This document shows positions 1 to 64,000 of a DNA stretch of 64,000 nucleotides, piece by piece. Both the position numbers and the translations under genes were made by a program. Positions within the stretch are counted from its first letter, which is position 1. Each line of letters begins with the position of its first letter. The notes under the pieces were generated by a model. The model was not told the origin of the DNA. It saw only the letters and a program-made list of their open reading frames with translations, and did no database searches. This DNA comes from Karstenula rhodostoma CBS 690.94 (Eukaryota > Ascomycota > Dothideomycetes > Pleosporales > Didymosphaeriaceae), in the NCBI GenBank assembly GCA_010093485.1, contig MU001495.1:2709765-2773764 (forward strand), given 5' to 3'.

Positions 1-986
1 AGCACTTTCTACGTGTGAATGTTGAATCATTTGCAGCCCCTTGCTAATGGGCTTACCACCTCTCTCCATCCCACTGCTATTTCATCATTTCGCACCATCA
101 TCTGGCGAACCAACCTCAACCAGCGACTGTGAACGGACGCACACTTCCCCATCTAACGTCCACCACCCTCACCAACGTAAAGACAAGGTTTGGTACCTGC
201 GTGAGTGGCTCCACACGCAAAACAAAATCTAAAACACCTCCCGATCAGATGAGCAACGCTTGCAGGGTTCTGCACTGGCCTTTTCCGTCCCGCCAGCGTG
301 GCGCAATTTTGGCCCCACCTGCTAGCGGGCCGGGGTTTAGCGAGGTTTGATTTATGCAATTGTGGAGAAGTGGCAGGGGTAAGGGATTAGGTAAGAGAGA
401 CGTCAGCGGGACTAGCTCGTTTGGGTGTATGAGCGGGATGAGTCAGCGGTTACAAAAAGAGACAGCGTGACTAAGGGATGTGGTCAGTAGTAGTATAGTG
501 AAGGGTGCGGCAGGTGATGGCGATGTTGCTGGGAAGATTTTGAAGTGTTTGGACTTGGCTTTTATGCGTCCTGGAGATGATTTAGGGTGTAAGAACTTGA
601 AGTGTGCTCCTCGGAACTTGGAATCTCTCTTTTGCTTTATGATCTTACATGATTCCAGGCTGCCGCTCGCACAGGTTACGTTCAAAGTAATCCTTGCTAC
701 TTAAGGACTCGAGGAAATAGCTTCTACAACATCTAATGATATTAACGCGCATACTGTCGGAATTGTTTTATAGAGCATTAGTTCCCCAACCGAATAACCT
801 TGTGCTTCAAACACGATGTTGTCCCCGACCAATGTTCCCATCTCACACGTTGCTTTAGTAGCCGATCCCATGCCACCTTCCTAATCGAGCAAATCCTTCC
901 CATGACACGCCCTACGCCAGACCTACAAATCCCAACCACCCATCCTCGGCATCTCTCCGACCTTCAACGACAACCGCTCTTTAGAA
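1..986. other. Intergenic region upstream of the MFS gene
   Basis: No coding region is convincing here; the open frames are short and overlap on both strands. The last 150 bases are pyrimidine-rich and lead into the MFS start codon, as expected of a fungal promoter and 5' leader. The nearest gene to the left lies outside the window. Confidence 0.6.
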
Positions 987-2715
987 ATGGACGAAATCGA
1001 GCTGGCGTCGCGCACCGCCGTCCCCGCTGCTCCTGCGCCCGCCCACCCCAACGACGCAAAAGATGACCCACACGACGCAGCGTCGCTCGTCACCATCACC
1101 ACCTCGTCCCCGCAGTACCAGCATCCCAAGGGCATTAGACTAGTCCTCCTCACCCTGGGCCTCATGCTGAGCATCCTCCTCGCCGCCCTCGACTCCTCCA
1201 TCATCGCGACCGCCATCCCGACCATCACGACAGAATTCGGGTCCATCGCTAACATCGCGTGGTATGGCTCGGCTTACTCCGTGACCAACGGGGCGTTCAA
1301 GCTTGTGTGGGGGAAGGCGTATCAGTATTTCCCACTGAAGCGAGTGTTCATGCTTTCGGTAGCGATATTCGAGGTTGGGAACATCATCTGCGGGGCGTCG
1401 CAAAGTTCTGAAGTCCTGATTTTGGGGAGAGTGGTTGCGGGGGTTGGGGGTGGGGGTGTGATGACGGGGTCGTTTATCATTATTGCGATCAGTGTGCGGG
1501 ATGAGTATCGCGCGGCGTATATGGGTGTTGTGAGTGCGACGTTTGGAATCAGCAGTGTGGCGGGGCCGTTGTTGGGTGGGGGGCTGACGGACAGTGTGGG
1601 GTGGCGGTGGTGTTTCTGGTATGTAAAGTCTTCTTTTTCTTTGCCATCCAATCCACACGTTCAAGGTATTGACACTCTGCAGGATCAGTCTCCCCATCGG
1701 CGGCCTAGCGGTAATCATCATGACATTGACCTTCCGCTCCCCCATCGTAATCCGCGACACCAAACTCCGCGACTGCATCATCGGCCTCGATCTCGGCGGT
1801 GGCGTCCTCGTCACTTCTTTCCTCAGTTGCTTCGTCCTCGGGATGCACTACTCCGGCAGCCAGCCCTGGAAGTCGCCAAAGGTATGGGGCAGCCTCGTCG
1901 GCTCGGCCCTCAGCTTCCTTGCCTTCATCTACAACGAGTACAAGATGCGCGACAAGGCCATGATCCACGCGCACCTCATCAAGAAGCTCGACGTCTGCAT
2001 GAACCTGATGTACGGTTTCTTCCTCGCCGGATTGTTTTTCCCGCTGCAGTACATGCTCCCGGTGCAATTCCAGTCCGTGGACGCGACATCTGCCTCGGGA
2101 AGCGGTATCCGACTCATCCCGCTCATCCTGGCCGTATCCGTCTTCACAGCCTTCTCCAACGGCGCGCTAACGTGGTGGCGGCACCACCAGCCCTTCCTCC
2201 TCCTCGGCGCTTTCCTCGCCACCGCCGGCGCAGCAGCCATATACTCCGTCGACGCACCGGCTACCACGCGCAAATGGCTCGGCTTCGAGCTGCTCACCGG
2301 TATGGGCATCGGGCTCTGCCTCCAGATCCCGATGATCTACAACCAGTCGCTCGTCTCGCGCAACGACATCCCCTCGGTAACGTCCCTGACGCTCTTCACC
2401 GAGAACCTGGGGACCTCGCTGTTCGTCGCTAGCTGTGAGGCGTCGTTCCAACAGGGTCTTGTCGCGCATCTCAAGAAGAGCTTGCCGAGCTTGGATCCGC
2501 ATGATGTTGTCAATGCGGGAGCGACGCAGATCAGGAATCTATTCCACGGTGACGAGCTGGACATGGTGCTGGGCAGCTATCTGCATGGGTGCCGCGTTAG
2601 CCACCTCATTGCGCTGAGCTGTGGTGTTGTGGCATGTATGGTGAGCGTTAGTGCTGCGGGACCGAGCGTGGTTCGCAAGGTTATGGAGAAGTTGGGGAAG
2701 AGCCATTCTGTTTAG
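987..2715 (+). CDS. MFS multidrug efflux transporter, DHA2 (14-TM) type
   Basis: Two exons (987-1618, 1683-2715) encode 554 aa. The 64-nt intron has a GTATGT donor and rejoins the frame inside the motif WRWCFWISLPIGG, which is diagnostic of DHA2 drug:H+ antiporters. Residues 1-50 are a polar, acidic cytoplasmic tail. After that come hydrophobic helices, including LTLGLMLSILLAALDSSIIA (helix 1 with the conserved LDxxI) and the glycine-rich motif GRVVAGVGGGGVMTG (motif C-like). Length and layout match fungal toxin or drug exporters. It stands alone, with no biosynthetic gene next to it, so the substrate cannot be inferred; export of a toxic small molecule across the plasma membrane is the family expectation. 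Confidence 0.93.
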
Positions 2716-3107
2716 TGTGAGGACTTGATGGTTGGTGTAGGGGAGGAGAAAGAATCTGCGGTGGAGATAAAGGCATTGGTTTTCCAAGGGATTAAGGCAA
2801 TGAGATGTTGTAGCGTTGTTCGGGCCTCGCTTGGTTACCTGTGTGTCTCTCGATACAAGGGGTTCCACGGTACTCATCAAAAGCTCATGTCATTTGGTTC
2901 GTTTTCAAATTGCCTTAACACATAGAATGATCCAGACTTTGTTACACTTTCGTTGTCTATCAGATACCTGAATGGGTGCGCTAGCTGGGGCACATGAGTC
3001 ACGGACCCCGCTGACCGACGACCAGTTGACGGGTATACCGAGATTGTGAAAGGAGTCTGTTCAGTTGAAAACATGACAGCGATTGGTGGGTTATTTGAGA
3101 AATGGGT
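2716..3107. other. Intergenic, between convergent genes
   Basis: This gap separates the 3' ends of the MFS gene and the minus-strand gene at 3108. No conserved element, repeat or RNA gene was seen. Confidence 0.6.
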
Positions 3108-4373
3108 CTAACGGGTCCTCCTCTCTGTCGTCAAAAGCACGCTGAGCGAGTCTAGACAGCCTGTAGTTGAAGCCATCAATCGCCCAAGTTCGAGACATAT
3201 CGGCATGCGCAATCTCGGAGCGTCCTTGTCGCCCGGGAACCCGTCCACGTTATTTCTCTCGTCGTTGAGCTTCAAGCGCTTCTTGTCTTTCGTTTCGGGC
3301 TGGCCTTTTTGCTTTTTATTTCTTGCCGCGTTCCGTTCTGTTTTCGCTTTGTCGAGATCAGCTTGGATTTTTGCCATCGCATCGTCGAACCCCCTCTGGA
3401 CACGCCAATAGCTTGCCCACAGCCGTATCGCGGCCGCTTGTCGGAATCGAATTCCGGACTCTGTCATGAGATCCAGTCGTTGGGAGAATAGATTCAAATA
3501 TCCACAGCGGTCATCGTATCTCGTGCTTATGGATAGAAGCTTAATACGTCCAACGCTCTCGATGAACGTTCGCTGGTGCTGTGCCAATGTAGGGTAGAAA
3601 TTCTTTTTTCTGGCATTGTCCAGCCACCTTTCCAGGATTCTGCGTAACCGGAGAGCATTCATTACTAGCAAATTCAATTGGAAGTGAAAAGCGACATATA
3701 TGCTCTGCTTGCTATGTCCCGCGGTGTGTCGCGCGGAGACTGCTAGAATTGGCGAATAGTCCGCCGATTGCCGAGTGAACCTCGTGCTAGACTCTGCAAA
3801 ACGATGCAGTTTCACTAATGTTTTCGAGGATCCAGAAAATCTTATACTGTCAGGAGTTTCACTCACATACATCCAATTCAGATCGCAAGCCAGATGGACG
3901 TTCCCGATGAGGTTTCGCGATTGAAACGTCGAAAGCGCAAGACGAGCCGCTCTGGGAGCCTTAAGGAGTTCTTCTCGAGCGTTTTGAAGCTGCCACAGAC
4001 AGGCTTCGTGCTTCTGGAGCTCTCTCCAGATCTCATTTTTCAGGACAGAAAAGGTTCGAAACGACGGATACGGCGAGCGTTTTACAGCCCACGTCAAATG
4101 TCTCATAAAGTCCTGGTTGAGCTTCAAATTCGCAAGCAGGACTAGATGTGAGTCTTCAGCCCTACTGTCTTGAGCTGAAGGGTGTAATTTTGCTTTTTCT
4201 GATCCATCAACTTGATGAGATACGAGTTGTTGTCCTTCGACCGTTGAGTTCCCGGCATCAGAAAACCTGTGCACCTCAAGCAACCCTATTTCGATGATAA
4301 TGGGGAAGTTGTCCCATGCACGCTTCCCACGCCCCAGTGAGTGTCTTCGATGCATGTATCTCAGGCGCTCCAC
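3108..4373 (-). CDS. Hypothetical protein, 421-aa open frame
   Basis: I do not recognise this protein. The open frame is long enough, and its composition natural enough, to be coding: amphipathic helices in the middle (NALRLRRILERWLDNARKK; LRMPICLELGRLMAS), a lysine-rich tract near the C-terminus (AKTERNAARNKKQKGQPE) and many aromatic residues. No signal peptide or membrane helix is evident. The start is uncertain. A second open frame runs upstream on the same strand (4414-5421), and short coding-like stretches in other frames lie around 4600-4900, so the true gene may have further exons or be decaying. A GTATGT...TTTTGCAG pair near 3800-3880 could be an intron, but removing it shortens the frame. 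Neighbours give no clue. Confidence 0.4.
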   Translation of the reverse strand: MERLRYMHRRHSLGRGKRAWDNFPIIIEIGLLEVHRFSDAGNSTVEGQQLVSHQVDGSEKAKLHPSAQDSRAEDSHLVLLANLKLNQDFMRHLTWAVKRSPYPSFRTFSVLKNEIWRELQKHEACLWQLQNAREELLKAPRAARLALSTFQSRNLIGNVHLACDLNWMYVSETPDSIRFSGSSKTLVKLHRFAESSTRFTRQSADYSPILAVSARHTAGHSKQSIYVAFHFQLNLLVMNALRLRRILERWLDNARKKNFYPTLAQHQRTFIESVGRIKLLSISTRYDDRCGYLNLFSQRLDLMTESGIRFRQAAAIRLWASYWRVQRGFDDAMAKIQADLDKAKTERNAARNKKQKGQPETKDKKRLKLNDERNNVDGFPGDKDAPRLRMPICLELGRLMASTTGCLDSLSVLLTTERRTR

Positions 4374-5700
4374 GGTATAGCGTTCCCAAGAATGTATAAC
4401 CGCAAGACTCTGCTCACTCCTTGACCTTCAGCTTGCGTTCGGTTTTCAGAAAACGACCGTTATCAGAATGGTTTGAGAACTGCCGACCAACAACAGGTGA
4501 TCCGATCCGAGACGCAGCATTCTGTGACAGATATCGACGCTGACCTTTCCAACCTTGGTGGATTTCAAGCCAGCTTGCGAGCTTCTCTGCTAAGGAATTG
4601 GCGAAACCTCGACCATACACATCAAGAGTGTTCTTCCTGGTATTCTGGGTTGTCAGAAGACGGCCTCTATCATCCAATCGTCCTCGACCAGGTAAGTGAC
4701 AGTGCAGTGACTCTTTCTGCAGGGGCCTGCCGGGTGAGCCTAGACGCTGAGGACCCACTCGCTTGGTTTCTGGCGGTGACTTCCTTGGACTCCTCCATGA
4801 TAGCGCAGGTCCTGAACTGCTGTTAGAACCATGCTCGGAGTTGTGGGGTCCTGGTCTTGCAGCTCGTCGTATCTGCTGCGGAACATGTGCCAACTTCGTA
4901 CCATCCTCCTGGCAACTGTCGCTGTGTTTCCACGATCGGTTTCGCTTCAGCGACTCATCAATCGTGTAGAGCCGCCTCTGTTGGCACGTCGTTTTTCCAA
5001 GTACGCTTAGGTGCGTAGGCCGAGGCAATGCGGGGGCGAGAAACCACATGACGAAGGCCCAACGTCTTCGCTGGCGGGACAGCACCGGTGGTGCAAAGGA
5101 TTTCAGAACGATCAGTGTCTCGTTTCTGTCGGTTGACACGTTTTTCTTTGTGCAACGTACGTCTGTGTTAATTGCTGCACGCGCCTCGAAAAGCGCCAAT
5201 GGCACCCGAACTTGGCCCAAATAGAGAATTGACGATGAAAAGGAGGGGAGGGTTGGAGAAGTACGCCAAATGGCGTTTTGGCGAGGATGTGGAAAGCAGA
5301 GAGACGGCGCGGGATAGACGGGAGGAAGGTGCGGGACGCGTCTTTCCCAGCCTAGTTCGCACACCGCCGCAATCCATGTTACACGAGCGCTCAGAAGGAA
5401 CGGTGCGCCCAGATGTTCCATGGGCCAAGAAAAGCAAAGAAAACGGCATCGAAGTAGTTACGTTCGAGAATCGAATCGATGGACCTCAAGTAGTCGCGTG
5501 CTGCTGGGGAACACCACCTTAGGACGCTCACATTCACCATCACGGACTAGCGTCGCTCACGCATCCTCTCCATAAGCAACATCCTCAACAACTCAACCCT
5601 CCTACACCACCACGTACACCACACCTAGCAACGCACTACAACACACTGATGAGTTTCGTAAATTTAGGGTAGCTAGCTATGCTGCTACACCCACCCTTGC
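4374..5700. other. Unassigned region with a weak minus-strand open frame (4414-5421)
   Basis: A 335-codon open frame occupies 4414-5421 on the minus strand, but its composition (many Arg, Ser, Pro, His) looks non-coding in places. More protein-like segments occur in neighbouring frames, for example one beginning MEESKEVTARNQASGSSASR near 4800. This could be the 5' part of the 3108-4373 gene with introns I could not place, or a degraded copy. 5430-5700 shows nothing. Confidence 0.25.
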
Positions 5701-7683
5701 TCAGTACCCACCCCCTGTAACCGCCCGCGTAGCAATACACTCGACCCGCCGCTTATACATACTCATCTGATGCCTCACCGGATCCCCATACACTACCCTC
5801 CTCAACATCTCGTCGTCCACCGTGACCGCCTCCACCTCCTCGTCTGCCTTCTCCCGCAGCACAATCAGCCGCCCTGCATTGCTCAGCGTGCATTGGACTA
5901 CCGGCCACGGCGGGGACGTGACGGTGGTGGGACCGAGAGATGCCGCGGGCAGCGATGCCTTTGACGGCTTCGCCTTCCGCCCCTTTTCAGGCCTTGCAGC
6001 ATTACTAGACGTGATGTTCAGCTTCGACATGCTCGCTAGCGTGGACGTGTATTTTGTGCATGGCGGGGGACTACTCCAAAGCTTCACAAGGCTCTTCACG
6101 ACGGCCTTGTCCGCGCGGGGCACAGGGTCGCCTTCGTTGATGAAGCTGTAGAAGAGGCTTTTGCGGTGGCGCTTGTCGGTGCTGGGGCGCAGCGGGAGGA
6201 GGGAGATGGGCGGCGCGCCGAAGGTGATGCAGTGCACGCGCTTGAAGAAGCTGGTGAGGTAACTGAGGTCGGATGTCACCGTCGTGCTCATCATGTGGGC
6301 ATAGAGGAGGGCTGCGACGGCACCGCCGGCGGAGTGGCCCGTGATGAGGAGACTGCAATTTGAGCGGGCGGGGTTTTCCTGGAGGAGGACGCGCAAGCGC
6401 TCGGCTACGGGGGCTACCATTTTCCGCGCGACGTAGAGGAAGCCTGCGTGGCAGAGGTTGCCTGGGTCGTCGAGGAAGCCGTCGGGGCTGGAAGGCGCGG
6501 ATTTGTAGTTTACGGCCCAGTCCATGAAGGTCTGTGAGCCGCGGATGGCGAAGACGACCGTGTTCATGTCGTCGCAGGGGAGCGACTTTAGGATCATGGC
6601 TTTTGTGCCTGAGCGCCAGTCTGCGGGGACGTGGGTCTCGGACTCGGTGCTTGGGAGTGCGGCGGGAGTGTACACGCGCTCGGAGTAAGCGGCGGCCAGA
6701 CAGAGCAGTGGGTACGTAGGTATGTAGACCTTGAAGGGCGGAAGGTGGGGAGGTAGGCGCGAATTCGAGTATAGCCAGACCTTCGAAAACATGTTTGAAC
6801 TTCTTGCGTTCTTCTGGCTGGGATATACGGCTGCGGCTGCTGATCGATCGAGCGCAATGTCGGGCTGCAATGTCGAAGTAGATGCGTATGGCGTCTCGTC
6901 GTCCTCGACCATGAGATCCTGCTCTCTGCCGCTGAACATACCTTCGTCAATGCTAGTAATGACGGCATCTAGCTTCGAGTTCAGCCGATCGCAGAGTGCC
7001 GCACTTTGATTGATCATCTGCACGCTCTTTTTCGTGACCAACGTAGTGGGCCGCTCAACGAAGGTTGTCATCGTCACTGCGACGCTTTTGTTGGCGAGCT
7101 CTACGCTTTTTTGCGCGCCCGAAGAGACTTGAGCTGTGAGGTCCTGATACGATCTCGAAGCCAGGCGTCCAGCTCGGTTCCAGCGAGAATTCGGCACACG
7201 ATCGTTCCGCGGGGGAGCCTGTGTGGCAAAGCTAGCTGTGGATTCGCCATAGTAAGGCTGCAATGGTTGATACGGTGGTGAAGCAGGATAAGACTGCTGA
7301 AATCGCTGTGGCATTTGCGGTCTTGCTCCATATACCGGATGGTGCTGCTGCGGCGGTGAGACATGGCCGGCCGATGGCGGAGGGCTCACAGCATAGTTGA
7401 AATGCGGTGGAGGACTCGTGAAATACCCATTCTGCTGCGGCAGAAGATTGTGGCTCGCATAGCTTTGCTGTGTGTACACCGTCGACTGCGAAGCCTGGGT
7501 TGCCTGGGTGTACGGCTGCGCATCAGCGGGTTTCGGAAGTTTCTTATGCTTGCGCTCCCGAGCCGAGAAGCCAAGCGGCATGGTGATAGCCCTGGAGTCC
7601 TGGAAGGCCGGTGCTTCTGCGCACGCGTTCTCCATCCTCCAAGTCTTTGGCGATTCGTCTGCGATTGAGTCCTCGATGTCCAA
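5701..7683 (-). CDS. Class 3 lipase-like alpha/beta hydrolase with disordered N-terminus
   Basis: Single exon, 660 aa. The catalytic part starts near residue 315 and carries the lipase class 3 elbow GHSAGG with nucleophile Ser451. Asp519 (NEGDPVPRAD) and His638 (DPVRHQ) complete a plausible Ser-Asp-His triad. The oxyanion region is VVFAIRGSQTFMDW (376-389). Residues 50-165 are rich in Pro, Gln, Tyr and Ser (repeated PPP, PYQP, QQ), hence disordered and probably a protein-interaction tail. Residues 175-245 are predicted amphipathic helices. No signal peptide is visible, so an intracellular (lipid droplet, vacuole or membrane-edge) lipid hydrolase is more likely than a secreted one. The insert between the Asp and His is long and basic (KGRKAKPSKAS). 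The substrate is unknown. Confidence 0.88.
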   Translation of the reverse strand: MDIEDSIADESPKTWRMENACAEAPAFQDSRAITMPLGFSARERKHKKLPKPADAQPYTQATQASQSTVYTQQSYASHNLLPQQNGYFTSPPPHFNYAVSPPPSAGHVSPPQQHHPVYGARPQMPQRFQQSYPASPPYQPLQPYYGESTASFATQAPPRNDRVPNSRWNRAGRLASRSYQDLTAQVSSGAQKSVELANKSVAVTMTTFVERPTTLVTKKSVQMINQSAALCDRLNSKLDAVITSIDEGMFSGREQDLMVEDDETPYASTSTLQPDIALDRSAAAAVYPSQKNARSSNMFSKVWLYSNSRLPPHLPPFKVYIPTYPLLCLAAAYSERVYTPAALPSTESETHVPADWRSGTKAMILKSLPCDDMNTVVFAIRGSQTFMDWAVNYKSAPSSPDGFLDDPGNLCHAGFLYVARKMVAPVAERLRVLLQENPARSNCSLLITGHSAGGAVAALLYAHMMSTTVTSDLSYLTSFFKRVHCITFGAPPISLLPLRPSTDKRHRKSLFYSFINEGDPVPRADKAVVKSLVKLWSSPPPCTKYTSTLASMSKLNITSSNAARPEKGRKAKPSKASLPAASLGPTTVTSPPWPVVQCTLSNAGRLIVLREKADEEVEAVTVDDEMLRRVVYGDPVRHQMSMYKRRVECIATRAVTGGGY

Positions 7684-8175
7684 ACCCGTAGATCGCCCAA
7701 TGCATCGTAGGTCCAGCTTTTTCGCCTCAGCCTAGTTTCAACTGACCCTAGCTCTTACTCGCATATCACTTTGCGCAAAGGGCGACAAACTACGTACGGT
7801 GATTGCAGAGTGCAAGGCTGAGAGCGTAGGCAACCTCTGCTAGATGAGAGAAAGCTTGATTCAACGGCGGTGCATGTGATGCGAAGTGCACTGCCTCACT
7901 CACCGCTCTGAGCCCTGTCGCCTTCTCGTCGCTTACCTGGCCCCACTGGTGGTTGGCTGTCTTTGATTGGCTGGTTGCCTCATCGCCCCTGTTTCAGACT
8001 TTCACTATGATGGTGGGGGGGGCGGTTTTCGTGTTCTAATCGATCGCTACTCTCGGGCACCGCGAACTCGCAACTTCATTACCATCTCCTGTAATAAGCC
8101 CAATTAGCTACACAATTGCATCGCTACACTCGAGGAGATTACATGATTTATTTGCTGAACCTAACCGCTCCAACT
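7684..8175. other. Intergenic, lipase promoter side
   Basis: This region holds the 5' flank of the lipase gene and the 3' flank of the alcohol dehydrogenase gene. It contains a run of nine to ten G residues near 8016-8025. No RNA gene or conserved site was recognised. Confidence 0.55.
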
Positions 8176-9396
8176 CTATTCGGAGTTAAAGTCGATCACC
8201 GCCCTGCCCGCGATCTCCCCTCTCCTCAGCTTTTGCACCACCTCATTGAACTGACTCAAGGGGTACACGGTACAAATCGGCTTCAACAGCCCCCTCTGCG
8301 CAAATTGCAGCGTCTTGTCCACGTCTCCCATACCACTCACCAGCGTCCCCTGTACCGACTGCTTCTTGAAGCACATCTGGTTCGGGTCTACGTCGATGTG
8401 GAACTTGCCTGCCGGCGGCAGGCCAATGCACATGATCTTTCCTCCGACTCTACCGCCTAGGAAGGTGATGGAGGACGGGTATGACTGCACGGCTGTCACG
8501 AACACGGCGTGCGCGCCGACGCCATCGCAGATCTTGACCACTTCTTCGGCGACGTTGGACGTGTGCTTAAAGTCGATGAAATTCTCCGCGCCATTCTCGA
8601 TGCAGAGCTTCTTCTTTTCGGCGCCTGTGTCTATCGCGACGGGCCGGAGCCCCATGGCTTTGGCTAGCTGCAAGCCCTGCATGCCGACGCCGCCACCTGC
8701 GCCGGGGAAGACTGCCCAGTCGCCTGGTTGCAGACCGGATTCCTTGATCGATGTGTATACTGTGGATGCGGAGCACATGATGGGGCCGGCAATGAAGTCG
8801 GAAACTCCGTCGGGGATGATGGTCGTGTAGCGCTCAGGGGAAACGACGTATTGTTGGTAAGAGCCGTTTATCGTGAGGCCGGTTAAGACGGCTCCTGCGC
8901 AGTAGCATTCATTGCCGGTGCGACAGAGCTCGCAGGCGCCACAGGTGTCTTGGATGGGCTACTGGAATCGTCAGTCCTTCAGATGAAATCGGGGCGGGAA
9001 AGCGGATGGTGTACCTTGAGACCAGCCCGCATACCAGGCTTCAATGTCTTGACATTGGAGCCAACCTTCACAATCACACCCGCACCCTCATGTCCAGCGC
9101 ATTGCGTGCCTAATTCGGACATCTTGGGCAATGCCCAGTCGTTGAGCATGAAGTGCAAGTCGGAGTGACATACTCCAGTTGCGTTGAGCTTGATGAGGAC
9201 TTCGTTCGATTCTGCAGGGGGCAGTAAGTGCCTCGGGCAAAGCAATGTACATGCAGGGACAGCAACAAGGATACATACTCATCTCAGGTACGGGCACATC
9301 TCGGACCTCAACGTGAAAGTCCGGGCCTTCGTTGACAACAACGCCGGCCTTGCAAGTCTTCGGGATGTCGAACACCTGCTCTTTGTTGTCCGCCAT
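8176..9396 (-). CDS. Zinc-dependent alcohol dehydrogenase (MDR family)
   Basis: Three exons on the minus strand (9396-9279, 9211-9015, 8958-8176) encode 365 aa. It oxidises or reduces alcohols/aldehydes with NAD(P) in the cytosol. The catalytic zinc site is visible in GVCHSD and GHEGAG. The structural zinc site is complete: Cys-x2-Cys-x2-Cys-x7-Cys in CGACELCRTGNECYC. The Rossmann motif is GAGGGVGMQGLQLAKAMG. Length and order match yeast-type ADH1/ADH3. The introns (67 and 56 nt) were placed by restoring conserved text: the first restores SNEVLIKLNATG, and the second ends CAGTAG so that the frame reads LKPIQDTCG. The start MADNKEQVF is preceded by an in-frame-free leader. Substrate specificity (ethanol versus other alcohols) cannot be read from the sequence. 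Confidence 0.93.
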
Positions 9397-9935
9397 GTTT
9401 TCGTTGGGATATGGTAAACAAGACGATTCTAGCTGGCTTGGGAGATGACGACGTGAGGGCAAACAGGCGGGACTGGAAAAGGTGAGGTAGGAGTTGTTGG
9501 GCGAAGATGGATGTCGAAGACGAAGCTACTCTTGCGCTGTCGTAACCTTCCCCTCTTTATAGAGAGCCGCTACCGCCGGTACACGCGCACAGGTGCACTA
9601 CCCATCGCGTGTCCTCCATCTCCACCACCTAAGCCTCCCCGTATCCGCCTCCCCGTATCCGCCGCCCAGACCGTCCGCCACGCGCAAAGACCTCGGTCTA
9701 ATGTACGCGACTACATACTGAACCACCGAACGACGGTGCCTGGGGGGTCGTCCAGGCGAATCGCAAGGCCCGAGTCGTGTCGAAGCGGAATTGGGCCGCC
9801 CCAGTTGCGTCGAAAAGGCACCAAGTGGGCTGTTTTAGGGCATGCTGCAGAAGGTGTTTCGCGATGCTGGGGAGGCTGTGGGGTAGAAGATGGAGGCTAA
9901 CTGCGGGGTTGATGATGTAACACCCAGGCTGCGTA
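9397..9935. other. Promoter side of the ADH gene, left flank of transposon relic
   Basis: 5' flank of the ADH gene. A short open frame at 9511-9900 (+) has low-complexity composition and is not supported as a gene. The transposon relic begins at 9936. Confidence 0.5.
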
Positions 9936-10351
9936 CTGTGGTTGCAGCGGTAAGTCAGGGCAGTAGGTCCGCTAGAGTAGGTGTTTTTAACAATTTCTTA
10001 GCAATTAATATATTAATTTATTATCTATAAAATATATATAAATACTAGAGAGGATTACTAGGATTTCTAATTTATATATAAAATATATATATAGATACTA
10101 GGTAAGCCTTAGCTATTTTTTTAGTCCCCCTTTATTCGTGTATTACTAGTAGTAAAATATAATATATCTTTTTATCCCCTTTACTTTATTAATTTACCCG
10201 CCCTTATAGTAATTATATATAATATATATATATAAAATATACCTATAGAAATAATTAGTATTATTTTAATAGTATTAGGGGGTTCTAGTATATTCTATTC
10301 TATTAGGGTGGCGTATCGCCCCACTGCCCTGACTTACCGCTGCAACTATAG
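9936..10351. mobile_element. RIP-eroded MITE-like element with terminal inverted repeats and TA target-site duplication
   Basis: Two inverted copies of GTTGCAGCGGTAAGTCAGGG plus CAGT (24 bp, identical) lie at 9941-9964 and 10323-10346. The inverted match extends outward to about 29 bp (9936 and 10351) with two mismatches, both transitions. TA dinucleotides flank the element at 9934-9935 and 10352-10353, as for Tc1/mariner or Fot1/pogo elements. The 416-bp interior has no open frame, and between about 9990 and 10310 it is almost pure A+T, as RIP leaves behind. Most likely it is a non-autonomous derivative (MITE) or an internally deleted copy. It sits in the shared upstream region of ADH (left) and CLC (right). 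Confidence 0.8.
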
Positions 10352-10548
10352 TAGATTCGTAAACATGCATATATTGGAGCGCGATTGGTGAGGATGCAAA
10401 TGTGGCGCAGCCGATGCACGAGCCACAGTTTGTCCCGTTTGTGTCCACTTCCGACGTTGGGCGTGGAGCTTCCGATCAGCACATTCACGATTGACATGCG
10501 CGCTTAGGAACATGCCCTTTCAGCCGATACGTTTGATACTCGCAGGGC

Positions 10549-13452
10549 ATGTCCAGCTCGTCATCAAGCCAGTCCGCTCACGGACAGGCCGAAGCGTCCT
10601 CGAGCCGCTCGCAAGCGAACAGACAGCCGACCCTCGACGACGAGCTCAATGACGACGAGGATGGTCTGCTAGATGAAGATCCGTTAGGAAACACATTACC
10701 CGAGCAGTACGAACTCCAACCCAGCGCTGCGCATTGGGAGAGGCTGACCTGGCTAGGCTATCCTTCAAGCGCAAGCAAAAGGCCGCCGCCTCCTCCGCCT
10801 TCGGGCTCCCGCGATTCCTCTCGTCGCCCCTCGGCGCCTCGAAAGACCGCGCCTCCCCGCTTCCACGCTCCCAGAACCCCCGCGCGCACCATCAACGATC
10901 GAGCTCAGGCGCAAGCGACTCCACCGAGCTGATCCTAAACTACCTCGATACGCATGCCGACGCCGGCGAACAGCTCCAGGACACCAAGGATGCCAACGGG
11001 CTCGACTGGTACGTCGAGGGCCCCGGTCGGCGCGTGGGCTATGATGACTTGACCGCCATTGATTGGATCTTCGAATATGCGAAGGAGCGGCAGCGGCTGC
11101 GATACCTCTACTCCAGCGCAACAGGCATTCTCGGCCATGTCAAGCAGATTGCCGATGCGAGCCAGATATGGATCATCTTGATCGCAACGGGAGTGCTCAG
11201 CGGCGGCATCGCAGCCTTCATCGATGTCGCGAGTGATTGGCTGGGTGATCTGAAAACGGGATACTGCAGCAATATTGACGGAGATGGGAGGTTTTATCTA
11301 AACAAGGGCTTCTGCTGCTGGGGGTATTCCGAGTACGCCAAGTGCCATGACTGGCACCCTTGGAGTGCGGCTATGGGCATCCGATCCGTGGGAGGGGGCT
11401 GGATTGTCGAATACATCTTCTTCGTATTGTTTTCAGTTAGTGTATTCCGATCGATTTGCCACGTCCCAGTCTAATCTTGAGCAGGTTCTATTTGCAGCTT
11501 GCGCGAGCCTTCTTGTCCGCGAGTTCTCCACGCACGCGAAACACAGCGGTATCGCAGAGATCAAGACAGTTCTGGGTGGCTTTGTTATACGGCGTTTTCT
11601 GGGCGTTTGGACCTTGGTTGTCAAGACTCTGGGACTGGTACGAAGTCTTCTTCCAGGGAAGCGTCTTTCGCTAATGGCTGCAGTGTCTCGCAGTTGCATC
11701 TGGCCTTTGGCTGGGCAAAGAGGGTCCGCTGGTTCACGTCGCCTGTTGTTCCGCAAACCTCTTCATGAAACTGTTTCCTAATGTAAATAATAATGAGGGT
11801 AAGCAGTCTATCTTCTCGAAATGACAAAGCTGATCATCAAAGCACGAAAACGAGAGGTGCTTTCTGCTGCCGCTGCAGCGGGCATATCAGTAGCTTTTGG
11901 TTCCCCCATTGGTGGAGTGTTGTTCAGTCTCGAGCAGCTGTCCTACTACTTTCCTGACAAGACCATGTGGCAGAGCTTCGTCTGCGCAATGGTCGCAGCC
12001 GTCACGCTGCAAGCGTTCAACCCCTTCAGAACCGGCAAGCTCGTCTTGTACCAGGTCACCTACCACAGCGGGTGGCACGACTTCGAGCTGGTCCCGTTCG
12101 CTCTACTCGGAATCCTCGGTGGTCTGTATGGAGGGCTGTTCACCAAGCTTAATATGCGGGTCGCCGAATGGCGGAAGCATCGATCGTATCTGAAGGGGCC
12201 TGTCACCGAGGTCGTCATTGTCGCTTTTGTGACAGCCATGGTAAACTACCCTATAAAATTCATGCGCGCCCAGGCCTCGGAGCTCGTATATTTCCTCTTC
12301 GCCGAATGCGTCGACCTAACCGACGATACGCTCGGCCTCTGCAAGGCAGGCAAAGCCAACACTGGCGTTGTAGCACTTCTTCTCATCTCCGCAGGTCTCG
12401 GTATCATCCTTGCGAGCTTTACATTCGGCCTTCAGATCCCCGCTGGCATCATCCTTCCCTCCATGGCTATCGGCGGCCTCTACGGTCGCGCTGTTGGCCT
12501 CACTGTTGAACAACTTCAGCAAGCGTTGCCCGATCTTTTCATCTTCAGCTCTTGCGAACCTGACGTCCCCTGCGTTACGCCTGGTACCTATGCCATCATT
12601 GGCGCTGCCTCTGCCCTTGGTGGTGTAACTCGCATGACCGTCTCGCTCGTAGTCATCATGTTTGAACTGACAGGCGCGCTCACCTACGTACTTCCCATTA
12701 TGATCGCCGTCATGATCAGCAAGTGGGTCGGAGACGCCATCTCCCCACGCGGGATCTACGAGTCCTGGATCCACTTCAACGGCTACCCGTTCCTCGACAA
12801 CCGCGATGACAACAGCTCATCTATCCCCGATGTGCCCGCCGCACAAGTTATGACCCGCATCGAAGACCTCACCGCCATCACCGCCACCGGACACACCGTC
12901 GCCTCTCTCCGCCAGCTGCTATCGCAGCACCGCTTCCGGGGCTTCCCTGTCATTGACAGTTCCGAGGACGCGCTTCTCTTGGGCTACATCTCTAGGACCG
13001 AACTCGCCTTCGCGCTCAAGTCTGCGCTGTCCGCACCTCGCAATCTCCCCCCTGACACCGAAGCCCATTTCTCCCACCAGCCGCTCTCGGACCCCACCGC
13101 CTCCCTAGATCTGCGGCCTTGGATGGACCAGACGCCCATCACGCTCAACGCGAAAGCGAGCTTCCAACTCACGGTTGCTATGTTCATGAAGTTGGGGCTG
13201 CGGTATGTCATTTTTACTGAAAGGGGTGCCTTAAAGGGCCTATTGACGAAGAAGGATTTGTGGTTCGTGCTGGATGGCGTGGAGGAAAAGGAGGGGTATG
13301 GAGAGGACGAGGTAGGGGGTGGGAGGGGCGTGGGGCGCGTGCAGCCCGAGGGCGCGGACGATGAGGGGAGGGGGTTGTTGGCGGCGGATGGGGAAGATGA
13401 TGGGGGTGGGGGGTTGGGTGGGAGGGAGGAGGTCAGGTCGGGGAGTGTCTAG
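10549..13452 (+). CDS. CLC-family chloride channel / Cl-/H+ antiporter with CBS domains
   Basis: Best model has five exons: 10549-10682, 10757-11435, 11485-11637, 11684-11798, 11843-13452, giving 896 aa. The last three introns (49, 46, 44 nt) are clear-cut. The first (74 nt, GTTAGG donor, CTGAC branch, CTAG acceptor) is inferred because the acidic N-terminal frame ([17 protein letters not shown]) and the channel frame differ. Family motifs: [13 protein letters not shown] (the GSGIPE region), GKEGPLVH with the gating glutamate, [12 protein letters not shown] (the GxFxP region) and [21 protein letters not shown]. About ten hydrophobic helices follow residue ~180. Two CBS-domain segments follow (around [14 protein letters not shown] and [16 protein letters not shown]). 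The glycine/acid-rich tail is low complexity. It resembles yeast Gef1, so Golgi/endosomal anion transport is likely. Confidence 0.92.
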
Positions 13453-13592
13453 TGTAGGAATATAATTTTTCCGTGAGTAGGTGGTGCGAGTGTGCAAGTT
13501 TTCAAGGGGTGCAGTTTACGCAGTCTGTTGTTCTCGGGTCGGCACCCTCGTTCCGAACACACGTCTAATCTATGCCGACTGGCGAAGCGCGT

Positions 13593-15295
13593 CTACATCT
13601 TCAGCCGCGAGTGGCATCGTCTTCTCGAGTCTGTAATAAGAACCTCCCACTTGACTTTCGAATCATACCCAGGCCTCGGGACCAGGCTGACGGCAATGTC
13701 CTCATTGGGCCGGAGAGTCACGTCCCACATGCTCACCTTGTTGGTGGTCAGCTATTTCCATATGTCGCCCACAGAATGCATGTCGAAGCGTAGGATTATT
13801 AGGGCAGTAAATGCAAAGGTCTCCGTGCTTGCAAAGTGTCGACCGGGGCATAATGTGGTCCCTCCACCGAATCCACGGGGAACCGAATTTGGGCGCTTTT
13901 CGTTTGGGAGGAATCGGCGATGATCAAATGAGTGGATATCTTTACCCCATGTTACAGCGTCCTAATGTTACGTGGTTGCTGAGATCATAATTGTTCCTCC
14001 CTTCTTGAGAAGATACTTTCAATCCAAGACATGGTCTTCTATAACTTGTCGAGTTGATATGCCAACGGAGTGCAGCCTAAGCACTTCCTGTAAGCTGGAG
14101 AGCAGGGTAGGACAGGACGTCTTGGCCTGCGTGAGGTCGAGGGTGACTGTCCTGCCAGATCTTCCTCCCTGCGTCTTGCTTGCAGTCTCGGAGAGTATCG
14201 TGCCAAGCTCTCTGCGACAATCCTCAAGTGCACTCGGGCTTGAGTAGAGATGGTAGACCTGCCAGAAATATGTCGGCGAAGTGTTAATTAGTATTGCAAT
14301 CGCGCCAGCTATTTCAAACCTCGCGATGTCTTCCACGGAAATCTTGTGCGACATGCTATGCGCATAGCGAGCTTTGATGAGGGCTGAGCCCCCTTCATGG
14401 CCACCTTCCTTAAAGTATCCACAAATCTCTTCGTCATGAATTCTCGTGCGTTGAAGCTATCCCGCACGAATGATCGTGGAAGTCCCATAAGGAGACCCAT
14501 AACGCCTTCTTGGAATTGCCTGAGAATGAGCAGCAAACGCTCCTGTGCATCTTTTCTGTTCAACGAGCTGACCAAAATGCTTCGAATATGGCGGGATCTC
14601 GGAAGGGGTTTTGGTCTCCGTAGACGGAGTCCGTCGTCGCAAGTGTTACTTCTCGCTTGACGAAGTCAAAAAGTTCTGACGACCTCCGCCGATTGTATGC
14701 GCTCGAGAGACGAAGTAATCGTTCCCGCCATCACCTGGTTCATTGCGTTGAGGCCTGGACCAGGGAACAACGGTGGGTGTATGGCTTTGTAGTGTGTGAT
14801 AGAGTATCCCTAGAACCCCTCATCGCCGGTGGCGTTGGTGTTGAGGATATCATTCGCCGTCTGGCTCGACCCGCAAACGTTCATTGCCAGTTTCGCCTGC
14901 AATGGAGGGAAGGCTAGTGTCTTGTATTGCCGTTGGACTGCTGGGATGAGGGACGTTGCATTGATAACATAGAGCCTGGCTCCTGGAAGTCGAATCGTAC
15001 AAGCCGGTAGTTTGTATCGTCCCCTGCAGTATCTCCTTAGTCAATTATATACGTATATACACTCTCTTGAAGGTCTAATGTATGTTCAGGAAGGTTCTAC
15101 CCACCACAGTGCGGCGTAGTATCTACTCTTCTTCCTCGAAAGATCGATCATGGGTCCGACGAATGGTACCGAGGCTGGCACAGGTGGAGGCTCTCTCGCG
15201 TCCTGGGTGAGGTGCAGGAGCAAATGTAAGCCTCCATAGATGACAGTGGTAATAGTGGAGATGGCCATTAACCCTGCGGATATAGAAGATGACAT
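13593..15295 (-). pseudogene. Cytochrome P450 pseudogene (stops and frameshifts)
   Basis: All landmarks of a P450 can be read in order but not in one frame. They are an N-terminal anchor (MSSSISAGLMAISTITTVIYG, 15295 downward) followed by PPPVPASVPFVGP, an I-helix region (EIAGAIAILINTSP, near 14290), the K-helix ExxR (LQEVLRLHSVG, near 14080) and the haem-binding loop FGGGTTLCPGRHFA (near 13840-13875). The reading frame shifts at about 14,680, 14,580 and 14,370. In-frame stops occur at 14019-14021 (TGA), 13968-13970 (TAA), 13962-13964 (TAG) and 13752-13754 (TAG), on the minus strand. The TAA and two TAG codons are what CAA and CAG become after CpA-to-TpA mutation, so RIP is the likely cause. 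The motif set resembles fungal CYP7/CYP8-like P450s; the family is inferred. Confidence 0.85.
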
Positions 15296-15898
15296 GGTTA
15301 AGATTTATGAAGTGCAGTAGTGCCAGAGTTAGACAATGGGCAGGAGGAATGGAAAATACGGAGAGGAAGGCACGGAAAGGCAAGTCTCGATTTCGGACCG
15401 TGCCACACTTCCGTGAGGCGTAACTCTGCGTGCTAACGTGCCTCGTAGGATGTTGTATACGATTTTGTTGGATTCTGAAGACATGGTTGCTGGGTGTAAA
15501 GTTGCGCTCGTTGAATGGCCAATTGGATAGTGCATTCATTTACCCGCGCAGGGCTAGCATGCATGCCTTCGATGATTTTGCACAAAAAGAAAAATTCTAG
15601 GACACTTCTGGACGCAGATCTTGGGAGTTTTTTGAAGATGCAGTTGGGGGCGGAGGCTCCGAAAGCGGAGGCTGCCCCGCAACCGTACACCAGCCGGCTA
15701 CCCCACATGAGGTCCACAATTAGATGGCTTACTAGAAACCGTTAAGCCGGTAGCATACTTCGACACAGAAACACAGATTTCGCCCTGCACGGTAATCTTG
15801 CAGCTAAAATACCAACAGCTGGTGTCGGAACAAACAATACACACCCAACTCAGACGGCACAAAAAATATCACCTGCGTCTTTCCCCCTTTCATCAACA
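15296..15898. other. Shared upstream region of P450 relic and glyoxalase gene
   Basis: The two genes diverge from this region, so it should carry both promoters. Short open frames on either strand are not supported. Pyrimidine-rich sequence precedes the glyoxalase start. Confidence 0.5.
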
Positions 15899-16573
15899 AT
15901 GTCACACCCCAACCCCAACTTCCCACCTGGTCCCTACCCGGAAGGCCAGCACATCCTCCCACCCCCGCGTCCCGCATCACCCTCCACAGCCAACTACCGC
16001 CTCAACCACCTCATGCTGCGCATCAAAGACCCAGAAGCGTCCCTCCGCTTCTATAACGACTGTCTCGGCCTCCACACCGTATTCATCTTCAACGCAGGCC
16101 CCTGGACAATATACTACCTTGGGCCGCGGGACACCAGCATCGCCACACTAGGCACTTCCAAAGGCCTGCTCGAGCTGTACCACATTCCTGCTGATAAGGA
16201 TCTAGAGTATACGAGTGGGAATGCGTATGGAAGAGCCGGCGCGGGAGTGGGATTTGGACATGTGGGGTTCACGGTGCCGGATGTGCAGGAGGCGTTGGAG
16301 AGGGTGAAGGAGTTTGGGTTTGAGGTTATTAAGCCGTTAGGAGAGGATGGGGAGGGAGGGATGGGGCTACCGGAGAGGGTTGTGAAAGGTGAGATGGGGA
16401 GTGTGAGTGAGGGGTATAAACATGTTTTTCGACAGTTGGCTTTTGTGAGAGATCCTGATGTGAGTGCTTGTCTAAAGATAATTGGTTGAGTGAGTGGGGA
16501 TGATAACTGACGCCGATAGGGGTATTGGATAGAGATTGTGCCAGAGGTTGTGAAAAATCCGGGGGAGGGGTGA
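15899..16573 (+). CDS. Lactoylglutathione lyase (glyoxalase I)
   Basis: Two exons (15899-16459 and 16520-16573) encode 204 aa. The enzyme isomerises the methylglyoxal-glutathione hemithioacetal to S-lactoylglutathione in the cytosol. Metal ligands of the family can be placed: His37 (LNHLMLRIKD), Glu92 (LLELYH), His121 (GFGHVGFTV) and Glu192 (GYWIEIV). The substrate-region text GPWTIYYLG is also present. The 60-nt intron (GTGAGT...GATAG) separates the fourth ligand from the rest. Reading through it would replace the catalytic GYWIEIVPE end with a short nonsense tail, so splicing is required for activity. The proline-rich first 30 residues are longer than in single-domain bacterial enzymes. The gene stands alone. 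Confidence 0.95.
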
Positions 16574-17089
16574 ATAGAGATTCTGATACTGGTGCAATGG
16601 ACTGGATTTCAAGTTGGATCCTTCGATGCAGTTGTTGGTCATAGAAGAATGGAATAGAAATCCGATGCCGACATAACACGAAGAAAGTATAGAAGCTCAT
16701 GCAACTACTGTTTGACTTTCAGCTTTTCTACAGAAGTGGTTTCGGAATATGTAACGTTTTTTAGCATATAGATTAGTTCTGAGCGTTTACAGCTATCTTT
16801 CTAGTACACAGACTTAGACACACATAGGTACACACCTATACACATACACACATCAGGAGGGAAATAATGACAAAAAGATCGAGTTATCGAGTGTGTAGAC
16901 AAAAATGTTGACAAAAAGGTGCTTCCCCTAGCTAACAGCTCAAAAATATACACACATATATACATTAGAGCTCGCGGTACTTCCTCTCGATGCAGACCTT
17001 CTCCTTCATAACGCTGGAAACTCTTTCAGGTGCATAATATCAACAGCATTGTACCCCTCTGTCTCATCCGTCTCGCCTTCAAACCATTC
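16574..17089. other. Intergenic with an imperfect CA-rich simple repeat
   Basis: Convergent gene ends flank this gap. Around 16800-16860 there is an imperfect CACA/ACAC tract. Nothing else was recognised. Confidence 0.55.
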
Positions 17090-18958
17090 TCAATCTGCCT
17101 CGAGTTGGCGGGATTCTTTGGTGGCTTCCTCGTACTCAGTCTGAGCCGCGGTGTGTTCGACCGATGAGTTAATGAGGGTGGTGAGTTTCATGTCAAGGTT
17201 TGGTTTCGCCTTGTCCGAACGCTGTTGTGCTTCCGCTTTCATCTTTTCTCTGATCGGTTTATGAGTAGGTGGCAGCGATGTAGAGGAATCTCCATGAACA
17301 GCTGAATGACCTTGGGCTTGGATTAGGTCATGGCTAGTTTGGCCAAGTATAGTATGATTAGTACGGTTGCCACTCGTATCAACTTGGAGGGCTAATACCA
17401 GCTGCGTTGATGTAGCTTGTTTGGAAATTTTCGGAAACAGCCCATACGCCTTCCGTTCTTTCTTGGTAGCATGACGTGGGATCTTCCTCCAGATCTTCTC
17501 TAACTCCCTCACAAATGTATTTTTTACGGGTATGGTAGGTCTTGAGAATCCGAAAACATTTTTGTGGGCTGCGAGCATGAAGTAATATTTGGCCAGGGCA
17601 AAGATCTGCTGATCATCTCCTTCGGCGTAGAGGAAAGGATAAACGTAATCGATCATGGTGCTTGTTCTCCTGTCAAGTGGGACTTTCTTCGCCCTAACGG
17701 TGGTCCTAATGCGGATGGAGTGATCGGGACTAATAATCGGGTTCTCCATGCTGGCCTTCTCCAGATACACCCAGGCAAGCCCACCTTGCACTTTCAGCTC
17801 TGTACCATCTATGCACCTGCCAATGTACAACCTGATGGGTTCATCCCCATATCTTTCTACTTGATTTTCGAATGTAACATCTTTTAGGATGAGACAGTGA
17901 CGTACAGCGGGTAGCTTGTCGTTCAAGAAAGAAAGCGCTTCTGGTCCCACATGAGGTGAATCAGCAGCTTGATTAGCTACGTTCCTCTGCATCAGATCAC
18001 TTCTTAGCATTTTAGGGACACCGGGTGCCATGTGAACCGAAGTCAGCATAACATTGGGCGACTCTGGCTGTTTCAGAGGTAAAGACTGTTGGGCCTGAGC
18101 GGGACCTCTTTCTTGCGTTGAGCCTCGAGTACGAACAGGTAAGTGCGTCAGCTCAGAAGAGACTAGTTTTAAGGTCCCAAGGCCTAGAGCGTCATCAGGC
18201 TTCTTGTCCGTATCCCTTTTCTTCTTCTGTGCGAACGTCTCCAGATCTCGAAATGTTGTTGTTGTTTTTCTCGGTCTAAGCAACGCGCTTTTCAGATTGT
18301 CTACCCGAAAAGTGGCGAAATATTTCAATTCGTAATCCTTGGCTATGTTTTCGTATGCAGCCCATTGTAAACAATAATATTGGACAAGCGCAACAGTTTC
18401 CGGCCTTGGAGATCTTATTTTGGGCGCAGAGAGAAAGTATGGATCCCATCCAAAAGCTCCAAAGTCCCCATGGAAACTATTTGGAGGTCTCAATTGCCCA
18501 TTCTGGTCTATAAGCTCTCTTTGGGGCATGTTCCAGAGTGTACTTATGCCATTGTCATTAACCTGGATTGGCTGACGATAAGTTTCGGAACCGAGTTGAT
18601 TCTTCGTCTCAAGGTGCCCAAATGATAGAGCCACTCCTCTTGGTGAGCCCATGTACCTCACAAATGAGTAAGTAGTACGTGGTGGAAGTTTCTCTAAGAC
18701 ACCGAGTAGACCAAATTCTTTCAGTTGATGATAAATTCTTCTTAACTTCACTCTGCTTTGGGTTCGGACTTTGGCAGCGAGAGGGTTCCGAGGGTCATTG
18801 CTTCCCAACAACCGCGAACTGTGGTAACTGGTTAGACTGGCGAAAAGAAAACTCCTTCGCATCGCCGAAAGAAAGTACTCACCTATGCATAATCGATGGG
18901 ACAACAGTGCTGTATCTAACGTTTTGTAAAATCTCTCTCGAATTTGGTGCAAAAACAA
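17090..18958 (-). CDS. Hypothetical protein, 622 aa, unrecognised family
   Basis: One long open frame with protein-like composition; I do not recognise the family. The first 60 residues include SAMRRSFLFASLTSYHSSRLL, which could be a mitochondrial-type presequence if translation starts at the second methionine (about residue 33). Residues 60-220 look globular (LRRIYHQLKEFGLLGVL; FHGDFGAFGWDPYFL). Residues 235-330 are polar and disordered. Residues 350-500 look globular again (RLYIGRCIDGTELKVQGG; FALAKYYFMLAAHKNVFGF). The C-terminal 60 residues form charged helix, possibly coiled coil. A GTGAGT...CGCCAG pair near 18830-18880 might be an intron but is not needed for the frame. It is the last conventional gene before the promoter-like array. 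Confidence 0.6.
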   Translation of the reverse strand: MFLHQIRERFYKTLDTALLSHRLCIGEYFLSAMRRSFLFASLTSYHSSRLLGSNDPRNPLAAKVRTQSRVKLRRIYHQLKEFGLLGVLEKLPPRTTYSFVRYMGSPRGVALSFGHLETKNQLGSETYRQPIQVNDNGISTLWNMPQRELIDQNGQLRPPNSFHGDFGAFGWDPYFLSAPKIRSPRPETVALVQYYCLQWAAYENIAKDYELKYFATFRVDNLKSALLRPRKTTTTFRDLETFAQKKKRDTDKKPDDALGLGTLKLVSSELTHLPVRTRGSTQERGPAQAQQSLPLKQPESPNVMLTSVHMAPGVPKMLRSDLMQRNVANQAADSPHVGPEALSFLNDKLPAVRHCLILKDVTFENQVERYGDEPIRLYIGRCIDGTELKVQGGLAWVYLEKASMENPIISPDHSIRIRTTVRAKKVPLDRRTSTMIDYVYPFLYAEGDDQQIFALAKYYFMLAAHKNVFGFSRPTIPVKNTFVRELEKIWRKIPRHATKKERKAYGLFPKISKQATSTQLVLALQVDTSGNRTNHTILGQTSHDLIQAQGHSAVHGDSSTSLPPTHKPIREKMKAEAQQRSDKAKPNLDMKLTTLINSSVEHTAAQTEYEEATKESRQLEAD

Positions 18959-19704
18959 TAACTGGTATAGCCCGACGTCTATTTATACGACTCTTGTCGA
19001 TGGTGTGCTCGAGACAATGGAGCGTGACCGAGACTTAGCCTCGTGCTTCACCTCCACAAACACAACTATCGTCCACACGCCATCATTGAGATCTTCAATA
19101 TTCTTCTAAGAGCCTCCCACTTCGCTGTTAAATCTGGCCAGAAGTTGCTGTACCTTCCATAACCGTCAGACGAACCAAATGATAAGACTGACACAGCGCA
19201 ATCAACTAGTTTCAATAAACATATGGAGTCCATCCGAAAGTACAAACGTCACCGCCTGTGGACAAGATATCTCTTTTCACCGTCTACGCTTAACAACCCT
19301 CCGTTCAAAACTCATGGTAGTTTGCAATGGCGGAACCAGACGGGCTTCTAAATATGGACTCTGTCAGGCGGTAGGTAAGTAGGGGTCTGAGTGAGGACAC
19401 ATCAGACAACCACGTCGACAGACATGTGCTGTCCATCTTATTTGTAGACATGAAGCAATGATCATGCCTGCGGAACACCTAGCGCGTCCAATATTGACAC
19501 CGAATCTACAAAACCTCCCGTCAGGAGTTTGTTGCGCTTAGTAACCTGGGAGCCGGCTGCGTAGAGGAGCGGCGCGATGCTTGATTTTCGGGCGGTATGA
19601 AGAGAGCTCACTAAGAGACTCAGCTAAGCTGCAATGCTTCCAGAATTTTTGGGCAGGACTTGGCGCACATTCATTGACCACAAAAACATGTTGACACAAA
19701 CAGC
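18959..19704. other. Intergenic between orphan gene and repeat array
   Basis: No gene or RNA recognised. It includes the promoter side of the 622-aa gene. Faint similarity to the array blocks fades out here, so the array edge is not sharp. Confidence 0.5.
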
Positions 19705-19989
19705 AGTTTGGACAGACTAACTCCATATGAGATCTTTTGGTATGTTTTCAGAAGCGGAAGCCAATTAACAGCGCGTACAAATCAAAGACAAGAACGCAGA
19801 AGAGGAACATATTCGTGCGTTTCTTGTGTATGGCGCAGAGGACGAGGACGGGATCATCAGGCGGGAATATCATGGGCTCTATCAGTCTTAAAACGATGAG
19901 CGCTCTCGTCAATTCTCATCTCGAGCCTCCATCTTTGGACTACTACATGTTCACGTCCAGCCAGCTCATGGAGGCATTGCCTAATAGTT

Positions 19990-20098
19990 TCACCACAAGC
20001 AGCCGGTACATCAACACCATTTGTACACAGTTTTAGTGGTAAAACCAACAGTTGTGAAATTTCAAAGCTCAAAGAAGAACTACAGCGGTACGTATATG
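19990..20098 (-). promoter_or_regulatory. Array unit 15 (divergent)
   Basis: CATATACGTAC at about 20088-20098, ATTTCACAACTG, CCACTAAAACTG, and GTACCGGCTGCTTGTGG. The upstream element GTTGGTGATGATGATAAC is well kept. A still weaker copy of the downstream blocks is visible at 19705-19760. Confidence 0.5.
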
Positions 20099-20272
20099 TA
20101 TTCTGCTCGTGGTGTGGTTGGATGGATGTTATCATCATCACCAACATCAACAATTCAGGAGCACTCAATCTTTTAATACTACCACCGCCAGTCTAACTGG
20201 CCATGTTGTTGCCCAAGCTTCGATTTTGGACGACCACCACCCGTCCGTCCATCCATTCGCAGCTTTTGAAAG

Positions 20273-20389
20273 CCTTTTAGACAAAGCATGCCCTCATGGT
20301 CCGCTTTGGTGTCATCTTTGAGTGCAGAAGGCTCAAAGTACAAAGCGTAAAGAACGTAGTCTGAGCGGATCGGTGGCGGAATATATACG
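20273..20389 (-). promoter_or_regulatory. Array unit 14
   Basis: GTATATATT at about 20380-20389, a pyrimidine-rich stretch, GAGCCTTCTGCACTCAAAG and CATGCTTTGTCTAAAAGG. The upstream element GATGGTGGTAATGATGATTC is present. Confidence 0.65.
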
Positions 20390-20629
20390 TTCCCATGCCC
20401 GTCGTGTCAGTGTTGAGTGGAATCATCATTACCACCATCGACGTTTGAGAAAAACCCGAAGCCCGCTCACTAACCAGCATTGAATTGTTTCAATGTCAGG
20501 AGCGAGCGTCCTACTTTTCTCTCTAAACAACACCTTTAGATATTCCGCCAGCCCACACCTATGGTCAGTGTATTGTTGTTATAAGGCCAACCCATGCGAC
20601 CGCCCGCACATGAAACACTTGCGTTGCAA

Positions 20630-20770
20630 ATTTCAGACAACCACCCCGCCAGCTCGTACTTCAACATTGCGTTGGCGTTTAGTGGCCGAGACCTTGCAGT
20701 GAAGCTTACATATCTCCTCCCTTCTCAGCCGGCGTAGTTTCTACCTCCTTCACAGTCAATCAGTTTATAA
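20630..20770 (-). promoter_or_regulatory. Array unit 13 (divergent)
   Basis: TTATAAACTG at 20761-20770, GCTTCACTGCAAGG, CACTAAACGC, and GAGCTGGCGGGGTGGTTGTC followed by TGAAAT. The element GATGATGGTGGTAGTGATTA lies about 15-30 nt upstream of the box. Confidence 0.5.
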
Positions 20771-21067
20771 CGCCGTAATCACTACCACCATCATCAATGC
20801 GTACCATTAACAAAGAGGCTTCGCTAAATCCTTCCCATGCCCTGCTCAACCAAACTTCAGTCTGTCGCTCGTGCAGCAAAGGTGTTTTAGAGAAAGAGGG
20901 AAGAGGGAAGAGCGAACAATACATATAGAGATGTGTTCCACCGAGTTCCTTTACTGTGTTTTGCCGCTGCTTGCCCGAGCGCGTGAAGTATCAAATTTGG
21001 TAGAGATGTGTTACGGCCTTTTGATGAACGCCACCCGCGGTTCCGCTCATGGGCTGTACAGTTCCCG

Positions 21068-21179
21068 TCTTTGGACAACAGGCGGCACATTCGAACTTCA
21101 CTTTGGATTTTTTTAATAGCCCAAGCGAGGGTCGTGAAGTGTGCAGACTTCATCTCGATAATAGAGGCAGTATTTATGG
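21068..21179 (-). promoter_or_regulatory. Array unit 12
   Basis: CATAAATAC at about 21170-21179, CACACTTCACG 26 nt later, CTTGGGCTATTAAAAAAATC, then AATGTGCCGCCTGTTGTC and CAAAG. Confidence 0.65.
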
Positions 21180-21354
21180 ATACTGGGTGGTTATAACACG
21201 TTTACCATTAATAGTCGGAAAACTCGCAAATCCACTCACTAGCAACATCCAACTCTGTAAACTCTGTCGAACAATCCACCCTCTTCCATCTACTGCGCAT
21301 TGTTCGGATTTTTAGATAACCTACTAGCTACCCCATGTTCAGTCACGGTGCAAG

Positions 21355-21465
21355 CTTTTAGACGAACTCAATCACATGGTCTGGCATTAATCGGGCTTTC
21401 AGCAAGTCAGAAGCAAGAAGCTTGCAGTGTGGAACCCCTCCTCTTGGTCGGTGGTGTTGATACGT
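21355..21465 (-). promoter_or_regulatory. Array unit 11 (TATA degenerate)
   Basis: CCACACTGCAAG, GCTTCTGACTTGCTGAAAGC and CATGTGATTGAGTTCGTC plus TAAAAGC are recognisable. The TATA position reads ACGTATCAAC. Confidence 0.55.
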
Positions 21466-21635
21466 TTTTTAGGGTTTAGCGAAGAGAGTTGATGATTCAA
21501 ACCACCATCGCTGATAACTAAGAAATACCTAAGCCCACCTAGGTTGCTTTGTAATATACTCCGCCACTCCGCCTACACATGGGGCAGCTGGATTGGATAG
21601 CACACCAGTTCCCCCATCTTACAAAGGAGGTGCAC

Positions 21636-21749
21636 CTTCTAGACAAGCCCGATCCACGTGTTCTTCTAGTGTGTGTGTTTTGGTAAGGCAGAAGCCTGGA
21701 CATGTGAAGTGTGAACATCTCAGAGCGAAGACAGGGTCAGTATTTATAC
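21636..21749 (-). promoter_or_regulatory. Array unit 10
   Basis: TATAAATAC at 21740-21749, CACACTTCACA 26 nt later, GGCTTCTGCC, ACCAAAAC, GTGGATCGGGCTTGTC and TAGAAGG. An open frame (21619-21885) crosses this unit but is not shared by the others. Confidence 0.7.
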
Positions 21750-21903
21750 AATTTTCAGGGTTCAAAATAGAGGTGTGATAATAACGAGAAAGGGCTGAGA
21801 CGATCTCAGACATCGTACCATGCCTGCTCGTCCACATACTCCGTACATGCTGTGATTTTATAGACAGCCTCCTCGGTCGGCACATAAAACGAGCCGATCA
21901 CCA

Positions 21904-22020
21904 TTTTTAGACAAGATAGCTTCCATGTGGTGGATTTCTGTTGCTTTTAGCCAGGCAGAAGCCTTGGCGGATGTGTGAAGTGTAAATCATGTAGACTGAG
22001 AAAAAACGAGCTATTTACAC
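21904..22020 (-). promoter_or_regulatory. Array unit 9
   Basis: TGTAAATAG at 22011-22020, TACACTTCACA about 26 nt later, a perfect GGCTTCTGCCTGGCTAAAAG block and CTTGTCTAAAAA at 21904-21914. The upstream element GCGATGATAATCGGCAT is present. Confidence 0.7.
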
Positions 22021-22223
22021 CCTCTTATCTACATAGCGAGCGTGACTGTGATGCCGATTATCATCGCGATTGTCTTTCAGTCATAAATTCCCCCGGTCTT
22101 ACACGCTCATGGGTACAGCTCTTAGATCTTTCGAACAAATCTCCACCAGCGCCGGCATCAAGTTGTCATGGCGCAAATCTTGGACCGCCACCCACCCGCA
22201 CATAAGCGAATTCTCCCACAGGT

Positions 22224-22342
22224 TCTTAGACAAGTTTTGTCCAAATGACTCATCGTCATCAAAACTTTTAGTCGGACGAAAACCTAGATAGAAGCGTGAA
22301 ACGTGAAGATTTCCTCCCCCCCCCCATTTATAGTATTTACAC
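22224..22342 (-). promoter_or_regulatory. Array unit 8
   Basis: GTGTAAATAC at 22333-22342 (TATA variant), followed by a run of G residues, CTTCACGTTTCACG, CTAAAAG and TTGTCTAAGAA. The upstream element ATGATGATTATTATTATCAT is an inverted repeat at about 22367-22386. Confidence 0.6.
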
Positions 22343-22469
22343 ACTTTTCTGAGACTTAAAACGCGCTATGATAATAATAATCATCATATGACCGATAGTT
22401 AAGAAGGTGCTAGGATGACCCCAGACACCAACCCCGCCCGCTTTTCCCCATGTCGATAAGGCGCTGTGA

Positions 22470-22626
22470 TTTTTAGACAACGCGCCAGTCCACCTATAAA
22501 CATATCAAAGTAAAGCTTGTAGCCGAGCCCGCCCTACACGATTCATTGGTATTATTCTTTTGAGACTGACCGGAGAACCGATAGAAGTGTAAAGAGCTCC
22601 TCCCTCCCACCCAGCGTTATTTATAC
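22470..22626 (-). promoter_or_regulatory. Array unit 7
   Basis: TATAAATAA at 22617-22626, TACACTTC about 26 nt later, TCAAAAG in place of CTAAAAG, and a final TGTCTAAAAA block at 22470-22480. It is more divergent than its neighbours. The upstream element GCGATAGCGATGGCGATC lies at about 22665-22690. Confidence 0.6.
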
Positions 22627-22838
22627 ACCCCCACGTCCCATCCGCCGCGCGAGCATTATTGCGATAGTGATCGCCATCGCTATCGCCTTCCAGGTACACA
22701 GGTACATAGCTACAGCTCTCTCGCGCTTTCAAGCATGGCTCCTAGACCGTTTGAACACAGCGCGCACATGAATATTCCCGTTGGAGATTTTAGACAGACA
22801 AGCGACACCCGCTCGCACATGGCTGCGTCTGTAATTGA

Positions 22839-22952
22839 CTTTTACGACAACCCAGCTCCCATAGGTTGAATGAGCCATCCTTTTAGCAGCAGAAGAAACT
22901 AGAGCGTGAAGTGTGAAAACCCGGAGATTGGGGAAAGACGTGGTACTTATAC
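22839..22952 (-). promoter_or_regulatory. Array unit 6
   Basis: TATAAGTAC at 22943-22952, CACACTTCACG 27 nt later, TTCTTCTGCT, CTAAAAGG, GGGAGCTGGGTTGTCG. The gap between the last two blocks is 27 nt. A second TGTCTAAAA block follows near 22789. Confidence 0.7.
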
Positions 22953-23153
22953 ACCTCTACATCCGCTCCACGGCTGCCGTCGTGATGGTGGATGCTATCA
23001 CCATCGTTTATAAGCTACCGATGTAGTACCACATCTCGCCCGTTCATCTGGTACTCTCAGCTCTAAGAGGTTTGAATAGAGTCCGCCAAAGCGCACATGT
23101 AGCTTCTTGAACTGCTACACTGCACTCCACCCACATGCCAGTTCTGGGTAGGG

Positions 23154-23266
23154 TTTTAGACAAGAAAGCTCCCCATTAAACCTCGTTGTGGGAGCTTTTA
23201 TGAAGGCAGACGCCTCAGATGCGAAGTGTGAAGATCGAAGATGAAGAAAATCGGTAGTATATATAC
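23154..23266 (-). promoter_or_regulatory. Array unit 5
   Basis: TATATATAC at 23257-23266, CACACTT 26 nt later, GGCGTCTGCC, ATAAAAGC, and GGGGAGCTTTCTTGTC with the 30-nt gap. A (GGT)n tract lies just upstream at about 23300-23330. Confidence 0.75.
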
Positions 23267-23473
23267 GCTCCCGACTACAAACAGTCCTACAATGATAACC
23301 ACCACCACCACCACCACCACCACCACCATCACTGCCGCCAGCGAACGCGCCCGCCCACCCCATCCAGCTCGCGACCAACCACCCCGGCCGCCCATGATGA
23401 AGTAATGTATACGCTTTTGGACACCCGCCACCGCCAGCGCGCCCCGTCCACCCATTGCATGTCGGGGTTAGGG

Positions 23474-23584
23474 CTTTAGACAAGCCAGCTCCACATTCCA
23501 AACTGCCAATATAGCTTTTAGCCAGGCAGTTGCCTTGATGGAAGTGTGAGGAACGCATACCACGGAAGGAGGGAGTATCTATAC
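23474..23584 (-). promoter_or_regulatory. Array unit 4
   Basis: TATAGATAC at 23575-23584, CACACTT 26 nt later, GGCAACTGCC, CTAAAAGC and GTGGAGCTGGCTTGTC with the 30-nt gap. Confidence 0.75.
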
Positions 23585-23835
23585 ATCGCTGCGCCTGTGC
23601 GCCTCTTGTAAAAGAGGATGGCGAGGATGACATCCACCACCATGACCACCTCCACGCGCCCACCCCAGCGAGCTGTACTCAACCACCCCGCTCACCCACA
23701 CATTATTTCGCATACGTACTATTTGTGGACAACCAGGTCTTTCGTCGACGCGCGCACTCTGCCCATGGGACGGTGAATCTTGTATCTTGCAGTTCCAGCC
23801 CAGCCCGCTCCGTCCATGTGTTTTCAATAAGTGTC

Positions 23836-23940
23836 TTTCCGACACGCCAGCTCCACATGTCTGTCTGTTATACCGCTTCTTAGTAAGACCGAAGCCCTGT
23901 GAAGTGTAGAGACCGTAAACAGTAAAGAAGGCCGTAACAT
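23836..23940 (-). promoter_or_regulatory. Array unit 3 (TATA degenerate)
   Basis: CACTTCACAGGGCTTCGGTC and GTGGAGCTGGCGTGTC are present with the 30-nt gap. The TATA position reads GAGATGTTACGG, so the box has decayed. Confidence 0.6.
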
Positions 23941-24066
23941 CTCAAACAAGCCCCTCTCCACATAGGAGCTAAACAGAGCACTTGGTCAACGCAGATCCCC
24001 CGGTAGATGTGAATCATACACAATCCCGAGCCCGCCACGCCACCCATCAGACGTAACAGTCGTTGT

Positions 24067-24179
24067 TTTTAGACAAGCACCCTCCACATGACCGTGTAAA
24101 ATCGTTGCTTTTAGTACGACAGAAGCCATGTGAAGTGTGCAGACCATGAACAGACGAGAAGGCGGTATGGTATATATAC
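24067..24179 (-). promoter_or_regulatory. Array unit 2
   Basis: TATATATAC at 24170-24179, CACACTTCACA, GGCTTCTGTC, CTAAAAGC and GTGGAGGGTGCTTGTC all present, with the 30-nt gap between GGCTTCTGTC and GTGGAGG. An ATG lies directly before GGCTTCTG in this unit only. Confidence 0.75.
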
Positions 24180-24331
24180 GATTTCCGCAATCCAGCGAAG
24201 ACGGCTGATGTCGACCATCCCCATCATCTTCCAGTCCCCAACTCTCGCCAGCTCATGAAAGTTTTGCTCCTCGTGTTTTTGGACGAAAGTTCCACCAACG
24301 CAACGCAGACATATAGAAGTTGCTGCTGGCC

Positions 24332-24446
24332 TTTTAGACAAGCTACCTCCACATAATGTGTTCTTCCATAGACTTTTAGTATGGCAGAAGCCGCGATGAA
24401 AAGTGTGAAGAACAGAGAGTGAGGAGGAAGGAGCCGGTATTTATAC
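24332..24446 (-). promoter_or_regulatory. Array unit 1
   Basis: TATA box TATAAATAC at 24437-24446, CACACTT at 24401-24407, GGCTTCTGCC at 24383-24392, and the terminal TGTCTAAAA block at 24332-24342. The upstream GGTGGTGATGATTATCG element lies near 24475-24495. It is one of the most complete units and sits next to the 3' end of the squalene epoxidase gene. Confidence 0.75.
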
Positions 24447-24627
24447 ATCCCCGTACGCACCATGCACCAGAATAACGATAATCATCACCACCACCAGCCG
24501 ACAAAGCGCGTATGATGCATATGGTATTACAATTACTCTCTTTCTCTATGCTATACAGCCAGCCAACCGAGCCGCGCCGAATGCCCAAGCTCGTCCCAAA
24601 CGCCGAAAAAATGCACCTCCGGTTCCC

Positions 24628-26227
24628 CTACGGCCTCATCTCAGCAACGAGATACGGTCCAATGACCACACACGCCTTCCAGATGATCAGAATGCTCTCG
24701 ATCAGCAAAACGTAGGGTATCCGCCACACGGGCCCCGTGGCGGCCTTGCAGTAGATGGCGTAGAAAGCGACGGCGAAAAAGTGATAGACCAGCACCGCGG
24801 GCTTCCGTATCAGGCCCGATAGCAGCCCGCACGGCTCGCTAATGCACTTGCCGCCGCGCTGGAAATAGCGGAAACAGCCGTTCTGCAGGGCATGCAGCGC
24901 GGGCTCGTCGGCGGCGAAGAGCGAATACAAGGCCATGGCCAGGATGTTGATCACCGACGACGAGTCCTTGCGCGCCCAGTGGAACTGCCGTGCGGCCGCC
25001 AGCACCGCGGGGGTGTCCTCCAGGCTGGGGACCGCGGAGGGGGACAGCAGGCGCGAGAGGTGCAGCACGTCGTTGAAGGCGACCGTCATGCCTCCGCCGG
25101 TGAGCGGGTGGCGCATGTTCATGGCGTCGCCGAGGATGAGCATGCCGGGGGTACTCTGGGTTGCGGGCGGGAGGAAGGAATTGGGCATGGAGCGCAGCTT
25201 GCCGGTATCCAGGGCGCGGCGGAAGGACGGCTGCACCGAGGGCGGGAGGGCGGGGAGTGCGACGTTCAGCATGTGGTTCTTTATGCCGCCAGCTTGCACG
25301 CTCGCGGAGGGGCAGTTCTCCGGCACGTCGATGAGGATGCGGGTCTCGTGGGTGCCGATCTGGTAGATGAGGATGGGGGGCGCGTCGCTGAGGATGACGT
25401 GGCCGTGGTTGGGGCGCGGGAGGTCGGCGTCGATGAGCTCGAGGGCCCAGAACTTGGAGCGCACCTCGGGGGTGGTGGCGATGTAGCCCTTGCGGAACTT
25501 GCTGGCGTAGCCATCGGCGACGAGGGTGAGGGCGCCGAAGTAGTAGTCGGGCCGCCCCTGGGTCTGGGTCTCGACGCCCAGGATGCGGCCCGTGTACGAG
25601 TCCTTGACGACGTCGGTGACGGTGGTCTCGACGACGGTGACATTGGGGGCAGCGCGGGCGGCGTCGCGCAGCTTGGTGATGAAGCGGCCGTGGTGGAAGG
25701 CGCGGCCCTCGGGGCGGGCGGTCGAGTTGGGGACGAGGTCGGACGGGTAGGGGATGTGAACGGCTTCGCGGTGGAAGTCGACCTGGTAGCCGAGGCAGGG
25801 GATGGCGTCGATGGCGTCGAGGCAGTCTGGGCTATGGATCAGCATGTGCTTGTCATGGTATGATGTGGTGTTGTCGCGTACCTCGCAGCCCCAGCTCCTC
25901 CAGCGCCCGCACGCCGCCCGGCTGCAGCAGCTCGCCCACGATGCGGTCGGGCTCCTTGAGGCTCCGCTCCAGCAGAATCACGCTGCGGCCCTGGTTGCCA
26001 AACGCCACGGCCGCCGCGCAGCCCACCACGCCCGCGCCCACAATCACAATGTCGGCCTCGTGGTGCTCCCGCCGCCGCACCTCGCCCCGGTCGCGCGTCG
26101 CAACGCCCATGGCCCGCCCGCGCAGTGTCGTCGTCGTCGTCGTCGATGCTCTCCGCGCGCCTGTCGATGTGCCCGTCGCTGCCTCGGTCGTGGTCGCCGT
26201 CGTGGTCGTGGTCGTGGTCGTCGACAT
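24628..26227 (-). CDS. ERG1: Squalene epoxidase (squalene monooxygenase)
   Basis: Two exons (26227-25882, 25826-24628) encode 514 aa. The FAD enzyme converts squalene to 2,3-oxidosqualene in the endoplasmic reticulum, the first oxygenation step of ergosterol synthesis and the target of allylamine antifungals. Visible motifs: the FAD-binding GxGxxG at residues 64-69 (DIVIVGAGVVGCAAA), GELLQPGGVRALEELGL, DCLDAIDAIP (restored by splicing out a 55-nt GTACGC...CCCAG intron) and the second FAD motif GDAMNMRHPLTGGG (348-361). Two C-terminal hydrophobic segments (LVYHFFAVAFYAIYC; YVLLIESILIIWKACVVIG) anchor it to the membrane. The N-terminus is a threonine-rich low-complexity stretch encoded by an ACN repeat. 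Its 3' end abuts the promoter-like array, which is on the same strand. Confidence 0.95.
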
Positions 26228-26815
26228 GTCGTATCAATGAGCAGGCGCAATGGGGCTCGCAGCACGGAAGAGTAGGTCGGAGAACAAGTCCCGCGAGGCG
26301 CAAAAGTCACAATCGAGGGTCCCCGTAGCCGCTAGCCGTCCGTCATGAACTCATGAACTCATCATCTATTCGGCAGGCAGCGGCGGCGATCTTAAGAGAC
26401 AGTGTTGCCGCTCCCAATCGCGCAAATTCACCGCCTCACCGCCTCGCTCCTCGTTTCTGCCAGGGGCCCGCTAATCGCCCGCTATGGTGGTCCGATCGAC
26501 ACGTGAAAATCGTACCTCCCATTGCCAAACTCCACGCCTGCACCCCAGACGCCCTGATCCTCGGCCCATCGTCAGTCGCCGCCTCCTTCCACCAGCCGGT
26601 GAGCATTTGAAGAAAAAATATTCACATGCAAGACGAGCCCTAGGGAAAGGAATGAATTGGGTATTTTGTGACCGCATGCGCCGCCACCCTATGCCCACCA
26701 GGTGCCCCTCTAATAGAAATTACACCAAAGCCTGGCCCCCATAAACTGTAAATCGACCTCCTCACCTCGCCATGCCCGCACCCACCTTGTCCGCAACCTG
26801 CTGCTTGTCGTCTGC
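26228..26815. other. Upstream region of squalene epoxidase
   Basis: Promoter side of ERG1 and 3' side of the next minus-strand gene. No sterol-regulatory or other site could be named with confidence, and no other feature was seen. Confidence 0.5.
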
Positions 26816-28101
26816 TCAACATGACCCCGTCGCACTCTGCCCGCCATTGATCGTCGAATGCCGGTAGTAGGCCTCGTACATGTCGCTGTATCGGTTGTCG
26901 CCACCCGCTGGTGGAAGCAGCGTTGAGCGCTTCTCCTTCTCCGCAGGCAGAGGCGCAATTGTCCATTTGTGCTTGCCATCCTTCTCGGGCATGCTGTGCC
27001 GCCCTTCGCTGTAGATGCTGCTCGAGTCGCTGTCGTCACGGTTGTGCGACGGCTGGTACGTCCTAGGTAGAAGTCGAACGGGAGAGCGGGGGGGAGCGTC
27101 TGGTTCAAATTAGCAACGTTCGAGAGCACCACGAGGGAGCCACGTACCGCCATCGTTCAGCGTGATGCCGGGCATCGCCATCGAAGGGTGCGCTGAGGTG
27201 ATAGGCGAAGCCATGAGCATAGAAGCCGTTTGCGACTTGTAGCGGTCGTACACAGACACGAATGACGCCCGGAAGCCGTCCGGTTGTGGCATCGGTAGTG
27301 GTGGCGGGTCGGGAGCGTAGTGCCCCATGGTAGATGTTGGCGACAGCTGCGAGCGTGGCGATAGGGCTCCGTCACTGTCGTCGTTGTCCGAGCCGCCAAA
27401 CGTTGGGAACGATGGGCCTCGAGAGGCAGACGGCGAAAGAGGCACATCCAGGTTCATGTCGGCGGTAGCGCTGAATCGATGGCGACCCGTCAGCTCAGCA
27501 GTTGACGGCGCGAGTCGGATGGCTGGAGGGGACTTTCTTCGAGGCGGGTCCTCCGACTGTGGCCATGGCAGACTATCTGAATCGCCGGAGTTGCTGTTGT
27601 TACGCTTTTTGGTGTGAGCAAGCGGGAGAGTAGTGACGCTGTTGTTCATCGGGTCCTTGAGATTGCCAACACTACCGCCAACGAGGGTGCTCCTGCTCAT
27701 GAACGGGCTTCCTGCAACCGATCCTGCCCTTGAAGTTGGGGCGGATTGTGCGACGCCGGCGTAGAAACCTGCTTCCAAAGCACGTACTCTAAAGTAGTCG
27801 CCCTCATCTTTTTCTCGTCCCGTCAGCTCCATCCTTTCCTCCTTGACTTGTACATGTTCGTTCTGCTTCGTTGTGAGCTTCTTGAGCCTGGGCCTTTGTT
27901 AGTGCATTACGAGACATGTTCCTAGGCTATACTAACTTCCTACGACCAAAAAATACCTTGACCAGTCCAGCTAAGATGGCCAAAAGCAACAAAGCGACGA
28001 ATACAACACTACAAGATTTAGCAAAGCGTCCACGGCGTCAAACACGTGCTAACATACGTGTATTTGTAGGCAAGATCAAGGTTCCCGAACCAGTTGCCCA
28101 T
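26816..28101 (-). CDS. Single-pass membrane protein with long disordered cytoplasmic tail
   Basis: Four exons (28101-28058, 28008-27937, 27887-27144, 27062-26816) encode about 368 aa. The first two short exons (44 and 72 nt) supply MGNWFGNLDLAYKYT and the hydrophobic helix VVFVALLLLAILAGLV, followed by the stop-transfer cluster GRRKLKK. The rest is polar, rich in Ser, Pro, Gly and Asp, with serine/arginine patches (TSRAGSVAGSPFMSRS) suited to phosphorylation. The C-terminal text DNRYSDMYEAYYRHST lies in the last exon. The donor of intron 3 is uncertain: canonical GTACGT at 27147 breaks the frame, whereas the GTGGCT at 27143 keeps it. I know no function. It looks like a fungal N-anchored, cytoplasm-facing scaffold or regulator. 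Confidence 0.7.
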
Positions 28102-30337
28102 GTCGAATATTAAGTTGAATTATGGTGAGTTCGTGAAACAAAAGAATGACATATGATCCTAGACCCTTTGCCGGTGGGTATTACGTCTGCTACGAGCGAA
28201 TGACGAGGATATTAAAGAACACCAGAAGGTAAGTCCAAGCCTGACGCACTACTGGGTTCGGTAGCAGTGGCCCGGGAAGAGCTCCAAAACCGTTCAAGTG
28301 CGAATGGACGTTGTTACAGGTTGCCAAAAACGTTGTGAACGTGGGACAACGCGGGATAGGTCGTTTCAGCTACACGCAAAACACTATCTCAGTGTGGTGG
28401 CAACAAGACAATTCCGTGACTGTATAACGAAGTAAGCAGGAATGAGAGGACGTGTGCTAGGGCACACTGTTGAATGAAGGCTTGACAGTCGCGGAAATCC
28501 AGGAAGAGAACACAGTCTCGAGGGACGGGGTTCCACTCAGTAAAGAATCATACTACTATGTCGGCCCCTCGGTATAGCGCTCACTGCTATAGCACCATGT
28601 GGGCATTCGCACGTTTGGACCTTGATCTTTTTGAGTTTCCTGCGAAACGAGTCCTAGACTCCTTAGTGCCACCCAAGCTGAACGTTTGCGGCCAATAATT
28701 GGGCCTCGGGCCTGTGCAGTTCCTATTCTGCACACCCGTCTTGCCGGGTGCTAGCCGTACGTGTTTGACATTCTAGTGGTTGGAACCTTGTCCAGGCGCA
28801 ATGTGAGGTACAATCTTCGCCAACGTCGCCGGTGCTAATCGATGCTTCAGTTGGCTTAAAGATGGTGTCCATGGTGGCGTCGGTGATGTACACACTTGAT
28901 TTGCGCAGAAACACCTGTGTGTGTGTGTGTGGATTGCCGTTGGCCCATTCACGTACCGGGCCGTGATCTGAGGAGCCCAAACGGTTATGGCCTGCAGCGG
29001 CAGGCGGGCCACCCCTGTCGTCATGCAATGCGCAACGAACAGCACAAGCGAGCGCGTTAGCTACGCCACCCTCTCCACACGATCAAGCTTGGCAGGGGAC
29101 GATACGACAAAGTGAGAAAATCCGCAAGGAGAAGAGCGTGGATTCGTTCCAGGAAGCATCAGTCTCGCGTATTGGTGATCTCTTTCCGGCCGCTCGTGAC
29201 TCGCTGCATGAAGGTCGCTTGCTTGGTGGACCGATTTATCGAATCATCTATGCGAAAGTGATATCAGGCGTCACCGTGCAGTATAACATACACCCGCAAG
29301 AAGCAGTTGACAGACCGAAAGCAGTCGATGGGTGCAGCGTGCTGTCGGGTGTAAGGGCTGGCTACAAGCGTACCCTGCTGTTTAGTCTCTAAATCGTGAA
29401 TCGCTAGTCATGTGATGAAACATGAGGCGAAGTCAGCCATGAGCCTTGTTCCGGTACTTGGCGATACAACCGGTTGTGAATATAGAGCCCAACCAATCGG
29501 GGTTGCAGCGCAGCCGTATTGACGAGAACCCGTCTGAACAGAGTTCTCGTTGCGGTGAGCCTTCGACGTTCGAAAGACGATGCTCTGTCGCGGGTAATCG
29601 CATTGCCGTGCCGTGACTGGGTATTTGCTATGCCTCAGGTTGTCCGAGGTAAGAGCCGTGCCGTCACCGTTAGCAGCCTAACGGCGTGCACATCGGCGCA
29701 GAGAAAATGCGGCGCCACCGACGCCACGACTCGATAATAATCTCCTCGAAGCGTTCGTCTCCACCGTGACATAGATGCAGGGCTCCTGCAGTGTGGCGAG
29801 TCGTCGCTAACCCACAGCGGCTGAGAGCCGAACGGGACTATCGATTTCAATATAGCGAGCTTCTAAGTGCCGAATCGAGGTGGATGCCAACACATGCCGA
29901 CTCCTGTGGTGGTTTCAACCTTCGCAAAAGTAAACACGGCGAAAAGCCTCGCAGAGAGCAACTCTCACCCGTCGGGTGGAGCTGATCAACGACAAAAATG
30001 GCAGCCGTCTAGTCTTGGGAGGCTTCCACGTAGTTGTAACGGCTCGGTGAGGGGTTGTCTTTGACGAGTCTTTCCGCGCAAATGTCGCGCTCAACGCCAC
30101 AGTACGCGACGATGACGATGCATCTTCAACAGTCGATGAAACTGACCAGGATTCGCATTGTTGATGGCAGCTTGATGTTCGCAGGCGGGCAAGTAGTTGT
30201 GATGAGGGGTCGAGGAGAGGTTGCCCACATCTCTAGCTTGCGGTCGCCGGTCTTGGCGGCGTCATGCCCCGCCACAATTGGGGAGCGTCTTCCACTGATA
30301 GCCCACATACCACATCTTAAATTAGCAAGACGTAGCG
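28102..30337. other. 2.2-kb intergenic region
   Basis: No gene is supported; open frames are short and unrelated to known proteins. A (TG)8 microsatellite lies at 28916-28931. Normal base composition, no visible repeat relationship with the array. It carries the promoters of the membrane-protein gene (left) and the Nudix gene (right). Confidence 0.5.
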
Positions 30338-31137
30338 ATGGCGGCCACAAATCAGTCGAAAGTGGTCAAGGTTGAGCCATTGGTGTGTGGTGCAGCGTCC
30401 AGACACCGAGCATTTCTAAAGTTATCCAGGATCAACAAAATGCCAAATGGGCAACTCTCGTCAAGTGAGCATCGCATCTCGGACATCGGATCAGGTGATC
30501 AGTCCTGATCTTGAACCCTTTTTAGGATCACCTACACAGATCCAGAGGGGGTCGAGCGAACATGGGAATCGGGAGAGCGTCTTACCCGCCCTAAAGGCTC
30601 AGACATCGACGGCGTGGGCATCTTGGCGGTACTGCAAGATCCAACTAAACCAGACGATTCCCCGCGGGTCCTCCTGCAGAAGCAATGGCGTCCTCCCGTC
30701 GATGCGACCGTTATCGAAGTGCCAGCTGGACTCATTGATCCGAATGAGACCGCCGAGGCGTGCGCAGTGCGAGAGCTCAAGGAGGAGACTGGCTACGTTG
30801 GTAAGGTAATGGAGGGAGACTTTGGCGTCAGCCCTATCATGTTCAATGGTGGGTATACCTTTAGATAAAGTGGTGATTGGATATTAATAGGACGGCAGAC
30901 CCTGGATTCTGCAACACGAATTTGCGCATGATTCATGTCACCGTCGATCTCTCGCTTCCAGAAAACCAGAACCCTCAGCCGACGCTGGAAGACAACGAGT
31001 TTATTGAGACCTTCTCTGTCGCGCTGAGAGACTTGTGGGACGAGTGCAAGAAGTTCGAGAAGGAAGGGTATGCAATCGATGCACGGGTGGGCACCCTCGC
31101 TGAGGGTGTAGAGTGCGCTAAGCGATGGAGACTGTGA
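30338..31137 (+). CDS. YSA1: Nudix hydrolase, ADP-ribose pyrophosphatase type
   Basis: Four exons (30338-30382, 30430-30464, 30526-30848, 30899-31137) encode 213 aa. The enzyme is expected to split ADP-ribose into AMP and ribose-5-phosphate. The Nudix box is intact: Gly95, Glu101 and RELKEETG (109-116), matching GX5EX7REUXEEXGU. Upstream IEVPAGLID and downstream FNDPGFCNTNL are typical of the YSA1 branch. Exons were joined by restoring WATLVKITYTDPEG and MFNDPGF; all introns (47-61 nt) are GT-AG. The first exon encodes only 15 residues. The gene symbol is by family resemblance to yeast YSA1. Confidence 0.9.
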
Positions 31138-31331
31138 AGATTTCCATAGTGCATGCGCAAGGTTAGTTGATCAATAAGATACTAAGCTGCCCTAACACGG
31201 ATAGAGTTGAGTTCAGTCCATAAATTTATCAAGAACCCGGCAAAGTGGAATCGGAATACTTCCAACCTCTGCAATCTATGTCTAGGCCCGTGGTATGAGG
31301 TTGCTTGATTGTGAGTTGATGAGGTATGCGG

Positions 31332-32648
31332 TCATAGCTCATCCACTGCATTCTTCAATTCCTCCACTTCACCCCTCCCCCACTCTATAACTTTGACTTG
31401 CCATTTCCTTCCCTTACCACCGCCCTTCGCTGCCTTGACTATTTCCTTAACTTTGGCCGACAAGGTTGAGACTAAATCTTCCCTTCCTTGTATCACGATT
31501 GTACCAGTCGATTTGACGTCGCCAGTGCACAGCAAGATGACACCATCTTGCTTAAGTGTGTCATCCATTTCGATGAGAACACGGCTGACAAAATCCACGC
31601 CATCATCAGGTCGGTGTAGAAAAGCGCCGACAGAACTCTGGAGCGATTCCTTGATCTGTTGAGCCTGATACTTTGCAAGCTCTGCAATCATCCTCTTCTC
31701 TTTTCTTCTACCTTCTGAGACTTGGTTGTTGAGGTTTTTGATCTTGTCTGCGATATCTTCAGGGGCTGCGCTGGTTGAAAGCGAGATACCAATATCACGG
31801 AGGCTGTTAATCGAAGTTATAGCCATTTTCACAGCACGGTCGCCGGCAGTGAAGAACAATCGACAGTTTGTTCCTCTTATCGATTGAGTGTGATGCAGGA
31901 GAATCAGGCCGATGTGCGATGTCTGCTTGAGATGGGTTCCGCAGCAAGCATTGTAGTCTAGGTCCCCGATCTTGATGAATCGTATCACCCCCTCCTCCCC
32001 ATCGTAGTCTTTGGGAAGACTTGAAGATTGTTTCCCTTTTGGTATTTCGACCGTGACAGGGAGATTCTCGCGCACTGTAGCGTTGCATCTTAGCTGGATG
32101 ATGCTGATCTCTGCGTCTGTCGGTTTGCGTGGGAGTTCAACATAATTCATTTCCCCTGGTTGTCCCATGCTCCAGCCAAGCGTGGGTAGTTCTATGCTAT
32201 CCATGATAGCAGAGAGTAGATGCTGCCCGGTATGCTGCTGCATTAGATCCCATCTTCGTGAGTAATCCACTGTCTGTCTCACTCTCATGCCGACTTCTAA
32301 CGGCGTTGGTGAGAAATGAATACACCTTAAGCCGTGTCTTTGAATGTTTTCAATGGGTATTTCGCTCGCTTCTGTGGCTCGGAGAGGTGTGATAAGGCCA
32401 TGGTCAGTGTGTTGTCCGCCACCCTCAGGAAAGAGTACAGAATCAGCAAATTCGATCAACCATGTCTGCGGTGTATCGGCTGTGACGTTCGAACGATCGG
32501 TGGACTTCTCGATTTTGGATTTCCGATCATCTTTTGGTGGGATAAACTCCTCGCATGAGATCACCTCCGTTTCCAGCGTCTCCAGGTAAGAGTCTTTTTG
32601 GCACGACAATGCACCGACGATACTTCGTTGAACCACGTTGGCTGTCAT
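31332..32648 (-). CDS. AlaX-type alanyl-tRNA editing protein
   Basis: Single exon. The frame is open to an upstream ATG at 32690, but the second Met (MTANVVQRSIVGALSCQ) fits the family better and gives 438 aa. The protein is a free-standing relative of the editing domain of alanyl-tRNA synthetase and removes serine or glycine wrongly attached to tRNA-Ala. Zinc ligands are visible: HTGQH (His153/His157 in the longer numbering) and CCGTH (Cys250/His253). The characteristic FPEGGGQHTDHG is also present. The C-terminal 130 residues, with a charged coiled stretch (EGRRKEKRMIAELAKY) and a DHHA1-like end rich in Gly/Lys (KAAKGGGKGRKWQVK), match the long AlaX-L class. It corresponds to the yeast YNL040W type. 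Confidence 0.92.
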   Translation of the reverse strand: MTANVVQRSIVGALSCQKDSYLETLETEVISCEEFIPPKDDRKSKIEKSTDRSNVTADTPQTWLIEFADSVLFPEGGGQHTDHGLITPLRATEASEIPIENIQRHGLRCIHFSPTPLEVGMRVRQTVDYSRRWDLMQQHTGQHLLSAIMDSIELPTLGWSMGQPGEMNYVELPRKPTDAEISIIQLRCNATVRENLPVTVEIPKGKQSSSLPKDYDGEEGVIRFIKIGDLDYNACCGTHLKQTSHIGLILLHHTQSIRGTNCRLFFTAGDRAVKMAITSINSLRDIGISLSTSAAPEDIADKIKNLNNQVSEGRRKEKRMIAELAKYQAQQIKESLQSSVGAFLHRPDDGVDFVSRVLIEMDDTLKQDGVILLCTGDVKSTGTIVIQGREDLVSTLSAKVKEIVKAAKGGGKGRKWQVKVIEWGRGEVEELKNAVDEL

Positions 32649-32690
32649 TCTTAACGAAAGACAAGATTGCAGAAAGCAACTGTATATCAA

Positions 32691-33975
32691 AGATTATCGA
32701 AGATGTTGTGGGATAGGATATTCATTGTACGTTAGTAGCGGAAGGGGCAACGTGGGCTATCTCTTAGCGTGGTGGAGATAACCCGGAGATAGTGGGGTTC
32801 GGCGTTACTGATCCCACAGCCTTTGCAGCACGTAGCAGCATAATTCACCCACAGCAGAAAAACCATCATTGCGTAAATAAGTGTATGATTATGTTTTGGA
32901 TGAAAATATGTTGTCAGTATAGACTGCGTAACGTGGCTTTGGCGTGGCGTCTTCGCACATGTCGCGTTTACGCGAAATACGGATCCAACTTCAAACACGT
33001 ATCGACCTTTTGCCGTACAAACAAATAAAAGAGTTATGGTTAAGAGAAGAAGGGAGTGAAAAGAAGAGAAGAGAACCTAGTGGAGGCAGAAACCATGATC
33101 CAATCATCTGCGGCATGTCGGACGGGCTAAACATGAAAGAGTGGTTCTGCGTCTTCCCCCAGCTCCAGCTCCGAGTGATCATCAGTCACGACCTTACACT
33201 GGCAAGCAACGAAACCCAAGCAAGCACCTCAAATCAAAACTTGAATAAAACAACCAGTGCTTGGCGTGATGGGCTAGGCATGTTATGAATGATACTTTGA
33301 ATGTCTGGTTGGCTCATGGCTGATGCGAAATGCACTCCAAGAAGACGCGAAGTAACAACTAGAATGAACAAGCCACTGTGGGCTAAAGAGAAAGACGGAG
33401 CACCGAGCACTTGAGAAGAGACTGAAACACGGCGCCGGAACATAGCGATAATTCCGTTGTCTATAGGGACGCACCGTACCACGCGCGATCGATACTCCGA
33501 GGGATGCAGAACGGACACGCAACAGATGCAGAAGAAATTCACCTACAAGACCACTAGAAAGTCTGATCCGCCGGGACGTGCGCGAGCTTAGCGATATGGA
33601 TAACCTACTGAATAATTCCAAAGTATTGCGCATATCGCCATGAACATGCGGCATGTTGGGGGAACCAATAACTACTTGAGGTGAGTTGAATAGTAACGCT
33701 AATCACATGGTCGTCGATACTCGTACGCCTAGCTTACCCCATGCTTAGTGATATACATTTTAGATCGTCTAACATGATGTACACCGTTGATCTGCACCCG
33801 AACGGTCGTTTACTCCCGTGTGGGGCGATCGACAAAAGAGCAGACCACCGAAGCGCCAACGTGCAAGTCACACTACGCAGTAATCTGTTCCATGTCCCTA
33901 TTGCTTCACGCACGTGGGAGGGATGTTATAAAATGAAACTCTACGTCTTCATGGGTGATACAAAGAACAACACTC
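32691..33975. other. Intergenic region
   Basis: No supported gene. It includes the upstream region of the AlaX gene. Open frames on both strands are short and lack recognisable features. Confidence 0.5.
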
Positions 33976-34555
33976 ATTGGCTCTTATATTCCTTATCAAT
34001 ATCTGTTGCATTCTCCTCACTACGGACGTGGTTACACCTGACAGGAAGTTTTTCACCGCCGACGAAAAGAATATGGGCGACCTTTTCTTTCTGGGCGCTA
34101 AACAGGGGAGATGGATGAACTTCTAGGGTTGTTGCCTCTGTCACGGTCCGCACCTCTACCAAAGCTGAAGATGGCAGGACTCACATTTCTAGCACTATTG
34201 TACCTAATGGAGACAATTCCGACAACGTATTCTGGTGGACCAATGCTGCCTGTATCGTCGCTTCCCTGATTTCGTTAAGCGAGGCACCCACGCGTACCCC
34301 ATCATCCTACACACCACTGATGAGCAAACTTCTTCGACTTTAACTCCTTGGATCGTCGCGGATATGTCGCTCGATGACTTTAAACCCCTGACGGCCGACC
34401 TCCGCACGGAGTGGGAGAGCCGCCAACTCAATGTTCCGCTCAACTTTTCGGAAACGAATAATTTCTACAAGGCGTGTGCGACATATTTCCCCAACGGCAC
34501 TGTTAGCGTACTCAACTTGCGCACCGCATCGCCATTGATTGATGAACGTGTTTGA
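33976..34555 (+). pseudogene. Frame-broken gene remnant of unknown family
   Basis: Three protein-like stretches follow each other in three frames with no intron signals between them. First comes a hydrophobic start then TPDRKFFTADEKNMGDLFFL (about 33985-34124, ended by TAG). Next is VVASVTVRTSTKAEDGRTHI...VFWWTNAACIVASLI (about 34127-34268). Last is FVKRGTHAYPIILHTTDEQT to SPLIDERV (about 34270-34555, TGA). They read as one protein interrupted by two frameshifts. The first block begins with a leader-like hydrophobic stretch, so the ancestor may have been secreted. The family is not recognised. Alternative: unrelated chance open frames. Confidence 0.35.
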
Positions 34556-34929
34556 TAGACATACTTTCTTGGCTCCCCATTCCAAGGCCTGGCTTGCAGA
34601 CACTTGTGCAAACTCCTCCTGCTGGTGATGTACATACTCCTGCGGCTGCTTGAAGCAGACTACATAAACAATAGTAAGCGGCAGAGCCAGCATGGAGGTA
34701 AACCTAAGAATTATGCACATGTGAAGCATTTCGATTCCGTTATGTTAGAGACAGATAACGCAAAGACGACACGAATCGTCTTCTATAATGACCATCTACA
34801 TGAACGTAACCCTAATAACCTTCAGTTAAAGTCTGAACTTTCTATAAAATATGCTACAGTTAAAACGCCAAAGACCACCAGTCATGGGCCAAAGCCAACC
34901 CTCCAGAGCCTGGCCAAGCCATCTCTCCT
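34556..34929. other. Intergenic, 3' side of the toxin gene
   Basis: A+T-richer than its surroundings; no feature recognised. Confidence 0.5.
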
Positions 34930-36414
34930 CTAAGCACCAGTCTTACCCCCAGTCTTGGTGCCTTTGCCACCCTTGGTGCCTGTGCTACCCTCAGACCACA
35001 CCATCTTCTTTCCAGCCTTCTTCTTCTTGAGAGCCCTGAGGTACTCCTGGTAGCGGGCTTTGTTTGACACGCTGGGGCCACAGTCACCCTTCTTTGCCGG
35101 ACACTTGCCACCATTCTTCTTCTTCTCTGCGGGTGTGCATACCGGACACACACCCCCATTTGCCTTCTTCTCTGCCGCTGTGCATTTAGGGCACACACCA
35201 CCATTTGCCTTCTTTTCTCCTGGTGTGCATGTAGCCGCCTTGGCCGGGCACTTACCACCATTCTTCTTCTTCTCTGCCGCGGTACATGTAGACTTGGCTG
35301 GGCACTTGCCACCATTCTTCTTCTTCTCTGCTGCCGTGCACGTCGCCTTCACAGGGCACTTGCCCGCCTTCTTCATTGCAGCAGTGCACTTAGCAGTAGT
35401 CTTACACTTTCCGGCCTTCTTCATCGCAGCGGTGCACGTCTTAGTACCGGAGGTGGGCTTCTTTTTAGGCTTTTTGGCGGTCTTCTTGGTGGTCTTCTTG
35501 CGCCTGCCAGCAGTCGAGGGCCTCTTCCTGGATGTGCGAGAGCCTCGAGACCTGGCACGGGCCTCGAGAGGAGCAGCGGTGGCCACATCGACGGCATCAT
35601 CGATGTCGATATCAAGGCCGGAAGGCGACTGGTTTGCGAAGATTTCTTCGGCACGCTTGCTGGGGGCCCTGGGTTTGCAGTGGGCATAGCGAGCCCAGGG
35701 CAGTTTGCTCCAAGCTGGGTGGTTTCTCGGGAAGCCAGAAAGGGGAAACTGGGCACCGCCGTGGGGCTGTCCACCATCTGTATTATGTCAATATTTGGTC
35801 CATCACAAGGTGTGAAAAGGGGACTTACACATGGACTGGCTGAAATCAGGGTTGCGTTGGTATGGTTGCTCGAACGCTCCGCCCTTGCCATCTGAAACGA
35901 ATCTGTGCCAGCCTTGGACCTGTTCCCACGGAATCTTATCTATGGCGGCGAATTCCAGCTCATGGGGGAACGGACTGTACCCTTTCAGAGTGGCCTCAAC
36001 ATCGATGAGCCCTTCATCGGTCGCGATCCTGTAGATGTAGGCGTTTCCTCCATGGTGTTTGGTGACCCAGCCTTCGGCTACTGAGTACTTCCACGTGGTG
36101 GAAACGAACCCATCATTGTCCACACTAGCGCCATCTTTACCACCTAGGCAATGCCTATAGAGACTGAGATCTTCCAGGAGGCCGTTGTGGGTGCCCTTCG
36201 TCGTAAAGCCACGGGCGGCTTTGAGCGCACTTGGGGAACGACGATCCGCTCGCCAGACATATATGACATGTTGGTTCAGGTTGGCTCGCTCTTCAAAATG
36301 ATGCGAGGTGACGTTCCCGACATCTTCGAAGTCCCCTTCGAGGGGCGCGAGGGGCGCTGTGTTGCCAAAAGCAGCAAGGAATCCAAGAAATACGAAAGGT
36401 GCTTTCCACATCAT
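34930..36414 (-). CDS. Secreted ADP-ribosyltransferase toxin (heat-labile enterotoxin A type) with basic Cys/Lys repeat tail
   Basis: Two exons (36414-35829 and 35777-34930; 51-nt intron) encode 477 aa. Residues 1-19 are a signal peptide. The ADP-ribosyltransferase domain (about 45-180) shows the R-S-E order of the cholera/LT-A group: Arg55 in YVWRADRR, the STT strand at 105-107 (GFVSTTW) and the E-x-E pair Glu152/Glu154, followed by IPWEQVQGW. It would transfer ADP-ribose from NAD to a target protein. Residues 268-305 form a Lys/Arg tract like a histone H1 tail or nuclear signal. Residues 310-428 are about eight short repeats of the type CTAAEKKKNGGKCPAK. The tail is positively charged with regularly spaced cysteines. 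A TATA-like TTATAAAGG lies near 36621-36629. No break was found. The target and the role of the tail are unknown. Confidence 0.85.
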
Positions 36415-37762
36415 GATGCTTGGGTTCTGGGCGAACTAGCCGAAAGAATGTTATAGGTTTTTACAGCCCGAAAGATCGAATGAATGGCAAGTTGCCTAAA
36501 TGAGTGACTGGGACACAAAAGAATGTAAGAGGAGAGGAAGGAAAAAAGACGAAAAGGCTCGCGTGCTCGCCGCGTGTTTGAGTGCTGTGTAGAGAATACC
36601 TGGGGTCGCACAAAGCAGGCCTTTATAACAGCCCTCTCGCTGAAAATCCCCCATACATTTCGACGCTACGCAGTTCGGAAATACAGCTTTGTTCCAGAGT
36701 ATAGCGTAGTCTACTCGGATGATACAATTATAGCTAGAGTGGTGTAAGCCATGCTGCTTTGGCGGAGTGCTAGACCTGGAACCGTGTCCGGATGGTCTAC
36801 AGTCGACCAGATTCGTCAAGCAACTAGCAAGTCCGCGGGCGTAGGGCCGTCCTGTGGTCTACGTCGAGAGATGTACCGAGAGGGGTGCGCCATGCAATTG
36901 GCTCCCGCTCGTATCCGAGTGTTGGCAAGTGGCTGTACTCGAGAACCGTCGGCGCTCCGGTTCGGAGTTCCAGCATTGGCAGAAGCTTTGGGATGGCCCG
37001 GAGCAGTGCCGGTACCTCACGAACAAATCTCGACGCGGACCACCGGGAAAACCTTGAGAGCGATGCGTTGGCTGGCAGGTTGTCTTCGCCTATCTACGAT
37101 AGTCGCGCGTGCTGGAGGTTATTCCAGCAATCTGTACCACCCAGTTCATATGGTCCCGATGGTCAATATACCTTCGAGAGACGATTACTCGCAGTACAGC
37201 GCTTGTGGTTTTCTGATTGTTGACTCGAACTACAAAGTAGTGTCCCGTAAAGTGGTGCAGCGCTTACGCATCAACCATCGTTTCACAAGATCCTCATGCT
37301 TAACTCCCTTACCACACACAGTTAGCCCCATGGTCTGAGCTTTTAGCGCCAGGGGCAGTGTCTTCCGTGCGTAACATAGCCGCATGTGGCTAGTCGTAAG
37401 CGTTATGAGCCAATTACCGACCAAGCTGTGCCTGAACTCTTTCCCGTTCATGGTATTAATATCAGCGAAACTCTTCTTGGTATCATGGTTCATTGATGCG
37501 AGTTCTTGAGGCTCGTATGCCATGAACACACTCTTTCACTTTGAGATTGAAGCTTTTGGCATCACAAACCACCAGCAATGGCTACTACAAACTCGGCATT
37601 GGTATTGCCTGATGAGGACCGTAACATGTGGGGATCCCGGAGTCGTGCAAAATGAGGACCGTAGCGTGGTTACATCGTATCACCACCTGCCAAATAGATG
37701 GAAGCGAGTAAGCGGTTACCAATCGGGTGGTGCTGTCATGTCGCACGGTCATCCGGCTAAAT
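36415..37762. other. Intergenic region
   Basis: Contains the toxin gene promoter (TTATAAAGG near 36621). A 67-codon frame at 36854-37057 (+) has plausible composition but no recognisable domain and is not called. Nothing else seen. Confidence 0.5.
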
Positions 37763-38191
37763 TTACTTAGCGCTCGCTTTGGATCCTGCATCCTCCAACT
37801 CGCACCCCATGAATATCCTGCACAAATTGGCAACGCTTTCCTTCGCCTCTTCCACAGGTACATCCAGCGATCCTACCACCTTCTCCCAAGTAATCTTTTT
37901 GAGCTTTGCCCACTCATTGCCTTCGGCCTGGGTGGAGTTGCCAACCTCGACAGTGACTGCGAACTGCTCTGTATTCGACCAGCTCCTGTACCAATGGACG
38001 GTTGTGTTGCCCTGAGCGTCGGGGTCATCGGTGATGCATAACCACTTGTCGTCCATATCTCTGGGCCTAAATCCTTCCAGCAGCTTTTCGTAGTCCGCGC
38101 GTTTGACAGCAAGACCCCATTCTGCCGAGGCTGGGACCTGGATAGCGTGGTATGTAGGTGTTTTTGCTGGGATGTGGCGACCAGTCGGCAT
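37763..38191 (-). CDS. Small conserved-looking hypothetical protein, 142 aa
   Basis: A complete single-exon frame with natural composition: mixed alpha/beta pattern, five tryptophans (for example WGLAVKRADYEKLLEGF and TVHWYRSWSNTEQFAVTVEVG) and no signal peptide or membrane helix. The length suits a one-domain soluble protein. I do not recognise the family. The start MPTGRHIPAKTPTYHAI is the only in-frame ATG before the globular part. Neighbours (toxin gene, long empty region) give no functional hint. Confidence 0.6.
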   Translation of the reverse strand: MPTGRHIPAKTPTYHAIQVPASAEWGLAVKRADYEKLLEGFRPRDMDDKWLCITDDPDAQGNTTVHWYRSWSNTEQFAVTVEVGNSTQAEGNEWAKLKKITWEKVVGSLDVPVEEAKESVANLCRIFMGCELEDAGSKASAK

Positions 38192-41100
38192 GATGAAGGA
38201 TGAAGGCAGCTACAGCTCGTGTGCGCTGTGAGTTGGGGTAAAGGGGACCACGGAAATGTTTGAGGATGTTGTCTTGATGGTAGAAGGAGGGTTCAGCAGT
38301 CAGAACGGGAACTGAAGCGATGTGGCCGCTTGTGCCGCCTGGCCCCCCGCTTTCCACGTGCTTGCAGCCCCCGCGCTATCCAGCCGTCCGCACAGCAGCT
38401 ACACGCTAGCCAGGCCATCGTCCAGGTAGCGTGAAACAACTTGCGCGAAACTCCCCAACGCCCAGGAGCATGTAGCTGCACGGCGCATTGCATATCCTCC
38501 GGAGGTTTATCTCTACGTTCTAGAGACGGAATAAACCCCTACAGGATATCGCTTTGTTCGCATCGGTCTTGCACGTGCTGAGCAGCGCTTCTAGTATCAA
38601 GGATATGGATTGATTTGTCCAGGGAGTATATTGGCTGTGACGAAGTTGAGTAATGAGATTATCTTCATTGAAAGTGAATTCTCTTGACCGTGATCTCAAG
38701 CTATGTCGAGAGTATGACAGAAAACGTGCTGACTGGAAAATCTTTCTGCAGAGAGGCAAGATTGGTCAAGCGTGTTTACCACAAGGCCAAATAATCAGCA
38801 GCTGATTAGAAAGTCTCCCACTGAGCAAATCACCAAATGCAAACCTCTTATTCCAACTTCTAATTAAACAACGAGATCAACACGGCTTATCAGTGTGTGC
38901 TTCCTGCGGACATAGATCCCTCTATGTCGGGTGAATAGCAGCAAAAAGCTGACTAGTTTCACTCCGGCGAAGGGACCGTTCATCGAGAACATTTTGCGAT
39001 TAATCATATCGACTTGGCCCACGCAGCCGCGTGGCGTTCGGATCACGTTCGACATACTCCTTTTGCGTTTACAGTACTTACTTACATCCGGCTGCAGAAA
39101 CACTAGCAATATTTTCCGCGTGTCGGACCGCCATTGCCCTTTCAGTATGCAGATGTGAAGTGTGTATATCCCGTGCCGAGGTTTACAAATCGGGCAGGTA
39201 CCAAGACCCAAGACCTGCATAGAAAAGATGTGTATTGAGCTTTTCCCAACCGACCGATTGGGGTCTGGATACTTTTTAGACACAATGTCGATTCATTACC
39301 CCTACTAGGTTGGACCATATGCGAATATCAATATCCACATTGCCCGCAAATACTTCTGAATTAATGGGTATACAGCTGGTAATCTACAGGAACACTCAAC
39401 ATTTCAATAGCTAAGCCATATCCATTAAATCTGGCTAACGGGTAACGATATCAGACGTGATTTTTAGATCATTTAATTCACCACGGCGAATTAGAACGCC
39501 AAATCCGTCAATAGCTAATGCCTACTACAAAGTATCTTGCGAAAATATTATAAGCGTTGAGCTATTGAAGGAGGTAAAACTACTAGACGAATACTTTTGA
39601 ATTTAATAGAGTGTAAGCAATAAAGGGTTTAACCACGAACTTATATGCAGAGGGTTAGTATAATTAAGGCTGAGGGCCTAAGGGGATATCTGGGCGTAAC
39701 CTGTTACACATATTGCACTACTCTTTAGCGCTTGATAAAGTACTTATAGCTACTTCTCGTTATTCTATGCATCTTTCTACTGTTATCAGACCCTCAAAAC
39801 CTCCCATTTTATTTGAAGATGGAGCCTTAGCTGCGCGACCGTCTGGACGGGGAAAGATTCGCGTTTTAAAACTTAAGGGGCTCCAAATTTACATTTCCGC
39901 GCCAGAACATAAGAAGAAGTCATTCTGGGAAGACGTCATTCTGGAGTCGAAGTAGACTGTAATGCCAGGGCTAGCTCATCACGCATAGAACCGAGAGAAA
40001 TAATATATCAGAGCGGAGGCATGACGTGGATTGATTGTGCAACTCTAGCAAATAGGAATTATTGTATAGATATGAATTTGAGTAACCTCGGGGATTGAAC
40101 TGTCGATCGCGGAACTTTGATGATCTGGGAGATAGAGGGGGCTCCAATTTTGCATTTGAACACTTGCTCTCTGGATATTCGGTACTCGGTGATGCTTATC
40201 TTACATCATTAAGCACATCATGTAGGTTTGATCAAATTAAGATTTGTTTTTGCTTCTTATGTACTATGATTATACGACAGACATAGCACACAATCCTGTG
40301 ATTCGTAGTACGTCGTATAGCGATCTGTAACCAATGTGGATATACTGTGTTTAAAGGAGATGTCGTAGTCTGGACCCCAAGTCTAGACACACTCCATTTG
40401 GAACGTATTCCAAGTCTATCGTGTTCAAGGTTAATCACTACGGCGCTGCATCGCTGCCCAAACTTCAACATCACGCCGCTCCTCCACAGAGCCGGCTCTC
40501 CAGATTACCCGGTCCAACAGGCTACGGCATTGTAGACGCATAACTGGGCAGATGCACCAAAACTGCACGGCATAACAATAAACTTCAGCATCACCCGATC
40601 ACAAGGGACAGAAATTGCTCTTCAGCCAAACATTCCGGCGCCAGGTGCCGAGGGCCGAGGCTAGTATAAGCCTCACCCAAGCGTGCTCACTAGCCACCTT
40701 GTGTAATTGTTGTCTTCGGGATACAGTCTCTTGTCGAAATCGGTTAATCCGAGCGAGCTCTCCAGCGTCCTGAGCCTAACCCAGGTGCGTTTCTATTATG
40801 TGCATTGTCGCGATGCGGTACCGAGGCTTTAACAGTCATGCGACTTGCCGCGGACGATAGCATCTAACGCTAATCGATTTGAGATTAGCTCCGAGTGCTG
40901 GACTCTACACCCTGCCATGAAGCAGGGGTATGTAGCGCGTTCGGAGTCCTGTCCTTTGAAAAGACCACAAAGAGGCAGGAAGAATCTCCAAAATGGTTCG
41001 TTGCCTCCTTGGTCTTCGAGAAAATGCAGTCAAGCCAGAACCATTTTTTGTTGCTCTGCCTAAATTTTGCACAGCCTGCGTGTAGCAGAGCTTATTCTGT

Positions 41101-41592
41101 CATCCGAGCTTACATTGTGGTATCGGACTTTGCTCAAGAACGCCGATAAATGATGACGGGAACCGGGCTGTCGGGCTGGCCACTGTCCAGTGAGTTAACC
41201 CAACTTCGCATGGCAACTAAGCTTCGTCAAGCAATGCGAAGGCTTTTCAAGACTCCCCAAGACACGGCTGAAAGATGAGGAACGGCCCCCGCGGGCCCTC
41301 TGCCGCTAGCGATAACGGAAATCTCGCTCTCTTGTCCAATGAGCTACACTATACTTAATCCACATGAGGAAGGACCATAGCAAACCCCCAGCAGACACCT
41401 TGTAATGCCAGCACTCTCGCATTCAGCATCGCTCGTCTGCATCATCGATGCGCAAATCACCTTCCTCTGTGGGCGACCGTGATACTCGCGTGTCGACGCG
41501 ACCAAACGCCATCGATATGTCGCGACCACAAATACCACGAGTGAGCCGCTCATCAGGTCTTCGCAGCACTCGCTCTCTTTGCCAAAGTCAAT
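38192..41592. other. 3.4-kb gene-poor region
   Basis: No gene is supported. The middle part (about 39300-40350) is A+T-richer but keeps CpA and TpG, so it is not a strong RIP tract. An 80-codon frame at 39713-39955 (+) has no recognisable domain. A stray GATGTGAAGTGTGTATAT at 39151-39168 resembles one block of the array but lacks the others. A tRNA-like string near 41290-41360 was rejected. Confidence 0.45.
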
Positions 41593-43807
41593 ATGTTGTT
41601 CAAGAGCCTTGTCGTCCTCACGGCCGCCCTGACTGGCGTCCATGCCGCGCCAGCATCGCACCGTGTCCTCCACGAAGCTCGTTCGACGTCAGTCACGTCC
41701 TGGCAGAAACTGGGGACTGTCGATGCTCGGACAGTCCTGCCCATGCGTGTTGGCCTCACGCAAAGAAACGTTGAGGCCGGACGACGGGCGCTGATCGACA
41801 TGTGAGAGCAAACTCCGTAATGTGCACATCGTGCTCCACTAACCTGAATAGATCGCACCCCGAGTCGCCCAAGTACGGCCAGCATTGGACCTCTGAGGAA
41901 GTCATCGACTTCTTTGCCCCATCTACGGATGCGGTCGCTGCAGTTCGAGCTTGGCTTGAGGAATCAGGCATCGCGTCGGAAGACATAGGACTGTCCGCCA
42001 ACAAGCAATGGTTGCAGTTTGATGCTACCGCAGCCGAGGCGGAAAAGATGTTCAAGACAAAGTATCACGCATACGAGCATACCGGTACTGGAAAAACCAA
42101 CATTGCATGCGATGAGTGAGTGAATCAGTTCATCGACCAGCCATGTCCGCCATCTGACTAAGTAGATACCATGTGCCCGCTTCCATCCAGGGCCACATTG
42201 ACTACATCACCCCTGGCGTGAAGCTCACCACGGACTCTGGACTTCCAGCTCCTAAAGCTCTACTGAAGAAGCGAGCGGAGGGCGCCATGCGATTCAAGCG
42301 ACCTGTGCTTACTATGCCCATGCCAGAAAGCGTGGACGGTAACAAGCTTGAGCTCCATACGCTTGCTGCGGTTGCAGCAGCGAACTTGACCAATTGCAAC
42401 AACGTCGTATCCCCACCTTGTATTGCTGGTAAGTCGTGCTTTCAAGCCTTTCCAATACCTGATGTTAATCCTTATAGCATTGTATAATATCCCCAAGGGT
42501 ACCAAAGCGACGCCTGGAAATGAACTCGGCATCTTCGAGGACCTGAATGATGTTTTTGCTCAGGAAGATCTCGATGCCTTCTTTACGCTCTATGCGCCAT
42601 ACATAAAGAACGGCACGCAGCCAAAACTGGACCTCATTGATGGTGCAGTTGCACCCGTCCCGCCCGCAGTAGCTGGCCTCGAATCCGCGCTCGACTTCCA
42701 GATCTCATACCCAATCATCTACCCGCAGAACACTGTTCTCTTCCAGACTGACGACCCTGTTTATGAGAAGGGCTACACCTTCCAGGGATTCTTGAACAAC
42801 TTCTTTGACGCGATCGACGGAAGCTACTGCTCCTTCAGCGCATTCGGCGAGAAAGGGAACTCTCCATTGGATCCGTCCTACCCAAATCCTAGTAACGCCC
42901 CTGGCGCCTACAAGGGTCAATTGCAGTGCGGAGTCTACAAGCCCACACCCGTGATTTCCATCAGTTACGGAGGTGCCGAAGCGGACCTTCCCATCAACTA
43001 CCAGCGCCGTCAATGTACCGAGATCTTGAAGCTTGGTCTCCAGGGTGTCAGTGTCATCAACTCTTCCGGCGACTCCGGTGTAGAAGGACGTGGAGGTGAT
43101 CCTACTCCTGGAAACTGCCTCGGAAAAGACAACACGGTCTTTGTGCCTCAATTCCCAGCCACTTGCCCATATGGTAAGCCACTGCCATCTTCCTCAAATT
43201 TTCTCATCAATACTAATCATACACAGTGACTGCCGTGGGATCCACTGTCATTCAAAACACCACCACGTTCGAAGTCGGCAACGAGGTTCCAACCACGCGT
43301 TTCGGATCAGGCGGCGGCTTCTCGAACATCTACGGCCGCGATATCGACGCCCCATGGCAGATTCTCGCCGTGGCTGGCTACTTCGCGCAGAAGCCTGTCA
43401 ACTACCCTTACTACCAGACGATCAACAACGCCAGCTTCAACGCCAATGGAGGTGTCTACAACCGTGCCGGTCGCGGCTACCCCGACATCTCTGCCTTGGG
43501 TGACAAGATCGCCATTGTCGGCAAGCTGCGCCCTCTCCTCATCGGAGGCACTTCTGCTTCTGCTCCGCTGTTCGCGTCCATACTCACGCGCATCAACGAG
43601 GAACGCCTGGAGAGAGGGAAGAGGACCGTTGGATTCGTCAACCCAGTGCTGTACGCGAATCCCCAGGCTTTCAACGATGTTACTACAGGTTCAAACCCTG
43701 GTTGCGGTACTATTGGGTTCCCGGCTAAGAAGGGTTGGGATCCGGTTTCGGGACTGGGATCAGCAGACTACGGCAGGTTGCGAAAGGCTCTTCTTGCGCT
43801 GCCTTAA
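41593..43807 (+). CDS. Secreted sedolisin-family peptidase (S53, tripeptidyl-peptidase-like)
   Basis: Five exons (41593-41801, 41852-42115, 42166-42428, 42478-43173, 43227-43807) encode 670 aa; introns are 49-53 nt. Residues 1-19 are a signal peptide. A pro-domain (about 30-240) carries SHPESPKYGQHWT and YHVPASIQGHIDYITPGV. The catalytic domain starts near ALYNIPKGT. The Ser-Glu-Asp machinery is visible: Glu314 and Asp318 (LESALD), the oxyanion Asp444 (SSGDSGV) and Ser587 (GGTSASAP). The C-terminal calcium site uses Asp628 (FNDVTTGSNPGCG) and Asp649 (GWDPVSGLG). Such enzymes work at acid pH outside the cell and release tripeptides or larger peptides. The PTR2 importer 12 kb away would be a natural partner for peptide uptake. 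Confidence 0.95.
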
Positions 43808-44240
43808 TCTTGCAAGATATGCGATCATGTGTACATACAACCTGGACGTAAATATATGCACAAATCATCTTTGGACTATAGAATATGAGGGCCTTGAAAA
43901 CATGTAACTGGTATCCCAGTGAGATTAATTATGATGCTGGGGCTTTGACATGTCTTATGACCTGACAGCGGTAGAGTCTACTGACTCCACCCCTCAAGAA
44001 ATCTTCACTTATTTTTCTCTCATTAGGTCATTCTTGGCCCTCGCATAACGCAGGATTGAGGCTATCAGCGATCATCATTTTCTACCACCGTATAGCCGGG
44101 TTTCTTTTTATCTCATCAACTCTGTTCCATGCAGCGCGCGTCTCTGCACACAATGTATCCTAATTGTCACTAGAATTCATACTCTACTTAACCACATCGT
44201 AGCCGTGCGCCGCCGCTATCACATCTTCCACCAAATCCGG
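43808..44240. other. Intergenic between convergent genes
   Basis: 3' flanks of the sedolisin and the NCS1 permease. No feature recognised. Confidence 0.55.
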
Positions 44241-45966
44241 TCACAGCATCTGCTCCAGCCTTCCTTTCCAGTCCCCCTTCTCAGCAGTTTTCAGTCCCTC
44301 TTCCCCACCACCACTGCCTACGCTGATACCCTCATTCACTCCTTGCGCATCGTAGATCTCATCCGGCCCCACCGACCTCTCAACTAGCGTTTCCTTCGGT
44401 GGCCAGGCCTTGCTCAACCCTACATACACGATACTCGTGCCCACAAACCCTAACAGCCATCCAAAGGTGTACGGTCGGCTGCCCACTCCGACATCAATGT
44501 CCGGGTTGATCGAGTTGATGAAGCCTGGCATGTTTGGTATGACGCCGACCAGGAAGGCCACCACTGCGCGCCAGTTGACGCCGTGCCAGTAGCGGTAGAT
44601 GCCGTGCGGCTGGTACAACGCGAGCGTGTCGTACCGACGGCGATGGATGACATAGAAATCAAACACCATGATGGCGGCGATGGGGCCGAGGAACACGGCG
44701 TATGCAGACATGAAGTTGAGGAAAGACCCAGCGGACTTTAGGATCTTCCAGGGGACGAGGGCCCACGCGAGGACCGCGCAAAGGAGCTGTCCGCGGCGAA
44801 TGTTGACGTATTGCGGGAAGAGCGCAGTGAGATCGTTTGCGGCAGAGAGAGAGTTCGCGGAGATGTTGACACCGAGCGCGGCGAGCGCGAAGGAGAAGGC
44901 GGCAAAGAAGCGGCAGGAGCGCGAGGACCAGTGTGAGACGAGCGCCATGGGGTCCCATTCTAAGATGCCATAGCGCTCTGCGCCAGCAGAGGCCGAGGCG
45001 ATGCCGATAAAGGAGATAAAGGTGAAGATGATTGGTAGGAAGGGAACGTATATAATCTGCCACTTCACGCTCACTCTCGAGTAGCGCGAGAAGTCGGCCT
45101 GCCGTCCTGTCAGCATGCACCTATGGCACAGCAGCGAGAGGGACATACCTGGTTGACGCTCAGCGTCGCATAGTTCCCGATCACACTTGTCAAGCTGCTT
45201 AGAAATGCCCAACTGTACGCACTCCCTTCAATCTTGCTCTTCTCGGTGAAGAGATGACCCCCACCGCCCGTCGCCACAAACGCCCAAACGAGTATTGCGA
45301 TCCATGCCATCGGCACCACGACGCTTTTAACCATGAACAGCCATCGCAAGTTATTCGGGTGCATGACCAAGAACGGTACTTGGACCAGCCAGAAAAGGAA
45401 AAACGATATCATGGATTTCGTGTCAATGCCCTGGCTCTCCGAAATGTGGTTATCCAAAGCCAAGAAGCTTGGCCAAATGGCGCCCATGTTCATGTATTTA
45501 GTTTCGTGTTTCAAGGTCCAGAATAGAGGTTGCGCTGGAACAAGAGATAGAGATCGTCCGCGTCCGCGTCTCGAAACCCCATACAAGTGTCACAGCCAAG
45601 TAGACTTACCCAGCATCACCCTCACAGTATTCCCTCCGTTCATAGTCTGGATCGCAAACCAGAAGATTGCAAGTATTGCTCTGCTCACAATTGCAATGTA
45701 GCTGCCCCAGAAACCCCAACTCGCCCTCGCGAGCACGGGAAACGGCGCATGGTGGATGACGCCAATCGCTCCATTCAGCGCAATGACGAAGCTTACGATG
45801 AAGAACGCTAGCGCAACGATGCCAATCGCTTCCCGCCAGCCCAGGCCGATGGAAATGATGCCGGCGGCAAACTGCCACGTCGCTGCATTGAAGGCGTCGG
45901 ACACCCAGTATGCGATGAAGGAGGTTGCACCCCATTTGCGAGCATGTCGGGGCACTGGATCGAGAT
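44241..45966 (-). CDS. NCS1-family nucleobase/allantoin/uridine permease (5' exon not found)
   Basis: Visible exons 45966-45610, 45534-45149 and 45098-44241 encode about 533 residues. The protein imports purines, pyrimidines, allantoin or related compounds with a cation. Family text: LDPVPRHARKWGATSFIAYWVSDAFNAATW at the start, QTMNGGNTVRVML, GAIWPSFLALDNHI, VNQADFSRYSRV (restored across a 50-nt intron) and SAYAVFLGPIAAIMVFDFYVIHRRRYD. About eleven hydrophobic helices can be counted. The first called exon opens in phase 1 behind a CTAAC branch and CAAACAAAG acceptor, so a short upstream exon must exist, but I could not find it. The second exon adds a stretch of about 15 residues absent from the usual VMLGAIWPSF junction. 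The gene could be intact with an unseen first exon, or damaged at its 5' end. Confidence 0.8.
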
Positions 45967-46887
45967 CTTTGTTTGTCCCATGGGGAGGTTAGTTAGGTTG
46001 GGACAGTATGAGAATGGGAGCGGAGGAGGCGGCTAGACAAGAATGCCGTGGAGTCTTATGGGGTAAGGTTGATGTCCACAGACACACGTATGACAATGTG
46101 ATCATCACTTCTGCCGTCGGCTGCCAGCTACCGATGCCTGCCGTGCGCGATAAGATAAGCTCTTCGATGACGTCGTGATAAGGACCCCGGTATGGAAGTG
46201 GCTACCTCCAATCGCTCGACGCACTAGCGTTTGTCCTTCCCCAGAAGATGCAACATGGGCGCCTGGGCTATCTGTAACCGCGGGGGAACACCTAACCGAG
46301 CCCGTGTTTCGCAAGCAGTGGCAGAAGGCTCACAGAGCTGCTTGGGTTCAAAGGACAATAGCCAGGGATAGATAAAATGGCTAGACACCAGATTTGCCTT
46401 TTAACGCCGTTATATAGCCGTAGTTAGTCAGGTGTATGACTTGGAGTCATTGCATCGAGGTGTATTACAAGATTCGGTTAACAATCCTAAAACCGCAGCA
46501 CACGATAACCCAGAGCGGAATTCCGGAAACGTATTCGTTTGCTTGCGAATTGATACCATCACGTTGATCACAGGTCCACTGATTCTCAAACATTGACATT
46601 CTATCCCTAACTAAGAACACCGCGACGCCAATCCTTAGAAGAAAATCATAAAAGGAGAGTTAGCCGAGACACTGAAATTTCTGCACCCGTCAAAGTCACC
46701 ATTCTACTACCATCTATCCTTTGCCATTTGAACGGCTGCCCCGGTCTCTACCACCATTCCGCAACGGAGGTATGTTTAACAGCCTTGCCCCGTGTCTCCA
46801 AACCATGACGAGTCTCGTTTAGGGATCTGAATGCCGAGGCAGAAGGGTCAGTAAAGCCATGTATTCTCGTTTTTTCCGTTGTAAGAC
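45967..46887. other. Upstream region of the NCS1 permease
   Basis: Should contain the missing first exon and promoter of the permease. No candidate exon could be chosen. No repeat or RNA gene seen. Confidence 0.4.
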
Positions 46888-48563
46888 TCACACGTCAAAA
46901 CACTCTGTAGCATCTTCCTCTTTACAGAGAGGGTAAAGCTTCTTCTTTGACATATCGCAGAAACTTTCCTCATGGTACGAATAGAAGTTGGGCCCGACAC
47001 TTCCCTTGCTATAACAAAGTGTGCGGGCACTTTGTCCAATATCATAGCTCTTCACCAATTGGCCATGGAAGCGTGATTGGAGCTTCTCAATCTTTGGGAT
47101 ACCTCTCTCTTTAGCGGCGCGCTTCTTTGGGCACACGCGACGTCCAAGAGCTGGGTCACGCTTGCAGCCAGTCCCTGGTGTTTTCTGGAATTTCTCAACC
47201 CTCTCTTCTTTGGTCTCGCAGCTATGGTGGGAAATTTCTGAAAGTTTTGCAAGTTCGTCTTCGTTGATATTAGGGTCATCACAAAAGTCCTCGTAGATGT
47301 TGCCACTTGCGTCCGGTACAAGGAAGGGGGAGCAGCTGGGATATTCCTCCTGTTGTAGATCAAGTCAGACTGCCATACATCAATGGGATATTTCAATTAC
47401 GTACCATAGGTAGCCTCGCTCCGTTATTTGGCGCTTTTGTGAACACAGGTGGACACACTGTGGAGTTGCCTAAATAAGACAGCTTATTCCTCAGCATGTG
47501 GACGATACTGACTCACTCATCTCATTGATTTTTTCGTAGAGTCCAAACCGCGCTTTTGAGCCGCACATTTGCCAAGGATCATTCTCCCAATCTACGAACG
47601 TGTAGTTATCGACGGCAAAATCTGGGAGATGAACCCCAAACCCTGTCCATTTCGTAATGGGATCCCCATAAGCGGCGTTGGGAGTGTCGATCCAGAGGCA
47701 CTTCGGTCTCGACCGCGCTTGCTCACCGTTGACTTCAAAGGTCAGTTGAGTAGACTGTTCACTCCAATATACTGTATCCCCGTCTTCCCAACCAGCAGTG
47801 CATTGTTTCGCTACTTCTCCGGGAAGGAAGGCGAAGTGATCGTCAGAGAACTAGGACACGAAGTCAGAATCGTTGAAGGCTTTGTGGGTGGCAGGGGCTA
47901 GAATGGGGACCGAAGGGCCCCTAGGGTAGATAAGTCTGAGCATCAGCACATTCGCCTAGGTTCAAACCAGGTATGCTCATCCTAGTGATCGACAGTACTG
48001 ATATCCTGTGATCGGAACTTTCAGAAACTTACGGGATGTTTGACGACCACCTCCATGATACAGACAGCATCAAACCCACTGGCAGAAACAGTGATGTACT
48101 CGGGTTTACCACTATCGCCTTCTGTGAGATAGCCCACATCAAGCTGGGCCGTACCGCCGTTCATCACCGCCCCTTCTGGTACCGATTTTTGGTTATCCTT
48201 GTTCAGGTTTCGTGTATCAGCCAAGTTTCTCGAGAACCCTAAACGATCTCCGTTGGCATCAAACAAGGCTACGTTGGCTACATTTAACAGTCAGTGGAGA
48301 TTTATACGACTTGAACAGTACGGTTTCACTTACGGATTGCGCCCCCCATATTTCCTTCCGATTTGTCATCCCCTGGCAATCCAATGACGATTTCCACCCT
48401 CATACTGGGCAGTGGGTTACGTTCTTGCTTCAACATGGGTGCAAGTGCAATCTGTAGTCGCAGCTGAGTTCATGATGGCGATTCGACTCGGGGAGCATAC
48501 CATGGTGAAAGCAAGCCCTAATCCCAATTCCATCCCGATCTGTTGCAACGGTGTCATCGCCAT
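46888..48563 (-). CDS. Six-exon protein of unknown family, possibly secreted, 428 aa
   Basis: Exons 48563-48501, 48451-48334, 48277-48033, 47850-47517, 47469-47405 and 47349-46888 join in frame with GT-AG borders. The third intron is unusually long for this genome (182 nt). The N-terminus is moderately hydrophobic (MELGLGLAFTMIALAPML) and could be a signal sequence. The middle is rich in Trp, Asp and Tyr (DYVDWEN-like segments, TVYWSEQSTQLTFEV) and looks beta-rich. The C-terminal 150 residues hold many cysteines and the ending ESFCDMSKKKLYPLCKEED...CFDV, an arrangement I associate with fungal extracellular proteins, but I cannot name a family. A TATA-like TATAAAG lies on the minus strand at 48698-48704. 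It is divergent from the secreted 404-aa gene, with which it shares a 970-bp upstream region. Confidence 0.7.
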
Positions 48564-49531
48564 ATCTAGCCGGCTCGAGTGAGTGGGTGGGCGGAAAGTC
48601 AAACGAACTTGGTGAAGATGTAAATGAGTTATGATGGTGTAGTAAGTGACTCCTTGAATAATGTCCTCGAGTCTGCAGCCCACCGCCCTTATATATTCTT
48701 TATAGCTCCTCTTTGCTCTAAAATTCGGTTACATTCACCAGGGCGTGTGATACCTGGCCCAAGCTTATGCAATGATCAGGAACAGGTAGACCGCAGCATC
48801 TCTGAAACGAGTCGTGCCTTAAATTTCGAACCCTGATTCAAGTTTGACACGAGCACCGGCATAATGTGACAAGTTGTCTTCCACCGTGTTCAAAACAATA
48901 AGCAATCTGCTGACAGTCTGTCTCTCAGTCAGTATATTGACGCCATCGAGGACAATGATCTGTTAGCATCGCGGAACGCCTCTGTGGTGTAGCCTCGCGA
49001 AATCGGTGACGTGGAATCCAAAAGGGGCGTAGTCAACCCAAACCTAGGGTGCGTTCAAGCTGTGCCCATAACATGCCCCATTTATACTCAAATGGGCTAT
49101 ATTTATCCGATTCAGAATAGGTGTCGTTATGGGAACCACAGCTTACACGGCCCTGGGCTGGAATTCTCCTAGACTTGGCCCTGAAGTCCAGACTTTGGTG
49201 TTTCCAAAGCAGTCAGGAGATCTATCGCCTGCGCTCAGATCCGATAATCGATACCATGTCTGGAAGCTGAGGACACAGTAACCGCAACATCGATGCCAAC
49301 ATCGGCACACGTGTGGAAAGGGGTAAGCCGTGGCTTTATGTTTCCCCTCCCATCGCTTCGAGACATATGAAACGGAGGATATATAAAGCCATGTCAAACT
49401 CCCATGAAATCTGTACCTAGTCAAGCCTTCAATTCATTCACTGCCTTTCGTGCGTCATACGAACTTTTGACACCTTCGTTCATTCGGATTTATCTGTCGA
49501 AGAATCTACATCGATACTGGGAAGCTCAACC
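48564..49531. other. Divergent promoter region between two putative secreted-protein genes
   Basis: TATA-like sequences face both ways: TATAAAG on the minus strand at 48698-48704 and GATATATAAAG on the plus strand at 49378-49388, the latter followed by a CT-rich leader. Co-regulation of the two flanking genes is possible (inference). Confidence 0.5.
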
Positions 49532-50746
49532 ATGAATCTCAAGCTACTGGATACCATCTTGCTCGGACTCTTGGCCACTCAGGCTCCTTTGGTCGACTCC
49601 AGAAGCATTCCTTCAAGCGTCCGATGTCTAGAGCCTGACTCCCCAGGTCCATGTCTCAACCAAAGCATCCCCCCAGTCTTCCGAGTGCCCATACACCCCG
49701 CAGTCATCGACAATGATCTGCACAAGCGCGCTGGTGGCAGGCCAAAGGCCAAGCCCAAAGTTCAAGTTGGCAGTGGGGGAGGTAACAGATCTGGGGGAGG
49801 GACAACTGAAGGTCAGAGAGCAGGAACTGTGGGGAACAAAGATGAGTCCCAAGCCAAGTCTGGTGGATCTAGTGATCCACAAGGAGGTGGTAAGGTTCAT
49901 GGTACTACAAGCGGCTCTCAAGGAGGAGGAAAGACATCTGGAAGTCAAGAAGGGCCACCATCGAAACGAAACAACGATAACAAGCCAGCTCAAACCCCCG
50001 AGAAGATGGATACCAAAGGCATAAAACTTGACGAAGAGGAACTCCGCAATATGTTTAAGAAGCGAATAAGGGATAATGGGCTGGAGGATGCAGAAAACTA
50101 CTTCTTCTACACTGGGACCTTTCCGATCGAGGCCGTCGAACACCTGCGACCTCTGTATTCCATGAGACTTAAGGATCCCGAGGGAAGTCTAGGAGCACCA
50201 ACACAAGAGGACGTCGATTATGCCAAGAAGCACTTGCCTGCGATGAATGACATAAGAGCGCAGCCAAAATCCCAGATCAATCCATCTATTAAACCGATCG
50301 TAACAGACAAAGACCTCCTGGGCATGGATTATTACTGGGCCGCCAACTCCAAGGCTTACGCCCAGATTGCGAAAGGGAACGCCATCCTCGCTATCCGGCT
50401 AGAGCGAAACATCAATCAAGCGGGATATAACGAGCGAGGTACCTTCTGGTGGACCTGGGAAATTGCCGAACTTACGCGAAACCCAAACATAGACAACATC
50501 AAAATCATCCCTATCGACAGCAAGTATGGAGCTAGTAAGGATGGCCGTCCTGACCCAATTGCTGTCGGTAAACCGATGACAGTGTGGTCGAAGGGGGATC
50601 CTCCACTTAGTTTTCCGGCAGACCTTGAACATGTGATGGCACGACCTGGGGAAGGTTTATCGTACGATGAAGTTTTCGAGGTCAACACGATCGCGAGAGC
50701 GCCGCCAGAGTGGGAACAAATTAAAGGGACTTTTGGCCCGCATTAG
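49532..50746 (+). CDS. Secreted protein with Gly/Ser/Lys linker and unknown C-terminal domain, 404 aa
   Basis: Single exon. Residues 1-23 form a signal peptide (MNLKLLDTILLGLLATQAPL). A short pro-segment with two cysteines ends in a Lys-Arg pair at 65-66 (LHKRAGGR), a likely Kex2 cut. Residues 67-155 are a repetitive hydrophilic linker (SGGGNRSGGGT; TSGSQGGGKTSGSQ). The C-terminal domain (about 165-404) is globular, with YYWAANSKAYAQIAKGNAI and TFWWTWEIAELTRNP, and has no cysteine. The layout of signal, linker and compact C-terminal domain is like exported toxins of the polymorphic-toxin kind, but I do not recognise the domain, so a toxic activity is only a hypothesis. A TATA-like GATATATAAAG lies 144-154 nt upstream of the ATG. 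Confidence 0.75.
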   Translation: MNLKLLDTILLGLLATQAPLVDSRSIPSSVRCLEPDSPGPCLNQSIPPVFRVPIHPAVIDNDLHKRAGGRPKAKPKVQVGSGGGNRSGGGTTEGQRAGTVGNKDESQAKSGGSSDPQGGGKVHGTTSGSQGGGKTSGSQEGPPSKRNNDNKPAQTPEKMDTKGIKLDEEELRNMFKKRIRDNGLEDAENYFFYTGTFPIEAVEHLRPLYSMRLKDPEGSLGAPTQEDVDYAKKHLPAMNDIRAQPKSQINPSIKPIVTDKDLLGMDYYWAANSKAYAQIAKGNAILAIRLERNINQAGYNERGTFWWTWEIAELTRNPNIDNIKIIPIDSKYGASKDGRPDPIAVGKPMTVWSKGDPPLSFPADLEHVMARPGEGLSYDEVFEVNTIARAPPEWEQIKGTFGPH

Positions 50747-51493
50747 TACAGGTGGAAAGACCCTGGGGAGAAACGTGCGCTGAAGTATTCACACGGTTTG
50801 GGGAATGTGTCTCCCAAACCGAGGCGAGCGTTTTGGTCGTTGAGATTGGTTTGAAGATTTTGGAGAGATTAGAGCGCTGGACTATTCACTCGCTGTCTTA
50901 CACCAGTCTGGCGGGGAAATTTTCATACAGTTCGTTGTTGATATGGACATACTCTCCTTCATCACTGTCCAAAGATAATTTGAAATTTATTGAGATGATC
51001 AAACTGGACCGTATCGTTCGCTGAAGGCACAGTTGAAGGTAAATAATCCTGTTGTTGTTGAGACGTGGCCTGTGAGACTCAGCCGGGTGTACGACCTGGC
51101 TTCGTTGTCTGAGCTGCGCCTGGAACACCCTATTCATGCAGACCTTTTACCAGAGGATACGTTTCGTTGTTATCCTACACGGACTTAACCAGGGTAATGC
51201 ACCATTCCTCTCCTGCTCAATTAGGCTATTCCCGTCTTGGCATGGCCTCGGCACAGGATTTCCATTGAGGCAAGGCTCAACTGTGCCACATTAAGACCGC
51301 CTTTCTACAAGCCACGTATCGCTTTACGTATATCATGGCGGATAAAAGCCCAAGATAGCGTACGTATCTGAAACTTTGACACTGACGTCAGGCCCCTTGA
51401 AGACTTCATATATGGGCGTTACAACATACCACCAAACAACAGACACCACTACAGGACACTTCTTCAAGCGTTCGCCAATTCCTTTTGACAACT
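50747..51493. other. Intergenic region
   Basis: No supported gene; only short open frames. Promoter side of the ankyrin-repeat gene. Confidence 0.55.
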
Positions 51494-53162
51494 ATGCAGT
51501 TTCTTACCCTCCCAATAGAATTGTTCGAGCTTGTACTGCGCGATTGCATCATTGCGAGGGGTCTGAAGCGCGGTTTGCGCTTGAGATTGGTGAATAGTAT
51601 GTATCCATCTCTCTTGGTGATCATTGTTTCGCTAACCCTGATAAGAAACCTTCGCAAAGGGTGTGATGGATGCTCTGTATACTTTCAGGCTCTTCGACCA
51701 ACTTCTAGAGCATTATCTTGATCCGCATGGTCCCCATGGCCCAGGAGAAATACCGCTATCACTGCGTGGACCATATCTCGCGTATCGGGTAATTCAGGAA
51801 CCATCACATGGTAACCCGGCCCTTGCGAACATCAGGAGAGCAGCCCACGAAATACATCAATGGGACGACGCTGGAAAAGTTCAGCTGCCTACAGTCGATG
51901 ACTACGTGAAATTATTGTGCTCCACTATGGACTCATTTTATTCCCCGACAGAGATAGAGAGCCGTTCTGAGAAAGATCGAGATACTCGATACTCACCGAC
52001 CGCGCGTTTTGTAAGGGCTCTTCAAGGCAAATGTCCCGAGGATTTACTGGATGTTCACTTAGAGGGGTACACCTATGCTCTCTATGCTGCAGCTATCCGT
52101 ACGAATTGCCTTTCCCTCATACAGAATTGCATTGCCAGATATCCCAAGTTGTTGGACACAACGATCAGTTGCCAATGGGAGTGGCGGAACAACCTGATAC
52201 TTGGTGACTGCTTCATCATAGCAGCACGATACGCCAATCCAGAAGTGTTGACATATTTCTTAACGGCTGGAACCGACAAAAAGTCCAGATTCCGGCATTT
52301 CATTCTCTCGGAAGCCGCACACGCAGGCAGAGTAGACATCGCCTTCTTTTTGTGTCATTTCAAGTCAGATGAGGACCCACTGGAATTCTTTGAGCCTGAA
52401 TACTACTACAGAGGGTCTACAGCGTGGATCTACGGCACCTCAGATCTCGACACCATCAAGTTCGCCGCGACTTTGACTCCTGAGCCTGATCCACCAATCA
52501 AAAAATATGTCCTCGTGTACGCACTGCAAGAGGCAGCAGCAGCTGGACGGCTGGATACAGTCACCTATCTAATCCAAAACAACGTTCCAGCGAGTGGGCT
52601 TATCGTATTCGCGGAAAGATATGAATTCGACTATATTCTCCAGCACAACCTGGGAAACCTGGCCCGCATGTATGAGTGGCAGCACTATCCGGTCCGTATA
52701 GCTGCAGAAAATGGGCATGCTCGAATAGTCAAGCTTCTGGTTCAACATGGCGCTTCAGCTTCGGTAGCCATGTCAACCGCTGCAAGGCATGGTCATGGTC
52801 ATGTCGTTCAATCCCTTTTGAGCGCCTATCCTCCAAGTGAAGATGCCCTTCTGAACGCAGCCATCGGAGGCTACACGACTGTCGCTCGAATGTTGCTCGA
52901 GAGTGGTGCCAATGCAAATGGGGGCCTCGAAGATAGAGGTACATCCACCGAGGGCTCGATGATGGAGCGGAAAAGCCCATTAGCATATGCGATAAGCAAG
53001 GAGAATGTCGCACTTTGCAAGCTTTTGGTTCAACATGGAGCTACGTTTGAGATGCCAGGGATACTGGACGAATGTGTGAAGGAGACCAAGGGCAATGGTC
53101 TTGATTCCATGCTAGTCCTACTGCAAAAGTGGACGAATCGAGACCAGCTTGGCCGAGCGTGA
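51494..53162 (+). CDS. Ankyrin-repeat protein with F-box-like N-terminus, 539 aa
   Basis: Two exons (51494-51596, 51646-53162) join in frame at LVNKTFAKGVMDALYTFRLFD; the 49-nt intron has a GTATGT donor. The N-terminal MQFLTLPIELFELVLRDCII resembles an F-box start (LPxEL). The central part (residues 60-330) contains degenerate helical repeats. From about residue 390, clear ankyrin repeats appear: IAAENGHARIVKLLVQHGAS, STAARHGHGHVVQSLLSA, NAAIGGYTTVARMLLESGAN and YAISKENVALCKLLVQHGA. Ankyrin repeats bind proteins; with an F-box the protein could select substrates for an SCF ubiquitin ligase. That role is inference. No signal peptide or membrane helix. Confidence 0.85.
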
Positions 53163-53556
53163 TCTGTCCTACGGAGCTCGAAAGCCGACAGAAAGACATG
53201 GTGGCTTGGCTAGAAAATAGCGCGCGACGGGCGGATGCGACGCAACATTGATGCGGAAGAAAAACCGGAGGCGGCTCGAGACATTGAGACACGGCTGGGC
53301 TCTGGAGTGGTGCTGGAGGGATGGTGGGGGTGGGAGGCTGCACGTGTCAGCGCCAAGACTCATGACTGCCACCCCGTGACCCCGCCTGATGCATCTCGCC
53401 CCACCACGACTGCAACCCTCCGGCTTACTCGAAAGAGGCATGCTATGCCATTCGCTCTCTGCGACGTCCTCCGGTAAGTACCTATTGAAGATTCATGCCT
53501 TGTCGTCTTGTTCCCGTCGACCCCCAGATCCTCGCAATTCTCGGTACTCGCTCACC
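53163..53556. other. Intergenic, promoter side of the esterase
   Basis: The esterase reading frame is open upstream to 53389, but the ATG at 53557 (MSSQSTDLKPAA) is preferred because the upstream part is Arg/Ser-rich and unlike the family. No other feature. Confidence 0.5.
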
Positions 53557-54707
53557 ATGTCTTCGCAGTCCACAGATTTGAAACCCGCCGCGCTCTCCCG
53601 CCCGCCGCTCAACTCGATCCCGCCCCGTCTCCGCGCACGCTTCGACCCCGAATTCGTGCGATACCATGAAGCATACGCCGTCGGCCGCCTGCACACGCAC
53701 CAGGTCCCCATCGCCGAATTCCGCGCCAACCCTCGCAGCTACATCACCAGCTTCGGCAAAGCAATTGCCGATGCCCCCAATGTCGGACGGATAAGCGACA
53801 TCGACTGTCCCGTGGACGATGGAAAGAACAAGATCAAGATCAGAGTATACGAGCCCAACGACGACGCGTTTGTGGGTGCGGGCAATGGAGGCCGGCCAGT
53901 CTACGTCAACTACCATGGCGGCGGGTGGGTCTTTGGCGACATCGACACCGACACGGAGCACTGCAAGCGCATCGTCAACGGCACGGGCGCCGTAGTCTTC
54001 GATGTCGAGTACCGCTGCGCGCCCGAGCATCCTTTCCCCACTCCGGTCGAGGACGCGTGGGCTGGCTTTCTGCACGTCGTGAAGACGCAGGCTGGTCCTT
54101 TCAACCTTGATACGTCGCGCGTCGCCGTCGGGGGCCCTTCGGCAGGCGGCCATCTCAGCGCCGTCGTCGCCCTGCGCGCACGCGACGCGGGAATCCCCCT
54201 CGTCTTGCAGCAGCTGCACGTGCCTGTATGCGACATGGACCATTTCGACGAGCAGGGCCGCGTGAAGAAGGAGGAGGCGCCATACGAGAGCTATCGCGAG
54301 ATGTACGACACGGTCACGCTGAGCGGGGAGCGCATGGAGTACTTTGCGCGACACTACTTGGGCGTGCCGCGAGAGAAGAGCACGTACAATGTGAGTTTGC
54401 AGCCCACATCCGCACCGCGAGACGACGAGAGCTGACTGCCGACCAGAATCCTGCGGTTTCGCCTATACATGCTGCGTCGTTGGCGAACCTCGCGCCTGCG
54501 CTGGTCGTCACGGCGGAGATGGATCCGCTGAGAGACGAGGGATATGCGTACTATAAGAAGCTAAAGGCCGCAGGCAATGATGCCGAATACCACATGTTGC
54601 CTGGAATGCCACACACTGCAGCGATCCTGGACGATATCTGCGAGCAAGGCAAGAGGTGGAACGCCATGGTGCTGTCGTCGTTGAAGAAGGCCTATGGCAT
54701 ATCGTGA
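53557..54707 (+). CDS. Hormone-sensitive-lipase-type esterase (alpha/beta hydrolase 3)
   Basis: Two exons (53557-54390 and 54447-54707) encode 364 aa. It is expected to hydrolyse short-chain esters in the cytosol. The oxyanion motif HGGGW (His120 to Trp124), the nucleophile elbow GPSAGG (Ser195), Asp304 (AEMDPLRDEG) and His334 (GMPHTAAI) complete the HSL-family signature. DVEYRCAPEHPFPTPVEDAW is also typical. The 56-nt intron (GTGAGT...GACCAG) lies between the cap region and the Asp/His half and is in phase 0. No signal peptide. It may detoxify esters or take part in a pathway; neighbours do not settle this. Confidence 0.94.
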
Positions 54708-55499
54708 CCTGCACGGGGGCTCCTGGTGGCGCGTGTCTGACAACCTCAGCGCGGGCCGACTAGGGCGCAGTATGCGAAGCGGGCAGCACTCTGGTGAAGC
54801 TATAATAGCAGCAACGAAGTAATGCCACCAAGTTTTAGCGAAGATTATGGAATATGCACACCGCAGCAATGCATCTGTGGCACCAATCAGTCCATATACC
54901 AATAATTAACACTCATCCCGAATCACAATCTTCTCTTGAACTGACAATTGTGAATTCACATCGTATAGCAACTTTGAAAATCGTGTACGAAGCCTCTCCT
55001 GGCGGCGACCCACCACCGCACTGCCCACGTATGGCATGTTCTAGGGCATATGTATGCTTGTCGAACATTTAAGAAGCACGCAACTCCGATGTGATTTGAC
55101 GTTCGCGGCATCACGAAGTCGCGATACCGGGGCAGGATTGCAAATCGGCCAATCATAAGCTTGCTAAGCCTCCTTCGGCTCGTTTGCCGCACCGAACCCG
55201 CTTGCAGTGTTCACTAGGACTATCCACACCACGAGGGCGGTTCCATTTCGGCGGAACGCAATTAAAAGACTGTGTTTTGATAGGAGAAATCTACGTGCGT
55301 GCTGCAGTGTTTGACGATGTCGTTACACGCCACCCGATGGCGCGTACATGGTGCAGATGCGACCTTGAATTTTCAGAACCTTAGGGTTACGTTAAGCTCA
55401 AGACCGAGACATATATGAACGCCCCCGCTCTTGTGCCGAAGCTTGTCCTGGTCGACGGCAGGGTATGTGCACTTGTATACCGTGTCTCACGTGAACATC
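54708..55499. other. Intergenic region upstream of PTR2
   Basis: No supported gene. A short ATG-led frame at 55414-55488 could be an upstream open frame of the transporter mRNA, but this is not established. Confidence 0.45.
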
Positions 55500-57409
55500 A
55501 TGGGTATGTGACGACCCTGTACAGACGAAATGATCATGTCTGACATGGAACAGCGACCGTACAAGAGCTTCCCCGTACAGACAATGAAAAGCATGACCTC
55601 GAAGCAGCGTCCGATGCGCCGTTAGAAGAATACATTGCACCGACCGAGGAAGAGGGAGCCACGCTGAGGAAAGTGGCTGGCGGTATCCCACCGATCGCAT
55701 ACCTCATCTGCTTTGTCGAGGTTGCCGAACGGGCATCATACTATGGTGCTAAGGGCGTCTTCAACAACTACATGCAATTCCCTCTTCCTGCGGGTGGCAA
55801 TGGGGCGGGCGCCGTTCCAAAAGACAAACCCAACGGGCACGCTGGCGCGCTGTAAGCTATCTATTCACGGATGCAGCATTAAAGTACAAGACTGACGTTA
55901 GGATTCATACAGGAACCAGGGCCTCCAATTCGCATCCGCGATGGGCCTGCTGTTCACCTTTCTCTCATACACCGTACCCATCTTTGGCGGATGGCTGGCT
56001 GATGCCAAAACTGGTAGATTCAAAGCTATTGTCTGGGGTGTCATCATTGGTGGCATTTCGCATGTTATCATGATCGGCGGTGCGGCTCCGTCACTCCTGA
56101 AGGCTGGCAAAGGTGTTGCGCCATTCATGGTCAGCTTCCTTCTGCTTGCCATCGGTGCTGGTATCTTCAAACCAAACGTATCGCCCATACTACTCGACCA
56201 GTACCAACACCAGAAGCCGTACGTCAAGACGCTGGCGAGTGGGGAGCGAGTCGTTGTCGACCCCGAAACAACGATCCAGCGCATCTGTCTTTACTTCTAC
56301 GCCTTCATCAACGTTGGTGCATTCTTCGCGATTGCTTGTGTCTACACGGAGAAATACGTTGGATTCTGGGCTGCATTTCTGCTGCCCGGTGGTGTCTACT
56401 TCCTGCTCCCCATCCTCCTGGTCTTCATGAACAAGAGACTGGTTAAGCAGCCACCGTCAGGGTCCGACCTGCCACAATTTTTCAAGATCATTGGCACGGC
56501 CATCAAACACAACAAGTACAGGCTGTGGGGTAAGAACTACTGGGAGGTCGTAAAACCCTCATCCCTGGCCGCCAAAGGCATCAACGTCGCTTGGACAGAC
56601 AAGGATGTCACTGATGTCTACCGCACCCTCGTCGCCTGCCAGATCTTTCTCTACATGCCCGTCTGGTACATGAACGACGGCGGCATTGGCGCCGTCGGCT
56701 CTAACCAGGGCGCTGCCATGACCACCAACGGCGCCCCCAACGATCTCCTCGCCAAGCTGAACCCCATCAGCATTCTCGTCGCCACGCCCATCCTCGGCCA
56801 CGGCCTCTACCCCCTGCTCCGCCGCTACAATATCAAGTTCGGCCGCATCTCCCGTATCACCACGGGGTTCCTCCTGGCTGCCATCTCCGGCGTCATCGGC
56901 GCCGTCATCCAGTATCGCGTCTACGAAACCTCGCCCTGCGGCTATGCGGCATCGACGTGCGACGGCGTCAGCCCCATCAGCATCTGGTGGCAGCTGCCGA
57001 ACGTGAGCTTGGGCGCTATCTCCGAAGTCTTCGTCAATGTCACAGGGTATGAGTTGGCGTATGCACGTGCACCGCCACGCATGAAGAGCATCGTCGTTTC
57101 GCTGTTTCTGTTCAACACCGCGCTGAGTGTTGCGGTGAGCGAGATTCTGATTCCCGCTATCGTGGATCCGCACTTGATTGTAAGTATAAACGTGGTGCTA
57201 TAACGCCTTTGGGATGTTACTGACTACATATCCAGTGGGTTTGGGCTGGGCCTGCGATTGCGCTCTTCGTCCAGACTGCGATCTTCTGGTGGAGACATCA
57301 TGATTTGAATAACGATGAGTTCCTCGTGCACGAAGATGAGGGGGAGGTGGGTGCGACGGATGTAGCGAGGCAGTTGAGTCTGGTTGTGGACGCGGATAGG
57401 AAGGCTTGA
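55500..57409 (+). CDS. PTR2: PTR2-family di/tripeptide:H+ symporter
   Basis: Four exons (55500-55503, 55554-55851, 55913-57179, 57236-57409) encode 580 aa. It imports di- and tripeptides across the plasma membrane using the proton gradient. The POT signature ExxER is present as EVAERASYYG (Glu57, Glu60, Arg61), followed by GVFNNYMQFPLP and FLSYTVPIFGGWLADAKTG. About twelve hydrophobic helices, the central loop KHNKYRLWGKNYWEVVKPS and the C-terminal WWRHHDLNNDEF are normal for fungal members. The first exon is only four bases (ATGG). It is inferred because the frame upstream of exon 2 is closed, and the ATGG-GTATGT donor gives the natural start MATVQELP. Gene symbol by family resemblance. Confidence 0.9.
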
Positions 57410-58152
57410 GGAACGAGAGCTCAAGCAGGATGTGCAAAGTGGATGCAATCTCGCTCGTTGAGGTTGGGTCACTGCGCGGAAGTGATACTTACATCTCTGA
57501 TTGTTCTGATGGCCTCTCGCGAACACCAAACGTCCGCCTTGAATCTGATGAAGTTCGAACCATTTTGGCATGCCTTTAAGCTATGGTGTATTCTCGAGAT
57601 TAACTCCGTGTTGTGCCACGTAGTCTGCTATAACGACAAGCTGCAGACCTCGCCATGTCTTGAAATAGGGACTGAGAATTCCACAGACTCGCGATTCAGA
57701 GTCACAATAGTTGAAATCGCAGACAAGCAAGTGTTGGATTAGCCTCGTTCAATGGCTCGAAGTTCGTTAACTATCGTAGAAATGTTCATGTGTGATAGGA
57801 ACTATTTTCAGTCATGGAATAGCAACGTGGTTGAACGGGAGATGACATTGACGACGGTGAATAACACTGGTACTGAGGTACGACCCGCGTTTGAGCATCC
57901 ACGCACTTTTCATTGTTGATAAACGGAGACGTAGTAAATGTGAGCCACAGATTGTCACAACCAGGTGAACTATTCCAACATAGCCTATCCTATTAAATTA
58001 TGTGTTCTCAGAGTCACAATCAAGTGCCGCTTCCACGATCAAACATCACACTCTGGTTATGTCTTCACCCTGCGCAGCCGGCACTCGACAGAGCATTCTT
58101 TATATTTTCGGTCTTTGCAAAAGAAACTGCTCACACAACTACTTCTCTTGAA
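57410..58152. other. Intergenic region upstream of the amidase
   Basis: Only short open frames on both strands. No recognised site. Confidence 0.5.
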
Positions 58153-59978
58153 ATGATTTACAATGTCGCGACTATCCTACTACTCGCAACCATCTGGCTT
58201 GTGGTGAATGTAATATTGCTGGCTATTATATGGTTCTCCCCTGCTTTGGATAATGGTAGGCGACCAGTTATTTAGCTCCCTCTCCCACTAAAATGGCACA
58301 GATGACAGCGCGAGAACCCCTTCCCTAATCAATATAACATTATCGGAGCTCTTCCATGGTCTAGAAACCCGGAACTTCACCTCCGCAGACCTCGTAAAAG
58401 CCTACCTTAACCGCATCAATGAAGTGGACCACGAATTCCACTCCGTGATCGAAACCAATCCTGACGCTCTCGAGACTGCCCACGCTCTCGACATAGAGCG
58501 CAGCACCTCCGGCTCCCGCGGACCCCTCCACGGCATTCCCATCCTCCTCAAGGACAACATTGTAACCCTCGATCGTATGGACAGTACGTGCGGCTCCTAT
58601 GCCCTTGTCGGTGCGAAGCCACCAAAGGAATCAGCTGCTGTCACTGCATTGAGGAAATCAGGTGCGGTTATCCTGGGTAAAACAAATATGGCGCAGTGGG
58701 CTGGGTTCCGCTCCACGAGTGGTTGCAGTGGGTGGAGTGCGAGGGGTGGGCAGTGCACTGCGCCGTTCTACAAAGGAATGAAGGCAAGTGGTAGTAGTAG
58801 CGGGAGTGCAGTTGCGACAGCTTTGGGCCTGGGATTTGCAGCGTTGGGGACGGAGGTAGGTCTACTTCGACTTGGGGAAGTAAATGGTATGCTTACGACG
58901 GCAATTAGACATCCTACAGCGTCGTCAGCCCCGCTGAGCGAGCGGGCGTCGTGGGCTTCAAGCCAACAAGAGGTTTGATTCCTTCAGAGGGTATCATTTT
59001 TGCGTCGGAGAGGCAGGATACCGTTGGTTTGTTGACGCGGACTGTCACTGATGCGTCGAAAATCCTTCAGGAGATAATGCGCCATTCCAACGAGGGGAAT
59101 CGCGACAGCCGATGCGGTTCGCGACAGAGGCTTAAGTTGTCTTGCTTGAGTACTCGCCTCAACGGGGTGAGGATTGGTGTCCCAGCTAATATCCCTGACC
59201 TGAAGACCGTACATCCTGCGAAACAACAGGATTTCAAAGAAGCCCTGTGCATCCTAGAGACTGCGGGTGCCGATATTGTTCAAGGCGTCAATGTTCCTGG
59301 CGCGGAGGAATTCGAAGCTCTACCTCTGGCGGCGAAGAATATCCTCTTGGATACAGACATCAAGCTCGCCATCAACAGATATCTCTCCAACCTTTCCACA
59401 AATCCTCAAAACATTGGGACATTGGAAGACCTCATAGTCTTCACAAAATCGCATCCAAAGGAAGCGTATCCGGAAAGGAATGTCGCAGTCCTTGAGCGCG
59501 CACTAGCCACCAGTCCAAACGACGGAATCTACAAAGAAACGCTAGCGAAGAATGCATGGTTCGCAGGGGATGGCGGTATTGAAGGCACGCTAAAGCGACA
59601 CAGGCTTGATCTCCTTCTCGCACCAAGCCTCTCGTCAACACTCAATTCATTCGCGGCAAAGGCTGGCGCGCCGTGTATGTCAATACCGATGGGAAAGTAT
59701 CCAGCTGGGACGGAGGTAACGCATGACCCCGGAAACGGGCTCGTGAATGTGGCCCCCGGGATTCCGTAAGTCATGCATGGGGCGGATGTGGAAGTGAAGG
59801 AGCTCTGCACAGCTAACTAGTTCTATATAGGTTCTCTCTCTATATATATGGTGGGGCTGGAGACGATACTAATGTCTTAAATATAGGCTATGTATTTGAG
59901 GAACTGGCTAAGATAAGAGAAGAATTGGCTATATATCTAGTACCTAAAATAGAGATTTATAAGATTTTAGATTTATAA
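58153..59978 (+). CDS. Amidase-signature hydrolase with N-terminal membrane anchor; last exon eroded
   Basis: Four exons (58153-58255, 58302-58855, 58909-59765, 59831-59978) encode 553 aa. The enzyme hydrolyses amide bonds with a Ser-cisSer-Lys triad: Lys118 (GIPILLKDN), a Ser of GSSSGS (199-203) and Ser223 (GTETSYSVVSPAE, spliced across a 53-nt intron). Residues 5-28 are a hydrophobic helix, so the protein is membrane-anchored or secreted. In most relatives the nucleophile follows Gly; here it follows Tyr222. The last exon, needed to extend NVAPGIP, reads FSLYIYGGAGDD to KIEIYKILDL. It is A/T-rich and almost without CpA, like the isochore it enters. The C-terminus has probably been altered by leaking RIP; whether the enzyme is still active is unclear. 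Confidence 0.82.
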
Positions 59979-62900
59979 TATATTAACTAGAATTTAATTA
60001 GAATTTCTTAGTAACTTTTACTATTAATAATTTTATTAGCTAGTATAAATAATAATATAATTATTATACTACTATTTAATATTCTATAATTAAATTAAAT
60101 ACTTTAGTATAAATAGAATAGTTAAATAAATAGAATTAGTATTACTTATAGATTAGTTTAAGTTAATTTATAAATTTAGACTAGTAAATAAATAAAAATT
60201 AAATTAGAATTAGAATTTTATATAAATATATCTAATTCTAATCTAATTCCTATTTAGATTTCTAATTATTTTTTTAAATAGGGATTAAATAAGGATTATA
60301 TAGACTCTAGATTAGAATAGAATTTTAAATAATAGAATTAGAATAGATTTTATTAAACTAAAATATATTATAAAATTATTATAGTTAATTATTATAACTA
60401 AATATATAATAGATTATATCTAATAGAATTTTTTAAACCTTAGTTTTTAGTTTAGTTATACTAAATATATAAGTTTAGGGTTTAAAATTTAATTTTAAAT
60501 TTTTATTAAATTTATAAATTTTTATTCTAGTACTTTTAGTTTTTTATATATCTTATTATTTATATTAAATTTAATTACTTTTATTTATTATAGAATAAGT
60601 AGATTTTATTTATACTAAAATTATAGAAATAATACCCTAAAAAGAATTTATATAAAAAAAATATATAAACTATAATAACTATAATATTTAAATATAGTAA
60701 AGAGAAAATTTCTCTCTAGAAAGTAATTAAATAATAACTTCTTAATAAAAACTTAATATATAAAAAAAAATATAATAATTAATACTTTTATTAAAGAACT
60801 ATACTTTACTATAAATAAATATACTTAATAAGTAATTTAACTATAAAATAATAAAGATTAGAGTAATAATTAAATAAATATCTAATTTAAATCTAAACTT
60901 TATATAGTTAAAGTTAAAAAAAATAATACTTAGTAATTTCTAAATAAAATTAAAATATTTATTAACTATTAAAATATATTACTACTAGAACTATTATAGT
61001 ATTAGATATAGTATAAAAAGAAAGAAATATAAAAGAATAAAATTAAATTATTTTAATAAAAGTCTATTATATAAAGTTTTTTTTATCTCTTTTATAATAA
61101 ATTATTAGAATAAGTATTATTTAGTTTTTTTATTTCTTCTAAACTTCCTTTTTATAATAGTCTATTAGGCCTACTATTTCTTTAATTTTATATTACTAAC
61201 TAATTTTTATACTATATTTTTCTTTTTTTTTTTAAGGCTTAGCTCCTAAGCCTCTTAACTACTATATTACTTTAACTAATTTTTAACTCTATATATTTTA
61301 TTTTATTTTAATTTATTTATTTATTCTCTTTTAATTATTTACTATTTTTTTTAAAAGTCTTATCTAGTCTTTTATTTATTTATTTAGTATTTTAATATTT
61401 ACTAGCCCTTTTAGTAGATTATAATTATATTTAATAATCTATTACTCCTTTATTCTTTAAAATAAAATAACTAAAGTTATTTACTAGTATTTTATATATT
61501 AGATAGTAATAATATAGAAATTTCTAGTTTATAAATAGTTTTTATATTTTTTATTAAACTCTATTAAAAGGTCTATACTTAATTTTAGAGTATATAATTT
61601 TTTTTTTTTTTTTTTTTTTTAACTTAGTTTTAACTTCTTATTAATATTTTTTAATTTTCTAGCTTTTCTACTCTAATTCTTTTTTAGTTCTTTTCTATTA
61701 AATTTTTTTTTTAAATCTTTTTTATTTACTTCTTTATTTTTTATTTTTTTTTAATATTTTTTTATTAACTTCTTTTTTTTCTCTTTACTATAGCTATTAT
61801 TAATTATATTACTAGTAAAACTACTATTAGTACTACTAGAAATAATAATAAAAAGTCTAGTAGTAAAAATAGTAATAATCTATTATATTATAGTTTTAAT
61901 AGTAACTTAAAAACTAATTTTTATATCTACTTTTTTAAATCTATTAAAAAGTATATTATTAAATAGTATAAATTATTTTAACTATTTTTTATTTTTATTT
62001 TTTTTATTTACTTTTATTTAGTTTAGATAAAAGTTTATTAGAAGATAAACTATAATTTTTTTTATAATTTTATCTAATTTATTTATTAGTTTAATTTATA
62101 AGGTATTACTTTTAGTTCTATTCTTTATACTATAAATATTAATAAAAATAATAGATTTATAAATCTTACTATTTAGAATTTTAATATTAGTAATACTAAA
62201 GTAGAAACTATTATTAAGTTTTTTAATTTAAGTATTAAGAATATTCTTTTTAAATATAATTACTATAATATTAATATTAATATAAGTATATAATATACTA
62301 TTAATATTATTTACTTTTCTTTTTTTTTTTTAATTAACTATTATTATATTTACTACTAGAACTATTTAGATAGAGTTAAATTTTATTTTAGAGATAAGTA
62401 TAGTATTTTTTATATTAAAAATAAAATATTAAACTAAAATATCTATAATAAATATTAAATAAATAGTAATTATACCTTTTATTTTTTTTATTATAAATTT
62501 TAGTTTTAATTCTATATTACCTCTACTTTATTAACTTCTTTCTAGAAAAACTAGCTAATTTTAACTCTAGTTCTTTAGTTATTAATATTCTTTCTACTAG
62601 AATAATATATACTTAGGCTTTATTTATATAAGTTTCTAAGGTAATTTCTACTCTAAATACCCCTAAATATATTTAATTATAAAATATATACTATATATTC
62701 TATAAAATATAGTATATATATAAAATAATAATATTTAATATTTTATTAACTAATATCTAGTATTCTATTAACTAATACTAATTATTTTATTAACTAATAC
62801 TAATTATTTTACTAATTAATTAATACTAATTATTCTAAATATATTAGATTATAGAATATATATTATATATTCTATAAAAAGTAGTATATATATAAAATAG

Positions 62901-64000
62901 TAATATCTAATATTCTATTAACTAATATCTAGTATTTTATTAACTAATACTAATTATTCTATTTATTAACTAATACTAATTATTCTATTAACTAATACCT
63001 AATATTTTATTAACTAATAATTAATATTTTATTAACTAATATTTAATATTTTATTAACTAATACTAATTATTCTATTAACTAATATTTAATATTTTATTA
63101 ACTAATACTTAATATTTTATTAACTAATATTTAATATCCTATTAACTAATATTTAATATTCTATTAACTAATACTAATTATTCTATTAATTAATATCTAA
63201 TATTCTATTAAATAATATTTATTATTCTATTAACTAATACTTAATATTTTATTAACTAATACTTAATATTCTATTTACTAATATTTAATATTTTATTAAC
63301 TAATACTTAATATTCTATTAACTAATATTAATTATCCTATTAACTAATATTTAATATTTTATTAACTAATATTAATTATCCTATTAACTAATATTTAATA
63401 TCCTATTAACTAATACTAATTATTCTATTAATTAATACCTAGTATCTAGAAACTATAATAGGAGTAGTTATAAAAGTTTAACTTTTCTATAGCCCCCTTT
63501 AGTATAATCCTTTATATATATTTAAACTTTTCTATTAACCCCTATTATAAAGTATATTCTTTTATATATTAATATTACTAAAATTTTTCTTTTTAATAAT
63601 ATAATATACTAGTTATAGACCTCTTATTAAGTTATATTTTATTAAATTACTATTTAATAGTTTCTCTAGTAATAATTTTTTAGGAGGTAGTTTATTTATT
63701 ATATAGGTAATATATATATTTTTAATTATAATAAAACTTTTAAATACCTTTTTATTATATTTTATAACTATATTTATTTAGAAGCTAAACTATATTATAG
63801 TTATATCTCTTTTAATAGATATATTTAAGATAGTATTCTAAGTATATTAGATTATAGAATATATATTATATATTCTATAAAAAATAGTATATATATAAAA
63901 TAGTAATATCTAATATTTTATTAATTAATATCTAGTATCCTATTAACTAATACTAATTATTCTATCTATTAACTAATACTAATTATCCTATTAACTAATA
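59979..64000. repeat. A+T-rich RIP isochore (runs off the window)
   Basis: From about 59980 to the end the sequence is almost only A and T, with scattered C and G limited to contexts such as CT, CC, AG and GG. I found essentially no CpA, TpG or CpG, whereas TpA is everywhere. That is the end state of repeat-induced point mutation acting on formerly repetitive, transposon-derived DNA. No open frame or transposon domain survives. Homopolymer runs occur, such as 22-24 T residues at about 61597-61620. Confidence 0.9.
62745..63437. repeat. Degenerate tandem repeat of TATTAACTAATA-type units inside the isochore
   Basis: A unit of roughly 22 bases built from ATTCTATTAACTAATACTAAT (with TTTAATATTTTATTAACTAA variants) recurs about 30 times and resumes at 63910-64000. 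Flanking it, a related ~100-bp segment containing ATTAGATTATAGAATATATA occurs at 62834-62940 and again at 63833-63940, with a more distant copy at about 62672-62760. So the tandem block is part of a larger repeat of about 1 kb. Confidence 0.8.

Follow-up and report, generated by a model that had tools for sequence, protein, structure and literature searches.

The genome of Karstenula rhodostoma CBS 690.94 appears to contain dozens of tandem arrays of promoter-bearing, probably non-coding small RNA genes. One of them, array A, lies on the minus strand at 19.7-24.5 kb of the 64 kb stretch of DNA that we analysed (the window). Its architecture is also present in 18 other loci that we examined, and the 19 loci together are distributed over 12 contigs. 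A unit opens with a GATGAT/ATCATC element and GTATATAAAC; TTCACACTTC comes about 35 nt later, followed by a stem-loop, GACTAAAA and finally boxes in which CTAAAA is separated from the next ATG by 18-20 nt of unconserved sequence. The explanation that we favour, and regard as fairly probable, is that the units are tandem Pol II-type non-coding mini-genes, each with a promoter, a stem-loop and spaced-box cassettes that would be read by an RNA-binding factor.

Array A consists of 14-16 units placed about 310 bp apart with a constant block order (Table 1), and when 16 units are assumed their spacing is 233-426 bp, with a mean of 310. The sequence-only reading had described minus-strand blocks recurring in this order and with this period, and both were confirmed. 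A clear TATA is missing from three of the 16 units, and a box-ATG pair from four. An alignment and profile, which that reading had proposed, recovered the 14 array A units from which the sequence-only profile was built (E<=1.7e-9, by construction). The profile also matched part of an additional unit (19707-19764, E 0.0044) and a single unit outside array A, in locus L007 (E 9e-5). With up to 6 mismatches allowed, ATGTGGAGCTGGCTTGTCTAAAA has 7 matches in the window, and every one lies on the minus strand of array A. That strand of array A also carries 14 copies of CTAAAA-N18..20-ATG, whereas the rest of the window has none on either strand. Tandem Repeats Finder reported no long-period array in 19.7-24.5 kb, and only an ACC run at 23298-23332.

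Table 1. Features of array A and its upstream neighbour (positions in the window; boxes are given as CTAAAA/ATG unless another sequence is named).
Feature	Coordinates	Strand	TATA-like box	Start block	Stem-loop	Boxes	Remark
Array A, whole feature	19700..24490	minus					16 candidate tandem units, mean spacing ~310 bp
U01	24250..24447	minus	TATAAATAC 24445	CACACTTTTCA 24407	GGC-TTCT-GCC 24392-24383	24379/24354; 24337/24312; CCAAAA 24282/24256	
U02	24040..24180	minus	TATATATAC 24178	CACACTTCACA 24139	ATGGC-TTCT-GTCGT	24114/24089; 24072/24047	
U03	23835..23947	minus	degenerate, ~23945	TACACTTCACA 23908	GGC-TTCG-GTC	degenerate	box-ATG pair not found
U04	23390..23585	minus	TATAGATAC 23583		AGGC-AACT-GCCT	23521/23496; 23479/23455; 23420/23395	
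U05	23150..23267	minus	TATATATAC 23265	CACACTTCGCA 23230	GAGGC-GTCT-GCCTT	23201 (ATAAAAG); 23159	
U06	22765..22953	minus	TATAAGTAC 22951	CACACTTCACG 22915		22886/22862; 22793/22769	
U07	22445..22627	minus	TATAAATAA 22625	TACACTTC		22476/22451	
U08	22216..22343	minus	TGTAAATAC 22341	CACGTTTCAC		22271	box-ATG pair not found
U09	21880..22021	minus	TGTAAATAG 22019	TACACTTCACA 21984	AGGC-TTCT-GCCT	21950/21926; 21910/21885	
U10	21636..21750	minus	TATAAATAC 21748	CACACTTCACA 21713	AGGC-TTCT-GCCT	21683	box-ATG pair not found
U11	21285..21464	minus	TATCAACAC 21462			21402/21377; 21361/21336; 21315/21289	
U12	21045..21180	minus	CATAAATAC 21178	CACACTTCACG 21143		21074/21050	
U13	20605..20754	minus	degenerate, ~20752			20636/20611	degenerate, no clear TATA
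U14	20200..20389	minus	TATATATTC 20387			20280/20256; 20229/20204	
U15	20005..20102	minus	TACATATAC 20100		TGGT-TTT-ACCA	20036/20011	
U16	19700..19802	minus	degenerate, ~19800			19751/19726	most degenerate; partial profile match 19707-19764
Squalene epoxidase gene, 3' part (Pfam SE)	24628..25977	minus					directly before array A, co-oriented; context, outside array

A search of this genome, likewise proposed beforehand, found GWCTAAAA-N18..20-ATGKG 155 times, versus 9 times for the reversed pattern and 6 times for N26..28. The array first observed is real, but not unique: it belongs to a family that extends across the genome. In 88 of 110 boxes, and in 116 of 151 without the unit filter, the ATG follows the C of CTAAAA at a distance of 24-26 nt. 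Since four further arrays (L050-L053) were chosen by the box-spacing pattern itself, we left 24 of their 60 boxes out of the count; the spacing was kept in 23 of the 36 boxes outside the selecting pattern, with 1.4 expected. That length alone is constrained, at 18-20 nt, implies that some molecule gauges how far apart the two boxes lie. Strand usage is one-sided, with CTAAAA found 147 times on the array strand versus 4 times on the opposite strand in 53 kb of arrays (18 loci), compared with 5 and 12 on the two strands of a 53 kb window control. Neighbouring pattern pairs within 6 kb lie on the same strand in 60 cases and on opposite strands in none (among the 100 matches listed of the 155). 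The open frame that precedes the array is co-oriented with it in 15 of the 16 arrays with a read flank, and the flanking genes that we recognised are metabolic and cellular. A three-box pattern (208 versus 10 reversed) was also counted, and this count was set aside because most of the places listed were AT-rich DNA.

Such strict spacing and single orientation would also be expected if the arrays acted at the level of DNA. Two-part DNA sites, such as recombination signals or -35/-10 promoters, typically have a fixed length with free sequence inside, and GWCTAAAA-N18..20-ATGKG could be such a binding site for a chromosomal protein; the arrays would then be binding platforms and their transcription incidental or absent. 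We consider this unlikely, as it leaves unexplained the spacing from TATA to start, the CT-rich stretch, a weak wobble bias and a stem-loop whose arms change while its pairing is kept.

The promoter-like elements were analysed in 97 units from the 19 loci, selected with a score that combined TATA, start block and box and tolerated loose spacing among them; these features are therefore not independent evidence, whereas the stem, the upstream element, the ATG spacing and the strand bias are. The distance from TATA to TTCACACTTC has a median of 35 nt (5-95% range 31-44) in these units, which were picked partly on a TATA and start block within 22-46 nt of each other. The region from -20 to +20 is CT-rich, a feature not used in picking, CTAAAA peaks at +20..40 and ATG at +40..60. 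GATGAT/ATCATC-type words are present at -120..-60 in 36 of the 97 units, versus 4-8 of 97 in four other stretches, and this upstream element, also not used in picking, peaks 60-120 nt before the start. Of the 60 boxes in L050-L053, only 10 have a TATA 43-85 nt upstream. None of these 10 is in L052, and just one has a start-block match. The TATA-to-start spacing and the CT-rich stretch presumably match fungal Pol II core promoters feeding a short RNA.

A TATA about 35 nt before the start, an upstream element and short units would also suit U6-like genes, in which an upstream TATA promoter directs RNA polymerase III. However, 39 of 97 units contain TTTT, the usual terminator, in their first 150 nt, and 27 of them already in the first 80 nt, and a T run occurs at any one position up to +240 in no more than 10 of 97, so that Pol III transcription appears very unlikely.

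A stem lies flush against the first box and its pairing is retained while its arms vary from unit to unit, which points to RNA. Over the 97 units the mean stem score is 3.93 versus 2.17 for shuffled sequence (z 8.5), strong stems being present in 44% of units versus 12% after shuffling, and no excess was observed at eight shifted positions. The flush stem was also detected in further arrays (z 2.9, n=10). Wobble pairs favour the array strand as RNA by about 2.2 sd (38 versus 24 units), although this is a weak test and a stricter count gives GT 5 and AC 4. At later boxes no flush stem was found (z 0.0-1.1, 67 boxes), and in a previous window test, which covered 111 later boxes, any excess was faint at best (mean Z +0.13 to -0.33). 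RNAalifold returned no consensus pairs in the array A alignment, perhaps because the stems differ among units, and we turned instead to a stem test anchored by position. When folded separately, the 16 array A units share no common shape except the small stem.

According to our model of Pol II-type mini-genes, every unit would be a small RNA gene with a promoter of its own, and RNA polymerase II is the enzyme most likely to transcribe it. The upstream GATGAT/ATCATC element, the TATA box and the CT-rich stretch would form the promoter and the RNA would start at TTCACACTTC. Its 5' end would fold into a short stem-loop flush against GACUAAAA, followed by one to several cassettes in which CUAAAA and AUG[U/G]G surround 18-20 nt of free sequence. 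An RNA-binding factor most likely reads the stem-loop and the two-part boxes, and its grip on 18-20 nt would set the spacing. The units may multiply in tandem just downstream of protein genes, on the same strand, and then diverge outside these elements. The earlier proposal that each unit drives a short transcript is partly supported: the promoter it assumes fits well with the TATA-to-start distance, the CT-rich stretch, the upstream element and the stem-loop, from which we infer transcription. Its unit description had the right block order but did not include the stem-loop, the upstream element or the constant distance from CTAAAA to ATG, and in most units the 'GTGGAGCTGGCTTGTC-TAAAA' block opens a series of 1-3 box cassettes. 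That the blocks are under selection, as it had suggested, is supported by the strand bias, the kept pairing and the fixed spacing.

Could the units be translated instead? Several array A units have an ATG that is in frame with the TAA (MWSWLV-stop and others, by eye), as if mini-ORFs, or remnants of a tandem protein-coding family, ran from ATG to the TAA inside CTAAAA. This is extremely unlikely: the ATG-to-TAA frame is not conserved (30/22/20 in the 72 of 111 later boxes with an upstream ATG), a C or T directly precedes the ATG in 68% of 63 boxes and only 24% of them have an A at position -3, and no Pfam domain was found in the five of 14 listed array A ORFs that were submitted. We rejected the coding reading, as neither frames nor ORFs give it support. 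Rfam 15 gave no match in the window, in 15 other loci or, at E<=1, in array A. A known satellite or one protein-coding gene family, either of which would have spoken against the sequence-only reading, thus receives no support from Rfam, frames or Pfam.

Adjacent units are more similar than distant ones in all four arrays compared (non-overlapping windows), which indicates that the arrays grew via tandem duplication. The same gradient would be left by functionless, decaying satellite or transposon-derived repeats, which we find very improbable, as exact spacing and pairing survive in diverged units and the composition of array A is gene-like. Its GC content is 0.48 and its TpA/ApT 0.85, and in dinucleotide indices it comes close to the gene regions. 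The AT-rich block at 60-64 kb differs from it (GC 0.13, TpA/ApT 1.37). RIP-mutated transposon repeats were rejected, since AT-richness and TpA excess are absent in array A, the one array indexed. Likenesses to Helitron ends (a stem, then CTRR), box C/D and H/ACA snoRNAs, spliced-leader RNA, LTRs and recombination signals were considered by inspection, with Rfam as the one formal test, and for none of them did we see all the defining parts. The retention of boxes while the rest diverges suggests how tandem genes might persist where repeats are heavily mutated.

CRISPR arrays alternate conserved blocks with unique spacers of near-constant length behind a leader. TIGR arrays share this plan (TIGR-Tas report, PMC12045711). 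The present arrays might similarly carry hundreds of unique 18-20 nt spacers between CUAAAA and AUGKG, with serial promoters and a stem-loop leader, cut into short guides for an effector, perhaps one of the several Argonautes of this fungus, and directed at viruses, mobile elements or other RNAs rather than at the present nuclear genome. The 108 spacers of 18-20 nt that we collected are all distinct, their columns are near-uniform save the first two and the last position, and neighbouring spacers are no more alike than others (0.51 versus 0.49; 52 of 97 units parsed). Although the spacers look guide-like, four of the 108, searched in this genome with <=2 mismatches, gave no targets beyond chance, matching themselves plus 1, 1, 0 and 1 two-mismatch sites, when about 0.5 per spacer is expected by chance (own estimate). 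All 108 spacers shared no more 12-mers with 178 kb of DNA than shuffled ones did. Unlike in CRISPR and TIGR arrays, the blocks here are degenerate (about 70% alike within an array) and variable in length, targets were not found for these four spacers, and there are several promoter-like blocks per array, in a eukaryotic genome. Guide arrays seem improbable to us.

Among RNA genes that resemble the proposed mini-genes, tandem snRNA, 5S and spliced-leader arrays are also short with upstream promoters, but their copies are near-identical, and snRNA and 5S have Rfam models. Here the copies are diverged and have no Rfam match. If transcribed, they would constitute a large class of RNA genes invisible to standard annotation because of the little homology between copies, the lack of a conserved ORF and the lack of an Rfam model. 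NORAD, too, is built of repeat units that have diverged but retain a small stem and short motifs for protein binding; it is one long RNA, whereas the units here each have their own promoter-like block. A source on such NORAD-type repeated-unit lncRNA is PMC7617650. Fifteen structured RNA motifs in fungi are comparable as fungal candidate structured RNAs, and the headings of that report (PMC5640933) point to no tandem arrays or such architecture. We found no description of such arrays in the literature searched, which is weak evidence of novelty since it covered open-licence papers only. The C. elegans type I piRNA mini-genes (PMC6436959, PMC4015492, PMC6317315) are likewise many small clustered Pol II units with their own upstream motif and unrelated transcripts; there, the motif yields a single RNA of about 28 nt, whereas TATA promoters, a stem-loop, chains of spaced boxes and co-oriented tandem arrays are found here. 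A further likeness is that this genome carries 8 Piwi-domain matches at seven places.

Array A, the row of tandem units downstream of the squalene epoxidase gene, had been described from the sequence alone as about 15 TATA-containing units, possibly promoters of non-coding RNAs. The claimed block order and coordinates are borne out. The named blocks recur in 14–16 units at ~310 bp intervals, and the first TATA lies 183 bp past the squalene epoxidase stop codon. A clear TATA is missing from three units (near 23945, 20752 and 19800), and degeneration is strongest at the far end of the array. A complete unit consists of TATA, start block, stem-loop and box cassettes, a cassette being a CTAAAA box, a spacer of 18–20 nt and ATG. 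Within the window, CTAAAA-N18..20-ATG occurs 14 times in array A and nowhere else. The units within one array are tandem relatives, since neighbours score above distant units; in array A, neighbouring units score 30 in similarity, distant units 22 and shuffled ones 16. In two close unit pairs the blocks are kept, while much of the intervening DNA has drifted. AT-rich repeat DNA was set aside as a reading, as the base composition of array A is close to that of gene regions, unlike that of the AT-rich block of the window. In unit U05 an (ACC)n microsatellite coincides with the upstream GGTGGTGATGAT-like element, which suggests that this element can expand. Directly after array A follows a co-oriented 630-aa open frame with no Pfam domain. 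Elsewhere in the window, one isolated perfect CACACTTCACA is preceded by GGGATATA, with GTCTAAAAAG ~115 nt upstream; a box-ATG pair is absent there.

Array A is one member of a family of arrays in the 44.3 Mb assembly (29 contigs). The exact start block plus box pattern gave 7 matches genome-wide versus 1 for the reversed pattern: three lie in array A, further arrays are on contigs 1, 5 and 10, and the seventh (L008) showed no array on inspection by eye. TATA, start block and box together gave 39 matches versus 3 reversed, 13 of the 39 lying, by eye, in AT-rich DNA and looking like chance. Leaving out the AT-rich matches and two on contig 25, we read 19 loci including array A, on 12 contigs, with 1–14 scored units each; four more arrays (L050–L053), selected by the box-spacing pattern, were read later. 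Over the 97 units of the 19 loci, the median distance from TATA to start block is 35 nt, C+T is enriched from -20 to +20, and the consensus strings are GTATAtAaACc, TtCACACTTCt and gACTAAAA. GATGAT/ATCATC-like words stand at -120..-60 in 36/97 units; the counts are 5/97 at -220..-160, 7/97 at -160..-100, 4/97 at 0..60 and 8/97 at 100..160, and the 19/97 at 160..220 presumably belong to the next units.

Counted between the C that opens CTAAAA and the A that opens ATG, the distance is 24, 25 or 26 nt in 27, 53 and 8 of 110 boxes, respectively, and falls within 24–26 nt in 116/151 boxes when the 19 loci are taken without the unit filter. All 108 collected spacers of 18–20 nt are distinct, their columns being near-uniform apart from positions 1 and 2 and the final one. 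Spacers of neighbouring units resemble each other no more than those of different arrays do (0.51 versus 0.49; 52 of the 97 units parsed). The stretch after ATG is 0.69–0.71 alike within arrays versus 0.57 between them; as its length varies, it is the free sequence that keeps a constant length. The genome contains 155 matches to GWCTAAAA-N18..20-ATGKG versus 9 reversed, and only 6 to GWCTAAAA-N26..28-ATGKG, whose own reversed control also gives 6. Among the 100 listed of the 155 places, 82 stand in 22 same-strand clusters of at least two, and 60/60 neighbouring pairs within 6 kb are co-oriented.

In L050–L053, CTAAAA counts are 60 versus 3 by strand, and the spacing is kept in 23/36 boxes outside the selecting pattern (1.4 expected). 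Joined at gaps of up to 75, boxes form chains of up to 5, 34–74 nt apart. TATA stands ahead of only 10 boxes, just one of which also has a start block, so some arrays may have weaker promoters or longer chains. L018 and L052 contain cassette chains of mostly 45–48 nt period, in which recognisable TATA boxes are scarce or absent; boxes may multiply in this form. Near L020, overlapping matches imply six successive CTAAAA boxes at a 46–48 nt period, in similar stretches with different spacers.

At the first CTAAAA, stems that end no more than 2 nt from the box are much commoner than in shuffled sequence: the mean score is 3.93 versus 2.17 (z 8.5), and strong stems are found in 44% versus 12%. Eight shifted positions gave no excess, later boxes have no such flush stem, and RNAalifold found no common pair in array A. 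The arms vary by unit (AGGC/GCCT, TTTCTC/GAGAAA, TGCCC/GGGCA, TCGAC/GTCGA, CCTCC/GGAGG, TCTTCCAC/GTGGGAGA); as they differ while still pairing, they are hard to explain otherwise than by pairing in RNA, extruded DNA being less likely. Allowing G-U pairs improves the stems more than allowing A-C does, by ~2.2 standard deviations, which favours RNA of the array strand; a stricter wobble count gave no decision.

The promoter blocks, the stem and the box spacing are facts of the sequence; transcription and a reading factor are inferred. Most likely, the arrays are serial small Pol II RNA genes, in which the RNA of each unit would start at the start block TTCACACTTC, begin with the stem-loop and carry the two-part boxes. 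Since the boxes alone cannot tell RNA from DNA, the main rival is that they form a two-part protein site in DNA; the varying stems decide in favour of RNA. Pol III genes are spoken against by TTTT within 150 nt in 39/97 units. A coding reading was rejected (ATG-to-box-TAA frames 30/22/20); 5 of the 14 listed array A frames, compared with Pfam, contained no domain. Rfam gave no match for the window, 15 other loci or array A.

A factor touching both parts of the box would span free sequence of fixed length, and this fixed length suggests such bridging. Such a factor may hold the 18–20 nt unread, or these may pair with something. Pairing found no support when 4 of the 108 spacers were compared with the whole genome, allowing 2 mismatches: besides self, they gave 1, 1, 0 and 1 two-mismatch hits, about chance by our estimate. 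The Piwi domain has 8 matches at seven places on contigs 1, 10, 11 and 20, one with two internal stops. The genome contains several Argonaute-like genes, so RNA-guided reading of the arrays is possible but unproven.

In the available text of the open-licence literature, PMC5640933 included, we found no description of such arrays; as only this literature and a single fungal genome were searched, "new" means new to these.

The upstream flank was read for 16 arrays, leaving out those of L020, L026, L030, L034, L036, L038 and L042, and the preceding open frame is co-oriented with the array in 15, four of these frames having no Pfam match. At L032 over 1 kb separates the gene end from the first box, with an unnamed frame of opposite strand in between. 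The exception among the 16 is L021 (flank L045), whose nearest recognised frame is ubiquitin-like and on the opposite strand.

Arrays with their preceding genes, and other features of the window and genome
Feature	Position	Strand	Preceding gene or frame	Its strand relative to array
Array A	window 19.7-24.5 kb	minus	squalene epoxidase	same
Array B			MatE	same
Array C			1760-aa frame	same
Array D			sugar transporter	same
L018	C2:2.558 Mb		frame without domain	same
L023			frame without domain	same
L053			frame without domain	same
L027			NIF phosphatase	same
L032			fungal transcription factor	same
L037			RSN1 channel	same
L039			Hsp70	same
L041			thiolase	same
L050			peptidase M14	same
L051			kinase	same
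L052	C11:0.577 Mb		carnitine acyltransferase	same
Six-box row	C3:230833-231074
(ACC)n microsatellite	window 23298-23332
630-aa open frame	window 17090-18982	minus
Lone CACACTTCACA	window 39164	minus
Open frame with repeats	window 34930-35787	minus
45- and 54-bp tandem repeats	window 35108-35364
AT-rich block	window 60000-64000
22-bp tandem array, ~32 copies	window 62729-63437

Genes of this genome lie in split open frames, and cytosine methylases gave 6 matches. Taken with squalene epoxidase, the fungal transcription-factor domain and the AT-rich, RIP-like block, these features suggest a filamentous ascomycete. The 45- and 54-bp tandem repeats lie within an open frame that has no Pfam domain. 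The AT-rich block, which encloses the 22-bp tandem array, looks like heavily RIP-mutated DNA, with a GC content of 0.12–0.13, TpA/ApT of 1.37 and a CpA+TpG index of 0.00.
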